The notes under the pieces: model-generated
What the model was told of the DNA's origin: nothing
Databases searched by the model: none
Seen by the model: only the letters and a program-made list of their open reading frames with translations
In this document: positions 1 through 64,000 of the stretch, piece after piece
How positions within the stretch are numbered: the stretch's first letter is position 1
Layout of the letters: each line of letters starts with the position of its first letter
Program-made: the position numbers and the translations under genes
NCBI GenBank assembly: GCA_012842395.1
Contig: DUSX01000002.1
Span: 186,001 to 250,000, forward strand
Length of the DNA: 64,000 nt
DNA from: Bacillota bacterium
GTDB taxonomy: Bacteria > Bacillota > SHA-98 > UBA4971
Direction of reading: 5' to 3'

Positions 1-225
1 GGAAGCGGTGTACTTCCGGAGGTCAGCCAGAGAAGCGTCCGGCGGGAACGTTTGGCGGGAAGCAGATATCTTCACGCAGCCGCAATTCGTGACCGCCTTG
101 ATTATCGCGCGGTTGACCCGCGCCGATGCCTCATCGAACTTGGAGATGCAGTCGAGGATGCTTCTGTGCCTTATCAGGTATTCCGAGACCGCCTCTTGAA
201 AGGACGGGACATCAACGTGTTCCAC
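1..225 (-). CDS. Small conserved protein, N-terminal part only (runs off left edge)
   Basis: Reading leftwards from a GTG at 225 the frame is open for 75 codons and leaves the window, so the C-terminus is missing. A GAGGTGA ribosome site lies 5 bases before this GTG; an upstream GTG at 234 has no room for one. The peptide contains RHRSILDCISKF, then ARVNRAIIKAVTNCGCVKI with a Cys-Gly-Cys motif, then PPDASLADLRKY. I recall this pattern from a small uncharacterised protein of Clostridia found near disA and carD, but I know no function. It is divergent from carD. The call that it is a real gene rests on the open frame, the ribosome site and the protein-like composition. Confidence 0.6.
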   Translation of the reverse strand, partial: MEHVDVPSFQEAVSEYLIRHRSILDCISKFDEASARVNRAIIKAVTNCGCVKISASRQTFPPDASLADLRKYTAS

Positions 226-784
226 CCGTGTCACCTCGCCTCGCAGAGTGTACCGGAGGAGGCGTCGGCTCTTCCCCCGTTAACTGCCAGCAGTTGCCAG
301 GTTGCCAGCATCGCATCCGAGGACGGCGCCTCAAGCGGAACATGCTTTACCGAGGTCGGGTCTGCTGAAGGCCCACTCCCCGATCAATGAGGTGTCGTCA
401 CTTGACAGCTCCGAGCCCAGCGGCCACGACTCAATTATACTGATGCGTTTCTCAGGTTGTCAATGTTACGGGGCGCTTGGAAATACGGGCGGTCTAGCAG
501 GCGGTGGCAACGCTGTCAGCCTATGGTATTCAATTGACACCCTGAAGGCGTCCGTGTTAGAATCAAAAAGCAGGAAGTGCTCATGATTCCGTTGTTGTCC
601 TCCTCTTTGAGTCTTGAGTCTCGCAAGGTCCTGCGGCCAGCGGCAGGCGGTGGACGACGGGCATCGTTCGCATGGCGGCGGTTCTCTTTCGGAGGCTTGT
701 CTTGGTTTTGACGAAACCGTCGGGGCGGGTGTCCGGGTCGGGACTCGGTCCGGGCTGGGGCGGCGACGTGTGATTGGGGGGAAC
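226..784. other. Divergent intergenic region upstream of carD
   Basis: No convincing gene. It separates the leftward gene from carD and holds the carD promoter at 534-563 and a leader of roughly 215 bases. Bases 300-335 resemble one end of the dispersed repeat found at 53.8 kb (shared GGTTGCCAGC and GAGGACGGCGC blocks), but the match is short. A frame in phase with carD opens at 614, but the carD start at 785 has its own ribosome site and fits the family length. Confidence 0.5.
534..563 (+). promoter_or_regulatory. Sigma-A type promoter of carD
   Basis: TTGACA at 534-539 and TAGAAT at 558-563 with an 18-base spacer. Transcription would start near 570, leaving a leader of about 215 bases before carD. 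Confidence 0.75.
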
Positions 785-1267
785 ATGGCCGTGTTCAACG
801 TCGGCGACAAAGTGGTCTACCCAATGCACGGGGCTGGCGTCATCGAGGCTGTCGAAGAAAGGGAGGTCCTGGGCGAAAGGCAGAAATACTATATCCTTCG
901 CATCCCGCTTGGTGACATGAGGGTCATGGTTCCTCTCAGCAACGCCCATGAAGTCGGCCTCCGGAGCGTGATAGGCGAGGAAGACGTCAAGAAGGTGTAC
1001 GAGATACTGGGTGGGGCCAAGACGAAGATGTCCTCGAATTGGAACCGCAGGTACCGCGCCAACCTCGAGAAGATGAAGAGCGGCGACGTATTCGCGGTGG
1101 CCGAGGTCGTGAGGAACCTCGCGTACCGTGATCGAGAGAAGGGCCTGTCCACGGGCGAGCGACGGATGCTCGACAATGCCAAGCAGATTCTCGTGAGCGA
1201 GCTGGTCGTAGCCCAGGAAGCCGAAGAGGCCGAAGTTCTCAAGGCTATCGATGAAGTCCTGCAATAG
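785..1267 (+). CDS. carD: CarD-family transcriptional regulator
   Basis: 160 residues, the usual size for CarD/CdnL proteins, which bind the RNA polymerase beta subunit and stabilise the open promoter complex. The N-terminal RNA-polymerase-interacting domain is recognisable at residues 1-60 (FNVGDKVVYPMHGAGVIEAV, then YYILRIPLGDMRVMVPL). The rest is the helical DNA-binding part, with NWNRRYRANLEKMKSGD and a C-terminal acidic helix. The ATG at 785 follows GGGGGGAAC. A longer in-phase frame from 614 is low-complexity and rejected. It lies ahead of the PIN/TRAM and isoprenoid genes, the order seen in many Clostridia. Confidence 0.93.
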   Translation: MAVFNVGDKVVYPMHGAGVIEAVEEREVLGERQKYYILRIPLGDMRVMVPLSNAHEVGLRSVIGEEDVKKVYEILGGAKTKMSSNWNRRYRANLEKMKSGDVFAVAEVVRNLAYRDREKGLSTGERRMLDNAKQILVSELVVAQEAEEAEVLKAIDEVLQ

Positions 1268-1588
1268 CCGCGGACACGCGGGGGAACCTGCTCACCCTTA
1301 GGCGCGTTTACAAAGTTTAGACAGGTCGATCCTGATGCTCCGGCTCCGCGACCACCTGGCCGAACGGATAGAACCGAGCCGAGCCGAAATGAACCGTGTG
1401 AAGCGTGGGGAGCACCATCACGCGAGAGCCGCGATGCCGGACGACTTGCGAGCGAGGCACGGATATCAGTGGCGCGCAATTCCCATAATAACCCCGACAA
1501 CCAGCGTGAGATATCGCGGAAGCTCATGCGCCCCCGGAGTCCCAGGGGGCGATCAACTGTCTTGGGCGGGATGGAGGTGAGAAATCGC
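1268..1588. other. Intergenic region with an inverted repeat
   Basis: 321 bases with no supported gene. CGCCCCC at 1529-1535 pairs with GGGGGCG at 1545-1551 around a 9-base loop. It lacks a T-run, so it may be a leader hairpin of the next gene rather than a terminator. I see no strong promoter. Confidence 0.4.
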
Positions 1589-2680
1589 GTGCTTGACAGG
1601 TTAATCCGTCTCATCTTCCTAGTAGGTGGCTCGTTTCTGGGCGTTTTCATGTATCGGATAATGGGGGGAGTCGCGCCAGCGGCCCTCGGAACAGGTAATG
1701 AGGCGGCAGTTTTCGTTCTCATGGCGTCGGGTGGCGGACTCCTTGGTCTCCTCGTTGCACCTCTGGCCACCCAGGGTCTGCGCAGAATCACATCGAAGAT
1801 GGAATCCAACCTTCACAGAACGCCGACTCAAGACCTTGTGGTGGGCGCGTTCGGCGCCATAGTCGGCCTTCTCATCGCAGTCTTGCTGACATTGCCTTTT
1901 TCTCAGCTACCTTACATAGGGGTATACCTTCCGATAGGTTTCACGCTCTTCATGGGCTATCTCGGGATGCACGTCGCTGTGAAGAAGCGCGAAGACTTGC
2001 TCAACCTCTTCATGGCGGTCCCGCGCTCCGTGGAGCGGGCGGTCAGCACCTCGAGAGAGAGGAGCGGGAGGCACCAAAGCCCGTCTAGCTGCAAAGTGCT
2101 TGACACGAGCGTCATCATCGACGGCCGGATCCTAGACATCTGCAAGAGCGGCTTTATTGAAGGGACGCTCATTGTCCCGACGTTTGTTCTTGAGGAACTC
2201 CAACGGATAGCGGATTCGTCGGACCCGCTCAAACGTAACAGGGGGCGCAGGGGCCTTGACGTGCTCAACGGCATGCAGAAAGAGGAGGGCATCCAGATCC
2301 AGATCGTCGATACGGACCCGGGTGAGGGCCTCGACGTGGATTCGAAGCTTCTGAGGCTCGCCGCAGACCTCGGCGCGAAGATCATCACGAACGACTTCAA
2401 CCTCAACAAAGTCGCGGAACTTCGGGGCGTCAAGGTCTTGAACATCAATGAGCTGGCTAACGCCTTGAAGCCTGTGGTTCTTCCTGGCGAAGAGATGACC
2501 GTGCGCGTCATCCGCGACGGGAAGGAGGTCGGCCAAGGCGTGGGTTATCTCGATGACGGCACGATGATCGTCGTTGACGGCGGCAGGCGGTTCATCGGGG
2601 AGGACATCGGGGTGACCGTGACAAGCGTGCTCCAGACCTCGGCAGGCAGGATGATATTCGCGAAGCCCAAGGCCATGTGA
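1589..2680 (+). CDS. yacL: Membrane-anchored PIN/TRAM domain nuclease-like protein (YacL family)
   Basis: 363 residues, matching the about 366 of Bacillus YacL. Residues 1-130 form four hydrophobic segments (for example [16 protein letters not shown] and [17 protein letters not shown]). A PIN ribonuclease domain follows from about 170, with [15 protein letters not shown] carrying the first acidic residues and [12 protein letters not shown] the last. A TRAM nucleic-acid-binding domain ends the protein ([19 protein letters not shown]). The start is the GTG at 1589, 8 bases after a perfect GGAGGTGA; the ATG at 1571 overlaps that ribosome site. The substrate is unknown. It sits just before ispDF, as yacL sits before ispD in Bacillus. 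Confidence 0.9.
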
Positions 2681-2774
2681 GCGGGTGGACCGGGGGAAGG
2701 GCGCGGTGGGCGAGGCGGGCCAGGTCTTCTTCGGCCCGTTCCGCCTCCTCGAGAGCTGAGAGGGGTGCAGGTGC

Positions 2775-4049
2775 GTGAGCGTGTGTGCTTTGATAGCCGC
2801 GGCCGGGGCGGGCCGCAGGATGAAAGCTGGGCTCAACAAGGTGTTTCTACCCCTCCTCGGCGAGCCCGTGTTGCGCCACACCCTTCGGGCATTTGAGGAA
2901 TGTCCCAGTGTCGATGACGTGATCGTCATAGTGGCCCCGGGCGAGGTTGAGTCGACGCTGAGCGTCGTGGGCACTTGGAGCGAGATCTCGAAGGTGCGGA
3001 ACGTCGTGGCCGGAGGCGCCACGCGGCAGGAGTCGGTCTCCAGGGGGCTTGCCCACCTCGGTGCGGCGTGCGACATCGTGGTCGTGCACGATGGCGCACG
3101 GCCCTTGATTCGTCCTCACACGATCTCGCGTGTCGTGGGCGAGGCACGTGCATCCGCAGCGGCGATCGTCGCGGTTCCGGTTAGGGACACGATCAAGACG
3201 GTGCGTGGAGGCGAGGTCGTGTCGACGCTTGACCGCGATTCTTTGTGGGCAGCGGCGACCCCGCAGGCTTTTCGGAGGGACCTGATCGAAAGCGCGCACG
3301 AGACCGGCACAGGCGGCGGCATTTCGGCGACTGATGACTCAATGCTGGTGGAGAGGACAGGCGTGAGAGTCAAAGTGGTCCAAGGGGAATACGCTAATAT
3401 CAAGATCACCACGCCGGAGGACCTCGTGATCGCGGAGGCGCTGCTCGCTGCGATGAAGACGAATCGAATCCCGGAGGGCGGACCGGCATCTCTCGTCGAA
3501 GAAGGGCCGCAGCTGGCGAAGCTCTGGGCGCGAGGTGCGCCCAACGATGCGGCGGACCACGGGCCATGGGTGAGGGTGGGGATCGGCTTCGACGTGCACA
3601 GGCTGACTCGCGGGCGGGCCCTCGTCTTGGGCGGGGTTACCGTGCCTTTCGAACTCGGGCTTGAGGGACATTCCGACGCCGACGTCATTCTCCACGCCAT
3701 CGCTGACGCTATGTTGGGCGCATGCGCGCTCGGTGACATCGGCCGTCTCTTTCCCGACACTGATCGGGCGTTCGAGGGAATGTCCAGCGCGGTCATCCTT
3801 GAAAGGGTCCGGCAGCTAGTGGAAGGAGCAGGCTACGTCGTGGACAACGTGGATGCAATGCTCCTCGCCGAGCGGCCCAAGATAGCTCCTTATGTGGACG
3901 CCATGCGGGAGAGGGTGGCTCGCGTTTTGGGGGTGCCTGTAGGCTGCGTGAGCATAAAGGCCACCACCATGGAGGGGATGGGGTTCGTCGGGCGCGGCGA
4001 AGGCATGGCTTGTTATGCAACGTGCAGCGTTCGGCGCGTGAAATCGTGA
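2775..4049 (+). CDS. ispDF: Bifunctional IspD/IspF: MEP cytidylyltransferase and MEcPP synthase
   Basis: One 424-residue frame holds two enzymes of the non-mevalonate isoprenoid pathway. Residues 1 to about 230 are IspD (AAAGAGRRMKAG nucleotide-binding loop, GGATRQESVSRGL, VVHDGARPLI), which makes CDP-methylerythritol. After a linker of about 30 residues, residues 265-424 are IspF (GIGFDVHRL, LEGHSDADVILHAIADA, DIGRLFPDTD, TTMEGMGFVGRGEGM), which forms the cyclic diphosphate; the Asp and His zinc ligands are visible in GFDVH and HSDAD. The start is GTG after GAGAGGGGTGCAG. In most Bacillota ispD and ispF are separate neighbouring genes, so the fusion is worth noting. Confidence 0.95.
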   Translation: MSVCALIAAAGAGRRMKAGLNKVFLPLLGEPVLRHTLRAFEECPSVDDVIVIVAPGEVESTLSVVGTWSEISKVRNVVAGGATRQESVSRGLAHLGAACDIVVVHDGARPLIRPHTISRVVGEARASAAAIVAVPVRDTIKTVRGGEVVSTLDRDSLWAAATPQAFRRDLIESAHETGTGGGISATDDSMLVERTGVRVKVVQGEYANIKITTPEDLVIAEALLAAMKTNRIPEGGPASLVEEGPQLAKLWARGAPNDAADHGPWVRVGIGFDVHRLTRGRALVLGGVTVPFELGLEGHSDADVILHAIADAMLGACALGDIGRLFPDTDRAFEGMSSAVILERVRQLVEGAGYVVDNVDAMLLAERPKIAPYVDAMRERVARVLGVPVGCVSIKATTMEGMGFVGRGEGMACYATCSVRRVKS

Positions 4050-4481
4050 CGCTTCAAGCTGACGGCGTCCACGTGGGCGCCGTAGGTTCGCGCTGGCGCT
4101 GCCTTGCAGTGTGCAAGCCGGCAAGTCCTGCCGAAGGCTATCGGCCTTGCCATCAGAAGACGGCCCGCCTGCAGTGCGCCCAGTTCGAGTTCATCGCGCA
4201 GCCTGGTCGAATTCTCGACGCCCTGTGGTGCAAGCACCGGCAGGCTTGGCGCCCCCAGAAAGAGGGGCGAAGACTCAGCTACTGGAAACAAGGCAAAGAC
4301 TAACGCGCGAGACTGTTGAACTTCCCCCGCAACTACCAATCTACGCGGCCCCAGCGAAGGCTTTGCGGACTTCAACTGGGCCGAGACGGCATAATGTGGG
4401 GAAAACGAACGGTCTTGCGCACCGTCACTTAGGTTTGTTTATGCACAGAATACGAAATGAGCGATCCGGGAGGTAGAACAG
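4050..4481. other. Intergenic region carrying a dispersed repeat
   Basis: 432 bases without a supported gene between ispDF and the CBS-HutP gene. Short frames exist but have no family resemblance. The middle is copy A of the dispersed repeat described separately. No strong promoter was found; TTGCGC and TTTATG around 4418-4446 are too weak to call. Confidence 0.5.
4125..4241 (-). repeat. Dispersed intergenic repeat, copy A
   Basis: The 117 bases align without gaps to the reverse complement of 58110-58226, with 89 identities by hand count (about 76%). Shared blocks include GGCTATCGG, GACGGC, CGAATTCTC/CGAATTCTC-type and GCAAGCACCGGC. Similarity continues beyond the core towards 4285. It lies in the opposite orientation to copies B, C and D. 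Confidence 0.75.
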
Positions 4482-5252
4482 GTGACAGTAAAGCGGATAA
4501 TGAACGCGAATCCGGTGACGGTCGGGCCAGATACGCCCATCGCAGAGCTCCGAAGAGTAATGCTGAATAGCCGCACCAACTTCCTTCTCGTGACCGAGCC
4601 TGGCCGGGTGATCGGGATCATATCTGACAGGGATCTCCTCACCCCAGCCCAGGAAGCCTTGGTGGCACGGGACGTGATGGATACGAGGCTCATCAAGGTC
4701 TCGGACGAGTGCACCGTTTCGGAAGCGTGTTCATTCCTCGGCGATTCAAGCGCTCCAGCCCTGGTGGTCGTGGATAGCGAGGGCGAGCTCGCGGGGGTCG
4801 TGTCCCCGAGGGACATCGTCAAAGGGATGGCGGAGGATGAAGAGGTTACCAAGATCTCGGTGGAGTCCGCGTCCATATACCTCGTCATGACCCGCAGCCG
4901 GGAGTACGAGAAGTACTGGCTCGAGAAGGTTCGAGGATACGGGTACAGGGGTGCCATCACTCAGGTCGGTGCCAGCGCGGACCGCCTGGCTGCGAAGCTG
5001 CGCGAGAGCATGATCGCCGCTGCCGTCGCCCTTGGAGTGATCTCAGAGGACGCACGCGAAAAGATCGCGGTCTCCAACGCCGTGAGGGACGCTTACATAC
5101 AGCTTTCCCTCATCAACCCCGGGCTCGGTGGAGGATTCAAGCTGGCTGCTGTGCGTGGGGATGGTAGAGTATCGGTGGCTATCTTCGGACGGTTCGGCCA
5201 CGCGCTTGTCGACGGCCCGGAGCAGCTAGCCGTCGGCTACAGCGTGATATAG
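4482..5252 (+). CDS. CBS-domain pair fused to a HutP-like RNA-binding domain
   Basis: 256 residues. Residues 1 to about 120 are two CBS motifs (VKRIMNANPVTVGPDTPIAE; VVVDSEGELAGVVSPRDIV), which usually bind adenine nucleotides. Residues about 125-256 resemble HutP, the histidine- and Mg-dependent antiterminator of Bacillus: SREYEKYWLEKVRGYGYRG, ITQVGASADRL, AAAVALGVI, then GFKLAAVRGDGRVSVAIFG, which lines up with GLRFAVLRG and WIAVSLYG of HutP. The HutP histidines that bind metal (HALYH and GLEH motifs) are replaced here (IAVSN and GPEQ). I infer an RNA-binding regulator switched by the CBS pair. Start GTG after GGGAGGT with 7-base spacing. It precedes murA. Confidence 0.75.
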   Translation: MTVKRIMNANPVTVGPDTPIAELRRVMLNSRTNFLLVTEPGRVIGIISDRDLLTPAQEALVARDVMDTRLIKVSDECTVSEACSFLGDSSAPALVVVDSEGELAGVVSPRDIVKGMAEDEEVTKISVESASIYLVMTRSREYEKYWLEKVRGYGYRGAITQVGASADRLAAKLRESMIAAAVALGVISEDAREKIAVSNAVRDAYIQLSLINPGLGGGFKLAAVRGDGRVSVAIFGRFGHALVDGPEQLAVGYSVI

Positions 5253-5409
5253 CCCGCGTCACGCTACATTATGTCCGGGAATCGCCGCCGACCCCGTGAC
5301 ATGGGACGTACGCCAAGGTTTTGGCGGTCATCGTGAGCACGGTTGGCCGACTGCGACTGGCCGGCTCGTCGTGCCCCCGTGTGGGAAGCGGAGCTGTGGA
5401 GGGGTTGTC

Positions 5410-6681
5410 GTGGCAAAGCTGGTGGTGACCGGGGGAAACAAGCTTTCTGGTTCGGTTCGGCTGACCGGCTCGAAGAACAGCGCTCTCGCGATCCTCGCCG
5501 GGGCGGCGCTCGGGGTCGGAAAGACCGTTCTTGACAACGTTCCCAACTATACGGATACGCTGGTGCAATGCCAGATCCTGGAGGAGCTCGGAGCCAAGAT
5601 ACGGTTCCTTGGGCCAGGCAAGGTCGAGGTTGACGGCTCCAACATCACGAACCATCGACCCTCGTACGAGCTCGTGAGGCGCCTTCGAGCGTCGTTTTAC
5701 GCGGCGGGGCTGTTGCTGGCGCGTCTTGGGGCTGCAGAAGTTCCATTCCCAGGCGGGGACGTAATAGGCGCAAGGGGGATCAACTTTCATCTCGATGGGT
5801 TCAGGGCCCTCGGAGCCGAGGTTGCCGTCGAGCACGGGTACGTCAAGCTGCGGGCGAAGCGGCTGCGAGGGACCAGTTTCTACGTGGGCAAGGCAAGCCA
5901 CGGCACAACCGTTAACATGTTGCTCGCGGCGAGCCTTGCGGAGGGCACCACCATCCTGGAAAACGCCGCCCGCGACCCCGAGATCGTCGACCTTGCGATT
6001 TTGCTGAACTCTATGGGCGCGCGCATACGAGGCGCGGGCACGAGCACCATAAGGATCGACGGCGTCGATCGACTATCCTCAGCGAGACACGAGATCATCC
6101 CCGACAGGCTGGAAGCGGGCACGCTCGCCATAGCGGCAGCCATGACGTCCGGCGACGTGACCATCGAAAACGCTGTGCCCGAACACCTCAGGACGGTCAT
6201 CATTCAGCTTCAGGCGGCGGGAGCTGCCGTCGAGGAATACCAGTCCGTTCTGCGGGTTCGCGGGCCTCAGCGTTGCAACGCCGTGAACGTCGAGACGCAG
6301 CCGTATCCCGGGTTTCCCACAGACCTCCAGCCCCAGTTCGTTGCGATGATGACGCGCGCCACGGGAGTGAGCGCGGTTACCGAGACCCGGTTCGAGAACA
6401 GGTTCGGCTACGCTGATGAGCTCCGCAGGATGGGCGCGGACCTTCAGGTGGACAGGGACACGATAATCGTGCGGGGTGTCGAGAAACTCACTGGTGCTCC
6501 GGTGGAATGTCCCAGGGACATCCGTGGAGGGGCCGCCCTGGTGCTGGCGGGCCTCGTTGCTGAGGGCGATACGGAGATACGTGAGATTCACCACATAGAT
6601 AGAGGGTACGACCGGATAGAAGAGAAGCTCGCCTCGTTGGGGGCCTGCGTGAAGAGGATCAAGGACGGGGATGATCCGTGA
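5410..6681 (+). CDS. murA: UDP-N-acetylglucosamine 1-carboxyvinyltransferase
   Basis: 423 residues, the usual MurA length. It transfers enolpyruvate from PEP to UDP-GlcNAc, the first committed step of peptidoglycan synthesis. GSKNSALAILAG near the N-terminus holds the conserved Lys-Asn pair, and RASFYAAGLLLARLG precedes the active-site loop. That loop reads PGGDVIGAR: residue 117 is Asp where most MurA enzymes have the Cys attacked by fosfomycin. Such Asp forms are known from mycobacteria and chlamydiae and remain active but fosfomycin-insensitive. Start GTG after GGAGGGG. The stop overlaps the next start (GTGA). Confidence 0.95.
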   Translation: MAKLVVTGGNKLSGSVRLTGSKNSALAILAGAALGVGKTVLDNVPNYTDTLVQCQILEELGAKIRFLGPGKVEVDGSNITNHRPSYELVRRLRASFYAAGLLLARLGAAEVPFPGGDVIGARGINFHLDGFRALGAEVAVEHGYVKLRAKRLRGTSFYVGKASHGTTVNMLLAASLAEGTTILENAARDPEIVDLAILLNSMGARIRGAGTSTIRIDGVDRLSSARHEIIPDRLEAGTLAIAAAMTSGDVTIENAVPEHLRTVIIQLQAAGAAVEEYQSVLRVRGPQRCNAVNVETQPYPGFPTDLQPQFVAMMTRATGVSAVTETRFENRFGYADELRRMGADLQVDRDTIIVRGVEKLTGAPVECPRDIRGGAALVLAGLVAEGDTEIREIHHIDRGYDRIEEKLASLGACVKRIKDGDDP

Positions 6682-7655
6682 GTCTGCGTCTCTTTGCTTG
6701 TTTTCCGGGCATACGAATGCGCGGCAATGCGCTGCGCGCGGCGAAAAAGGCCTCTGTGTCCTTGATGGCGCGTCTCGTGCGCCCGGCCGCAGCTATGCTG
6801 GTCATCTGCGGCTGGCTTGCTGTGGTGGACTGGCCATCGTGGGCGGGCGCGATCGCAGGGGCGAGCGCGCGGGAGGCGAGTAGTACGGCGGCGACGACGG
6901 TCGCCGGAGCCGGGACTGGGGCCGGGGCTCCGGCCACGGCTGCCGCCGACGTGGCGCCCACGGCCGCGCGTCCTCCCGCGGTTGAGGTCGGGGAGTCGGC
7001 AGGCCAGGCCGGGGTGTGGGAGGTGACTGTGAACGGACAGGTCGCGATCCGCATCCGCGCGGGGTCTGGTGGCATGTCTGCTGAAGAGCGGGCGCGCGCC
7101 GTTGCCGAGAGACTTCGCAGGGGCCTTGAGTGTGCGGGGCCGGAGGCTGTGAAGCCAGCTATCGTCCGGGGCAGCTTCGCGGTGGCTGCCGGAGACCTGC
7201 TCGTTGTCACGGTAGACCCTCAGCATGGCGGGGCGAACGGCAGCTCGTGTTACGACCTAGCGTTGCGATGGGCCAACAATATCCGGGCCGCCTGCGGTGT
7301 CTCCGTGCTGAGCGAGAACGGCGGTCATCTCGTGTCCCTCGACGGAGAGAGGGGAAGGACCGTTCTCATCGGGCGTGCCTCCTGGTACGGGGGTCGCTGG
7401 CATGGGCGGCCGACGGCCACGGGTGAGGTTTACGACGAGAACAGCCTCACGGCTGCTCACAGGACCCTGCCGTTCGGGACCCTCGTTCGAGTCACGAATC
7501 TCTCCAATGGTAAACAGGTCACGGTCAGGATCAACAACAGGGGGCCGTACATCGCCGGTCGTGACATCGACCTCTCGAGAGCTGCCGCCGAGGCCATCGA
7601 TCTCATCGAGCGAGGAGTCGCCCCAGTGGCAATCGAGGTCCTGAGTGCGAAATGA
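6678..7655 (+). CDS. rlpA: Exported RlpA-like double-psi beta-barrel protein
   Basis: 325 residues. A hydrophobic segment near residues 35-55 (AAAMLVICGWLAVVDW) suggests export or anchoring, followed by an Ala/Gly/Thr-rich stretch to about 100. The C-terminal 90 residues are the RlpA barrel: GRASWYGGRWHGRPTATGE, TAAHRTLPFGTLVRVTN, VRINNRGPY, DIDLSRAAAEAI. RlpA proteins bind or cleave glycan strands at septa; here the middle region (residues 100-230) is not recognised. It starts at a GTG overlapping the murA stop, so the two are probably cotranscribed and both serve the cell wall. Confidence 0.85.
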   Translation: MSLRLFACFPGIRMRGNALRAAKKASVSLMARLVRPAAAMLVICGWLAVVDWPSWAGAIAGASAREASSTAATTVAGAGTGAGAPATAAADVAPTAARPPAVEVGESAGQAGVWEVTVNGQVAIRIRAGSGGMSAEERARAVAERLRRGLECAGPEAVKPAIVRGSFAVAAGDLLVVTVDPQHGGANGSSCYDLALRWANNIRAACGVSVLSENGGHLVSLDGERGRTVLIGRASWYGGRWHGRPTATGEVYDENSLTAAHRTLPFGTLVRVTNLSNGKQVTVRINNRGPYIAGRDIDLSRAAAEAIDLIERGVAPVAIEVLSAK

Positions 7656-7671
7656 ATTAGGGAGGCCGGAC

Positions 7672-7694
7672 GGTGCGGGAGGAATTCCCGCACC
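7672..7694. promoter_or_regulatory. Perfect 9-bp hairpin between rlpA and cysS
   Basis: GGTGCGGGA at 7672-7680 pairs with TCCCGCACC at 7686-7694 around the loop GGAAT. No T-run follows. It may be a processing or attenuation element of the cysS leader. I found no T-box sequence in the 120-base gap. Confidence 0.45.
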
Positions 7695-7774
7695 CCTGGC
7701 GTATTGGGCAATTCATAGGCCGAGCAAACATGGACTCCACTGGGTCTTTGAGAGATACGGAAGGAGGGACCGAG

Positions 7775-9283
7775 ATGGGGCTGCGCGTGTACAACACGCT
7801 CACCAGGACAAAGCAGGATTTCGTCCCTCGCACACCCGGGCGGGTGGACATATATCAATGCGGCATCACGCCATACGATTACACGCACATGGGTCATGCC
7901 CGCCAATACGTGTTCTGGGACACGGTCAGGCGGTATCTTAAATGGCGGGGCTTCGAGGTGTTTTGCGTCCAAAACGTCACGGACGTGGACGACAAGATAA
8001 TCGCCAAAGCGAACGAACGGGGCACCACGCCGGCGGACATCGCCACGCAGTACCACGAAGATTTCCTGGACGTCATGGACAGGCTCGGTGTCCAGAGGCC
8101 CGATGTGTTCCCCAAGGTCACTGACCATATACAGGACATCATTCGTGTCATAGCCGGCCTTGTTGAGAAAGGCTATGCTTACCAGGCGGATGGCGATGTG
8201 TTTTTCGATGTCGCACGGTTTCCAAGCTACGGGAAGCTCTCGCGGCGGTCTCCCGATGAGATGCTGGCGGGGGCCCGCGTAGAAGTAAACCCGAAGAAGC
8301 GGAGCGCGATCGACTTTGCCCTCTGGAAAGCCTCGAAGCCGGGCGAGCCCGCATGGGAAAGCCCGTGGGGCCCGGGGCGCCCAGGCTGGCACATCGAATG
8401 CTCCGCGCTTGCACTGAAGTACCTGGGGAGCGGGTTCGACTTTCACGGGGGCGGCGACGAACTCATATTCCCGCACCATGAGAACGAGATAGCGCAGTCC
8501 GAGGCCTATACGGGTCAGGAGCCCTTCGCGCGCTACTTCGTCCACCACGCCATGCTCAACGTGGGCGACGCCAAGATGTCCAAGTCGCTCGGGAACTTCT
8601 TCGCTGTGCGCGACGTGCTGCGCGAGTACGAACCAGGGGTCATCAGGTATTATTTCGCATCGAGGCATTATCGCAGCCCGGCGAACTACGGTGCCGACGA
8701 GCTCGATTCGGCCCGCAGGGCCTACGAGCGCCTGCGCGCCACGTTGGAAGCGGCGAGGCGTTGCCTCGCGGCCCCGCAACGTGGAGGACACGCGGACGGC
8801 ACAGAGCCCGGCGTAACGCCGGCGGCCTCCGCAGCGCGCGACGAGGCTGCGACTCGGGCGGAAAACTCACCAACCGATGAACTCTCCGAAGCCGCACGCG
8901 GGGCACGGGAGAAGTTCATACAGGGAATGGACGACGATTTCAATACCGCTGTCGCGCTCGCGGCGATCCACGACCTCGCGAGGTGTGTCAACGATGTGTT
9001 GCATTCAGGCAGCGAGGTGGACCGTTCGGCGCTTCAGCTTGCGGTGGGTGCCATGGAGGAGCTCGGCGGCATCCTCGGCCTGTTCCGCGAGGAGGGAGAC
9101 GGCGGCACGAGCGGGGAGGCCGAGACCGTGGAAGGCCTTGTAAAGCTCTTGGTGGACGTGCGCGGGGAGCTTCGCGCCAAGAGAGAGTGGGCGCTCGCGG
9201 ACAGGATACGGGGCGGCCTTCGCGACTTGGGGATCATACTCGAAGATACCCCGTCGGGCACGGTGTGGAAGCGCGAGAGATGA
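7775..9283 (+). CDS. cysS: Cysteinyl-tRNA synthetase
   Basis: 502 residues. Class I synthetase that charges tRNA-Cys. Cys29 in YQCGITPYDYTHMGHAR begins the zinc site and the HIGH-type signature; HIECSALALKYLG and HHENEIAQSEA hold the other zinc ligands, and KMSKSLGN is the KMSKS loop. The C-terminal anticodon-binding part contains a low-complexity Ala/Arg/Glu-rich insert of about 35 residues around 340-375. The ATG at 7775 follows GGAAGGAGGG with 6-base spacing; an upstream in-phase extension is not supported. The stop overlaps mrnC (ATGA), as in the cysS-mrnC-rlmB order of other Bacillota. Confidence 0.96.
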   Translation: MGLRVYNTLTRTKQDFVPRTPGRVDIYQCGITPYDYTHMGHARQYVFWDTVRRYLKWRGFEVFCVQNVTDVDDKIIAKANERGTTPADIATQYHEDFLDVMDRLGVQRPDVFPKVTDHIQDIIRVIAGLVEKGYAYQADGDVFFDVARFPSYGKLSRRSPDEMLAGARVEVNPKKRSAIDFALWKASKPGEPAWESPWGPGRPGWHIECSALALKYLGSGFDFHGGGDELIFPHHENEIAQSEAYTGQEPFARYFVHHAMLNVGDAKMSKSLGNFFAVRDVLREYEPGVIRYYFASRHYRSPANYGADELDSARRAYERLRATLEAARRCLAAPQRGGHADGTEPGVTPAASAARDEAATRAENSPTDELSEAARGAREKFIQGMDDDFNTAVALAAIHDLARCVNDVLHSGSEVDRSALQLAVGAMEELGGILGLFREEGDGGTSGEAETVEGLVKLLVDVRGELRAKREWALADRIRGGLRDLGIILEDTPSGTVWKRER

Positions 9284-9702
9284 CGACACCGACCTCCAGG
9301 GCTGACCAAGTGGAGAGGCTCCCCGCAGGCGTGCTGGCTTACGTCGGCGACGCTGTGTACGAGCTCTACGTCCGCGTTCGCCTCGTGCAGGGCGGCCTGC
9401 GCGACCTCGACGAGCTGCATAGGGGGGCTGTCATGCGGGTGAGCGCGAAAGCCCAGGCCCGCACCCTGGCGCAGCTAGATACGTTTCTCCGTTCAGATGA
9501 GCTGGAGGTGGCAAGGCGCGCGCGGAATGCCCATACCGGCCGTGGCCCCAGGAACGCGGCGGTCCTCGACTACAGGCATTCCACGGGATTCGAGGCTGTG
9601 CTGGGATATCTTTACTTATTGGGCCGCGAGGAGCGGCTCCGAGAGGTGATCGAAAAGGCGCTGACCATTGCGGACGCGCCTCCGGGAGGTCCGGGGCAAT
9701 GA
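9280..9702 (+). CDS. mrnC: Mini-ribonuclease 3
   Basis: 140 residues: an RNase III catalytic domain without the double-stranded RNA-binding domain. GVLAYVGDAVYELYVR carries the acidic metal-binding signature, and RNAHTGRGPRNA follows, with a closing GFEAVLGYLYLLGREERL. In Bacillus the enzyme matures 23S rRNA ends. The ATG overlaps the cysS stop and its own stop overlaps the thyX start, so the three genes are translationally coupled. Confidence 0.95.
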   Translation: MTTPTSRADQVERLPAGVLAYVGDAVYELYVRVRLVQGGLRDLDELHRGAVMRVSAKAQARTLAQLDTFLRSDELEVARRARNAHTGRGPRNAAVLDYRHSTGFEAVLGYLYLLGREERLREVIEKALTIADAPPGGPGQ

Positions 9703-10433
9703 AAGTCGTACTAGTAAGTCACACACCGAATCCCGAAAGGGTCGTGGCGGTCGCGGCGAGGCAGTGCTACTCCGCGCTCGAAGCCGCCGAGCTCACGGAG
9801 GGGCTATCCGACGAGAAGGTGGGCGAACTCATTAGGACCATCATCGAGGCGGGACATCTCTCCCCTACTGAGCATGCCTCGTTTACGTTCGCCATTGAGG
9901 GCGTGAGCCGAGCTCTCAGCCATCAGCTCGTGAGACACCGCATAGCATCGTATTCACAGCAATCCCAACGCTACGTGAACGAACAGGGCTTTGCCTATGT
10001 TGTTCCCCCCTCGGTTGCGGCGAACCCCAGGGCGCGGACGCTCTTCGAACGGCATATGGAGGAGGCTCGCGAGACGTACCGGGAGCTTGCGAAGCTCGTG
10101 CCCAGGGAGGACGCGAGATTTGTCCTGCCGAACGCGTGTGAAACGCGGCTCGTGATGACCATGAATTGCCGGAGCCTCTACAATTTCTTCGAACGGCGTC
10201 TTTGCGAACGGGCGCAGTGGGAGATACGTGAGCTTGCCAAGGAGATGCTCGAACGCGTCCGGGAAGTCGCGCCGCGGTTGTTTTCATGGGTGGGTCCACC
10301 TTGCGAGATGCGGGGCTACTGCCCGGAAGGCAAGATGTCCTGCGGCCGGGTGGAGCAGGCAAGCCGACATCTCATAGCGGCAGCGGATGTCGCGAAGAAT
10401 AACAGCGGGGCCGGTGGCGATGGGAGAGGGTGA
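9699..10433 (+). CDS. thyX: Flavin-dependent thymidylate synthase
   Basis: 244 residues. ThyX makes dTMP from dUMP with FAD, NADPH and methylenetetrahydrofolate. The family signature RHRxxSxxxxS is present as RHRIASYSQQSQRY beginning at residue 79. EHASFTFAIEGVSRALSHQLVRHR precedes it in shorter blocks (EHASFTFAIEG, SHQLVRHR), and CETRLVMTMNCRSLYNFF lies near the end. It overlaps mrnC by ATGA. Its position between mrnC and rlmB is common in Clostridia. Confidence 0.96.
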   Translation: MKVVLVSHTPNPERVVAVAARQCYSALEAAELTEGLSDEKVGELIRTIIEAGHLSPTEHASFTFAIEGVSRALSHQLVRHRIASYSQQSQRYVNEQGFAYVVPPSVAANPRARTLFERHMEEARETYRELAKLVPREDARFVLPNACETRLVMTMNCRSLYNFFERRLCERAQWEIRELAKEMLERVREVAPRLFSWVGPPCEMRGYCPEGKMSCGRVEQASRHLIAAADVAKNNSGAGGDGRG

Positions 10434-11256
10434 AGTGGGCCGCCCGAGACGAAGTCGGCCCCTTGAAGAAAGCGAACGCGGCAGGCCCGTGGCAGCGCCG
10501 GAAGAGCGTGAGCGCGGGGCCACGCTCATGGGCCGCAACCCCGTCATCGAGGCGCTTCGGTCTGGCCGCCCGCTCACGAAGATCATGATCGCTAAAGGGA
10601 TTGAGCCCGGGTTCGCCACGCTCGTCAGGTCCCTCGCGCGCGGCGCAGGCGTGCCTGTGATAGAAACTGGGCGGTCTGCGCTGGATGCGTTCGTGGACGG
10701 GCAGCCTCACCAGGGCGTGGTGGCCGTGGGAGCGGCCGCTAGGTACCACGAGGTGGACGACCTCCTGAAGCTGGCCGAAGGGACCGGGCAGGCGCTCATC
10801 GTCGTGCTCGATGGGATTGAGGATCCGCGCAACCTGGGGGCCATCATCAGGACGTGCGATGCCGTGGGCGCAACGGGTGTGATCGTGCCCAAGCGCAGAG
10901 CGTGCGGCCTAACAGCCGCTGTGGCTCGCGCGTCCGCAGGCGCGGTGGAGTATGTCCCGTGCGCCAGGACCGCAAACCTCGCACGCGAGGTGGAAAGGCT
11001 CAAGGAGCACGGCTTCTGGGTTTTCGGTGCCGATGCGTCAGCCACCACGACCATCTACGAGGCGGACTTCACGGGCAGGGTCGCGCTTGTCATCGGGTCC
11101 GAAGGGGGCGGGATATCGCGCTTGCTTGCGGAGAAGTGCGATTTCCTTGTGAGGATCCCCATGGCCGGCCGGGTGTCGTCTCTGAACGCATCGGTCGCCG
11201 CTGCGGTTGTCATGTTTGAGGCACTGCGTCAGCGGGAGGCGGCGAGAGGGGACTAA
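10420..11256 (+). CDS. rlmB: 23S rRNA (guanosine-2'-O-)-methyltransferase, SpoU/TrmH family
   Basis: About 278 residues. The N-terminal substrate-binding domain begins at MGRNPVIEALRSGRPLTKIM, and the SPOUT catalytic domain has VLDGIEDPRNLGAIIRTCD, ALVIGSEGGGISRLL and MAGRVSSLNASVAAAVV, the three SpoU motifs that form the knotted SAM site. It methylates a ribose in 23S rRNA. The start is uncertain: ATG 10420 overlaps thyX by 14 bases, GTG 10435 follows GAGAGGGTGAA, and ATG 10528 would give the minimal domain; the first 36 residues are charged and low-complexity. Confidence 0.92.
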   Translation: MGEGEVGRPRRSRPLEESERGRPVAAPEERERGATLMGRNPVIEALRSGRPLTKIMIAKGIEPGFATLVRSLARGAGVPVIETGRSALDAFVDGQPHQGVVAVGAAARYHEVDDLLKLAEGTGQALIVVLDGIEDPRNLGAIIRTCDAVGATGVIVPKRRACGLTAAVARASAGAVEYVPCARTANLAREVERLKEHGFWVFGADASATTTIYEADFTGRVALVIGSEGGGISRLLAEKCDFLVRIPMAGRVSSLNASVAAAVVMFEALRQREAARGD

Positions 11257-11260
11257 CCTT

Positions 11261-12637
11261 GTGGTGAGGCTCCGTCTTGCTAGAGTTGTCTGCGGAATCA
11301 TCCTGGTAGGCGCCTGCCTAGTGGCCGGGACGGCCCTCGGTGCGGGCGCGTTCTTTTGTGGAAGCGGAGGACGGGTTGCGCCCGGGGTGTGTCTCGGGGG
11401 CCTCGAGGTTGGCGGGGCGACTTCGGCTGAGGTGGCCGACATTGCGGCGCGCGTGGCGGCCCTCGCGAATGAGAAACCGATCGTGCTGATCCACAGAGAC
11501 CAACGTTGGGAGCGCGACCTTAAGAGTCTGGGTGCGGAGTGCGACCCCGACGAGCTCGCGAGGCGCCTCATGGAAGTGGGTAGGAGAGGGGGCGTGGCGC
11601 GGAGGGTGCAGGAGCTCGCAGCGGCTGCCCTGGCCGGGCGGAACGTGGGCGTGGTCACGTACGTGGACGAGGACCGGCTGCTTGAGGCGGTTTTGACCCT
11701 GGCCGCGGAGATCAACGTCGAGGCACGGAATGCCACGTTCGACGTGCGGACGGGACGTCCCGTGCCCGAGAGGCAGGGGCGGAGGCTAGACGTTGCGCAG
11801 GCGGTAGCACGAATACAGGAGGCGCTGGCCCTCGTGGAGCGCTCCGCAGTATTCCTTAACTCCAGGGATGTGCGGCCTCTCACCACCCTTGGAGACCTCG
11901 CGGACCTCGGCATCAGAGAGCTTGTTTCCTCTTACTCGACAACCTTCGATCCCCAGCTTGAGAACAGGGCTCACAACATCCGCCTCGCGTCGGGGCGCAT
12001 TTCCGGGGTGATGGTGCGGCCGGGGGAGGAGTTCTCATTCAACGAGGTGGTTGGGCCGCGGACACGTGAGTTCGGGTTCCTGGAAGCGCCCGAGATCGTG
12101 GAGGACGAATTTAGGCCGGGGATCGGCGGGGGCGTTTGTCAGGTCTCGTCAACGCTGTACAACGCTGCCCTGCTCGCTGACATGAGAATCACAGTGAGGC
12201 AGAGCCATTCCAGGCTGACAGGATACGTCCCGCCTGGGCGCGACGCGACGGTCTACTATGGCCGGCAGGATCTCAGGTTCCGTAACACTGGAAAGACGCC
12301 CGTTCTCATCCTCTCACAGGTGGTCGGGAACAGGATCACTGTGAGCATATTCGGCGACCGGCCAGAGGACCGGGAGGTGCGCATCGTGGCCTCACACCTG
12401 GAGAGCATCGAGCCGGGCGTGCGTGAGATACCAGACGCGGAGCTTGCGGAGGGCGAACGCGTGGTGGAAAGAGAAGGTGCTCCCGGTTGTGAGGTGGTGA
12501 CGGAGCGGCTCGTGATCGTGGGAGGACGGGTCGAAAGACGGGAGGTGCTCTCGAGGGACAGGTACCGCGCCGAGGACACCGTGATCCGTGTCGGGACGAA
12601 GCCTCGCAACACGCCGCGGGGCGCGCAAGAGCGTTGA
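11261..12637 (+). CDS. VanW-family cell-envelope protein with G5 domain
   Basis: 458 residues. An N-terminal membrane segment (VVCGIILVGACLVAG) is followed by a YoaR-like peptidoglycan-binding region with two repeats up to about residue 230 (GLEVGG; DVRTGRPVPERQGRRLD). The VanW domain covers about 240-375 (VRPGEEFSFNEVVGPRT, GGGVCQVSSTLYNAALLA, QSHSRLTGYVPPGRDATVYY). A G5-type segment ends the protein (EGERVVEREGAPG to IRVGTK). The role of VanW is unknown, though it is linked to the cell wall. The GTG at 11261 follows AGAGGGG. It occupies the place where Bacillus has yacP, between rlmB and sigH. Confidence 0.88.
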   Translation: MVRLRLARVVCGIILVGACLVAGTALGAGAFFCGSGGRVAPGVCLGGLEVGGATSAEVADIAARVAALANEKPIVLIHRDQRWERDLKSLGAECDPDELARRLMEVGRRGGVARRVQELAAAALAGRNVGVVTYVDEDRLLEAVLTLAAEINVEARNATFDVRTGRPVPERQGRRLDVAQAVARIQEALALVERSAVFLNSRDVRPLTTLGDLADLGIRELVSSYSTTFDPQLENRAHNIRLASGRISGVMVRPGEEFSFNEVVGPRTREFGFLEAPEIVEDEFRPGIGGGVCQVSSTLYNAALLADMRITVRQSHSRLTGYVPPGRDATVYYGRQDLRFRNTGKTPVLILSQVVGNRITVSIFGDRPEDREVRIVASHLESIEPGVREIPDAELAEGERVVEREGAPGCEVVTERLVIVGGRVERREVLSRDRYRAEDTVIRVGTKPRNTPRGAQER

Positions 12638-12673
12638 CGCCGTTGCAGCGGCTCGCGGTAGCGGGGCGATTCC

Positions 12674-12703
12674 TTGACTTGTCCACGAACGGAAGTGTAT
12701 AAT
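12674..12703 (+). promoter_or_regulatory. Sigma-A type promoter of sigH
   Basis: TTGACT at 12674-12679 and a consensus TATAAT at 12698-12703 with an 18-base spacer, 42 bases before the sigH start. Confidence 0.8.
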
Positions 12704-12745
12704 TTCTACGTAGGTCGAGCGACATCACACCAGGGGGCGATGCTA

Positions 12746-13396
12746 GTGAATGCTGAACCGCAGCGCCAGCCATCTTCTGCGTATGATGACATGCTCGACG
12801 AGGAAATTGTCGAGAGTGCGAGATGCGGGGAAAGATCCGCCGAAGAGTACCTGATCAACAAGTACAAGAACTTCGTCCGCGCCAAGGCGCGCTCCTATTT
12901 TCTCATCGGTGCTGACCGCGAAGACATCGTTCAGGAGGGCATGATAGGGCTCTTCAAGGCCATCAGGGATTTCCGCAGCGATAAACTGGCGTCGTTTCGA
13001 GCGTTCGCGGAGCTCTGCATAACCCGACAGATAATAACTGCGATAAAGACCGCAACCAGACAGAAGCACATCCCCCTGAATTCGTACGTCTCGCTCAACA
13101 AACCCATATACGATGAGGAATCTGACCGCACCTTGCTCGATGTGCTGTCGGGCACGAAGGTCACCGACCCGGAGGAGCTCGTCATAAGCAAGGAAGAGTT
13201 CATGGACATCGAGTCGAAAATGGGCGAGTTCCTCAGCGACCTCGAATGGAAGGTACTTTCGGCGTATCTGGACGGGAAGTCCTATCAAGAGATCGCGGGC
13301 GAGCTACATAGACACGTGAAATCCATAGACAACGCGCTGCAGCGCGTCAAGCGCAAGCTCGAGCGATACATAGAAAAGAGAAACGAAGCGATCTAG
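12746..13396 (+). CDS. sigH: RNA polymerase sporulation sigma factor SigH
   Basis: 216 residues, against 218 in Bacillus. Sigma-70 region 2 is clear (YLINKYKNFVRAKARSYFL, GADREDIVQEGMIGLFKAI, SFRAFAELCITRQIITAIK) and region 4 ends the protein (LSDLEWKVLSAYLDGKSYQE, then HVKSIDNALQRVKRKLE). SigH directs early sporulation and competence-type genes, so its presence argues for an endospore former or a relative of one. GTG 12746 sits 8 bases after AGGGGG; ATG 12740 in the same frame is possible but only 2 bases from it. It has its own promoter. Confidence 0.95.
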   Translation: MNAEPQRQPSSAYDDMLDEEIVESARCGERSAEEYLINKYKNFVRAKARSYFLIGADREDIVQEGMIGLFKAIRDFRSDKLASFRAFAELCITRQIITAIKTATRQKHIPLNSYVSLNKPIYDEESDRTLLDVLSGTKVTDPEELVISKEEFMDIESKMGEFLSDLEWKVLSAYLDGKSYQEIAGELHRHVKSIDNALQRVKRKLERYIEKRNEAI

Positions 13397-13533
13397 TCGG
13401 CGGGGACCAATGCCACGGCGCATCGCCGGCGGGCGCGCTCTTGGCTTTGCGCGCGGCCCGCAGTGAGAAACACTCTGGAGGCGCGGATGGCCGTACGTGA
13501 GGGATGTGGCTGCCAGATACTGGAGCGGGCCGC

Positions 13534-13562
13534 TTGACACGGCGGCGGAGACGGGTTAAGAT
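13534..13562 (+). promoter_or_regulatory. Sigma-A type promoter of tRNA-Thr
   Basis: TTGACA at 13534-13539 and TAAGAT at 13557-13562 with a 17-base spacer, about 70 bases before the tRNA. Confidence 0.75.
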
Positions 13563-13630
13563 CCTAAGCGGATCGCTCTGAAAGACACCTCCGACATTGG
13601 CATGCCGACATGACGCATGCTCGATGTGGT

Positions 13631-13705
13631 GCCGACGTAGCTCAACGGTAGAGCAGCTGATTTGTAATCAGCCGGTTGGCGGTTCAAGTCCGCCCGTCGG
13701 CTCCA
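13631..13705 (+). tRNA. tRNA-Thr (anticodon TGT)
   Basis: Full cloverleaf. The acceptor stem pairs GCCGACG (13631-13637) with CGTCGGC (13695-13701). The anticodon arm is GCTGA-TTTGTAA-TCAGC with anticodon TGT. The T arm contains GGTTCAAGTCC, and CCA is encoded at 13703-13705. A strong promoter precedes it, a terminator follows at 13793, and an integrase remnant lies just beyond. Confidence 0.96.
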
Positions 13706-13792
13706 GCTATTTTGGGGGTTTCGACGCCAGTATCCGGCATTCGCGGCCCGGGCATGGTGCAAATCGGGTGAAAACGCATTCACCGCGTCACA

Positions 13793-13825
13793 AAAGCGCA
13801 GCTACGAGGGCTGCGCTTTCTTTCT
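13793..13825 (+). terminator. Rho-independent terminator after tRNA-Thr
   Basis: AAAGCGCAGC at 13793-13802 pairs with GCTGCGCTTT at 13810-13819 around a 7-base loop, followed by a T-rich tail (CTTTCTT). Confidence 0.75.
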
Positions 13826-13854
13826 TGGAGCGGCAGGTGCGGGGAAGAGGGTGT

Positions 13855-14060
13855 CCGTAGTGGCCCCACCTCATCCTCCATTTCATCCAGCACGTGCCCA
13901 TGCAGATCGAGGGCAATCCCCGTCCCTGAATGCCAGAGACGGGCCGAGACTGTCTTGATCGGCACCCGCGCCGTGATGAGCAAGGCCGCGCTTGTGTGCC
14001 GCAGGTCGTGGACCCTCAATTGTTGCGACCTCGAAAGGGGCTGGTCACCACCGCCAAACC
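13855..14060 (-). pseudogene. Decayed tyrosine recombinase (integrase) C-terminal fragment
   Basis: On the - strand, about 14025 to 13861 encodes LRVHDLRHTSAALLI, then ITARVPIKTVSARLWHSGTG, then ALDLHGHVLDEMEDEV. This matches the C-terminal half of phage and element integrases: the His-x-x-Arg box, the variant of RLGHSS, and the tyrosine box. The nucleophile position reads LDLHGHV, so the catalytic Tyr is replaced by His, and nothing recognisable as integrase precedes the fragment. It lies 150 bases from the 3' end of tRNA-Thr, a typical attachment site. I read it as the relic of an integrated element. Confidence 0.7.
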
Positions 14061-14654
14061 GCTGCCACTTTCCCTTCTTCCGTGACCCCGGTGTCTCTGG
14101 GCGGTCGCGATGGGAAGACACAATGGGAAGAAATGAGAAAACACCCATCCCTTGCCGCGTGCCGGGAGAATGCGTTTTGCGGCCAGCCCTCCTGCAATTG
14201 CTCTCGGGCACACGCCGTGTGCTTCTCTCGGTGGGATCCGCGGCATTCTCTGCAGACGTGGATAGAAGGAAGCGCCGGGCACCGCGCCGCAGCAGATGTC
14301 GCCAGTCACCTTCTTGCAGGCGCCATCGCCTCAGTGGCCTGGTCGCGCATCTCGGGAGACGTGGCCCAGACTTCGAAAGGTCCGGGAGACGCTGTACGAG
14401 GCGTCTTGTCCGGCGCTCGAGGAGATGGCCTGGAAGACGTCCCGCGGGATATGTCTCCAGGAGTCCCCTCGATCCTGAGTATTCCCAGACCTCGGGTCCA
14501 CTAACCCAGTTAACCCAACCAATCCAGCCAACCCAGCTGACCCGAGCGGGCCGAGTAACCCGAGCCTTTTGCGTCGCCTCTTCAGGCGCGGCCTCGTCCC
14601 GTCGTGCGACGCGACGACTTGGCTACACCCGCCGTGGGTCTGTCATGCCTATCG
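14061..14654. other. Non-coding stretch beside the integrase relic
   Basis: 594 bases with frames but no protein I recognise. Bases 14500-14570 form a degenerate tandem repeat of about 9 bases (AACCCAGCT-like units). With the integrase fragment upstream, this looks like decayed element DNA, but I can identify no other gene remnant. Confidence 0.4.
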
Positions 14655-15959
14655 TCAGTGCCTTGCGAACTCCTCGACCGCTTCGAGCAGGCGCTCCACT
14701 TCTTCCATGGTGTTGTAAGGCGCCATGCCGACCCTCACAACGCCGCCGGCCTTGGCGAGGCCCAGGCGTTCGATCAAGGTCGTGGCATAGAAGTCGCCGT
14801 GCCATACGAAAATACCGCGTTGCCCGAGGAATCTCGCGACGTCCAACGGGCGCCGTCCTTCTATCGTGAACGACACAGTCGGCGTCCGCTCGGCTTGTGC
14901 GGGGAGACCATATACAGTGACTTTGCGGATGCTTGCCAGCCCGTCCATGAGCCTGGAGAAAAGCGGCCGCTCATGCAGTTCGATGGCGCGTAGGCCCGCG
15001 AGGATGCGTGACCTCCGTTCACTCCGTTCGCTCGCCCCTTCCGGATGAGCCTGCAGGCCCCGGGCAGTCTTAGCGCCGTCGTTATGTCCTTCGACTCCCT
15101 CAGCAGCGTCACCGAGGCTGGCTATAAACTCCAAAGCCTCGATAACACCGGCTATGCCTTCGTGGTTGAGGGTGCCTGTCTCTATCTTGTAAGGAGCGGC
15201 GGGGTTCTGCGGACGTACCTTGTATGTGACCAGGCGCCCGAACACGTCGCGCCGACCGTACATGATGCCTATGTGCGGCCCGAAGAACTTGTAAGCGGAG
15301 CACAACAAGAAGTCGCATTCGATGTCACGTACGTCGATCACGCCGTGCGGTGCATAGTGAACCGCGTCAACGACGCACAGAGCCCCGACGGAGTGGGCGA
15401 GGGCAGATGCGCGCCTCACGTCGTTGATGGTTCCCACCGCATTCGATGCGTACCCGAGCGCCACAACCTTGGTTCGGTCGGTGATCGCCCGTTCCAGGTC
15501 GTCATAGTCGAGTGTGCACTCGGGGATGTTCACGCGCACGGATCGCACAACCACACCCTTCTCTTCAAGAGCTTGCCAGGGGCTGCGGTTCGCCTCGTGG
15601 TCAAGGTCAGTGATGACGATCTCATCACCGGGCGCGAGCGCGCGTCCTATGGCACGCGAAAGCGCGAAGTTCAGCGTGGTCATGTTCGGACCGAACGCGA
15701 TCTCGTCGGCGTAGACGGCGCCGAGCATGTCTGCCACAGCCTGCCGCGCTGCCGAGATGATTTCGTCTGTGCGCTGGCTGGTCACGAACTCACCATGGCA
15801 GTTCGCGTTCGCTTCTCTGAAGTACCGCGTGACCGCCTCGATCACCCTTGTCGGCACCTGGGTTCCGCCTGGGCCGTCGAAATAGGCCGCAACGTTTCCG
15901 TTCACCCGAAGCGCAAGCGATGGGAATTCCCTCCTGCACGAAGAGAGATCGACGCTCAT
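14655..15959 (-). CDS. Cysteine desulfurase-like PLP-dependent protein (class V aminotransferase fold)
   Basis: 434 residues from an ATG at 15959 preceded by a GGAGGCAGCAG-type site. FDGPGGTQVP near the N-terminus, DEIVITDLDHEANRSPW (PLP-facing His), VVDAVHYAPHGVIDV (PLP-binding Asp) and LLCSAYKFFGPHIG with the Schiff-base Lys mark the class V family. GTLNHEGIAGVIEALEFI follows. It fits the cysteine-desulfurase-like subgroup better than true IscS or SufS, and I see no clear active-site Cys loop, so the substrate is uncertain. It is the only long gene on the - strand and lies alone between two tRNA loci. Confidence 0.88.
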   Translation of the reverse strand: MSVDLSSCRREFPSLALRVNGNVAAYFDGPGGTQVPTRVIEAVTRYFREANANCHGEFVTSQRTDEIISAARQAVADMLGAVYADEIAFGPNMTTLNFALSRAIGRALAPGDEIVITDLDHEANRSPWQALEEKGVVVRSVRVNIPECTLDYDDLERAITDRTKVVALGYASNAVGTINDVRRASALAHSVGALCVVDAVHYAPHGVIDVRDIECDFLLCSAYKFFGPHIGIMYGRRDVFGRLVTYKVRPQNPAAPYKIETGTLNHEGIAGVIEALEFIASLGDAAEGVEGHNDGAKTARGLQAHPEGASERSERRSRILAGLRAIELHERPLFSRLMDGLASIRKVTVYGLPAQAERTPTVSFTIEGRRPLDVARFLGQRGIFVWHGDFYATTLIERLGLAKAGGVVRVGMAPYNTMEEVERLLEAVEEFARH

Positions 15960-16498
15960 GAGCTGCTGCCTCCTTCTCGATTCCTGTCCTTCATGTGCCT
16001 TCCAGACCGTCGCAGGATTCGTGCGCAATGGGCCGGCCTCAGCGCTTGGCGCCTAACCGCTTCCCGCCACGCGGTCTGAACCTGCGCGTTCGCTTAGGTG
16101 GCTCATGACATGTCTTCGGCGGGGATGCCGCGAGTCCTGCTGCCGGCGATGCCGCGATCACCCCACTGTCGGCGGCACAAGTCACTGGACACGTCCGTGC
16201 GGCCTTGCGGCCGAAGCGAAGGTCGCGCCGTGACGCGCCCGACGCGCCTAGTGCGTGGCTCGTCAGCGTGCCCACGCGGGGCGGCTAGAAGGCACACACG
16301 AGGCGGATGATACTTGCGTACGGGTGGTCTCTATGGTAATATAATAAACGCAGCGCGGGGCGTTGCCTCAGGGTGGGGCGCAGATGCTGTGATGAGCACC
16401 CCGGGTCCGCGCTGAATCCCATGAATGTGCCCTAGGCACGTGCCCCAATTGTGCGGTCGCGGGCCGCGTTGAGTCGAGAAGTCGTCGAGATGTTTTGT
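15960..16498. other. Intergenic region upstream of the tRNA cluster
   Basis: 539 bases without a supported gene, between the divergent desulfurase-like gene and tRNA-Tyr. It contains the tRNA promoter at 16314-16342; the remainder is GC-rich with no recognisable product. Confidence 0.45.
16314..16342 (+). promoter_or_regulatory. Probable promoter of the tRNA-Tyr/Gly/Thr cluster
   Basis: TTGCGT at 16314-16319 and TAATAT at 16337-16342 with a 17-base spacer. An overlapping TATAAT lies at 16340-16345 with a 20-base spacer. The leader would be about 150 bases. Confidence 0.55.
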
Positions 16499-16584
16499 GG
16501 AGAGGTTCCCGAGCTGGTCAAAGGGGGCAGACTGTAAATCTGTTGGCTCAGCCTTCGGTGGTTCGAATCCACCCCTCTCCACCA
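16499..16584 (+). tRNA. tRNA-Tyr (anticodon GTA)
   Basis: 86 bases with the long variable arm expected for tRNA-Tyr. Acceptor GGAGAGG (16499-16505) pairs with CCTCTCC (16574-16580). The anticodon loop is CTGTAAA (GTA), the T arm GGTTCGAATCC, and CCA is encoded. Confidence 0.96.
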
Positions 16585-16599
16585 GTTCTTTTGTGGCGA

Positions 16600-16676
16600 G
16601 CGGGAATAGCTCAGTTGGCTAGAGCGTCAGCCTTCCAAGCTGAATGTCGCGGGTTCGAGTCCCGTTTCCCGCTCCA
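16600..16676 (+). tRNA. tRNA-Gly (anticodon TCC)
   Basis: 77 bases. Acceptor GCGGGAA (16600-16606) pairs with TTCCCGC (16666-16672). The anticodon arm is TCAGC-CTTCCAA-GCTGA, the T arm GGGTTCGAGTCCC, and CCA is encoded. Confidence 0.96.
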
Positions 16677-16690
16677 GGTTATGTTTAGGA

Positions 16691-16766
16691 GCCCATGTAG
16701 CTCAGCAGGCAGAGCACATCCATGGTAAGGATGGGGTCGCCGGTTCGATTCCGGCCGTGGGCTCCA
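16691..16766 (+). tRNA. tRNA-Thr (anticodon GGT)
   Basis: 76 bases. Acceptor GCCCATG (16691-16697) pairs with CGTGGGC (16756-16762). The anticodon arm is CATCC-ATGGTAA-GGATG with anticodon GGT, and CCA is encoded. With the TGT tRNA at 13.6 kb this gives two threonine isoacceptors. Confidence 0.96.
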
Positions 16767-17162
16767 GTCTTTTAGCCTCGCTAGGCGCCTCTGTCTATGG
16801 CGCTGTTTTGTTGTACCGCCGCCTGTCTTGCGGCCGGCTAGGCCGCCTGGTGTCCTACTTCGGGTATCCTCGGGTATCCGCGGTCGGCACGTTTACGTGT
16901 CAGCGGCGGCAGGTCGGGACCTCGGTGGTTGGTGGCTCTGTGCCAGGCGCGCTGCCGGCCCGCGACACCACACAGGGTTTGCCGGGCTTGCGGGACCTTA
17001 GGGAAACCGAGGGCGTGTGCAAGTGCCTGCGGGGCCGCAACCATTTCCTGCCTTCGGACAGCCGCCAGTCTGCGTGTGCGTCCGGCTGGCGCCAGTGCGT
17101 TATTGACATGCCTGGCGCGGTATGCTAGATTCTAGGAGTGACGTACCAGGGGGTGTAGGGAA
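16767..17162. other. Intergenic region between the tRNA cluster and rpmG
   Basis: 396 bases, no supported gene. CGGGTATCC occurs twice in tandem near 16860. The only functional signal I can support is the rpmG promoter at 17103-17131. Confidence 0.45.
17103..17131 (+). promoter_or_regulatory. Sigma-A type promoter of rpmG-secE-nusG
   Basis: TTGACA at 17103-17108 and TAGATT at 17126-17131 with a 17-base spacer, 31 bases before rpmG. Confidence 0.8.
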
Positions 17163-17312
17163 GTGCGCGAGGGCATCACTCTTGAGTGCACCAAATGCAA
17201 GCAGAGGAACTACCGAACCGAGAAGAACAAGCGGAACGACCCCGACCGAATTGAGCTAAAGAAGTACTGCAAGTTCTGCCGCACTCACACTGTCCACAAG
17301 GAGACCCGGTAA
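17163..17312 (+). CDS. rpmG: 50S ribosomal protein L33, zinc-binding type
   Basis: 49 residues starting at GTG and ending TAA at 17312. [10 protein letters not shown] and [16 protein letters not shown] give two CxxC pairs, the zinc-binding form. Part of the large ribosomal subunit. It opens the conserved rpmG-secE-nusG order; a GGGGGTGTAGGGA site lies before the start. Confidence 0.93.
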
Positions 17313-17581
17313 GGGGCGACGTCCCTGCTTTCCTCCTCGCGTTTCGCGGCTGTGCGGAGGAGAGGGCGCGCGGTGACAGGCGTCAGGCGCGACGTAGTGG
17401 GCGTCATGTCCGGCGCGGAAACGGGTGAAAGCGGCTGACGCTGGGCGGATTTGGCGCTCGTTTCGCGGATCCGGTGCAGCTAGGCAGCATGGGGTCGGGT
17501 GATCCGTTAGGCATTCGCCGGCTTGTCGGGGCGCCCGTGTTCGGGCCGGCGGGCGACGAAGGGACGAGGAAGGGAGCGGTT

Positions 17582-17782
17582 ATGCAGATCAAAGACAGGC
17601 TTGGCCGCATCGGGAAGTTCCTTCGAGAGGTCAGGGCCGAAATGAGGAAGGTATCATGGCCCGATCGAAAGGAACTTGTGTCTTCGACCGTGGTCGTGGT
17701 CACCGTGGTTGTGGTGGCCAGCGCGTTCATCGGTCTCATCGATTTCTTGTTTTCGCAGGGTCTGGCGCTGTTCATTCGATAG
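17582..17782 (+). CDS. secE: Preprotein translocase subunit SecE
   Basis: 66 residues with a single membrane segment near the C-terminus (VVVVTVVVVASAFIGLIDF). The amphipathic region FLREVRAEMRKVSWPDRKEL carries the KVSWP signature. SecE clamps SecY, encoded at 44.6 kb. The ATG at 17582 follows AGGAAGGGAG; an in-phase extension back to 17474 is unlike the family and is rejected. Confidence 0.93.
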   Translation: MQIKDRLGRIGKFLREVRAEMRKVSWPDRKELVSSTVVVVTVVVVASAFIGLIDFLFSQGLALFIR

Positions 17783-17849
17783 TGCGCGATAAAACTTCAG
17801 TAGGGGGTGGAGGGCTGCGCGGTCGTTAGGCGATGCAGCCCCTCGTGAG

Positions 17850-18530
17850 GTGGAGGAAAGAGAGATAACCCGGTCTGCTGAAGGAGAACTCGCTGCTTCT
17901 TTAGAGGAAGGCCCGCCGCGCCAGGAGGCGGGGGCCGGCGACCACGGGACGGGGCCCGGTGAGCAGGCAACTGGCTCTGGCAACAGGCCCTCGGAGCCTG
18001 AGAATCCCGATAAGAAATGGTACGTGATCCACACTTACTCAGGTTACGAGAACAAGGTCAAGGCCAACCTCGAGCGGCGGGTCAAGACCATGGAGAAGGA
18101 AGACAAGATCTTCCGGGTCCTTGTCCCGACTGAAGAGGAGTACGAGTTCAAGGACGGCAAGAAAAAGGTCATAAAAAAGAAGATCTTCCCGGGGTACGTG
18201 CTCGTCGAGATGGTGATGGAGGACGACTCCTGGTACGTTGTCCGAAATACCCCGGGTGTGACCGGGTTTGTGGGCTCGGGCTCGAGGCCGGTCCCGCTCC
18301 AGGAGACGGAGATGCACGACATACTCAGACGCATCGGTGTCGAGGAGGCCCGGCCAAGGATCGACTTCTCGGTCGGAGAGGGCGTGCGCGTGATCTCCGG
18401 TCCGTTCCAGCATTTCTCCGGGATAATCGAGGAAATCCAGCCAGATAAGGGAAAGGCCCGGGTGCTCGTGTCGATGTTCGGTCGCGACACGCCAGTGGAA
18501 CTAGACTTCAGCCAGATCGAGAAGCTATAG
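17850..18530 (+). CDS. nusG: Transcription antitermination/pausing factor NusG, N-terminally extended
   Basis: 226 residues. From about residue 55 it is standard NusG: DKKWYVIHTYSGYENKVKAN, FPGYVLVEMVMEDDSWYVV, TPGVTGFVGSG, then a KOW domain (VGEGVRVISGPFQHFSGIIE). It binds RNA polymerase and affects pausing, termination and coupling. The first 54 residues are acidic and Gly/Glu-rich, and no start codon lies closer to the domain, so the extension looks real. The GTG start has only a weak GTGAG site. Confidence 0.95.
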   Translation: MEEREITRSAEGELAASLEEGPPRQEAGAGDHGTGPGEQATGSGNRPSEPENPDKKWYVIHTYSGYENKVKANLERRVKTMEKEDKIFRVLVPTEEEYEFKDGKKKVIKKKIFPGYVLVEMVMEDDSWYVVRNTPGVTGFVGSGSRPVPLQETEMHDILRRIGVEEARPRIDFSVGEGVRVISGPFQHFSGIIEEIQPDKGKARVLVSMFGRDTPVELDFSQIEKL

Positions 18531-18663
18531 GAGCCCAGGGCAACCGCGCGGCAGGCACCGTAAGTTGAATGCCCACACGTGGTCGGCCTAGCTGGTGTCA
18601 CCCGGACGTCATCGGGGTCAAACCCATGTCACGTGTTGGGATCGCGTAGGAGGGACATATCTC

Positions 18664-19092
18664 ATGGCCAAGAAAAAGGTCGCGGCGATCGTTAAGCTGC
18701 AAATACCCGCCGGCAAGGCCACGGCTGCGCCACCGGTTGGACCAGCGCTCGCGCAGCACAGCGTGAACATCATGGAGTTCGTGCGCTCGTTCAATGAAAA
18801 GACCGCGGCGCAGGCTGGCACGATCATACCGGTGGAGATCACCGTGTACGAGGACAGATCGTTCACGTACGTGCTCAAGACGCCTCCGGCCTCCTTCCTC
18901 ATCAGAAAGGCCGCGGGCATCGAGAAGGGCTCCGGGAAACCCAATAGGGAGAAAGTGGCGAAGCTTACCCGCGCCCAGCTGCGTGAGATAGCTGAGCTCA
19001 AGATGAAGGATCTGAACGCCACCACCATTGAGGCAGCGGAGCGGATGATCGCCGGGACGGCGCGGAGCATGGGCGTGGAGATAGAGGCGTAG
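18664..19092 (+). CDS. rplK: 50S ribosomal protein L11
   Basis: 142 residues, standard length. It forms the L11 stalk base that contacts elongation factors. [20 protein letters not shown] and [20 protein letters not shown] are the proline-rich N-domain, with [13 protein letters not shown] at the end. ATG 18664 follows TAGGAGGGAC. First of the rplK-rplA pair. Confidence 0.97.
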
Positions 19093-19284
19093 GGCTTGAG
19101 GCATCGCGTCTCAGCTCCGTCTCGGCTCCTGAGATGGTCGTGGCAAGGTCACAGCTCGTCAAGGCGCGCTGGAATCCGGCGCGCCAAGGCTCAAAGACCG
19201 GCCATGACAGGCGAGAGCAGCGGTCTTCGCGAGAAGATTTCAGTGGGAGGAGCAATCCGCTTGTACCACAAGGAGGTTTAGGTT

Positions 19285-19995
19285 ATGGCAAAACGTGGCA
19301 AGAGATATGAGGAAGCCTTGAAGCAGTACGATAAGCAGGGGCTCTACTCACCGTCCGAGGCCGTGGAGCTCGTCAAGAAGACCGCGACTGCGAAGTTCGA
19401 CGAGACTGTTGAAGCTGCTGTGCGGCTTGGAATAGACCCAAAAAGGTCTGATCAACAGGTGAGAGGGGCGGTTGTGCTTCCGCACGGCACCGGCAAGGCA
19501 GTAAGGGTCGCGGTGTTCGCCAAGGGCGAGAAGGCGAAGGAGGCTGAGGCCGCGGGGGCAGACTATGTCGGTGCAGAGGACCTCGCGGAAAAGGTGCAAG
19601 GCGGCTGGATGGACTTTGACGTCGCGGTCGCAACGCCGGACATGATGGGCATCGTTGGCAAACTTGGCCGCATCCTCGGCCCGCGGGGCCTTATGCCCAA
19701 CCCGAAAACAGGTACGGTCACGTTCGAGGTGGCCAAGGCCATCCGAGACATCAAGGCCGGTAAAGTGGAATACCGGGCCGACAAGGCCGGCATCGTGCAC
19801 GTTCCCATCGGGAAGGCCTCGTTCGGGGCGCCGCAGCTTCTCGGGAATCTGAGTGCGTTGATGGACGCACTGGTCAAGGCGAAGCCTGCTACCGCGCGTG
19901 GCACGTACATCAAAAGCGTGGTTCTCTCAACCACCATGGGGCCTGGAGTCAAAGTGAGCCCGCAGCAGGCAACGACGATTTCGGCGGAGAAATGA
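19285..19995 (+). CDS. rplA: 50S ribosomal protein L1
   Basis: 236 residues. It builds the mobile L1 stalk and in many bacteria represses its own operon. [19 protein letters not shown] opens the protein, [18 protein letters not shown] is the diagnostic motif, and [19 protein letters not shown] closes it. Strong AAGGAGG site 9 bases before ATG. Confidence 0.97.
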
Positions 19996-20079
19996 GGGTG
20001 CCGCGTATCGCGTATCGCGCGGCTCACGGTACCTGAGACAACTTGATATTCATATTCAGCGAACCTGTGGAAACGCGAT

Positions 20080-20215
20080 TTCCATGACCCAAGACAGCGG
20101 GTGTTCGAGAGGGTTCGGCGTCGTCATCGAGACCGCCGACGGGCTCGAACTTAATGGGCCGCCCCGGGCTGCGACGCCCTCCGGGTGCGCTCGCCCGCCG
20201 AGGTCGGGGGACAGG
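20080..20215 (+). ncRNA. Ribosomal protein L10 leader RNA
   Basis: Lies between rplA and rplJ. CCCAAGACAGCGGGTG at 20088-20103 and CGCCCGCCGAGGTC around 20192-20205 match the two conserved strands of the L10-leader kink-turn element as I recall it from Bacillota. L10(L12)4 would bind here and repress rplJL. The boundaries are approximate; a covariance search is needed to fix them. Confidence 0.65.
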
Positions 20216-20334
20216 CGTCAGGTCACAGATACGTGACGATGTGCGATCGATGACAGCGCTGACGGGACGGGATGACGCACGGTCCTACGGCAGCTGGCAT
20301 CCGGTCGGCGCACGTCGGTGTATGAGCGCTTGTC

Positions 20335-20368
20335 AAAAGGCCCCCGCATGTCTTGCGGGGGCCTTTTT
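20335..20368 (+). terminator. Attenuator-type terminator upstream of rplJ
   Basis: AAAAGGCCCCCGC at 20335-20347 pairs perfectly over 13 bp with GCGGGGGCCTTTT at 20355-20367, loop ATGTCTT, with a T-run. Sitting between the L10 leader and rplJ, it probably ends transcription when L10 is in excess. Confidence 0.85.
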
Positions 20369-20664
20369 GGATCGCGGGATCGTGCGACAATCCGTCGCAC
20401 CCTTGTGCCTGTGTCATCGGGATCATCGGGCATCCGGCGCTGCTCCTGCGGTCCTGCGACGCGCCTCGAAATCGCACGGGAGGCCGCGAGCGCGGAGGAG
20501 GCGTCGTCATTGGGGCGACGCGGGGGCCGGGCGACTCCCTGGTGGGATGGGGGAGGGCCCGCGCTGTCCCTGGGCAGTCGGATACGGGTGCTGTGCGTCA
20601 ATGCGCTGCGGATCTCGTGATGATACTGAGGACGTTGTGAAAGTGAAAGGAGGTGCTAGTCTGA
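20369..20664. other. Long leader between the attenuator and rplJ
   Basis: About 296 GC-rich bases with no supported gene. It ends with the strong AAAGGAGGTG ribosome site of rplJ at 20646-20655. Confidence 0.4.
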
Positions 20665-21198
20665 ATGCCAAAACCGGAGAAAGAGGCTGCGGTACAGGAA
20701 ATCCGGGAGATGTTGTCGAAGTCGCAGGCTGTCGTGCTTGCGAATTACCGTGGGCTTAACGTGGCGGCCATGACCGAGCTCCGGAGGAAACTAGGCGAAG
20801 CGGGCGCCGAGTTCAAGGTCGTGAAGAACACGTTGGCCCGAATCGCGTCGCGAGAGGTGGGTCTCGCGGGCTTGGAGCAATATCTCGAGGGACCGACCGC
20901 CATTGCGTTTGCGAGCGGTGACCCGGTGGCGCCCGCGAAGGTGATCTCGGAGTTCACCCGAGAGCACAAGGAGATGGAGATCAAGGGCGGTGCGCTGCAG
21001 GGTAAGATCATCGGGCCCGACGACGTGCGGAGCCTCGCCGAGCTGCCGTCGCGTGAGGTCATGCTGGGCCGCGTTGCGGCGACCATGGCGGCGCCGATAT
21101 CAGGGCTGGCCCGTGCTCTCGCGGGCACCATCCGCAATCTCGCCTATGCTATCGATGCTGTGAAGCGTCAGAAAGAGGAGCAAGGCGCGGCGGCGTAA
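20665..21198 (+). CDS. rplJ: 50S ribosomal protein L10
   Basis: 177 residues. It anchors the L12 dimers to the ribosome and autoregulates through the leader upstream. LSKSQAVVLANYRGLNVAAM, FKVVKNTLARIASRE and LEGPTAIAFASGDP are typical. The C-terminal helix that binds L12 is present (GLARALAGTIRNLAYAIDAV). Confidence 0.97.
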   Translation: MPKPEKEAAVQEIREMLSKSQAVVLANYRGLNVAAMTELRRKLGEAGAEFKVVKNTLARIASREVGLAGLEQYLEGPTAIAFASGDPVAPAKVISEFTREHKEMEIKGGALQGKIIGPDDVRSLAELPSREVMLGRVAATMAAPISGLARALAGTIRNLAYAIDAVKRQKEEQGAAA

Positions 21199-21330
21199 GC
21201 TCTGGCGTGTATATGCATGATGGCGCGAGTCGGTTCGAGTAGGCGTTACGATGGCGCACAAGACTCGTGAGAGATCCTATCGCCCCATCAGAGGGATCAG
21301 CAGAACACTGGCAAAGGAGAGGAACAGACA

Positions 21331-21708
21331 ATGACGAAAGAAGAGATCATCGAGGCAATTGCCAATATGACCGTGCTTGAGCTTTCGGAGCTCGTCAAGG
21401 CGATCGAGGAGAAGTTCGGGGTGAGCGCGGCTGCGCCTGTCGCGGTCGCTGCCGGGCCTGCTGTGGCGGCGGCTCCAGCGGCCGAGGTGGAAGAGAAGAC
21501 CGAGTTCGACGTCATCCTAGTGACCGCGGGCGACAAGAAGATCCCAGTGCTCAAGGTCGTCCGGGAGCTTACGGGCCTCGGGCTGAAGGAAGCCAAGGAC
21601 CTTGTGGAGGGCGCGCCGAAGCCGGTGAAGGAGGGCGTCAAGAAGGAAGAGGCCGAGGCAATGAAGGCGAAACTCGAAGAAGCAGGGGCTACCGTGGAGA
21701 TAAAGTGA
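21331..21708 (+). CDS. rplL: 50S ribosomal protein L7/L12
   Basis: 125 residues. An N-terminal dimerisation helix ([20 protein letters not shown]), an Ala/Val hinge, and a C-terminal domain ([20 protein letters not shown]) that recruits GTPase factors. ATG follows AAAGGAGAGG. A terminator follows at once. Confidence 0.97.
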
Positions 21709-21729
21709 CAGGATCCGGCATGAAAGGAC

Positions 21730-21765
21730 AAGGGGCGTCCGCGGAAACACACGGGCGCCCCTTTT
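21730..21765 (+). terminator. Terminator after rplL
   Basis: AAGGGGCGTCCG at 21730-21741 pairs with CGGGCGCCCCTT at 21752-21763 (one T.G pair), followed by TTTT. It separates rplJL from rpoBC, which has its own promoter next to it; some read-through is likely. Confidence 0.8.
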
Positions 21766-21769
21766 ATGC

Positions 21770-21798
21770 TTGACAGCAGCGAAGCCCTCTGCTACCAT
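21770..21798 (+). promoter_or_regulatory. Sigma-A type promoter of rpoBC
   Basis: TTGACA at 21770-21775 and TACCAT at 21793-21798 with a 17-base spacer, directly after the rplL terminator. The leader before rpoB is about 175 bases. Confidence 0.78.
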
Positions 21799-21980
21799 AA
21801 AAGAATGCGGCAACCTAACTCGGGCGCATGCTATTCATCTAATCTAGTAATACTACATGAGACCCTTCTTTTCCTTCACGCAAAGCGAATTTCTCAGGTC
21901 CTGACAGCAGGGAACACTCCGTGACCTGCTTATAGTGTTGTCATCCGCTCACATTCGGTGGGAGATAGGAGCGTGACGGG

Positions 21981-24900
21981 ATGGCTGTTATGACACAGGT
22001 CGGCAGGCGGCAGCGGCTCAGTTTCTCCAAGATCAATGAAGTGCTTGACGTGCCCAACCTCATAGAGATCCAGCAAAGATCCTACGAGTGGTTTCTTTCC
22101 GAAGGCCTGCTCGAGACGTTCCGGGACATATCGCCAATCCAGGACTTCACCGGCAACCTCGTCCTCGAGTTCGTGGACTACTCGCTCGGCGAGCCCAAGT
22201 ACTCGGTGGAGGAATGCAAGCAGAGGGACGTGACGTACTCGGCACCGCTCAAAGTGCGGGTCCGGCTCATCAACAAGGAGACCGGAGAGGTCAAGGAGCA
22301 AGAGGTATTCATGGGCGAGTTTCCGCTCATGACAGACAAAGGCACGTTCATCATCAACGGCGCGGAACGGGTCATCGTGAGCCAGCTGGTCCGCTCGCCC
22401 GGCGTCTATTACGGCCGGACCATCGACCCTAACGGCAAGGCTCTTTACTCGGCCAGCGTCATCCCGAACAGAGGGGCTTGGCTGGAGCTGGAGATGGACT
22501 CACAGGAATGCATTTGGGTGCGTGTGGACCGCACGCGGAAGATCCCTGTTACTGCCCTGATCCGTGCCATCGGGTACGGGACCGAGGCCCAGATCATCGA
22601 CCTTCTGGGTGACAGCGAGGCGATACGCAACACGCTGGAGCGGGATAACACCGAATCCGAGGCGGACGGCCTGATAGAGATCTATAAACGTTTGCGCCCC
22701 GGCGAGCCGCCGACCGAGGAGAGCGCGCGTTCGCTCTTCGAGACGCTCTTCTTCGACCCGAGGCGGTACGATCTCGCCGCTGTCGGGCGCTACAAGCTGA
22801 ACAAGAAGCTCTCGCTCACCGAGAGGCTCGTCGGTTGCACTCTGCTCGAGCCGTTTGTCGATCCTTCCACTGGTGAGGTGGTCATTGACGCCGGGCAGAA
22901 GGTCGACCGAAAGGCTGTCATGGCTATCCAGCGTGTTGCCGAGAAAAACAGAGGCACGGTACTCGAAGCTGTGGTGGCGGATGCGGACGGCAGGCCTATG
23001 AAGGTACTGGACAACGGCGCTCCCGCGCCCGATGTGAAGACCATCACGCGCGAGGACATAGTGGCAGTGGTGAACTACCAGCTCGGCTTGATCCGTGGTG
23101 TGGGGAACATCGATGACATAGATCACCTCGGCAACCGCCGGCTGAAATCCGTCGGAGAGCTACTGCAGAACCAGTTCCGGATCGGCCTGTCCCGGATGGA
23201 ACGCGTCGTTAGGGAGCGCATGACCATCCAGGATGTAGACGTCATCACCCCGCAGACGCTCATCAACATCAGGCCCGTGGTTGCGGCGATAAAGGAGTTT
23301 TTTGGCTCGAGCCAGCTTTCGCAGTTCATGGACCAAACCAACCCTCTGGCCGAGCTCACGCACAAGAGGCGCCTGTCGGCTCTGGGGCCTGGCGGGCTCA
23401 GCCGCGAACGCGCTGGGTTCGAGGTAAGGGACGTCCATCACTCGCACTACGGGCGCATGTGTCCCGTGGAGACGCCCGAAGGTCCAAACATCGGGCTCAT
23501 CGGGGCTCTGTGCACGTATGCGCGCATAAACGAGTATGGCTTCATCGAAACGCCTTATCGAAGAGTCGTTGATGGGAAGGTCACGGATGAGATCCTCTAT
23601 CTCACCGCCGATGAAGAGGACAAATACGTGATAGCCCAAGCGAATGAGCCGCTCAACGACGACGGGTCGTTCGCGAATCCGAAGGTGGCAGCCAGGTACA
23701 AGGACCAGATCGTCGAGGTGCCGGGCGAGCAGGTCGACTTCATGGATGTCTCGCCGAAGCAGATCGTCAGTATCGCGACTGCGCTCATCCCCTTCCTAGA
23801 GAACGACGACGCTGGTCGCGCGCTCATGGGTTCAAACATGCAGCGCCAGGCGGTCCCGCTCGTGCGCACGGAGGCGCCGCTGGTCGGCACGGGCATGGAG
23901 TACAAGGCGGCCATCGACTCCGGTGCCGTGGTACTGGCGCGGAACCCGGGGCGGGTCGTGCGCGTAGCATCCGACGAGATCATCGTGGAGACGGACGCGG
24001 GCACGACCGACACATATAAGCTTTTGAAGTTCACGAGGTCTAACCAGGGAACGTGCATAAACCAAAAGCCTGTGGTGAAGAAGGGGGACCGCGTCGAGCG
24101 CGGGGACGTGATCGCTGACGGGCCCTCGACCGATAACGGCGAGATGGCCTTGGGAAGAAACGTGCTCGTCGCGTTCCTGCCCTGGGAAGGGTACAACTAC
24201 GAAGACGCCATCCTCATCAGCGAGAAGCTTGTCAAGGAGGATACCTTCACATCCATCCACATCGAGGAATACGAGTGCGAGGCGCGCGACACTAAACTCG
24301 GCTCCGAGGAGATCACGAGGGATATCCCGAACGTGGGGGAGGAAGCCCTCAAGGATCTGGACGAGCGGGGGATCATCCGCGTGGGTGCGTACGTGCGCCC
24401 CGGCGACATACTGGTCGGGAAGGTGACGCCCAAGGGTGAGACCGAGCTCACTGCGGAAGAGCGTCTCCTACGGGCGATTTTCGGCGAGAAGGCCCGTGAG
24501 GTGAGGGACACCTCCTTGAGGGTGCCGCACGGCGAATCCGGGAAGGTCGTTGCGGTCTACGTGTTTTCTCGTGAGGCCGGCGACGAGCTAGGCCCCGGGG
24601 TTAACCGGCTCGTCCGCGTTTACATCGCGCAGAAGCGCAAGGTATCCGAGGGCGACAAGATGGCCGGACGCCACGGAAACAAGGGAGTCATTGCAAGAAT
24701 CCTGCCTGAGGAGGATATGCCGTTCATGCCTGACGGGACGCCGATAGAGGTGGTCTTGAACCCGCTCGGCGTGCCGTCTCGAATGAACCTCGGTCAGGTG
24801 CTCGAGACACACCTGGGGTGGGCCGCCAAAGTGCAGAATACGCCCGTGGCAAGCGCCGTGTTCGATGGCGCTACGGAGAAGGAGATCCTGGAAGCGCTCG

Positions 24901-25919
24901 AGAAGGCCGGGCTTCCGGCAAACGGCAAGACGATTCTGTACGACGGCCGTACGGGGGAGCCCTTCGATAACCCGGTTACGGTTGGGTACGCCTACTTGAT
25001 GAAGCTCCTACACCTCGTGGATGACAAGATTCACGCGCGGTCCACCGGCCCCTACTCCCTTGTCACCCAGCAGCCCCTGGGGGGCAAGGCACAGTTCGGC
25101 GGGCAGAGGTTCGGTGAGATGGAGGTATGGGCCCTTGAGGCGTACGGGGCTGCTTACACCCTTCAGGAGCTTCTTACCGTGAAGTCCGACGATGTGGTGG
25201 GCCGCGTCAAGACGTATGAGGCGATCGTAAAGGGCGAGAATGTGCCCGAGCCTGGCGTGCCCGAGTCGTTCAAGGTGCTCATAAAGGAGCTGCAGAGCTT
25301 GGCGCTGGACGTCAAGGTCCTCAGCGAGGATGAGCGCGAGATCGAGATCGGCGAGTCCGACGACGACATCGTGGACACCGCCAGGGATCTCGGCATCGAC
25401 ATCGAGGGAAGGGAGACCGATGACCTCTCGCCCGAGGAGCGCCTGTTCGGCGCGCGGCGGTCGGAGGCGGATCTCCTCGAGGAATCGAACGAGGCCGGTG
25501 CTGAGACTGAGGAGGACGAGGACGCTCTTGCGATGGCGATCCACGCGGGCCCTGCTCCCGGCCAAGGTGAGGACGAGGAAGGCAACGAGGAGATAGACGA
25601 GGCTACCGAGGAAATCGCGGGCGCCGAAGAGGCGGAGGTTCTCGAAAGCAGACGGCGAGCCGCCCGCGGCGTGGGTGGCCCCGGCGGGCTCGAAGACGAC
25701 GATGACATCGTCGGCGAGCTTGACGAGGTCGATGTCGAGAGCGAGGACGATGAGCCTGCTGAGGAAACGGATGAAGAAGACTTCTGCGTGGCTGAGGACG
25801 ACGAGGATACCTCCGGCTACATCGAAGATGACGAGGACGACGAGCTGGGAGACGTTTTCGATGATGACGTGGATGACTCCGACGACGGCGACGATGACGA
25901 TGACGACGAGCGCGCGTAG
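21981..25919 (+). CDS. rpoB: RNA polymerase beta subunit with a long acidic tail
   Basis: 1312 residues. All core regions are present, including the rifampicin pocket in its sensitive form ([29 protein letters not shown]), [31 protein letters not shown] and the C-terminal clamp part ([20 protein letters not shown]). After about residue 1115, where the usual protein is nearly finished, roughly 190 mostly acidic residues follow, ending in runs of Asp (for example [17 protein letters not shown]). ATG follows GGGAGATAGGAG. rpoC follows after 24 bases. Confidence 0.98.
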
Positions 25920-25943
25920 CATGCAGGAGAGGAGGAGAGGCCG

Positions 25944-29819
<3,876 letters not shown>

Positions 29820-29913
29820 GCGTGCGGCCGAAAGGTCGATGACGCCCGAGGAAGGGGGCCGTGAGGCCCTGGAAACAGAGCTCTGTGCAAACCTCCAAAG
29901 CCGCGAAGTATTC

Positions 29914-29942
29914 TTGACAGGGCTATGGGGCGATGCTAAAAT
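29914..29942 (+). promoter_or_regulatory. Sigma-A type promoter of the L7Ae/str group
   Basis: TTGACA at 29914-29919 and TAAAAT at 29937-29942 with a 17-base spacer, 80 bases before the L7Ae-like gene. It likely drives rpsL, rpsG, fusA and tuf, and perhaps the whole run to rplQ, since I see no other clear promoter there. Confidence 0.85.
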
Positions 29943-30021
29943 GTGAACGTGTGCGAAAAGGCCGTGTCCTCGGGTGTCTTGGGTCTGGGAGAGGATCTCC
30001 AGGGAGGAGAGAAGACGCAAG

Positions 30022-30273
30022 ATGTCCCACGAAGAGTTGAGGATGGCGAAGCGTAAGGCTGTCGGCACGAAGCAAACCATCAAGGCTCTCGAAAGGGGAG
30101 AAGCAAGAGTCATCTATCTGGCCAGGGATGCTGAGGAACGGGTCATAAAGAACGTAATAGAGTTGTGCAAGGCGAATGGTGTCAAGGTCGTCCACGTAGA
30201 TACCATGGCGCAACTCGGGAAAGCATGCGGTATTGAAGTAGGCGCGGCCTCAGCCGCAATCCTGGTGGATTGA
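30022..30273 (+). CDS. rplGB: L7Ae/YbxF-family kink-turn RNA-binding protein
   Basis: 83 residues. AKRKAVGTKQTIKALERGEA and AQLGKACGIEVGAASAAIL are the L7Ae signatures for kink-turn binding. The Bacillus homologue sits at the same place between rpoC and rpsL and is a ribosome-associated kink-turn binder without an essential role. ATG 30022 follows GGGAGGAGAG at a longish 12 bases; an internal ATG at 30043 would trim seven residues. Confidence 0.92.
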   Translation: MSHEELRMAKRKAVGTKQTIKALERGEARVIYLARDAEERVIKNVIELCKANGVKVVHVDTMAQLGKACGIEVGAASAAILVD

Positions 30274-30303
30274 AGCCGGGGTCAAAGGACCGAAGGAGAC
30301 GAT

Positions 30304-30345
30304 CCTGCATGCCCCTTGCACCCTGAGGTGGAAGGGGCATGTTCT
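30304..30345 (+). promoter_or_regulatory. Strong hairpin in the rpsL leader
   Basis: CATGCCCCTT at 30308-30317 pairs with AAGGGGCATG at 30332-30341. Inside, CACC pairs with GGTG around a CTGA loop, leaving one G-G mismatch, so about 14 bp in all. No run of T follows, so I favour a regulatory or processing element of the str operon over a terminator. Confidence 0.6.
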
Positions 30346-30383
30346 GTGTATGGAGGACTCAAGGGAAGGAGGTGCCAGGTCGC

Positions 30384-30803
30384 ATGCCAACCATCAGTCA
30401 ACTGGTACGCAAAGGCCGGGAGAAGGTTGCGGAAAAGTCCTCGGCGCCGGCGCTTAGGTGGCATTACAACTCTTTCACTCGGCGGTCGGAGTACACAGCG
30501 AAAGGGTCCCCCCAGAAAAGGGGAGTGTGTACCGTAGTGAGGACGACGACGCCCAAGAAGCCCAACTCCGCGCTTCGCAAGATCGCGCGTGTGCGGCTCA
30601 CGAACGGGCTCGAGGTGACGGCGTATGTTCCGGGGATAGGTCATAACCTGCAGGAGCACTCCGTGGTGCTCATAAGAGGCGGCAGGGTCAAGGACCTCCC
30701 TGGTGTTCGGTATCACATTATCCGCGGCACGCTCGACGCCGCGGGCGTCGCAAATCGCAAGAAGGGGCGCTCGAAGTACGGGGCGAAGCGTCCAAAGGCG
30801 TAG
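30384..30803 (+). CDS. rpsL: 30S ribosomal protein S12
   Basis: 139 residues. It lies at the decoding centre. [13 protein letters not shown] opens it, and [31 protein letters not shown] and [18 protein letters not shown] follow; the two lysines hit by streptomycin-resistance changes are wild type. ATG 30384 follows AAGGAGGTGCCAGGTCGC. Confidence 0.97.
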
Positions 30804-30943
30804 CATTGACTCTCAAGCAAGGCGGCCGGGGAACCCACTGCGGAACGGTGGCTGCTGGTAGGTCCATCCCGGCGTCAGACGGCATAGGCCGGCCAGGGTA
30901 GCCAGATACTATAAAGAATGTGCTTGGGAAAGGAGGGGTGCGG

Positions 30944-31414
30944 ATGCCCAGGAGGGGCGGGGTGGTGAAACGTGAGACCGTGCCAGATCCGGTGTTCCAA
31001 AACGTCCTCGCGGCGCAGATGATCAACAAGCTGCTTCTCAGGGGTAAGAAAGGCGTTGCGGAGTCCATCTTTTATGGCGCCATGGACATTGTTCGGGAGA
31101 AGAGCGGCAAGGATCCGATGGAGGTTTTCGAGCGGGCGGTCAAGAACGTCATGCCTGTGCTCGAGGTGAGACCGCGGAGGGTCGGCGGGTCAACCTATCA
31201 GGTGCCGATGGAGGTGCGCCCTGAAAGGCGCACGGCGCTCGCGCTGCGCTGGCTCGTGCAGAACGCTAGAGCACGCTCGGAGAGGAGCATGGCCGAGAAG
31301 CTGGCGGGTGAGATTCTCGACGCGTCGGCTGGCCAGGGGGCTTCCGTGAAGAAGAAGGAAGACACCCACAGAATGGCCGAGGCCAACAAAGCGTTCGCTC
31401 ATTACAGATGGTAG
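30944..31414 (+). CDS. rpsG: 30S ribosomal protein S7
   Basis: 156 residues, standard. It nucleates the 30S head and in other bacteria represses the str operon. [51 protein letters not shown] and the C-terminal [20 protein letters not shown] are diagnostic. ATG follows AAAGGAGGGGTGCGG. Confidence 0.97.
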
Positions 31415-31511
31415 GTCTTTCTTTTGAAGTCGCAAGTGGCATGGGATTTGGAACGTTACTTGAGTCCGGCTTCCCGCTTGACATTCGTTGCGAGAAAGGA
31501 GGGGATGGAAG

Positions 31512-33590
31512 GTGGACGAAAGGTTCCCACTTGAAAAGACGAGGAACATCGGCATAATGGCACACATCGACGCCGGGAAAACCACGACCACCGAGCGCAT
31601 CCTCTTCTACACCGGGCGCGTGCACAAGATTGGGGAAGTGGACGAGGGCGCGGCAACGATGGACTGGATGGTCCAGGAACAGGAGCGCGGCATCACGATA
31701 ACCGCTGCGGCCACAACGTGCTTCTGGAAGGGCCATCGGATAAACATCATAGACACGCCCGGGCACGTGGACTTCACCATGGAGGTTGAGCGGTCGCTTC
31801 GCGTGCTAGATGGCGCGATCGCAGTGCTGTGTGCCGTGGGCGGTGTGGAGCCTCAGACGGAGACCGTATGGCGGCAGGCCGACCGGTACCACGTTCCGAG
31901 GATCGTCTTCGTGAACAAGATGGACCGTGTTGGGGCGGATTTCGACCGCGCGGTGGACATGATCCGCGCTAGGCTCGGTGCGCGGGGTGTTCCGATCCAA
32001 ATGCCCATAGGGTGTGAGGAAGGCTTCAAGGGCGTAATCGACCTCATCGAGGGAAAGGCCGTGGTTTACCTCGACGACCTCGGCATGCAGACGGAGGTTA
32101 CCGACATACCTCCGGAGATGCGCGAAGAGGCTGCAAGGCGACGCGAGGAACTCATCGAAGCCCTGGCTGATCTAGATGATGCCATAATGGCAAAGTACAT
32201 CGAGGGTGAGGAGATATCCGCGTCAGAGCTGAAGCGGGCGCTTCGCGAGGCGACCCTCGCGGCGAAGATCGTCCCGGTGCTTTGCGGCGCGGCGTTTCGC
32301 AACAAAGGCGTCCAGCCCCTTCTCGACGCGGTGGTGGAGTATCTTCCGGCGCCGAGTGACCTTCCGCCGGTGAAGGGGATCAACCCCAAGACCGGTGAGG
32401 AGGAGGAAAGGGCGCCAGAAGACGGCGAGCCGCTTGCCGCTTTGGCGTTCAAGATAGCGGCCGACCCGTACGTGGGCAAGCTCACGTATTTCCGGGTGTA
32501 CTCTGGAGTCGTGCGGGCTGGGTCATATGTCTACAACGCGACGAAGGGCAAGAAAGAGAGGCTCGCGCGGATACTGCTGATGCACGCGAACCACCGCGAG
32601 GATGTGGACGTGGCGCGCGCGGGCGACATCGTCGCGGCTGTGGGCCTCAGGGAGGTCACAACCGGCGACACGCTCAGTGACGAAGAAAGGCCGATCGTCC
32701 TGGAGGCCATAGAGTTTCCGGAGCCCGTTATTTCGGTGGCGGTGGAACCGAAGACCAAGGCCGACGAGGACAAACTCGGCGCTGCGCTCGCCAAGTTGGC
32801 TGAGGAGGATCCGACCTTTCACGTCCGGCAGGATCCCGAGACAGGGCAGACCGTGATCTCGGGCATGGGCGAGCTACACCTGGAGATCATCATCGACAGG
32901 CTCGTCCGCGAGTTCAAGGTCGAGGCGAACGTCGGCAAGCCGCAGGTGTCGTACAGGGAAACCATACGGTCAACCGTGGAGAGCGAGGGCCGGTTCATCA
33001 GGCAGACGGGTGGCAGAGGACAGTACGGCCACGTGAAGCTGGTGCTTTCGCCGCTGCCTGCGGGAAGCGGGTTCGAGTTCGAGGACAAGGTTACCGGGGG
33101 AGCTATACCCAAGGAGTTCATCCCGGCGGTGGAAGCTGGCGCCCGCGAGGCCATGGAGTCCGGGGTGCTTGCGGGCTATCCTCTGGTAGACATCAAGGTC
33201 ACGCTCTTCGACGGATCGTACCACGAGGTGGATTCGTCCGAGATGGCCTTCAAGATAGCGGCATCCATGGCCGTCAAGGATGGTGCGAGGCGGGCCAACC
33301 CGGTGTTGTTGGAGCCTCTGATGCGCATGGAAGTAGTCATCCCGGAGGAGTTCACCGGGGATGTCATTGCGGACATCAGCGCCAGGCGTGGCAGGGTGCA
33401 GGGCATGGAGAGGCGAGGCCCGTCCCAGATTATCAGGGCTCACGTGCCTCTTGCGGAGACATTCGGGTACGCCACTGACCTGCGGTCGCTTACGCAGGGG
33501 AGAGGAACCTACGTCATGCATTTCATGCGTTATGAGGAGGTTCCCGCGCAGATCGCTGAGGCCGTGTCTGCGCGCGGGAGGTACTCGTGA
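31512..33590 (+). CDS. fusA: Elongation factor G
   Basis: 692 residues. Translocase GTPase: [15 protein letters not shown] is the P-loop, [10 protein letters not shown] the switch region, DTPGHVDF the G3 motif and NKMDR the G4 motif. Domain IV carries [11 protein letters not shown] and the C-terminus [19 protein letters not shown]. The GTG at 31512 lies 9 bases after AAAGGAGG; the TTG at 31488 would overlap that site. Confidence 0.98.
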
Positions 33591-33628
33591 TAAAGTGAAG
33601 ACCTATGCCAAGGGAGGATGACTTGAGA

Positions 33629-34834
<1,206 letters not shown>

Positions 34835-34876
34835 GAGTGCGCGTAGCGGGCATGCCCATCTTCGAGGTGAAGGGAT

Positions 34877-34957
34877 GGGGCAGGCCGCCGGCCTGGCCGG
34901 CACGCGACCGCGCCGTGGCGCGAATTGTCGGATGGCCGGCATGACGCGGCCTGCCCC
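34877..34957 (+). promoter_or_regulatory. Structured leader of the S10 operon
   Basis: GGGGCAGGCCGC at 34877-34888 is a perfect 12-bp inverted repeat of GCGGCCTGCCCC at 34946-34957. The enclosed 57 bases contain further self-complementary GC blocks (CCGGCCTGGCCGG). It fills the tuf-rpsJ gap, where L4-type autoregulatory leaders sit in other bacteria. That role is an inference. Confidence 0.5.
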
Positions 34958-35055
34958 TCCTGGCGATGATGCCGGAGGTTGCCTGCGTGGCAGGGGAATT
35001 CCGGCGGAGTATGTCTGCGAACGTGATCAGGCGATGACTGGGAGGTATGCTAGAC

Positions 35056-35364
35056 ATGCCTGAGCAGAGGATCAGGATCAGGCTGAAGGCGTTTGACCAC
35101 CGGCTGCTGGACCAGTCGGCGGAGAAAATCGTGGAAACGGCGAGGCGCAGCGGAGCACGTGTCTCCGGTCCCATACCGCTTCCGACCGAGAAAAGCGTAT
35201 ACACGGTTTTGAAGTCGGTTCACGTGGACAAGGACTCGCGCGAGCAGTTCGAGATGAGAACTCACAAGAGGCTCATCGACATAATCGATCCCACGCCCAA
35301 GACCGTAGACGACCTGATACGGCTGGACCTTCCTGCCGGAGTGGGCATCGAGATCAAGCTCTAG
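35056..35364 (+). CDS. rpsJ: 30S ribosomal protein S10
   Basis: 102 residues, the Bacillus length. [38 protein letters not shown] and [16 protein letters not shown] are standard. It is also the antitermination factor NusE. ATG 35056 sits 9 bases after GGGAGGT; ATG 35047 directly abuts that site. Confidence 0.97.
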
Positions 35365-35440
35365 CCTTGCGGCCTGGGGCGCCGCACGGGGCCCCGGGTA
35401 GGTGCGCAGGGCACATGAACAGCAGGGAGGTGCGCGACAA

Positions 35441-36085
35441 ATGCCCAAAGGCATACTCGGACGGAAACTCGGCATGACACAGGTGTTTGGCGAGAACGGG
35501 GAGGTCATTCCCGTGACCGCCATCGAAGCCGGGCCATGTGTCGTCGTTCAAAAGAAGACCAAAGAAAGCGACGGCTATACAGCGATTCAACTTGGGTTCG
35601 GGGAGATCCGTGAGAGCCTCCTGACAAAGCCTGAGCGCGGCCATTTCAAACGCGCGCGGGTTAAGCCCATGCGGTATCTCAGGGAGATCCGGGTGAAGGA
35701 CGACAGCCCCTACGACGTGGGGACTGAGATCAAGGTGGACATCTTCACTAAGGGTGACCGAGTCGACGTAGTGGGTACCTCGCTCGGCAAAGGGTTTGCC
35801 GGCGTCATCAAACGGTGGAATTTCAGGAGGGGCCCCATGGGCCACGGCTCGATGTACCATCGTAGAGTAGGGTCCCTAGGCGCGACTGACCCCGCCCGGG
35901 TCTTCAAAGGGCGGAAGCTCCCAGGACGGATGGGCGCAGAGCGGGTCACCATTCAGAACCTCGAGGTCGTAAAGGTCGATCCTGAGCGGAACCTCCTCCT
36001 GGTAAAGGGGTCCGTTCCGGGACGGCGCGGGGGGCTGCTCCTCGTCAAAGAGGCAGTCAAGACCACCGTCAAAAAGAAGAAGTGA
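35441..36085 (+). CDS. rplC: 50S ribosomal protein L3
   Basis: 214 residues. [20 protein letters not shown] opens it, and [20 protein letters not shown] is the loop reaching the peptidyl-transferase centre. ATG 35441 follows AGGGAGGTGCGCGACAA. Confidence 0.97.
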
Positions 36086-36100
36086 GGCAGGTGGAAGTAG

Positions 36101-36727
36101 ATGCCAATGGCGCCTTTGTACAACATGAAGGGTGACAAGATAGGCGAATACGAGCTGCCTGACTCCATCTTCGGCGTCCCGGTGAACGAGGCCGTTCTCC
36201 ACGAAGCTGTGGTTATGCAGCTTGCATCGAGAAGGCGGGGAACCGCGAAGACGAAGACCATAGGCGAGGTGTCGGGCGGCGGGATAAAACCCTGGCGTCA
36301 GAAGGGGACGGGCCGCGCGAGGCAGGGAAGCCGCAGGTCGCCCCTATGGCGCGGTGGGGCAACCCTTTTCGGGCCAACGCCGAGGGACTACGCATACAGA
36401 CTTCCTAAGAAGGTCCGTAGGCTGGCTCTTCTCTCGGCGCTGTCTTCGAAGGCGCAAGCCAACGAGATAGTCGTTCTCGAGGGGCTGACGTTTCAGGAAC
36501 CAAAGACCAAGCAGATGGCGGCCATTCTCAAGAAGCTCGATGCGGACGGGAAGGCCCTGGTGGTGACGAGGGAACCCGACAAGAACGTCGAGCTTTCGGC
36601 GAGAAACCTGCCGGGGGTGAAGATGCTCGTGCCTTCCGGCCTCAATGTATACGACATCCTAGACCATGAGAAGCTCGTTTTCACCCGCGACGCGGTTGAG
36701 GCCGTCGGGGAGGTGCTTAGCAGGTGA
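36101..36727 (+). CDS. rplD: 50S ribosomal protein L4
   Basis: 208 residues. It lines the exit tunnel and in many bacteria represses the S10 operon. [20 protein letters not shown] is the tunnel loop; [18 protein letters not shown] and [17 protein letters not shown] follow. Its stop overlaps the rplW start (GTGA). Confidence 0.97.
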
Positions 36728-37011
36728 AGTCGCCTAGAGATGTGATCATAAGGCCGCTCGTTACAGAGAAGAGCACGAAGCAGCTCGAGGAGAACAAGTA
36801 CGCTTTCATGGTGGATGTCAGGGCTAGCAAGACCGAGATAAAAGAGGCCGTCGAGGAGATCTTCAAGGTCAAGGTGAAGGAGGTCAATACCCTCCGCGTG
36901 CCTGGCAAGACCAAGAGAATGGGCCGGTTTGAGGGCAAGACCCCTGATTGGAAGAAGGCTGTTGTAACCCTGGAGAAGGACCACAAGATCCCGCTCTTTG
37001 AGGGTGTATAG
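36724..37011 (+). CDS. rplW: 50S ribosomal protein L23
   Basis: 95 residues. It sits at the tunnel exit and docks signal recognition particle and trigger factor. [20 protein letters not shown] and [20 protein letters not shown] are diagnostic. GTG start overlapping rplD by 4 bases, so translation is coupled. Confidence 0.96.
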
Positions 37012-37082
37012 TTGCTGTGACAGCCGGCTGTGGCAGCCGGCTCCCCCTCTGGCGGTATCGTTAGGTTAAGGAGGGGCGAAAG

Positions 37083-37907
37083 GTGGCAGTTAAAAGGTAT
37101 CGGCCGGTGACACCGGGAAGGCGGTTCATGACCGCGCTGACGTATGAGGAGCTCACGGCGAAGGAGCCTGAACGATCTCTCCTCGCTCACAACCCGAAAA
37201 CCGGCGGCCGCAATGTGTATGGCAGGATAACGGTGAGGCACAGGGGCGGCGGAGTCAAGCGCAAGCTTCGCATCATCGATTTCAAGCGCGACAAGGATGG
37301 GGTGCCCGCGAAGGTCGCCAGCATCGAATACGACCCCAACAGGTCCGCGAGGATCGCGCTGCTTAACTACGCCGATGGCGAGAAGAGGTACATCATCGCG
37401 CCGCTCGGCCTCGAGGTCGGCAGCACGGTGATGTCAGGTCCAGGGTCTGACATAAAGCCTGGAAACGCGCTTCCGTTGCGTGAGATACCAGTTGGGACAG
37501 TCGTCCACAACCTGGAGCTCGTGCCCGGGAGAGGCGGGCAGCTTGCAAGGGCAGCGGGCATGAGCGCCCAGCTGATGGCCAAAGAGGGTGACTACGCACA
37601 CGTGAGGCTTCCTTCCGGCGAGGTGCGGCTGGTGCGCCTTGAGTGCAAGGCCACCATCGGGCAGGTCGGAAACGTGGAACACGAGATCGTGCGTCTCGGC
37701 AAGGCCGGGAGAAAGCGTCACATGGGCTGGCGGCCTGAGGTACGGGGCGTTGTCATGAACCCCGTCGACCATCCGCACGGCGGTGGAGAGGGCCGCGCTC
37801 CGATAGGGCATCCTTCACCGCTCACCCCTTGGGGGAAGCCCACGTTGGGCTACAAAACGAGAAAGAGGAAGCCGTCGGATAGGCTCATTGTCAGGAGACG
37901 GAAGTAG
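37083..37907 (+). CDS. rplB: 50S ribosomal protein L2
   Basis: 274 residues. [20 protein letters not shown] opens it; [40 protein letters not shown] and [18 protein letters not shown], with the His needed for activity, are all present. GTG start after AAGGAGGGGCGAAAG. A pair of AGCCGGCT palindromes lies in the 71-base gap before it. Confidence 0.97.
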
Positions 37908-37928
37908 CCAGGGGAAGGAGGTAGGCTG

Positions 37929-38213
37929 ATGTCACGGTCGCTGAAGAAGGGCCCTTACGTGAATGAAAAACTGCTCGCAAAGATACGGGCGCTCAACGAG
38001 AAGGGTCACAAAGAAGTCATAAAGACGTGGTCCAGAGCCTCAACCATCTTCCCCGAGATGGTGGGCCACACGATCGCGGTCCATGACGGCCGCAGGCACG
38101 TTCCGATCTACATCACCGAGGATATGGTCGGTCACAAGCTGGGAGAGTTCGCTCCGACGAGGACCTTCCGCGGGCATGGGGCCCACACTGAAAGGTCCAC
38201 GGCGTTGAAGTAA
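37929..38213 (+). CDS. rpsS: 30S ribosomal protein S19
   Basis: 94 residues. [38 protein letters not shown] and [14 protein letters not shown] are standard. ATG follows GGGGAAGGAGGTAGGCTG. Confidence 0.97.
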
Positions 38214-38246
38214 GGTGCCTGTCGAGGCCCGGAGGGGGTGGCAAGC

Positions 38247-38585
38247 ATGGAAGCTCGCGCTGTTGCGCGTTACGTGAGAATAGCTCCGCGAAAGGCTAGG
38301 CAGGTCATGGACCTGATACGGGGCAAGAGCGCTTCGGACGCCATGGCGATCTTGAGGTTCACGCCCAAGAAAGGCGCGAGGATCATCATCAAGGTCCTGA
38401 AGTCAGCTATGGCGAACGCGGAGCACAACTTCGAAATGAACAAGGACGACCTCTACGTGGCAGAGGCCAGGGTCGATGAAGGCCCTACCATGAAACGTTG
38501 GCGGCCGAGGATGCGCGGGATCCCAGTGAGGATCATGAAGCGCACGAGCCACATAACCGTAGTCCTGAAAGAGAAGGAGGGGTGA
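38247..38585 (+). CDS. rplV: 50S ribosomal protein L22
   Basis: 112 residues. [20 protein letters not shown] opens it, and [20 protein letters not shown] closes it; the loop that narrows the exit tunnel is intact. ATG 38247 is 9 bases after GGAGGGGG; GTG 38238 touches that site. Confidence 0.96.
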
Positions 38586-38588
38586 GGA

Positions 38589-39248
38589 GTGGGCCACAAG
38601 GTTCATCCCCTTGGCCTGAGGCTCGGGATTATCAAGGACTGGTCCGCGAAATGGTATGACAAGAAGGCCTATCGCGAGCTGGTGCACGAGGACCGCGAGA
38701 TCAGGCAGTTCGTGAAGACCAGGTTCTACAACGCGGGGGTCTCCCGGGTCGAGATCGAGAGGGCGGCCACACGCGTCAAGGTCAACATACACACGGCGCG
38801 TCCCGGCATGGTGATCGGAAGGGGCGGGCAGGAGGTTGAGCAGCTCAGGCGAGATCTCGAGGCGATCACTGGCAAGCACGTGTCGGTGAACATCGTCGAG
38901 GTCAAGAACCCGGAGATCGATGCCCAGCTCGTGGCGGAGAACATCGCTTCCCAGATAGAGAAGCGCATCTCCTTCCGGCGTGCTATGAAGCAGGCCTTGA
39001 CGAGGGCCATGAAGATGGGCGCCCAGGGCATGAAGGTGAAGGTCGGAGGCAGGCTCGCTGGCGCGGAGATCGCCCGCACCGAGGGTTACAGCGAGGGGAA
39101 GATCCCCCTTCATACCCTAAGGGCTGACATAGACTATGGATTCGCTGAGGCACACACCACTTACGGCAGAATCGGCGTCAAGGTGTGGATATACAAGGGC
39201 GACGTGCTTCCTGAGAAAGAGAAGGCCGCTGGCGAAGGGAGTCGGTGA
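38589..39248 (+). CDS. rpsC: 30S ribosomal protein S3
   Basis: 219 residues. [20 protein letters not shown] opens it. The KH domain has [20 protein letters not shown], and the C-terminal domain carries [20 protein letters not shown]. Part of the mRNA entry tunnel. GTG start 3 bases after the rplV stop. Confidence 0.97.
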
Positions 39249-39250
39249 AA

Positions 39251-39685
39251 ATGCTGCAGCCCAAGAGAGTCAAGCACCGTAAGGTCCAACGTGGGAGGAT
39301 GACGGGCAAGGCCGTCCGCGGCTCCGAGCTCTTTCTCGGCGAATACGGGCTTCAGGCGCTCGAACCCGGGTGGATAACCGACCGGCAAATAGAGGCCGCG
39401 AGGATCGCCATGACAAGGTACATCAAGAGGGGTGGGAAGGTTTGGATCAAGATCTTCCCGGATAAGCCCGTCACGAAGAAGCCCGCGGAAACCCGCATGG
39501 GGAGCGGGAAGGGGAACCCCGAGTACTGGGTGGCGGTGGTGAAGCCCGGCAGGGTGATGTTCGAGATCGCTGGGGTGCCGGAGGAAGTTGCGCGAGAGGC
39601 GATGCGTCTCGCAGCGTTCAAACTTCCCATAAAGTCCAAGTTCGTCAAGCGAGAAGAAGTAGGTGGTGAGGCAAGTGAAGGTTAA
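39251..39685 (+). CDS. rplP: 50S ribosomal protein L16
   Basis: 144 residues. [20 protein letters not shown] and [20 protein letters not shown] are diagnostic. It organises the A-site side of 23S rRNA. ATG 39251 follows AAGGGAGTCGGTGAAA. It overlaps the rpmC start by 11 bases. Confidence 0.97.
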
Positions 39686-39878
39686 GGACATCCGCGACCT
39701 CACCAGCGAGGAGCTCCAGCGCAGGCTGGAATCGCTGAAGGAGGAGCTTTTTAACCTTCGATTTCAGGTTGCCACCGGTCAGCTCGATAATCCCATGCGC
39801 ATGCGCGAGGTCCGCAAGACGATAGCGCAAGTCAAGACGGTCCTGCGCGAGCGGGAGCTTGGAATTAACCAGGCATAA
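39675..39878 (+). CDS. rpmC: 50S ribosomal protein L29
   Basis: 67 residues, two helices: [20 protein letters not shown] and [23 protein letters not shown] 39675 follows GGTGGTGAGG; GTG 39663 in the same frame is the alternative. It lies inside the end of rplP. Confidence 0.95.
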
Positions 39879-39891
39879 GGAGGGTTGCTTT

Positions 39892-40149
39892 GTGGATGAC
39901 CGGGGTATGCGCAAGATTCGCGTAGGCACCGTCGTCAGCGACAAGATGGATAAGACCGTCGTGGTAGCGGTTGAGCGGACCATCAGGCATCCGCTCTATA
40001 AGCGAACGATCAAGAGAACCACGAAATTCATGGCCCACGACGAGCAAAACCAGGCGAAAGTCGGCGACAAGGTGCGGCTCATGGAGACAAGGCCCCTCAG
40101 TAAGCGTAAGAGGTGGCGTGTAGTGGAGATCGTGGAAAGGGCGAGATAG
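39892..40149 (+). CDS. rpsQ: 30S ribosomal protein S17
   Basis: 85 residues. [20 protein letters not shown] and [19 protein letters not shown] are standard. GTG 39892 is 7 bases after AAGGAGGG; ATG 39907 would drop five residues. Confidence 0.96.
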
Positions 40150-40213
40150 CGGGCGCACCCAAGGCCCCCGGCCGGGTGTGGCCAGTGCCCTTTTGTCGAG
40201 GAGGGTGGGCGAG

Positions 40214-40582
40214 ATGATTCAACCGCAAACCATGCTTTCCGTCGCGGACAACACCGGCGGGAAGAAGATCATGTGTATACGGGTGCTCGGGGGCGGGAAC
40301 AGGAAGTTCGCTGGAATCGGCGATGTTATCATAGCGAGCGTCAAGGAGGCTGCGCCCGGGGGCGTGGTCAAGAAGGGCGAGGTCGTGAGGGCCGTAATAG
40401 TCCGGACGAAAAAGGAGATCCCCCGCCCCGACGGATCTTACATCAGGTTCGATGAGAACGCCGCGGTCATCATAAACGACCAGAACAATCCCAGGGGCAC
40501 TAGGATCTTCGGTCCCGTCGCAAGAGAGCTGCGGGACAAGGATTTCATGAAGATAGTCTCCCTCGCCCCTGAAGTGCTGTAG
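40214..40582 (+). CDS. rplN: 50S ribosomal protein L14
   Basis: 122 residues, standard length. [20 protein letters not shown] and [19 protein letters not shown] are diagnostic. ATG 40214 follows GAGGAGGGTGGGCGAG. Confidence 0.97.
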
Positions 40583-40603
40583 AGCCACAAGGAGGCGGGC
40601 GCT

Positions 40604-40933
40604 TTGAGCCGGATGAAACCTAACGTAAAGAAGGGCGACATGGTCATCGTCCTGTCTGGCAAGGACAAGGACAAGAAGGGGAAGGTCCTGCGGGTGCTTC
40701 CCGCGGAGGGACGCGTGCTCGTGGAGGGCGTCAATGTGGTGAAGCGCCACACCAAGCCGACACGCCTGGTTCCCCAGGGGGGTGTCATCCAAAAGGCGGA
40801 GCCCGTGCCCCTGGCGAAGGTGATGGTTATTTGCCCGAAGTGCAGCAGGCCGACGCGGGTCGCAAGGCACATCGCCGAGGACGGCGAGCACGTGCGGGTA
40901 TGTAAGGAGTGCGGGCGCGAGATAGACAAGTAG
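40604..40933 (+). CDS. rplX: 50S ribosomal protein L24
   Basis: 109 residues. A KOW motif (VKKGDMVIVLSGKDKDKKGK) is followed by GRVLVEGVNVVKRHTKPT and a C-terminal four-cysteine ribbon (CPKCSRPTRVA, VCKECGREID). TTG start 8 bases after AAGGAGG; ATG 40613 is the alternative. Confidence 0.96.
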   Translation: MSRMKPNVKKGDMVIVLSGKDKDKKGKVLRVLPAEGRVLVEGVNVVKRHTKPTRLVPQGGVIQKAEPVPLAKVMVICPKCSRPTRVARHIAEDGEHVRVCKECGREIDK

Positions 40934-40952
40934 GACACGGGGGTGACGGTAA

Positions 40953-41495
40953 GTGGCGGCGCGGCTCAAGGAAAGATACCTGAAGGAAGTTGCACCTGCC
41001 CTCCGCGAGAAGTTCGGCTACAAAAGTGTGATGCAGATTCCCAAGGTCGAGAAGGTCGTCGTGAACATGGGGGTAAGCGACGCAGTCGCGGACCCCAAGA
41101 TGCTCGACTCGGCCGCGGCGGATCTCGCGGCGATATCGGGGCAGAAGCCGCTCATCACCAGGGCCAAGAAGTCCATCGCAGCCTTCAAGCTGAGGGCGGG
41201 AGTCCCGATAGGCTGCAAGGTAACTCTCCGGGGGGAGAGGATGTACCACTTCCTTGACAAGCTGTTCAACGTGGCCCTGCCGAGGATCCGCGACTTCCGG
41301 GGAGTCTCTCCGGACGGGTTTGACGGCAGGGGGAACTACTCCCTAGGTGTGAAGGAGCAGCTCATTTTCCCCGAGATCGTTTACGACAAGGTTGACAAGA
41401 TACGGGGTATGGACATCACCATAGTTACGACGGCGAAAACCGATGAGGAAGCGTACGAGCTCCTCAAAGCCCTTGGGATGCCATTCAGAAGGTAG
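40953..41495 (+). CDS. rplE: 50S ribosomal protein L5
   Basis: 180 residues. It binds 5S r[43 protein letters not shown] and [20 protein letters not shown] are diagnostic. GTG start after GGGGGTGACGGTAA. Confidence 0.97.
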
Positions 41496-41685
41496 CCCAA
41501 CAGAACCCGCTCGGGTGGTTTCCCCTGGAATGGGGACGCGGGTGACGCGGGCAGCGCGGCGCAGCGCTGGCATCGGACCTGCGACTTACGGGCGGCGGGC
41601 GGCGCGCGGCGCGGGTGGCGCGACGCGATATGACGAAATGTTGAGACGCTAAAAGGGTTTCCAGTGCTTTATTGGAGGGATGGCT

Positions 41686-41871
41686 TTGGCGAAGAAGAGC
41701 CTTATCGAGAAGCAGAAGCGGCCGCCGAAATTCCGCGTGAGGGCCTACCACAGGTGTCCCATTTGCGGGCGGCCGAGGGCGTACATGAGGAAGTTCGACA
41801 TGTGCAGGATCTGTTTCCGTAGGCTCGCTCTCCGGGGCGAGATCCCTGGAGTGACCAAGGCGAGCTGGTGA
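41686..41871 (+). CDS. rpsN: 30S ribosomal protein S14, zinc-binding (type Z)
   Basis: 61 residues, exactly the usual size of the zinc form. [20 protein letters not shown] leads to [20 protein letters not shown] with both CxxC pairs. TTG 41686 is 6 bases after GGAGGG; ATG 41680 abuts the site. An unusually long 190-base spacer separates it from rplE. Confidence 0.96.
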
Positions 41872-41914
41872 TAGGTCCATCGGGAAGGCCTGCAAGTGGA
41901 GGAGGTCGATGCGA

Positions 41915-42313
41915 ATGGTAACGACGGACCCCATCGCTGACATGCTAACGAGGATCCGAAATGCCAATACTGTGGCAAGGGACGTCGTTGAAGTCCCCTC
42001 CTCGCGGGTGAAGCGCGAAATCGCGAAGATCCTCAAGGAAGAGGGATTCATCAAGGACTTTGAGGTCATAAGCGACGGCAAGCAAGGGACGCTGCGCATA
42101 TACCTCAAGTATGGTCCGAACAAGCAGAGGGTCATAACCGGCTTGAAAAGGATAAGCAAGCCCGGACTGCGGGTTTACGCCGGGAAGGACGAGCTGCCCA
42201 GGGTCCTCGGGGGTCTTGGGATCGCGGTTATCTCCACGCCCAAGGGCATCATGGCCGACAGAAAGGCGCGCAGAGAGGGCGTGGGTGGCGAGGTCATCTG
42301 CTATGTCTGGTGA
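41915..42313 (+). CDS. rpsH: 30S ribosomal protein S8
   Basis: 132 residues, the Bacillus length. [20 protein letters not shown] opens it, and GGEVICYVW ends it. In other bacteria it represses the spc operon. ATG 41915 is 9 bases after AGGAGG; ATG 41909 is only 3 away. Confidence 0.97.
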
Positions 42314-42417
42314 GACTAGACCGGTGGGACCACGCGCATATAGTGCTTGCGACATCGAGCACGGCTGCGCGCGGAAACATCTGGAGGCTCCTGGACAGGT
42401 CGTGAGGGGGTGAAATG

Positions 42418-42975
42418 ATGTCCCGGATCGGGAGAATGCCGATAGTGCTGCCGAAAGGCGTCGAGGTGGAGGTCAGCGGCAATACCGTTGTAGTCAAGGG
42501 GCCCAAGGGCAAGCTCCAGAGAGACGTCGCCCGGAACATGAAAGTCTTCGTCCAAGGCGACAGGGTTGTAGTGGAGCGGCCCAGCGATGACAGGGAGAGC
42601 AGGGCATTGCACGGCCTGACGAGGACGCTCGTAGCTAACATGGTCAAAGGTGTTACGGAGGGCTACGAGAAGTCGCTCGTTATCTCCGGCACCGGCTACA
42701 AAGCGGCCAAACAAGGCAGGAAGCTGGTGCTTAGCATAGGGTTCTCGCACCCTGTCGAGATAGAACCGACTGAAGGCCTCGAGATAGAGGTTCCAACCCC
42801 TACGAAGGTGGTGGTCAAGGGCATAGACAAGGAGCTTGTCGGCCAGACCGCCGCGAACATCCGGGCCGTGCGGCCGCCTGAGCCATACAAGGGCAAAGGG
42901 ATCATGTACGAAGGCGAGCACGTTCGCAGAAAGGCTGGCAAGGCCGGCAAGGCTGCTGCGGGCGGGAAGAAGTAG
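42418..42975 (+). CDS. rplF: 50S ribosomal protein L6
   Basis: 185 residues. [20 protein letters not shown] opens it, with [20 protein letters not shown] and [21 protein letters not shown] Lys/Gly/Ala tail ends it. Two ATGs lie in tandem at 42415 and 42418; I take the second as family-typical. Confidence 0.97.
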
Positions 42976-43008
42976 TAGGCTCGGAGCCATGGAGGGTGAG
43001 GATAGGCT

Positions 43009-43377
43009 ATGTTCAAGCGCAAGGATAGGAAGGTTGCCCGGGCCAAGCGGCACATGCGGATAAGAAAGAAGGTCTCCGGCACGTCGGAGGTTCCGAGGCT
43101 CTCTGTAGCGAGGACGCTCAGGCACATCTACGCCCAGGTCATCAACGACGAGTCGGGCACCACCCTCGCGTTTGCGTCGAGCCTCGACCCAGAGGTGAGA
43201 GCCCAGGTCAAGAACGGGGGCAACGTGGAGGCCGCGCGCTTGGTGGGCAGGGTCATCGCGGAGCGGGCGCAAGCGAAGGGGATCAAGAGAGTGGTGTTTG
43301 ACCGCGGGGGCAACCTGTTCCATGGAAGGGTTGCCGCTGTTGCAGAGGGCGCGCGCGAAAGCGGGCTTGAGTTCTAG
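43009..43377 (+). CDS. rplR: 50S ribosomal protein L18
   Basis: 122 residues. [20 protein letters not shown] and [20 protein letters not shown] are diagnostic. It binds 5S rRNA together with L5. The start is ATG 43009 after GGAGGGTGAGGATAGGCT. Confidence 0.97.
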
Positions 43378-43402
43378 CGTCCGGGGGAGTTGGTGAAAAA
43401 CG

Positions 43403-43894
43403 ATGATGGAGTTTGAAAGCCAGGAGCTTAAAGAGAAGGTTGTCAGCATTGACCCTGTGGCCAAGACAACCAAGGGCGGCCGCACCCGGAGCTTTCGCGC
43501 CCTCGTCGTGGTGGGCGACGAGAACGGGCACGTAGGCACGGGCATCGGCAAAGCGTCTGAGGTTTCCGAGGCGATACGCAAGGGAGCTGAGGAGGCCCGC
43601 AAGAACATGTTCGATGTCCCGGTGGTGGGGACGACGATCCCTCACGAGATCATCGGTGAATTCGGGGCGGGCAAGGTTTTGTTGAAACCTGCGGCTCCCG
43701 GCACGGGCGTGATAGCTGGCGGGCCGGTTCGGGCCGTCTTGGAGCTCGCGGGCGTAAAGGACATCCTGACCAAGTCCCTGGGGTCGTCCAACCCGTTCAA
43801 CATGGTGGGTGCCACCGTGAAGGGGCTCAAGTCTCTCAGGAAAGCCGAGGATGTCGCCAAGTTGCGCGGGAAAGCCGTGTCGGAGCTGCTGTAG
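43403..43894 (+). CDS. rpsE: 30S ribosomal protein S5
   Basis: 163 residues. [40 protein letters not shown] and [20 protein letters not shown] are diagnostic. It shapes the mRNA entry site and affects accuracy. ATG 43403, with an adjacent in-frame ATG at 43406. Confidence 0.97.
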
Positions 43895-43913
43895 GGAAGC
43901 GGGGGTGTATTGG

Positions 43914-44132
43914 ATGTCCTTGGGCGCAAACGGTGCCGGCAAGGCAGCCAAGATGTTGAAGATAACGCTCAAACATAGCACGATAGGTGCGCCGAGGGTG
44001 CAGAGGGCAACCGTGCAGGCCCTCGGCCTTACGAGGCTGAACAAAACCGTCGTCCTACCGGACAATCCCCAAGTGCGGGGAATGGTGCGGAGAGTCGACC
44101 ATCTGGTGGACGTGGAGGAAGTCACGGAGTAA
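43914..44132 (+). CDS. rpmD: 50S ribosomal protein L30
   Basis: 72 residues. [20 protein letters not shown], then [20 protein letters not shown] and a short C-terminus. The usual protein is about 60 residues; the extra 13 at the N-terminus come from ATG 43914, which has GGGGGTG upstream, whereas the family-length ATG at 43953 has no good site. Confidence 0.93.
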
Positions 44133-44145
44133 GGAGGTGGCAAGG

Positions 44146-44586
44146 TTGAGGCTTGAGGAACTCGCTCCGCCGGAAGGCGCCCGCCACTATCTCAAGAGGG
44201 TGGGCAGGGGCATAGGAAGCGGTCACGGCAAGACTTCGGGGAGGGGCCACAAGGGTCAGAAGGCTCGTTCCGGCGGCGCCAAGGGCGCGATGTTCGAGGG
44301 CGGCCAGATGCCGCTCGTCCGAAGGGTGCCGAAGCGCGGATTCACGAACCGCTTCAAGGAGGACTTCGCCGAGGTCAGGCTTTCTGAGCTTAATATGTTT
44401 GAGGAAGGCTCGCAAGTCACACCCGAGGACCTCAGGAAGTTTGGTATAATAAGGCGAGCCTGCGACCGTGTGAAGATACTTGGCAACGGAGAGATAACTC
44501 GGCCGCTCACCGTGAGGGCGCATGCCTTCACGCGCTCCGCGCGTGAGAAGATCGAGCAGGCGGGCGGCAAAGCTGAGGTGATATAG
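44146..44586 (+). CDS. rplO: 50S ribosomal protein L15
   Basis: 146 residues, standard. [20 protein letters not shown] and [20 protein letters not shown] are diagnostic. TTG 44146 is 8 bases after AAGGAGG; GTG 44137 overlaps that site. Confidence 0.96.
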
Positions 44587-44587
44587 G

Positions 44588-45838
44588 TTGCTGGGATCAC
44601 TTGCGAGCGCCTTCAGGGTTCCTGACCTGAGAAAGAAAATCATCTATACCGCGCTGCTGCTCGCGGTGTTCAGGATCGGCTCGTTCATCCCGGTGCCGGG
44701 CGTCGATGTGACCAGGCTGATCGAGACCTACGGGGAGACAGGCATCTTTCAATTCCTCGACCTTTTCTCGGGTGGAGCGCTGCGCAGGTTCACCGTGTTT
44801 GCAATGGGAGTGAACCCATACATCACGGCCTCCATTATACTCCAGCTCCTCACCATCGTGATCCCGAGTTTGGAGGAGCTCTCAAAGGAAGGCGTCGAGG
44901 GAAGGCGCAAGATCGCGCAGTGGACCAGGTACGGCACAGTGGTGCTGGGCGTTATCCAGGCGCTCGGAGTTACCATGGGGATACGGGGCGCGATTGAGGA
45001 TCCCGGCATCCTTCCGGTGCTTCTCATCGTTGTGACCCTCACGGCTGGCACGTCGTTTCTGATGTGGCTCGGCGAGAAGATCTCAGAGCACGGGATCGGT
45101 AACGGGATCTCGCTCATAATCTTCACCGGCATAATAGCGAGGCTTCCGGCCGGGGTGCACACGACCGTGCTGACTATCGGAAGGGGCGGCATCAGCCCGA
45201 TCAACGTGGTGCTGTTCCTTGTCCTTGGGCTCGCGTCGGTCGTGGGCGTCATATGGATCACCCTTGGTGCCAGGAGGATCCCTGTTCAGTACGCGAAGAG
45301 GGTCGTAGGAAGGCGGGTCTACGGCGGACAGACCACTCATATCCCGCTCCGCGTGAACCAGGCGGGCGTGATACCGGTGATCTTCGCTTCGTCGCTCTTG
45401 ACGTTCCCGCTTACCATCGCTCAGTTTGTTCCCAAGCTCGCGTTTCTCACGGAATGGCTTCGCGGCGATAGCATCTCGTACATGGTGATCTATGCGGTGC
45501 TGGTGGTCGCGTTCACATACTTCTACACAGCGATCACCTTCAACGTGACTGAAGTGGCGAACAACATGAAGAAGTACGGCGGCTTCATCCCAGGCCTCAG
45601 GCCGGGAAGGCCCACTGCCGAGTACCTCGACCGGGTGCTCACCAGGATAACCCTGGTCGGCGGGCTGTTCCTCGCTGTCGTCGCGGTGCTGCCTAACATC
45701 ATGACGAGCATTACCCGGCTCAGCACGATCTATTTCGGCGGCACTGCTCTCCTCATTGTGGTAGGGGTGGCGCTCGACACGATGAAGCAGATCGAGGCAA
45801 ACCTCGTGATGAGGCAGTACGAGGGCTTCATGAAGTAG
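44588..45838 (+). CDS. secY: Preprotein translocase subunit SecY
   Basis: 416 residues, the central channel of the Sec translocon, with ten membrane segments. FRIGSFIPVPGVDVTRLIET, GVNPYITASIILQLLTIVIP and ISEHGIGNGISLIIFTGIIA are signature stretches, and YTAITFNVTEVANNMKKYGG lies in the C-terminal cytoplasmic loops. TTG start one base after the rplO stop, with GAGGTGAT as ribosome site. Confidence 0.98.
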   Translation: MLGSLASAFRVPDLRKKIIYTALLLAVFRIGSFIPVPGVDVTRLIETYGETGIFQFLDLFSGGALRRFTVFAMGVNPYITASIILQLLTIVIPSLEELSKEGVEGRRKIAQWTRYGTVVLGVIQALGVTMGIRGAIEDPGILPVLLIVVTLTAGTSFLMWLGEKISEHGIGNGISLIIFTGIIARLPAGVHTTVLTIGRGGISPINVVLFLVLGLASVVGVIWITLGARRIPVQYAKRVVGRRVYGGQTTHIPLRVNQAGVIPVIFASSLLTFPLTIAQFVPKLAFLTEWLRGDSISYMVIYAVLVVAFTYFYTAITFNVTEVANNMKKYGGFIPGLRPGRPTAEYLDRVLTRITLVGGLFLAVVAVLPNIMTSITRLSTIYFGGTALLIVVGVALDTMKQIEANLVMRQYEGFMK

Positions 45839-45870
45839 CTAATGTGAAAGTCATGGGAGGCGTTGTCGCG

Positions 45871-46554
45871 ATGCGCCTTGTGTTACTGGGCCCGCCGGGG
45901 GTCGGCAAAGGCACGCAGGCCGAGAGGCTGAGCTCGCGTTTCGGCATCCCGCACGTCTCGACCGGCGAGATGTTCCGGGAAGCGCTTGCCCGGAAAACGC
46001 CTCTGGGCCTGGAGGCCCGCAAGTACATGAACGCCGGGAAGCTGGTCCCGGACGACGTCACGATCGGGCTGGTCAAGGATAGACTCGCTCATGCGGACGC
46101 ACGTTCGGGTTTCATCCTGGATGGGTTCCCGCGGAACCTCACTCAGGCCAGGGCCCTCGACGACGTGTTGCGGGATCTGGGCGTGGCCCTCGACGCGGCG
46201 GTGAACATCAGCGCGCGCGCCGAGACAGTCGTGCGGAGGCTGTCGGGGCGGAGGCAATGCAGGCAATGCGGGGCTGTGTACCACGTCGAGTTCAATCCTC
46301 CACGCGAGGCGGGAAAGTGCCCCGAGTGTGGCGGGGAGCTTTACCAGCGTGACGATGATCGCGAGGAGACCGTCAGGAAGCGGTTCAGGGTATACACGGC
46401 GGAAACCGAACCGCTCGTGGAGTTCTACCGGGAAAGAGGCCTGCTTGTGACGGTCGATGGCGAGAAGCACATCGACGAAGTGACACAGTCGATCATATCT
46501 GCACTTGAAGAAGGCAATCATCTTGAGGAAAGTAGCTCCAATGGTCATTCGTAA
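45871..46554 (+). CDS. adk: Adenylate kinase, zinc-lid type
   Basis: 227 residues. Converts ATP plus AMP to two ADP. LLGPPGVGKGTQAERL is the P-loop, and GFILDGFPRNLTQARALD binds AMP. The lid carries CRQCGAVYHV and CPECGGELYQ, four Cys as in Gram-positive zinc forms. A C-terminal tail of about 15 residues is extra. ATG 45871 follows GGGAGGCGTTGTCGCG. Confidence 0.97.
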   Translation: MRLVLLGPPGVGKGTQAERLSSRFGIPHVSTGEMFREALARKTPLGLEARKYMNAGKLVPDDVTIGLVKDRLAHADARSGFILDGFPRNLTQARALDDVLRDLGVALDAAVNISARAETVVRRLSGRRQCRQCGAVYHVEFNPPREAGKCPECGGELYQRDDDREETVRKRFRVYTAETEPLVEFYRERGLLVTVDGEKHIDEVTQSIISALEEGNHLEESSSNGHS

Positions 46555-47290
46555 AACGCCTGCCGAGATCGCGAGCATGAGAAAAGCCGGGCTGGTGCTG
46601 GCCGGTCTCTTAAAGGAGCTCGCCGACTTCATCAGACCGGGCATCACGACTGGCGATATCGACAGGTTCGCGGAGGACTACATCAGGGCTCGAGGCGCGG
46701 TGCCGTCGTTCAAAGGGTTGTACGGCTTTCCTGCCAGCGCGTGCATCTCTGTGAACGATGAGGTCGTCCACGGCATCCCGGGCAGCCGGCGCCTGCGGGA
46801 GGGCGACATAGTCAGCGTCGATGTGGGCGCTATGGTGGATGGCTTCCACGGGGACTCCGCTGTGACGTTTCCCGTGGGAAAGGTATCCGCTGACGCTGTG
46901 CGCCTCCTCCGCGTGACCGAAGAGTCTCTCTACAAGGGCATCGAGCAAGCCCTGCCTGGGAAACGCATCGTCGACATCTCCAGGGCCATCCAGGAGCACG
47001 TGGAATCGCACGGATTCTCCGTGGTCAGGGCGCTGGCGGGGCATGGCATCGGGCGAAGCGTCCATGAGGAACCCAGGGTGCCCAACTTCGTAGTCCGAGG
47101 CGACCCGGGGCCCGAACTTAGGCCAGGCGCCACGCTTGCCATCGAGCCCATGGTGAACGCGGGGAGTTTCGACGTAGTCACTCTTGACGACAACTGGACG
47201 GTCGTCACGCGCGACGGCTCGCTGTCGGCTCACTTCGAGCACACCGTGGCGGTGACGTCGGATGGTCCTGAGATACTGACCGCTCTGTGA
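46541..47290 (+). CDS. map: Methionine aminopeptidase, type I
   Basis: 249 residues. Removes N-terminal Met. VNDEVVHGIPGSRRLREGDI, VSVDVGAMVDGFHGDSAVTF (metal-binding Asp), GHGIGRSVHEEPRVPNF (His), AIEPMVNAG (Glu) and SLSAHFEHTVAVT (Glu) are present. ATG 46541 lies inside the end of adk after GAGGAAAG. Confidence 0.97.
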   Translation: MVIRKTPAEIASMRKAGLVLAGLLKELADFIRPGITTGDIDRFAEDYIRARGAVPSFKGLYGFPASACISVNDEVVHGIPGSRRLREGDIVSVDVGAMVDGFHGDSAVTFPVGKVSADAVRLLRVTEESLYKGIEQALPGKRIVDISRAIQEHVESHGFSVVRALAGHGIGRSVHEEPRVPNFVVRGDPGPELRPGATLAIEPMVNAGSFDVVTLDDNWTVVTRDGSLSAHFEHTVAVTSDGPEILTAL

Positions 47291-47313
47291 GTATATGGGA
47301 GGTCGGTGCGCAA

Positions 47314-47610
47314 GTGGAGATGCGACCGGGTCAGGTTGTCGTATCGATCGCGGGGAGAGACAGGGGGAGACGGTACATCGTAATGCAGGTGATCGACGAC
47401 ACGTTCGTCGCGGTCGTTGACGGGACTTACCGCCGAGTGTCCAACCCAAAGAAGAAGAACGTGCGTCATCTGATGTGGACGCGAAAAGTGGACGGCCATG
47501 TCGGATCGAAGCTCCTTGCAGGGGCGCGCGTAACCGATGAGGAGGTCCGGGAGGCTTTGAGGTCGGTTGAGAATGATTCCTGCGGGAAGGCGGACTGGTC
47601 TCATGAGTAA
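47314..47610 (+). CDS. KOW-domain RNA-binding protein (L14e-like)
   Basis: 98 residues. [20 protein letters not shown] is a KOW motif, followed by [20 protein letters not shown]. Similar small proteins between map and infA occur in many Bacillota and resemble the archaeal L14e fold; function unknown, perhaps ribosome-associated. GTG 47314 follows GGGAGGTCGGTGCGCAA; GTG 47287 overlapping the map stop is the alternative. Confidence 0.85.
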
Positions 47611-47821
47611 GAAAGATGCCATTGAGGTCGAGGGAACCGTCATCGAAGCGCTGCCCAATGCGATGTTCCGGGTTGAACTCGAAAACGGGCACAGGGTTCT
47701 TGCTCACGTTTCGGGCAAGATGCGCATGAATTTCATACGCATTCTGCCTGGAGACAGGGTGAGCGTCGAGCTGTCACCCTACGATCTGACCAGGGGCAGG
47801 ATAACTTACAGGTTCAAGTGA
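47603..47821 (+). CDS. infA: Translation initiation factor IF-1
   Basis: 72 residues, standard. [40 protein letters not shown] and [14 protein letters not shown] make up the S1-like fold. It overlaps the preceding gene by 8 bases. Confidence 0.97.
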
Positions 47822-47915
47822 ATTGCGTCGGAACCAAGCCCGAACTAGGCTGTGCGTGGTCTCCTGGGGGCTGGGCATCAATTGGCACTAACCGGGGACA
47901 CCAGGGGGGGTTAAG

Positions 47916-48029
47916 ATGAAAGTTCGGCCGTCGGTCAAAAAGATATGCGACAAGTGCAAAATAGTAAGGCGCAAAGGCGTGCTCCGGGTCATTTGCGAGA
48001 ACCCCAAGCACAAGCAGCGCCAGGGCTAG
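47916..48029 (+). CDS. rpmJ: 50S ribosomal protein L36
   Basis: 37 residues from ATG 47916 to TAG 48029. [20 protein letters not shown] then [11 protein letters not shown] gives the CxxC, C and H zinc site of the zinc-binding form. The start follows GGGGGGTTAAG. Confidence 0.96.
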
Positions 48030-48049
48030 GGCGGAGGTGAGATGAAGGA

Positions 48050-48421
48050 ATGGCTAGGATCGCGGGGGTTGACCTTCCGAGAGACAAGAGAATCGAGATA
48101 GCCCTGACTTATATATACGGGTTGGGCCTCACGACTTCGAGGCAGATTCTCGAGAAAACCGGCGTAAACCCCGACACCAGGGTCCGTGACCTTACCGAGG
48201 AGGAGATCACGCGTCTACGGGAGGTCATAGACAAGGAGTATAAGGTCGAGGGCGAACTGCGGGCCGAGCAAGCAGCCAACATCAAGCGGCTCATCGATAT
48301 CGGCACCTACAGGGGCCTTCGTCACCGAAGGGGCTTGCCAGTTAGGGGCCAGCGCACGAGGACCAATGCCCGGACGAGAAAGGGCCCCAGGAAGACAGTG
48401 GGCGTGAGGAGATCCAAGTGA
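48050..48421 (+). CDS. rpsM: 30S ribosomal protein S13
   Basis: 123 residues. [40 protein letters not shown] and [20 protein letters not shown] are diagnostic. It contacts the P-site tRNA and the 50S subunit. ATG after AGGTGAGATGAAGGA. Confidence 0.97.
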
Positions 48422-48439
48422 GAAAGGAGAGCATGAAGC

Positions 48440-48829
48440 GTGCCGAGGAAGACGACCAAAGCGAAAAGGCGTGAGCGCAAGAACGTCGAGAGCGGGGTTG
48501 CCCACATCCGGTCGACGTTTAACAATACCATCGTCACGATAACAGATCCTCAGGGCGCTGTGATCGCGTGGTCGAGCGCGGGGAAGCAGGGTTTCAAAGG
48601 CTCCAGGAAGGGCACTCCGTTTGCCGCGCAGATGGCTGCGGAGGCAGCCGCACGGGCGGCCATGGACCACGGCATGCGCCAGGTGGAGGTGCTAGTGAAA
48701 GGCCCTGGAGCGGGCCGGGAAGCGGCGATCAGGTCTCTGCAGGCTACGGGGCTTGAGGTGAACATGATCCGCGACGTGACCCCGATCCCTCACAACGGGT
48801 GCCGGCCGCCGAAGCGCAGGAGGGTTTGA
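48440..48829 (+). CDS. rpsK: 30S ribosomal protein S11
   Basis: 129 residues. [40 protein letters not shown] and [18 protein letters not shown] are diagnostic. GTG start after AAAGGAGAGCATGAAGC. Confidence 0.97.
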
Positions 48830-48872
48830 TTGAACGGGACGGCGTTGGCAACATCAGGAGGTGGAAGCTCAA

Positions 48873-49499
48873 ATGGCCAGGTACACAGGATCCGTGTGCA
48901 GGTTGTGCCGGCGTGAAGGTATGAAACTATATCTGAAAGGCGAGAGGTGCTACACCGAGAAATGCTCGGTTGATCGCAGGCCTTACGCCCCCGGCGAACA
49001 CGGGCAGGGGCGCAAGAAGATGTCCGAATACGCGATCCAGTTGCGGGAGAAGCAGAAGCTACGCCGAATATACGGGGTTTTCGAGAGGCAGTTCGAACGC
49101 TACTTCGAGATGGCCTCCAGGAAACGGGGCGTCACAGGAGAAGCGCTTCTTCAGATACTCGAATCTAGACTGGACAACGTGGTTTACCGGCTTGGTTTCG
49201 CGAGCTCCAGGGCCGAGGCGCGACAGATGGTCAGGCATGGTCATATCGCCGTGAACGGCAACAAGGTCAGCATACCGTCGTACCTCGTGGAGCCTGGAGA
49301 TACTGTGTCCGTGCGCGAGGGAAGCCGCGAACTTCCGCGGTTCAAGCAAGTGGCGGAAGCTGGTCAAGGTCGTACGGTGCCCGCGTGGCTGTCCCTGCAT
49401 CCGGACGGCCTGAGCGCGACCGTGCTCAGCTTGCCCACAAGGGACCAGATCGACGTGCCCGTTCAGGAACACATGGTGGTTGAGCTGTACTCCAGATAA
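48873..49499 (+). CDS. rpsD: 30S ribosomal protein S4
   Basis: 208 residues. [20 protein letters not shown] with a zinc-type N-terminus (two CxxC-like pairs including [11 protein letters not shown]), then [20 protein letters not shown] and [20 protein letters not shown], the S4 RNA-binding domain. It organises 16S assembly. ATG 48873 follows AGGAGGTGGAAGCTCAA. Confidence 0.97.
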
Positions 49500-49602
49500 G
49501 ATGACAGCGCCATCCAACGGGTCGCAGGGGCGTGGTGCCGCATAGTGGCAGGCTGATGGCGAACGGCGCGCGGTCCGCACAAACCAGAAGGGAGAGCTGC
49601 GG

Positions 49603-50550
49603 ATGATCGAGATTGAGAAGCCCAGAATCGAGTGTGAGGAGGCCACAGAAAAGTACGGCAGGTTCGTGGTCGAGCCTCTCGAGAGAGGTTACGGCATAAC
49701 CTTGGGGAACGCGCTCCGGAGGGTTCTTCTTTCGTCCCTCCCGGGGGCGGCGGTCACGTCCGTGAAAATAGAAGGGGTTCTTCACGAGTTCTCCGTGATA
49801 CCCGGGGTTGTGGAAGACACTATCGATATTCTCCTAAATCTTAAGGAACTCCTCGTCAAGCTGCACTCGGACGGGCCGAAGGTGGTAAGGATCGAAGCCC
49901 AGGGCGAGGGAGAGGTCAGGGCCGCTGACATCATCGCTGACCCGGATGTCGAGATACTCAATCCCGAGCTCCACATCGCCACGCTCGATAAAGACGGCAG
50001 GCTCTTCGCCGAGATAACCATCGAGAAGGGCAGGGGCTACGTCCCGGCCGAGAAGCGCAGGGGCGAGCCGGTGATCGGTGTCATTCCCGTGGACTCGATT
50101 TTCACGCCCGTCCGCAAGGTGAACTATCAGGTTGAGAACACACGTGTCGGCCAGATCACGGACTACGATAGGCTCATACTGGAGGTTTGGACCGACGGAA
50201 GCGTGTCACCGAAGGAGGCCACGAGCCTCGCGGCCAAGATCCTGTCGAGTCATCTCGCGCTCTTCACAGGCTTGACTGAGACGTCCGACCGGGTTGAGAT
50301 GATGGTGGAGAAGGCGGAGGACGAGAAAGACAAGGTCCTGGACATGCCCATCGAGGAACTCGACCTGTCGGTGCGGTCCTACAACTGTCTGAAGAGAGCG
50401 GGCATAAACACCGTGCAGGAGCTCATCAGGAAGACCGAGGAAGATATGATGAAGGTCAGGAACCTCGGAAAGAAATCGCTCGAAGAGGTCAAGGGGAAAC
50501 TCGCGAATCTCGGCCTTTCCCTCCGTCCGTCTGACGACCAGGAGGACTAG
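49603..50550 (+). CDS. rpoA: RNA polymerase alpha subunit
   Basis: 315 residues. The N-terminal dimerisation domain has [20 protein letters not shown] and the C-terminal domain [20 protein letters not shown], which contacts UP elements and activators. ATG follows GGGAGAGCTGCGG. The usual rpsD-rpoA-rplQ order. Confidence 0.98.
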
Positions 50551-50642
50551 AGGGCAGAGGATTAGGGGCATCGGAACGCGAAGCCGGACGAGAACGAGAC
50601 CGCAAGACCGTTTAGGACCTCTGGTCCGGGAGGGATCTCGAT

Positions 50643-50981
50643 ATGAACCAGGCGAAATTGGGGCGTACCAGCGCCCATAGGAAGGCAATGCTTCGGAGCA
50701 TCGTGACCTCGTTGTTCGAACACGAGCGCGTCCGAACGACTGAGGGCAAGGCGAGGCAGCTCGAGCCGGTCGCAGAGAAGCTCATTACTCTCGCAAAGAG
50801 AGGCGACCTGCATGCCCGTAGGTTGGTGGCGGGCTACGTCAGGAGCGACGCGGTCACAAAGAAGCTTTTTGACACCATCGCGCCGCGCTACAAGGATCGC
50901 CAAGGGGGTTACGTTCGCACCGTGAAGCTCGGCGAGCGCCGCGGCGATGCCGCATCCGAGGTCATAGTGGAGCTCGTGTAG
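50643..50981 (+). CDS. rplQ: 50S ribosomal protein L17
   Basis: 112 residues. [20 protein letters not shown] and [20 protein letters not shown] are diagnostic. It is the last ribosomal-protein gene before a terminator. Confidence 0.97.
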
Positions 50982-51111
50982 CCTTGAGCCCTCGAGCCAC
51001 TGGGGGATGTGCACGCGGTGGCCGAGGGTGGATGGCAGGGTGCGGCCTGGGCCGACGACCCGGGCGGGCTCGGTGTCGCATCAACCAAGACGAACCATTC
51101 CATCCTGCAAG

Positions 51112-51134
51112 AGTGCGCGATTGCGCACTTTTTG
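51112..51134 (+). terminator. Terminator after rplQ
   Basis: AGTGCGC at 51112-51118 pairs with GCGCACT at 51123-51129 around GATT, followed by TTTTT. It closes the long ribosomal-protein run only 23 bases before ecfA1, for which I see no separate promoter, so read-through may supply the ecf genes. Confidence 0.85.
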
Positions 51135-51156
51135 TGGGTTTTAAGGGGGCACCTGC

Positions 51157-52161
51157 TTGGAGGAGATGATCAGGGCCGAAAACCTGGGGTACCAATATGG
51201 GTCTGCCGGGGATATGAGGCATACCGCGCTTCGCGGCATAAACCTCTCCATACGGCCTGGCGAGTTCGTGGCCATAATAGGGCACAACGGGTCGGGCAAA
51301 TCCACGCTTGCGAAGCACTTCAACGCCTTGCTCGTGCCCACCTCAGGGACGGTGACCGTCAAGGGTATGAAGACCAGCGACCCGCGGAACCTGTGGAGGA
51401 TCCGCCAGACTGTGGGGATGGTCTTCCAAAACCCTGACAACCAAATCGTGGCCACCACCGTCGAGGAAGACGTGGCGTTCGGCCCCGAGAATCTCGGTGT
51501 GCCCCCTGCCGAGATCAGGCGGCGGGTGCGGGAAGCGCTTGAATGCGTGGACATGGTGGAGTATGTGCGACACGCCCCGCACCTCCTTTCGGGCGGGCAG
51601 AAACAACGCGTGGCCATCGCGGGCGTGGTCGCGATGCGGCCTGAGTGCATCGTGCTAGATGAGCCCACCGCGATGCTGGACCCGTCGGGCAGACAAGAGG
51701 TGATGCGGACCATCACCCGGCTGAACCGGGACGAGGGCATCACCGTGGTCCTCATCACGCACTTCATGAATGAGGCCGTCCAGGCCGACCGGGTCATCGT
51801 GATGGAAAGCGGCAGGATAGTGCTGGACGGCCATCCGCGCAAGGTCTTCAGCGAGGTTGAAACCCTGAGAGCTCTCCGTCTCGACGTTCCGCAAGTGACC
51901 GAGCTTGCTTACGAGCTGAACAAGGAGGGTGCCGGGCTTCCCGATGGTATCCTGACGGTGGAGGAGTTCGCCGACGCGATCGCCGGCGCGAGCCACGAGT
52001 CCCGCGCGATGGAAGGCGCAGAAGATGGGCGCGCACATCCGATGAGCATCGTACGCGAGGGCGCTGATCCCGCCCGGGACAGAAGGGCCAAGAACAGTGA
52101 GGGGAGCGATCGGGCGGGCTGCCGGGGTCGTGCTGCCACGGCCTGGTGCGGGGGCGGGTGA
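51157..52161 (+). CDS. ecfA1: ECF transporter ATP-binding subunit A1
   Basis: 334 residues. One of two ATPases of the energy-coupling-factor module for vitamin and metal uptake. [14 protein letters not shown] is Walker A, QNPDNQ the Q-loop, [15 protein letters not shown] the signature and [13 protein letters not shown] Walker B. After about residue 285 an Arg/Gly/Ala-rich tail of 50 residues follows that the family normally lacks. TTG start; the stop overlaps or abuts ecfA2. Confidence 0.95.
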
Positions 52162-52164
52162 TTG

Positions 52165-53037
52165 GTGACCGTGCCTATCAAAGTCGAGAACCTTTCCTAC
52201 ACGTATAATCCGGGCACGCCGCTCGCACGGACGGCGCTCGACGACGTTAACCTAGAGATTGGTGACGGTGAATTCATTGGCCTCATAGGAGCGACTGGGT
52301 CGGGGAAATCCACCTTGATCCAGCACTTCAACGGGCTTCTTAAGCCCACCCGCGGGCGTGTGCTCGTGGACGGCGTGGACATATGGCAGAAAGACGTCAG
52401 GCTCAAGGACATCCGCACGAAAGTGGGCTTGGTCTTTCAGTACCCGGAGCATCAGCTCTTCGAGGAAACCGTCTTCGCGGACATAGCGTTCGGCCCCCGA
52501 AACATGGGGCTGGGTGATGACGAGATAAACGCGCGGGTCAGGCGGGCGCTCGAGTTGGTGGGCCTTGATTTCGAGGCCGTGAAGGGGCGATCCCCGTTCG
52601 AGCTCTCTGGCGGCGAAATGAGGCGAGTCGCCATAGCCGGGGTGCTTGCCATGGAGCCGTCCGTGCTCGTGCTGGACGAACCAGTGTCGGGACTGGACCC
52701 GCGAGGCCGCGACGAGTTGCTCGAAGAGCTTGCGAGGCTGCACCGCAGGTCTGAGTGTACGGTCATATTGGTGTCACACAGCATGGAAGATGTCGCGAGG
52801 CTCGCGAAAAGGCTCGTGGTCATGCACAAAGGGAAGGTCGTGGCAGACGGGCCTGTGCGCGAGGTGTTCCGCATGACCGACCTTTTGAAGGAGGTAGGTC
52901 TCGGAGTGCCACAGGTCACCGAGGTCATGCACGAGCTCGCGAGACGCGGAAAGGACGTCAGGACGGACGTTCTCACGGTCGAAGAGGCCAAGGCGGAGCT
53001 CCTCAGGCTCTTGCGAGGTGAGGGCCGTGTTCGGTAA
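52165..53037 (+). CDS. ecfA2: ECF transporter ATP-binding subunit A2
   Basis: 290 residues. Partner ATPase: GATGSGKSTLIQHFNGL, QYPEHQLFEE, ELSGGEMRRVAIAGVLA and LVLDEPVSGLDPRG. The start is uncertain among TTG 52162, GTG 52165 and GTG 52171; the site GCGGGTGATT fits the last two. It overlaps ecfT. Confidence 0.95.
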   Translation: MTVPIKVENLSYTYNPGTPLARTALDDVNLEIGDGEFIGLIGATGSGKSTLIQHFNGLLKPTRGRVLVDGVDIWQKDVRLKDIRTKVGLVFQYPEHQLFEETVFADIAFGPRNMGLGDDEINARVRRALELVGLDFEAVKGRSPFELSGGEMRRVAIAGVLAMEPSVLVLDEPVSGLDPRGRDELLEELARLHRRSECTVILVSHSMEDVARLAKRLVVMHKGKVVADGPVREVFRMTDLLKEVGLGVPQVTEVMHELARRGKDVRTDVLTVEEAKAELLRLLRGEGRVR

Positions 53038-53818
53038 TCTGACCATAGGTCAGTATATACCGGGCGACTCGCTGGTGCACAAGCTGGACCCGAGGGTGAA
53101 GATATTCATCACCTTGGTCGTCATTACGGTGCTCTTCCTTGTCAGCACGATGGCGGGGTACGGGTTGGTTCTCCTTTTCATCCTGGGCGCCGTGCTTCTC
53201 GCCCACCTGCCGATGAGGTTCGTGATGCGAGGCGTGCGACCGCTTCTTTTCATCCTCGTGCTGACGTTCGGGCTTCACCTCTTCATGAACGAAGGCCGTG
53301 TGCTCTTTCGGGTGGGGCCTCTGGTGGCGACGTACGAGGGGGCGTTCAAGGGGTTCGCGATGTCGATGCGGCTGGTGTTGCTCGTGCTGGCTACGTCCAT
53401 ATTGACGCTCAGCACGTCCCCCATCGAGCTCACCGACGGCATCGAGAGCATTCTCTCGCCGGCGAGAGTTCTGGGGGTTCCAGCGCACGAGCTCGCGATG
53501 ATGATGACCATCGCGCTGAGATTCATCCCAACGCTCCTCGAGGAGACCGACAAGATAATGAAGGCCCAGATGGCGAGGGGTGCGGATTTCGAGACCGGCA
53601 ACGTAGTGCAGAAGGCCAAAAGCCTGGTCCCGCTGCTCGTGCCGCTCTTTGTGAGCGCGTTCCGGCGGGCTGACGAACTCGCCATGGCAATGGAGGCCAG
53701 GTGTTACCGCGGGGGACAGGGACGGACCAGAATGAAGCAACTTCGCGTTGGGGCGAAAGACATCCTTGCAGCTATCGGCTCGACGGCCGCGCTGGTCGCC
53801 GTGGCGGTGTATCTCTAA
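53027..53818 (+). CDS. ecfT: ECF transporter transmembrane subunit T
   Basis: 263 residues with several membrane segments (for example IFITLVVITVLFLVSTMAGY). GDSLVHKLDPRVK opens it, and the coupling motif ARG appears in MKAQMARGADFETG; RADELAMAMEARCYRGG follows. It links the two ATPases to substrate-binding proteins encoded elsewhere. GTG 53027 follows GAGGTGA with 5-base spacing. Confidence 0.95.
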   Translation: MFGNLTIGQYIPGDSLVHKLDPRVKIFITLVVITVLFLVSTMAGYGLVLLFILGAVLLAHLPMRFVMRGVRPLLFILVLTFGLHLFMNEGRVLFRVGPLVATYEGAFKGFAMSMRLVLLVLATSILTLSTSPIELTDGIESILSPARVLGVPAHELAMMMTIALRFIPTLLEETDKIMKAQMARGADFETGNVVQKAKSLVPLLVPLFVSAFRRADELAMAMEARCYRGGQGRTRMKQLRVGAKDILAAIGSTAALVAVAVYL

Positions 53819-53830
53819 ACACGGCACGGT

Positions 53831-54020
53831 GCGTTTTCGTCCCTTCGCTTGGCAGGGGCGCCAGGGCTGCGCCGGTGCTTACACAACGGGCTGTGGGCGT
53901 TTGTCTGTTCTTGCGCCGAACTCGGACGACTCGCGCCCACGCTCGCGCGCCGCGCGCCGGGTGCCGGGCGCCGCGCGCCGGGCGCGCCATCCTCGGAGAG
54001 CGAGGAGAGCGAGGCTGGCA
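53831..54020 (+). repeat. Dispersed intergenic repeat, copy B (divergent)
   Basis: Begins with GTTTTCGTC like copies C and D, has GCCGGTGCTT at 53871, then a GGGCTGTGGGCG block, and ends near GGCTGGCAACC. The middle has expanded into tandem GC-rich units (GCGCGCCGGGTGCCGGGCGC-like). It fills the ecfT-truA gap. Confidence 0.55.
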
Positions 54021-54085
54021 ACCCTGAATGGATTTGGGTGCTGAGAAGTGGCGCGGACTTCTGGTGGAGCTTAGACGAGCAGCCT

Positions 54086-54826
54086 ATGAGAAACATCAAA
54101 CTTGTGCTCGAGTACGACGGGACCGCGTACTGCGGGTTCCAACGTCAAGACGGCCTGCGGACGATCCAGGCAGAGCTGGAGCGGGCTGTGGCAGTGATAA
54201 CGAAGTCGCCCGCGAACGTGATCGGTGCGGGACGCACCGACGCTGGGGTCCATGCTCGGGGCCAAGTCGTGAATTTCCGTACAGACGCGAGGATGCCCGC
54301 GGAGAAGTTCGTTCCGGCGCTCAACAGCGTGCTTCCTGCTGATATCAGGGTGCTTCGGGCCGAGGATGTGCCGCTCGAGTTCAATGCGCGGTACGACGCC
54401 CGCGGCAAGACGTACGAGTACACGATGGATACGAGGCCCGTACCGTCGGTCTTTCTCCGGAACTACGCGTACCACGTGCCATTCCCTCTTGATCTCGAGG
54501 CGATGCGCGAAGGATGCAGCCATATCGTGGGGCGCCACGACTTCCGGTCGTTTGCTGCATCGGGCGGGGGGGCCAAGACGTTCACCCGGGAGGTGAGGCG
54601 GTGCGCCCTCGAGGCTGGAGAGGGTCTCGTCAAGATAACCGTGGAGGCGGACGGGTTTCTCTATAACATGGTGCGGATAATCGTGGGGACGTTGGTGCTC
54701 GTCGGTGTGGGCAAACTCACTCCACGCGACGTGGCAAGGATTCGTGACGCTCGCGACAGGCGTGTCGCGGGGCCCACTGCCCCTGCGAAGGGGCTGTGCC
54801 TAGTGCGTGTCGACTATGACGCGTGA
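54086..54826 (+). CDS. truA: tRNA pseudouridine(38-40) synthase
   Basis: 246 residues. KLVLEYDGTAYCGFQRQDGL opens it; IGAGRTDAGVHARGQVVNF contains the catalytic Asp, and MVRIIVGTLVLVGVGKLTP lies near the end. It modifies the anticodon arm of several tRNAs. The ribosome site before ATG 54086 is weak; an in-phase upstream stretch belongs to the repeat. Confidence 0.95.
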   Translation: MRNIKLVLEYDGTAYCGFQRQDGLRTIQAELERAVAVITKSPANVIGAGRTDAGVHARGQVVNFRTDARMPAEKFVPALNSVLPADIRVLRAEDVPLEFNARYDARGKTYEYTMDTRPVPSVFLRNYAYHVPFPLDLEAMREGCSHIVGRHDFRSFAASGGGAKTFTREVRRCALEAGEGLVKITVEADGFLYNMVRIIVGTLVLVGVGKLTPRDVARIRDARDRRVAGPTAPAKGLCLVRVDYDA

Positions 54827-54965
54827 CGCGTGGGCGGCCGGGCCCGCCCGAGGCCGGAGGGGGACGGCAGGCCGAAGACTGAAGGGCGGGCCGAAGGCGG
54901 AAGGCGCCGGCGGGCCGGAAGGCGGCGGGATAGCGGGCGGGCGCTGCAGCGAGGTAGCTTCGTTC
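54827..54965. other. GC-rich purine-biased spacer before the rplM promoter
   Basis: Repeated GGCCGGA and AAGGCGG-like units without a reading frame I can support. Confidence 0.35.
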
Positions 54966-54994
54966 TTGACACGTTGCCCAGGCTATATTAGAAT
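54966..54994 (+). promoter_or_regulatory. Sigma-A type promoter of rplM-rpsI
   Basis: TTGACA at 54966-54971 and TAGAAT at 54989-54994 with a 17-base spacer. The leader of about 135 bases contains a small CCGC-GATTT-GCGG hairpin at 55034-55046 and could hold an L13-type leader, which I cannot confirm. Confidence 0.8.
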
Positions 54995-55136
54995 ACGCCT
55001 TGGGGCTTGCGGCCCGCATTTGGTTTATCCAGCCGCGATTTGCGGCAGGGTGACATGAAGCTTTAAGGCTCGCGACGGAGCGGGCGAACGTGTGAATCGA
55101 GTTAAGAGGTCAAAAGTCTTGTGAGGTGGATCTTCT

Positions 55137-55571
55137 ATGGCTGGCACTGGGCCCAGGCCCGAGGCACAGGGCGGAGAATGGTACGTGGTCGACGCCGAGG
55201 GAAAGACCCTTGGCAGGCTGGCGAGCCAGGTCGCCAGCGTCATACGGGGAAAGCATAAACCGACATATACCCCTAGTCTTGATACTGGCGATCACGTGAT
55301 CGTCATCAACGCCGAGAAGGTGCGGGTAACCGGGAACAAAGAAAAGCAAAAGTTCTATTACCGGCATAGCGGCTATCCCGGAGGGCTGCGGGCTGTTCCC
55401 TACGAAGTTATGATGGCGAAGAAGCCTGAGGCAATTATCGAGCACGCGGTGAGAGGGATGCTTCCGCACAACCGGCTAGGGCGTTCGCTGTGGAGAAAAC
55501 TTAAGGTGTACCGCGGCGCGGAACACCCGCACGCCGCGCAGAAGCCGAAACCCCTTGAGATCAAGGAGTAA
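55137..55571 (+). CDS. rplM: 50S ribosomal protein L13
   Basis: 144 residues. [20 protein letters not shown] and [20 protein letters not shown] are diagnostic. ATG follows GTGAGGTGGATCTTCT. Confidence 0.97.
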
Positions 55572-55607
55572 GGGGGCCATGGCACAGGCACGAAAGGGGG
55601 GTAAGGC

Positions 55608-56018
55608 ATGGCATTAGCTGAGATCGGGAACGCGCCTGCCGTCCTCGCGACAGGCCGGCGGAAGTGTTCGGTGGCGAGGGTGCAGTTGAAGCCCGGCCGT
55701 GGCGACATCATCGTCAACGGGAAACCCGTATCCGAGTATTTCGGCCGCAAGATCCTGGAGATCCTTGTAAGGCGGCCGTTTGCAGTGACGGACACCGCTG
55801 GCAAGTACGACGTGATCGCGAAGGTCGAGGGCGGAGGCCCCACCGGCCAGGCTGGCGCGGTGACGCACGGCATCGCGAGGGCCCTCGTGGCTCTGAACCC
55901 CGACCTGCGCCAGGCCCTAAAGGGAGCCGGGCTTCTTACGCGCGACCCGCGCATGAAGGAGCGGCGCAAGTACGGGCTCAAGAAGGCGCGCAAAGCACCT
56001 CAGTACTCCAAGAGGTGA
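55608..56018 (+). CDS. rpsI: 30S ribosomal protein S9
   Basis: 136 residues. [20 protein letters not shown] opens the fold, and the C-terminal [16 protein letters not shown] tail reaches the P-site tRNA. ATG after GGGGGGTAAGGC. Confidence 0.97.
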
Positions 56019-56054
56019 ACGGCGCCGGCTGATAATGGCTCAGAGCGTTCACAC

Positions 56055-56110
56055 AACCGGTTCTTCCGACGCGCAAGCGGGGTTGAACCGGTTCGCTGTT
56101 TTGTTCGCTG
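56055..56110 (+). terminator. Terminator after rpsI
   Basis: AACCGGTTC at 56055-56063 pairs with GAACCGGTT at 56085-56093, followed by T-rich GCTGTTTTGTTCGCTGTTTT. The loop is long (21 bases), so strength is uncertain. Confidence 0.6.
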
Positions 56111-56361
56111 TTTTCACGAGGGATTGCGTCTCCCGCACGGGTCGCGTCCGGTTGGCCACAGAATGTCAGGACCCCCTCAGCGCCGGTGGTCGCCGGGAAG
56201 GTTGAAGTCCGGCTGCTGACGAGAGAGGTCGGCGATAGGCGGCCGGAGGTCGGCAAAGCGCGCGAAGCACCTGGAATACTTCGTCCGCCCACGTAGGTGC
56301 GTCCATCTCGGGAGGAATGGCGAACCATATCCCGAACTATAGAACTGACTGTGGCGTCGTA

Positions 56362-56507
56362 TGTTTTCGTCTCCTTCTTTTCTTTCTTTGATGACGTTGG
56401 GGTTGGGTTGCCGGTGCTCTCTCGACAGGGCGTGGAGAGCACGGCTGTGTCGCGCGCCAAGTCCGAGCCAGGCGCGCCGCGAATGCGCCGTCCGCGGGGG
56501 GCAGGAC
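56362..56507 (+). repeat. Dispersed intergenic repeat, copy C
   Basis: Shares GTTTTCGTCTC, GGTTGCCGGTGCT, GGGCGTGGAGA, GGCGCGCCGC and GGCAGGAC with copy D in the same order. The core (56410-56507) is 98 bases, about 19 shorter than copy D, mainly around the GGCTATCGG part. It ends 120 bases before the next gene, on the same strand. Confidence 0.65.
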
Positions 56508-56626
56508 GGCAGGACCGGCAACCCTGGAGGGATAGAGGGAACCCCCGCGCCGGAAGAAACGCGAGTCTCTGGCGTACTTAGCTAGAACGAAAGCGTCCAA
56601 ACCCGACCTGCTCTGGAGGGAGAGTC

Positions 56627-57151
56627 TTGCGAAGGTACGTGCCGAGAAGAACCAAAGCGCGACGGCGGGTCCTCGTCACGGTTATGCTGTGGTTCATCGC
56701 GGCGTGCGTCGTCGCCGGGTTCGTCGTCGCGAGGAACCCATCGCTCGTTCCGGGCGCGCCGGAGGCTCTGGAACGCGCGAGCGTGATCCGGGACCTCCTC
56801 TGTCTCAGGCGCACGGTGCAGGTGAACGTGCGGCGCGCAGAGTTCTGGGGATCGGACCTCCTCATCGTGGACATGGAGATTCGCAACCACTCCCCGGTCG
56901 TCATCCTGTGCCAAGACTTGCGTCTTGTTGACAGACGGGGGCAAGTCTTCTTTCCCAGCAGCACCAGCGTGTATTACGTGAATCGCCAGGAGTCCTTGTG
57001 GATGCGCCAGGTGAATCCTGGCCGGAGCGTGTCAGGGAAATTCGCCTTCGTGGTCCCCGACGGCACCTTTGGCCTCGCATGCGCCATTGAGACCGAGATC
57101 GGCGTGATCAAGCTCTCACCCGTGAAGGAGGTGTCGAGGCGAGACACGTGA
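56627..57151 (+). CDS. Membrane-anchored protein of unknown function
   Basis: 174 residues. An Arg-rich N-terminus (RRYVPRRTKARRR) is followed by one membrane segment (VMLWFIAACVVAGFVVA), then a predicted extracytoplasmic beta-rich domain with VEMEIRNHSPV-like (VDMEIRNHSPVV) and FPSSTSVYYVN stretches. The pattern MEIRNHS...GKFAFVVPDG resembles small Ig-like (DUF4352-type) domains, but I do not recognise a family with certainty. TTG start 6 bases after GGAGGG. Confidence 0.7.
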   Translation: MRRYVPRRTKARRRVLVTVMLWFIAACVVAGFVVARNPSLVPGAPEALERASVIRDLLCLRRTVQVNVRRAEFWGSDLLIVDMEIRNHSPVVILCQDLRLVDRRGQVFFPSSTSVYYVNRQESLWMRQVNPGRSVSGKFAFVVPDGTFGLACAIETEIGVIKLSPVKEVSRRDT

Positions 57152-57251
57152 CCGCGCCTGTGTGACGTGGCGGGGGCACGGGCGTCCCGCCGGAGCCTGA
57201 GAGGAGACGTCTCGGAGACGTGCCAAGACGCTTGGAAAGGGGGCGTGTGAT

Positions 57252-58040
57252 GTGGAGCTCGAGTTCGTCAGGGTCCGCCGGGACACCCGGTGCGGAGGAA
57301 CGGTGGTCGTGACCATCGACCGACCTCCTGTGAACGCGTTGAACTTTCAGACCGTGAACGAGCTGGCATCCGCGTTCACGGAGCTGCGCGCGGACCCGAG
57401 CGTGATGGTCGTGGTGGTGACGGGAGCAGGGGAGCGCGCGTTCGTTGCGGGGGCGGACATCAAGGAGTTCCCTGGCCTTACGCGTGAGGCCGGGGTCGAG
57501 ATGTCTAGAAGGGGCCAGGCCGCTATGGGCCTTATCGCTTCGTTTCCGCGCCCGGTCATCGCCGCCGTGAACGGCCTCTGCCTGGGTGGAGGGTGCGAGC
57601 TTGCGATGGCGTGTGATATCCGAATAGCATCGGACTTAGCAAAGTTCGGCCAGCCAGAGGTGAACCTCGGGCTCATCCCCGGCTACGGCGGCACGATGCG
57701 CCTCGCCAGACTCGTAGGGCCGGCCGCGGCGAGGGAGCTGCTCTTCACGGGCAGGGTGATCGACGCCCAGGAAGCATTGGCCATCGGCCTCGTGAACAAG
57801 GTCGTGCCTCATGCGGACCTGATGGACGTGTGCCTTGAGATGGCGGAGGTCATCGCCTCGAAAGCTCCGGTAGCAGTTAGGCTCGCGAAAACGGTGCTAA
57901 GCCAGGCCGAGGACGCGCGCTTCGAGGACGGGTTGGAAGTGGAGGCACGCTGCTTTGGGGACGCGTGTGCAACGGAGGACATGCATGAGGGAGTGAGGGC
58001 GTTCCTCGAGAAGCGCAGACCCGAGTTCGCGGGCAAGTAG
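57252..58040 (+). CDS. Enoyl-CoA hydratase/isomerase (crotonase family)
   Basis: 262 residues. FVAGADIKEFPGLTREAG and NGLCLGGGCELAMACDIRIA form the oxyanion hole, with one catalytic Glu in GGGCELAM and the second in FGQPEVNLGLIPGYGGTMRL. Both are present, so it is probably a true hydratase. The pathway is unclear because no other fatty-acid or butyrate genes are near. GTG start after AAAGGGGGCG. Confidence 0.93.
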   Translation: MELEFVRVRRDTRCGGTVVVTIDRPPVNALNFQTVNELASAFTELRADPSVMVVVVTGAGERAFVAGADIKEFPGLTREAGVEMSRRGQAAMGLIASFPRPVIAAVNGLCLGGGCELAMACDIRIASDLAKFGQPEVNLGLIPGYGGTMRLARLVGPAAARELLFTGRVIDAQEALAIGLVNKVVPHADLMDVCLEMAEVIASKAPVAVRLAKTVLSQAEDARFEDGLEVEARCFGDACATEDMHEGVRAFLEKRRPEFAGK

Positions 58041-58071
58041 CCGGGCGGGCTGCGCAAACTAAGTGTGGCGC

Positions 58072-58226
58072 CATAAGTTTTCGTCTCATTTCTTCACGGC
58101 GTTAGGGTTGCCGGTGCTTGCGCGACGGGGCGTGGAGAATTCGGCCGCCTTAAGCTCCGAATTCGAACGAGGCGCGCCGCAAGCGCGCCGTCCCCGGAGG
58201 GCAACACCGATAGCCTTAGGCAGGAC
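58072..58226 (+). repeat. Dispersed intergenic repeat, copy D
   Basis: Core 58110-58226, 117 bases, aligning without gaps to copy A on the other strand (89 identities by hand count). The flank GTTTTCGTCTCATTTCTTC matches copy C. It contains near-palindromic GCGCGCCGCAAGCGCGCC and CCGAATTCG blocks and ends 78 bases before nadE. Confidence 0.75.
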
Positions 58227-58303
58227 CGCCCCGCCGAAAAGTAGCGCGAACTTTCGGTGACATACGACATACTTAGTCGTGATCCGTTTGAGGAGGCTTC
58301 GAA

Positions 58304-59203
58304 ATGTCGTCGGAGTATCAATCCATCAACGTGACTGGGCTCGAGTTGGATCTGGACGAGGTTCAAGACGCTTTGGTTGAATTCGTGCGTGCCGAGGTGG
58401 CTCGGGCAGGCTACCGAAAGGTCGTGATAGGCCTCTCCGGCGGTCTGGATTCCTCGGTCGTTGCCTACTTGTGCGTGCGTGCGCTGGGCGCCGAGAACAC
58501 CTTCGGTGCCATGCTGCCGTATCGCACGTCCAACCCTGCCAGCCTTTCGGACGCCAAGGAGGTCGCCAGTGTGCTTGGCATTGAGTACTGCGTCGTGGAC
58601 ATTACAGGCCCGGTGGACGCGTACTTCGCAGCCCTGCCACCCGAGGCAGGGCCCGAGGCGGACAAGCTCAGGCGGGGAAACAGGATAGCACGGGAGAGGA
58701 TGGCGGTCATCTACGATCTGTCAGCGGCAAAGCAGGGGCTCGTGGTGGGCACGAGCAACAAGACCGAGCTTCTCTTGGGCTATGGCACGCTCCACGGCGA
58801 CTTGGCGTTTGCTTTCGACCCCATCGGCGACCTTTACAAGACACAGGTGCGTGCTCTCGCCCGTCATCTCGGCGTCCCGCCCAGGATCATCGCGAAGGCG
58901 CCAAGCGCGGACCTCTGGTCCGGGCAAACTGACGAGGGAGAGCTCGGCTTCACTTACGACGACGTCGACAAGCTTCTCTATTTGATGGTCGACGAGAGGA
59001 GAAAGAAATCCGAGCTCGTCGCCATGGGGTTCAAACCCGAATTCGTCGATGCCGTGCAGAGGCGCGTCAGGGCTACGCGTTTCAAAGCGCGTATGCCTGT
59101 GTTGGCGAGGATCATGACCCACGGCGTGGGGGGTGATTTCCGATACTGGGAGAGCACTATTTCACGGAGACACCGACCTCGGCCCATGCCGAACGAGAGA
59201 TAG
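58304..59203 (+). CDS. nadE: NAD+ synthetase, ammonia-dependent type
   Basis: 299 residues. It amidates deamido-NAD in the last step of NAD synthesis. GLSGGLDSSVVAYLC is the PP-loop, and VVGTSNKTELLLGYGTLHGD and KAPSADLWSGQTDEGELGF are diagnostic. There is no glutaminase domain, so it uses ammonia. ATG follows TTGAGGAGG with 7-base spacing. The 3' end overlaps the next gene by 58 bases. Confidence 0.96.
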   Translation: MSSEYQSINVTGLELDLDEVQDALVEFVRAEVARAGYRKVVIGLSGGLDSSVVAYLCVRALGAENTFGAMLPYRTSNPASLSDAKEVASVLGIEYCVVDITGPVDAYFAALPPEAGPEADKLRRGNRIARERMAVIYDLSAAKQGLVVGTSNKTELLLGYGTLHGDLAFAFDPIGDLYKTQVRALARHLGVPPRIIAKAPSADLWSGQTDEGELGFTYDDVDKLLYLMVDERRKKSELVAMGFKPEFVDAVQRRVRATRFKARMPVLARIMTHGVGGDFRYWESTISRRHRPRPMPNER

Positions 59204-59748
59204 AGGTCGAGCTCAGAGGCCGCCGCTTTCGCTTCGTGACGGACGCCGGCGTCTTTTCCAAGGGCAAGCTGGATCGGGGCACGCGTCTTCTGGTTGAGGC
59301 GATGGACGTGCCCGAAGGAAGCCTTGTCCTGGACCTCGGCTGCGGTTACGGCCCGATCGGGATCGCGGCCGCGCTTCTCTGCCCCACGTGTCGAGTGTGC
59401 ATGACGGACGTGAACGAGCGGGCGTGTGAGCTTGCAAGGAGAAACGCGGTTCTCAACGGCGCCACGAACACGCGAGTCGTGTGCGGTGCCGGTTTTTCGC
59501 CGGTCCAAGACTTGAAGTTCGACCTCATTCTTTCAAACCCACCCATTAGAGCGGGGAAACAGGTTCTGTTCGAGATCATCGAGGGCGCCGCGATGCACCT
59601 CAATCCCGGTGGAAGGCTCGTTCTCGTGGCACAGACTAAGCAGGGCGCGAGGAGCCTTCTCCGCAAGCTTGCTGAGGTGTTTCCCGTGGCGCGCGTGGTG
59701 GACAAGGGGGGCGGTTACCGGGTCATGGAGGGTGTGATGGAGGCGTAA
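59146..59748 (+). CDS. ybxB: Class I SAM-dependent methyltransferase, YbxB/RsmC-like, CTG start
   Basis: 200 residues if it starts at CTG 59146, giving (M)GEHYFTETPTSAHAERE, which matches the N-terminus and 201-residue length of Bacillus YbxB. No ATG, GTG or TTG lies between the in-frame stop at 59134 and GTG 59236, and GGGGGGTGAT lies about 9 bases before the CTG. VLDLGCGYGPIGIAAALL is the SAM-binding motif and DLILSNPPIRAG the catalytic NPP motif. Probably an rRNA guanine methyltransferase. In Bacillus the gene sits between rplL and rpoB; here it is downstream of nadE. Confidence 0.88.
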   Translation: MGEHYFTETPTSAHAEREIEVELRGRRFRFVTDAGVFSKGKLDRGTRLLVEAMDVPEGSLVLDLGCGYGPIGIAAALLCPTCRVCMTDVNERACELARRNAVLNGATNTRVVCGAGFSPVQDLKFDLILSNPPIRAGKQVLFEIIEGAAMHLNPGGRLVLVAQTKQGARSLLRKLAEVFPVARVVDKGGGYRVMEGVMEA

Positions 59749-59752
59749 GGGC

Positions 59753-59793
59753 AGGGCCTCGTGCAGGGCCTCGTGCGGGGGAGCCCCCGCACG
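59753..59793. repeat. Tandem repeat and perfect hairpin after the methyltransferase gene
   Basis: AGGGCCTCGTGC occurs twice in tandem, then CGTGCGGGGG at 59772-59781 pairs with CCCCCGCACG at 59784-59793. No T-run, so perhaps an RNA 3' end stabiliser. Confidence 0.5.
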
Positions 59794-59957
59794 TGACGCG
59801 AAACACGATGGGATGAGGACAGGCCCGCGGCCTTCGTACACCGCTCGGAGGGCATTTTTCGGGGCTGGCACGCATAACTGTGGTAGCGGGCGGGTGGTGG
59901 AACGCACCGGGCGGGGTGCGCAGGGACGGGACGCTCGTCACAGAGGGTGAAGCCCTG

Positions 59958-61280
59958 TTGAGGAAGCCCATCGTGCTCATATGGACCCCGAGAGCGTGGC
60001 TCGTGACTTGTGCCGCGATAGGAGCGGTGGTGACCATGTTGCTCGTGCTCGCTCGCACGGCTGTAAGAGTGAGCGCTCCGCTCTCGGACGCCGTGTGCGG
60101 GAAGGTCGTGGCCATTGACCCGGGACATGGCGGTGATGACTGCGGCGCGCGGGGGCGCTCCGGCCTTGCCGAAAAGGACGTGGTGCTTGATATCGGCCGC
60201 CATCTGGCGGGGCTTCTCAACCGTGCGGCCGTGTACACGGTGATGACGAGGGATGATGACGACGACCTCGTCCGGGACGAGTCACTGGGGCCCGTGCAGC
60301 GGAAGCGCCTCGACCTCGAGAGCAGGGTGGACCTTGCGGCAAGGAGCCGTGCCGACCTCTACATAAGCATCCACGCGAACAGCTTTCCAGAGCCCGTTTG
60401 GTCCGGAGCACAGACGTTTTACCACAGCAGGTCCGAGGAGAGCAAGGCCCTCGCTCAGGCTATCCAGAAAGAGCTTGCAGCCCAGCTAGGGCCGAATCTC
60501 CGGAGGGCCAAGCCGGGCGATGACTACTTCGTGCTCAAGCACTCGAAAATGCCCGCAGTCATCGTGGAGGTTGGCTTCCTGTCGAACCCCCGCGAGGAAT
60601 CCCTCTTGGCGCAGCCCGATTACCGGAGACGCGTGGCGGAGGCGATCTTCCGGGGGACCGTGAACTACCTGATAGAATCATACAGCGAACGCACCAAGGG
60701 CCAGGAGCGCCGCGGGGGCGAGCCGGGCCAAGGAGCCGAGCCGGCATCGGACAGCGGGATGCAAGTGGATAGGATGCCCCAGGAAGGCCCAGGCGAGGTC
60801 CTGAGGTCGAAAGCGCGGGCCGCCCTGAAACCTTCGGAGGATGAGGCCATACTCTATTTCGCCGGTCCCACCAATTTCGACGACGACCTTCTGCCTGAGG
60901 TGCGCAGGATCCCCGGGATGGCTGGCTCGCTGCCGCCGGAGGAGCGCGCCACCAGGATCGTCAACGAACTCATCAAGGGGCCGGCCGGGGGGAGCGTGTT
61001 GTGCCCGACTGTGCCGAAGGGCACGCGGCTCAGGTCGCTGCGGATCGTGGATGGCGTGGCCTACGTGGATTTCAGCAGCGAGCTCGTCTCGAGCCACTGG
61101 GGAGGAAGCAGGTCGGAGGAGATCACGATCTATTCGATCGTCAACACCCTGGCGGAGTTGCCCGAGGTGGAGCGTGTTCAGATCCTCGTGGAGGGCGCCT
61201 GGCCGGTCACCATCGCAGGGCACGTGATTCTTGACGCGCCCGTGAGCCCCAACTACGATCTCGTGAGGTTCGCAAAGTAG
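59958..61280 (+). CDS. N-acetylmuramoyl-L-alanine amidase fused to a GerMN domain
   Basis: 440 residues from a TTG preceded by GAGGGTGA. A membrane anchor (WLVTCAAIGAVVTMLLVLA) leads to an Amidase_3 domain at about 45-245: VVAIDPGHGGDDCGARG, DLYISIHANSF and AVIVEVGFLSNPREE hold the zinc His and Glu residues. After a hydrophilic linker, a GerMN/spore-germination-type domain covers about 295-440 (AILYFAGPTNFDDDL, RIVNELIKGPAGG, VDGVAYVDFSSELVS). In Bacillus cwlD lies near rpsI, and this gene may be its counterpart. A cell-wall, possibly cortex, role is inferred. Confidence 0.9.
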   Translation: MRKPIVLIWTPRAWLVTCAAIGAVVTMLLVLARTAVRVSAPLSDAVCGKVVAIDPGHGGDDCGARGRSGLAEKDVVLDIGRHLAGLLNRAAVYTVMTRDDDDDLVRDESLGPVQRKRLDLESRVDLAARSRADLYISIHANSFPEPVWSGAQTFYHSRSEESKALAQAIQKELAAQLGPNLRRAKPGDDYFVLKHSKMPAVIVEVGFLSNPREESLLAQPDYRRRVAEAIFRGTVNYLIESYSERTKGQERRGGEPGQGAEPASDSGMQVDRMPQEGPGEVLRSKARAALKPSEDEAILYFAGPTNFDDDLLPEVRRIPGMAGSLPPEERATRIVNELIKGPAGGSVLCPTVPKGTRLRSLRIVDGVAYVDFSSELVSSHWGGSRSEEITIYSIVNTLAELPEVERVQILVEGAWPVTIAGHVILDAPVSPNYDLVRFAK

Positions 61281-61600
61281 GCCGCGGCGTTGCCGGCTCT
61301 TGAACGATTTGCGGAGCGGCGCGACTCCGTGGTCATACCCAGAATGCCCGTTCGTCTGCTCTTTCCCTCATCCGTGCCCTCGTATGCCCTCGGATGGCGG
61401 TCCCTCCGAGAAGCCGATCCAAGGCAGGGTGGATAGCACAAAAAGGATATGATGATGGTCTGTAGAATACTGTAAGGAACGGGGACAGCCTTCCTTCTTC
61501 CCGCAGGGCTCGCGGTAGCGCGACCCGGGCAACCCGGGGTGGTCGTCACCGTCACGGACGGCTGTCGCCGGAGACGTAAAGAGAAGTAGGGGGGAGCGCT
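61281..61600. other. Intergenic region before the SIS gene
   Basis: 320 bases with no supported gene. It contains CCCGGG-CAA-CCCGGG and an isolated TAGAAT at 61464 without a good -35. The ribosome site GTAGGGGGGAG precedes the next gene. Confidence 0.4.
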
Positions 61601-62341
61601 TTGGGCCTGCGAGACGAATACTCCACCATCGTGAAACGGCTCATGAACGAGATCGACTCAGCCGAAGCGGACGCAATCGAGAAGGCTGCGGACGCCATCG
61701 CCACGACGGTAAACGCAGGCGGGGTGTTGCACGTGTTCGGCGCGGGTCATTCCCACATGCTTGCTGAGGAGATTTTCTACCGCGCGGGCGGTCTCGTGCC
61801 GGTGAACGCCATATTCGACTCCGGGCTCATGCCCCACAGCGGCGCAGCCAGGAGCACGCTCCTGGAGCGGCTGCCCGGGTATGCCGCCGCCATCATGGGG
61901 GATCACGAGACCTCCGCGGGCGAACCTATTGTCATCGTCTCGTATTCCGGGATCAACCCAGTGCCCATCGAGGTAGCCTTGGAGGCACGGGCGAGGAGCC
62001 TCGTTGTGATCGCGCTCACGTCGGTGCAGGCTTCCGCGGCAGCGCGGCCTCGGCACCCGTCAGGGAACCGCCTTTACGAGCTCGCGGACGTCGTGTTGGA
62101 TAACCACGCGCCCCCCGGTGATGCGCTAGTGGACGTTCCGGGGTATCCAGGCCTTAGGACGGGGCCCGTGTCGACCATACTGGGAGCGTACATCCTGAAC
62201 AACGTCATTGTTCGGGCGGTGGAGAAGCTGGCGGGCATGGGCCAAGAGCCGCCGGTGTTCACCAGCGCCAACGTGCCGGGCAGCGCCGAGAGAAACGCGT
62301 GGCTGATCTCGCACTATAGGCGCCAGGTCAAGAGCTTCTAG
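61601..62341 (+). CDS. SIS-domain sugar-phosphate-binding protein (UPF0309-like)
   Basis: 246 residues. A single sugar isomerase domain: GVLHVFGAGHSHMLAEEIFY and EPIVIVSYSGINPVPIEVAL are the phosphosugar-binding loops, with ALTSVQASAAARPRHPSGNR after. The family resembles phosphoheptose isomerases and often lies with amino-sugar genes; the substrate is unknown. TTG start. Confidence 0.88.
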   Translation: MGLRDEYSTIVKRLMNEIDSAEADAIEKAADAIATTVNAGGVLHVFGAGHSHMLAEEIFYRAGGLVPVNAIFDSGLMPHSGAARSTLLERLPGYAAAIMGDHETSAGEPIVIVSYSGINPVPIEVALEARARSLVVIALTSVQASAAARPRHPSGNRLYELADVVLDNHAPPGDALVDVPGYPGLRTGPVSTILGAYILNNVIVRAVEKLAGMGQEPPVFTSANVPGSAERNAWLISHYRRQVKSF

Positions 62342-62382
62342 GGTAAGGCTCCGCAAGTCTTCGTTCTTAGGATGGTGCGGAG

Positions 62383-63468
62383 ATGTCCGTCCGTGGACCT
62401 GCGGCAGTCCCGAGAGTTGAAATAGACCTTGCCAAAGTCGAGGGGAACGCCAGAGCAGTCGTTGAAATGTGCGCGAAACACGGCATCCGGGTGGCGGGGG
62501 TCACGAAGGTCACCTGCGGTCACCCTGATGTGGCGAGGGCCATGTTGAGGGGCGGGGTGAGATGGATCGCCGAGTCCCGCCTTGCGAATCTTGAGCGTCT
62601 TCGCCGCGCCGGCGTCTCGTGCGAGACGATCCTGCTCCGCGCCCCAATGCTCCATGAGGCACGGGATGCCGTGCGCTTCGCAGACATGACGCTCGTCTCG
62701 TCAGTGGAGACCGCGAGAGCGCTCGGCGAAGCGGCCAGCGCCCGCGGCACGGAGCACAGGGTTGTTCTCATGGTAGACGTGGGCGACCTGCGCGAAGGAG
62801 TCCTCCCGGAGGACGCCATGGATGTTGCGGCCCGCATCGCGGGTCTACGCGGCGTCCGGCTGTATGGTCTAGGAACGAACGTAGCATGCTATGGCGGGGT
62901 GATCCCGACCCGCGAGAACATGGGGGTGCTTCTGACCTTACGGGATCGCATCCGTACCGACCTCGGAATAGACCTGGAACTGATATCGGGTGGCAATTCG
63001 AGCGCGCTTCCGCTCGTCAGCGCGGGCGAGGTGCCCCAGGGCATAAACCAGCTTCGCGTCGGCGAGTCCATGCTCCTCGGCAGGGACGTCACGCACCGGC
63101 GGCCGCTCCCGGGCATGCACCTCGACGCGTTCGTCTTCGTGGCCGAGGCGATCGAGGTGGAGAGGAAGCCATCGGTGCCGCGAGGAGAGATCGGGCAGGA
63201 TGCTTTCGGCAAAGTCCGCCGATTCGAGGACAGGGGCGTGAGAACGAGGGCGCTCCTCGCGTGCGGCCGGCAGGATGTGGATCCCGAGGGCCTGAGGCCG
63301 CTGGAACATGGCGTGGAGGTGCTTGGCGCGTCCAGCGACCACCTGATCCTCGATGTGGAGGAGGCTGGGCGAAGGATAAGAGTCGGCGACGAGGTCAGGT
63401 TTACCATGAGTTACGGTTGCCTCCTTGCTGCCATGACTTCGCCGTACGTGCACAAGGTCGTTGTATGA
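62383..63468 (+). CDS. PLP-dependent alanine/ornithine racemase-type enzyme
   Basis: 361 residues. A fold-type III TIM barrel of alanine racemase kind: PRVEIDLAKVEGNARAVVEM opens it, and GVTKVTCGHPDVARAM holds the PLP lysine. IAESRLANLERLRRAG, GLGTNVACYGGVIPT, SGGNSSALPLVSAGEVPQGI and VRFTMSYGCLLAAMTSPYV are typical of the YhfX/ornithine racemase branch rather than Alr. The exact amino acid cannot be read from sequence. It follows the SIS gene after 41 bases. Confidence 0.87.
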   Translation: MSVRGPAAVPRVEIDLAKVEGNARAVVEMCAKHGIRVAGVTKVTCGHPDVARAMLRGGVRWIAESRLANLERLRRAGVSCETILLRAPMLHEARDAVRFADMTLVSSVETARALGEAASARGTEHRVVLMVDVGDLREGVLPEDAMDVAARIAGLRGVRLYGLGTNVACYGGVIPTRENMGVLLTLRDRIRTDLGIDLELISGGNSSALPLVSAGEVPQGINQLRVGESMLLGRDVTHRRPLPGMHLDAFVFVAEAIEVERKPSVPRGEIGQDAFGKVRRFEDRGVRTRALLACGRQDVDPEGLRPLEHGVEVLGASSDHLILDVEEAGRRIRVGDEVRFTMSYGCLLAAMTSPYVHKVVV

Positions 63469-63525
63469 CTTTGTCGTATATCTGCAGCGCAGGACGGGTG
63501 TTCTGTGTTTGGGGAGGGGTTACAG

Positions 63526-64000
63526 GTGGCAAAAGCCGGGGGTGTCGTGTTGTGTGCGCTTGCCCCGCATCCGCCGCTTCTGATCCCGGAGATCGGCTCC
63601 AGGCATGACCTTGATGCCGTAAAGAACACGACGGAGGCCATGAAGAAGCTCGCGGCCACGGTGAGAGATGCCGACCCCGAGGTTGTGGTCGTGATCAGCC
63701 CACATTCACCGTTGTTCGAGGACGCAGTGGCGATACGGACCGCGAATCCGCTCGAGGGTGACTTCTCCATGTTCATGGCGGGCCAGGTCCGGCTGTCGTT
63801 CGAGAACGACCTGGCTCTGGCGAGCGAGATCGCCAGGCGCGGGGAGATGGAAGACGTTCCCGTGATCCTCTTGGGGGACCGCGAGCGCCGTGCGTACCGG
63901 CTGGAGAACCGCCTGGACCACGGCGTTCTCGTCCCGATGCACTTCGTGGCAGAGGCTGGGGTGAAGGCCCCGCTAGTGGTCATGGGCATGGCGCTGCTGC
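63526..64000 (+). CDS. AmmeMemoRadiSam-type class III extradiol dioxygenase domain, N-terminal part (runs off right edge)
   Basis: At least 158 residues from GTG 63526 after GGGGAGGGG; the end lies outside the window. LCALAPHPPLLIPEIGSR, VVVVISPHSPLFEDAVAIRT and YRLENRLDHGVLVPMHFVAE are the metal-binding stretches of LigB-like dioxygenases found in the AmmeMemoRadiSam set, where this domain is often fused to AMMECR1. The AMMECR1 part and the radical SAM partner would be expected downstream. Function in that system is not established. Confidence 0.85.
   Translation, partial: MAKAGGVVLCALAPHPPLLIPEIGSRHDLDAVKNTTEAMKKLAATVRDADPEVVVVISPHSPLFEDAVAIRTANPLEGDFSMFMAGQVRLSFENDLALASEIARRGEMEDVPVILLGDRERRAYRLENRLDHGVLVPMHFVAEAGVKAPLVVMGMALL

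Follow-up and report, generated by a model that had tools for sequence, protein, structure and literature searches.

A conserved fusion of a CBS pair to a HutP fold that lacks the histidine triad of HutP, encoded in an ispD/ispF context in Bacillota

Analysis of a 64,000-nt stretch of DNA of a Bacillota bacterium (referred to as the window) revealed that the open reading frame at positions 4482-5252 encodes a pair of CBS domains joined to a true HutP fold, from which the ligand-holding residues of HutP are missing. This protein (CBS-HutP) has relatives with the same architecture, nucleotide-type CBS motifs and operon position. Our preferred reading, to which we assign a probability of roughly 0.4, is that CBS-HutP is an oligomeric, nucleotide-gated regulator with a HutP fold, probably RNA-binding, with a new specificity and with targets elsewhere in the genome. 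The features concerned are as follows:

4465..4481, + strand: region of the ribosome-binding site, upstream of the GTG codon, GGGAGGTAG (sequence)
4482..5252, + strand: gene for the CBS-CBS-HutP fusion protein, 256 aa (ORF, Pfam, homologous contig loci)
4488..4835, + strand: CBS pair, about residues 3-118 (Pfam CBS, conserved Asp, predicted fold)
4860..5249, + strand: HutP-fold domain without the H73/H77/H138 triad, residues 127-256 (PF09021, hhalign, AlphaFold)
5064..5090, + strand: residues 195-203 (IAVSNAVRD), counterpart of HutP H73-x3-H77-x3-E81, with I195, N199 and D203 at these positions (alignments)
5214..5225, + strand: residues 245-248 (GPEQ), counterpart of HutP GLEH with H138 (alignment continued by eye)

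The gene starts with a GTG codon preceded by a good ribosome-binding site (GGGAGGTAGAACAGGTG), and a site resembling it lies 5' of the gene in most relatives. Pfam searches detected two CBS stretches (E 6e-24) and, at residues 127-252, a HutP domain (PF09021; E 2.3e-27, 96.2 bits against a curated cut-off of 25) that spans positions 1-124 of the 128 in the profile. The AlphaFold model of this domain (pLDDT 92.7), in which the elements follow the order helix-helix-strand-helix-helix-strand-strand-strand, was matched by Foldseek to B. subtilis HutP (1vea; E 1.1e-6, TM 0.76), the only PDB chain found at E<0.001. The initial annotation had described a CBS pair fused to a HutP-like domain, and both the family search and the fold comparison confirmed this. 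The model of the whole protein had a pLDDT of 87.7 and a pTM of 0.52, and because of the latter value the mutual arrangement of the domains is unsure. When the HutP half was compared with PDB sequences by phmmer only chance-level matches were obtained, and the same was true of a profile of mixed HutP-family members; the kinship is visible only by Pfam, profile-profile and fold comparison.

HutP is the standard example of an antiterminator gated by histidine. The protein is a hexamer that is activated by L-histidine and Mg and binds NAG repeats (PMC7430163). In a profile-profile comparison (hhalign; the B. subtilis reference sequence was checked against PDB 1vea), CBS-HutP and true HutP were aligned with a probability of 98.6 (E 7.9e-16), the C-terminal half following HutP along most of its length, as had been proposed. 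The segment AREKIAVSNAVRDAY of CBS-HutP was paired with YRESHALYHATMEAL of true HutP, and therefore H73 corresponds to I195 and H77 to N199. The hhalign alignment ends short of the C-terminus; extending it by eye and allowing for one inserted residue brings GLEHETFG opposite GPEQLAVG and H138 opposite Q248, while MAFFT gives P246, and neither residue is a histidine. The replacement of the HALYH and GLEH motifs by IAVSN and GPEQ had thus been read correctly. Neither H73 nor H77 is kept in any of 53 CBS-HutP domains (the respective columns contain I/M/S/L/V and N/Q/Y), and the H138 column is P/T with one stray His, which indicates that the loss of the histidines is a fixed trait of the clade.

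CBS-HutP shares with B. subtilis HutP the fold, the family profile and most of the length, but differs from it in the clade-wide absence of the Mg/L-histidine ligands, a shortened segment around R98/T99, the additional CBS pair and the lack of linkage to hut genes; in the genome studied CBS-HutP is located on contig C2 and a hutH-family (aromatic amino acid lyase) gene on C38. Five further residues conserved in true HutPs (E55, T56, R88, R98 and T99) are lost in the CBS-HutP clade, with E55 replaced by I/T, T56 by A/V, R98 by L and T99 by G in 53/53 domains. We take E55, T56, R98, T99 and E137 to be the RNA-contacting residues of B. subtilis HutP; E137 alone may, to judge from the alignment, remain in CBS-HutP as E247.

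A PF09021 protein is present in 257 of 398 sampled genomes of the phylum, while a B. subtilis HutP query matches only 24 of 299. The family comprises four groups, each forming one side of a tree branch (support 90-98): (i) true HutPs, with H73, H77, H138, E55, T56, R88, R98 and E137 in 15/15 proteins, (ii) a small clade (L119-L124) that keeps the H73/H77/H138 triad but has lost the other key residues of true HutPs (6/6), (iii) a stand-alone clostridial clade, the commonest of the family, with glycine in place of both H73 and H77 (47/47), and (iv) CBS-HutP, a single clade (SH-aLRT 97). Groups (iii) and (iv) are joined with a support of 87 in this tree, which has no outgroup; for this reason, and because the stem branches are long, the relations between the clades are unsure. 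Since all 47 stand-alone proteins also lack the histidines, their loss is not peculiar to CBS-HutP and is the commoner state of the HutP family. The window's genome encodes one protein of each kind, one CBS-HutP and one stand-alone member. The stand-alone clostridial proteins encoded beside aroH (e.g. L007, L056 and L001) resemble CBS-HutP in being HutP-family members without the triad, but carry no CBS domains, and their gene context is that of chorismate mutase and trp/aro/his genes.

The two halves of CBS-HutP are under different constraint, the HutP half having a mean pairwise identity of 77% and the CBS half one of 41%. The HutP domain of the clade is basic (median pI 9.3, compared with 6.5 in true HutPs), and the CBS half of the window's protein is acidic (pI 4.55). 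Both CBS domains contain the [S/T]-x-x-D ribose motif by which Bateman nucleotide sensors are recognized (S48-D49-R50-D51 and S108-P109-R110-D111); Asp51 is found in 42/42 and Asp111 in 41/42 sequences. This motif and the CBS pair are common to CbpB/DarB, OpuCA, AcuB and MJ0100, which, unlike CBS-HutP, carry other outputs or none, and the model of the CBS half matched pairs solved with c-di-AMP (OpuCA), AMP (AcuB) and SAM (MJ0100). The score of CBS-HutP with the NCBIfam CbpB model (22.9 bits) is far below the cut-off of 125. Proximity of the gene to disA was considered as an argument for c-di-AMP as the ligand and dropped, because this gene neighborhood is an ancestral one and diadenylate cyclases are encoded almost universally. 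A relative whose genome is 90% complete (G008) keeps CBS-HutP without any diadenylate cyclase domain, which speaks weakly against c-di-AMP.

The counterparts of the old HutP pocket are also mostly conserved: D203 and E247 in 42/42 sequences, Q248 in 41/42 and N199 in 38/42; G245 of the GPEQ segment is present in 42/42. The suggestion that the ligand sensor had moved to the CBS domains is plausible, but conserved polar residues (N199, D203, E247 and Q248) occupy the positions of the old pocket, which may thus have been adapted to bind something new and not given up.

The genome collection yielded 45 loci, of which 44 encode CBS-HutP; the remaining one (L104) is stand-alone by its residues and place in the tree. 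The carriers include Orenia, Halanaerobium, Halanaerobacter, Natroniella and Halothermothrix (Halanaerobiales), and a contig labelled Aneurinibacillus (L097), a label that looks wrong from its neighbors in the tree. Within the window's class the gene is present, as one copy each, in 15 of 17 genomes, the two without it belonging to one family. The gene order, with local losses, is clpC-radA-disA-carD-PIN/TRAM-ispD-ispF-CBS-HutP-gltX (or murA-rlpA)-cysE-cysS-mrnC-thyX-rlmB-sigH (genes were named from recognizable sequences and general knowledge, some by profile search). All CBS-HutP loci with flanks have the ispD/ispF context, although in two of them (L073 and L078) an ispD-like gene alone lies upstream, ispF being apparently absent, and a probable membrane protein gene follows. 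In Halanaerobiales the gene is mostly located within about 35 nt of ispF, a distance which suggests that it is probably co-transcribed with ispDF. The same order without CBS-HutP is the usual, old arrangement in Firmicutes, and the synteny therefore speaks for vertical inheritance more than for function; since all known copies occupy one syntenic place, the context provides no independent clue to the target. The placement upstream of murA, stated in the initial annotation, is correct for the window but lineage-specific, as gltX follows in most relatives.

An RNA antiterminator acting in cis on murA was not supported. No terminator or promoter match was found within positions 3900-5500 of the window, the region 4040-5430 contains no match to an Rfam family, and the predicted folding of the CBS-HutP/murA spacer is not stronger than that of shuffled sequences (z 0.26). 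The within-genus alignment of this spacer was poor, one row being a one-base stub. The relatives showed no conserved terminator or leader hairpin around CBS-HutP, a terminator-like hairpin following the gene in just 4 of 42 loci. A T-box, which is a known element, occurs in several Halanaerobiales after gltX and before cysE/cysS.

The 432-nt gap between ispF and CBS-HutP, which is unusually long in the window, was rejected as a conserved leader, since it holds dispersed repeats instead. Positions 4121-4433 are occupied by two adjoining families of non-coding repeats, one of about 155 and the other of about 130 nt, which appear to be structured, and a further copy lies at 58109-58226 on the minus strand. 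The genome contains 40 or more incomplete copies (66-87% identity), and more are present in four relatives of the genus; none were found in two other genera searched. The copies are sometimes solitary and several end near ACTTAG. These repeats may be MITE-like or a structured RNA.

The mechanism best supported by these observations is a nucleotide-gated action of a HutP-fold oligomer on RNA or on a protein partner. CBS-HutP would form a ring-shaped oligomer like that of HutP, and its CBS pair would bind a nucleotide of the adenine type (ATP/AMP/ADP, SAM or c-di-AMP), and this binding would alter how the HutP domains are arranged or how active they are. The basic, strongly conserved HutP domain would then bind nucleic acid, most likely RNA; RNA binding is probable, judging solely from the kinship of the fold. 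Its specificity would differ from that for the NAG repeats of hut mRNA, and its targets, possibly reached in trans, would probably lie elsewhere in the genome and not at its own locus. The closely related proposal of a HutP-type RNA regulator, whose ligand control has passed from the L-histidine/Mg pocket to the fused CBS pair, is one that we hold only tentatively.

It is rather unlikely that RNA binding has been lost from the HutP domain and that CBS-HutP instead responds to nucleotides by allosterically regulating another protein, for example an enzyme of the MEP pathway encoded in its own operon (IspD/IspF). The invariable position after ispD/ispF, often within the short distance seen in Halanaerobiales, would suit such a role, but the age of this operon order in Firmicutes makes the neighborhood weak evidence. 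The presumed RNA-contacting residues are not conserved and the locus has no cis RNA signal, yet a basic and strongly conserved domain suits a nucleic-acid surface. A precedent for a CBS protein with a protein target is DarB/CbpB, which is reported to act on Rel (PMC7900238, PMC8549634).

Unlikely, too, is a pocket (N199, R202, D203, E247, Q248) that senses a different small molecule without metal, with the CBS pair as a modulator: its residues are mostly conserved rather than drifting, and other clades have changed the pocket together with the gene context (hutH beside some true HutPs, aroH beside the clade with two glycines), but this conservation could reflect structure. A further reading, in which CBS-HutP serves histidine use as an ordinary HutP that depends on L-histidine and Mg and has simply gained a CBS pair, is highly improbable and was rejected; membership of the HutP family and a hutH-family gene in the genome agree with it, but the triad is absent throughout the clade, and a conserved ispDF operon is found in place of a nearby hutH.

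No paper describing the CBS-HutP architecture or HutP-like families was found in the open-licence literature searched. Most HutP-family proteins examined here lack the metal/ligand site and are encoded in other operons, and the CBS fusion, together with the aroH-linked clade, offers a case in which the rewiring of a single RNA-regulator fold to new signals can be tested. Should CBS-HutP indeed bind RNA in a manner controlled by nucleotides, it would connect the energy or second-messenger state of the cell to regulation at the RNA level, through a gene conserved in Halanaerobiales and in the window's class.

Other members of the family were found in different surroundings. The stand-alone clade (C9:224156-224524, or L001, in the window's own genome; L003-L059) lies mostly upstream of aroH, in many Bacillota families, and trpE, aroF or hisC follows aroH in many cases. 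An aroH-type neighbor was present in 39 of 48 loci, confirmed once as chorismate mutase type I, and this clade may be an unrecognized regulator of aromatic or histidine synthesis. Among true HutPs, a hutH-family gene adjoins that of L105 and L117, while in L107 (2101-3432) the gene downstream of a true HutP is not hutH but one of the trimethylamine methyltransferase family (MTTB). The small triad-keeping clade is located near genes such as those for CoA-transferase, oxaloacetate decarboxylase subunits and transporters.
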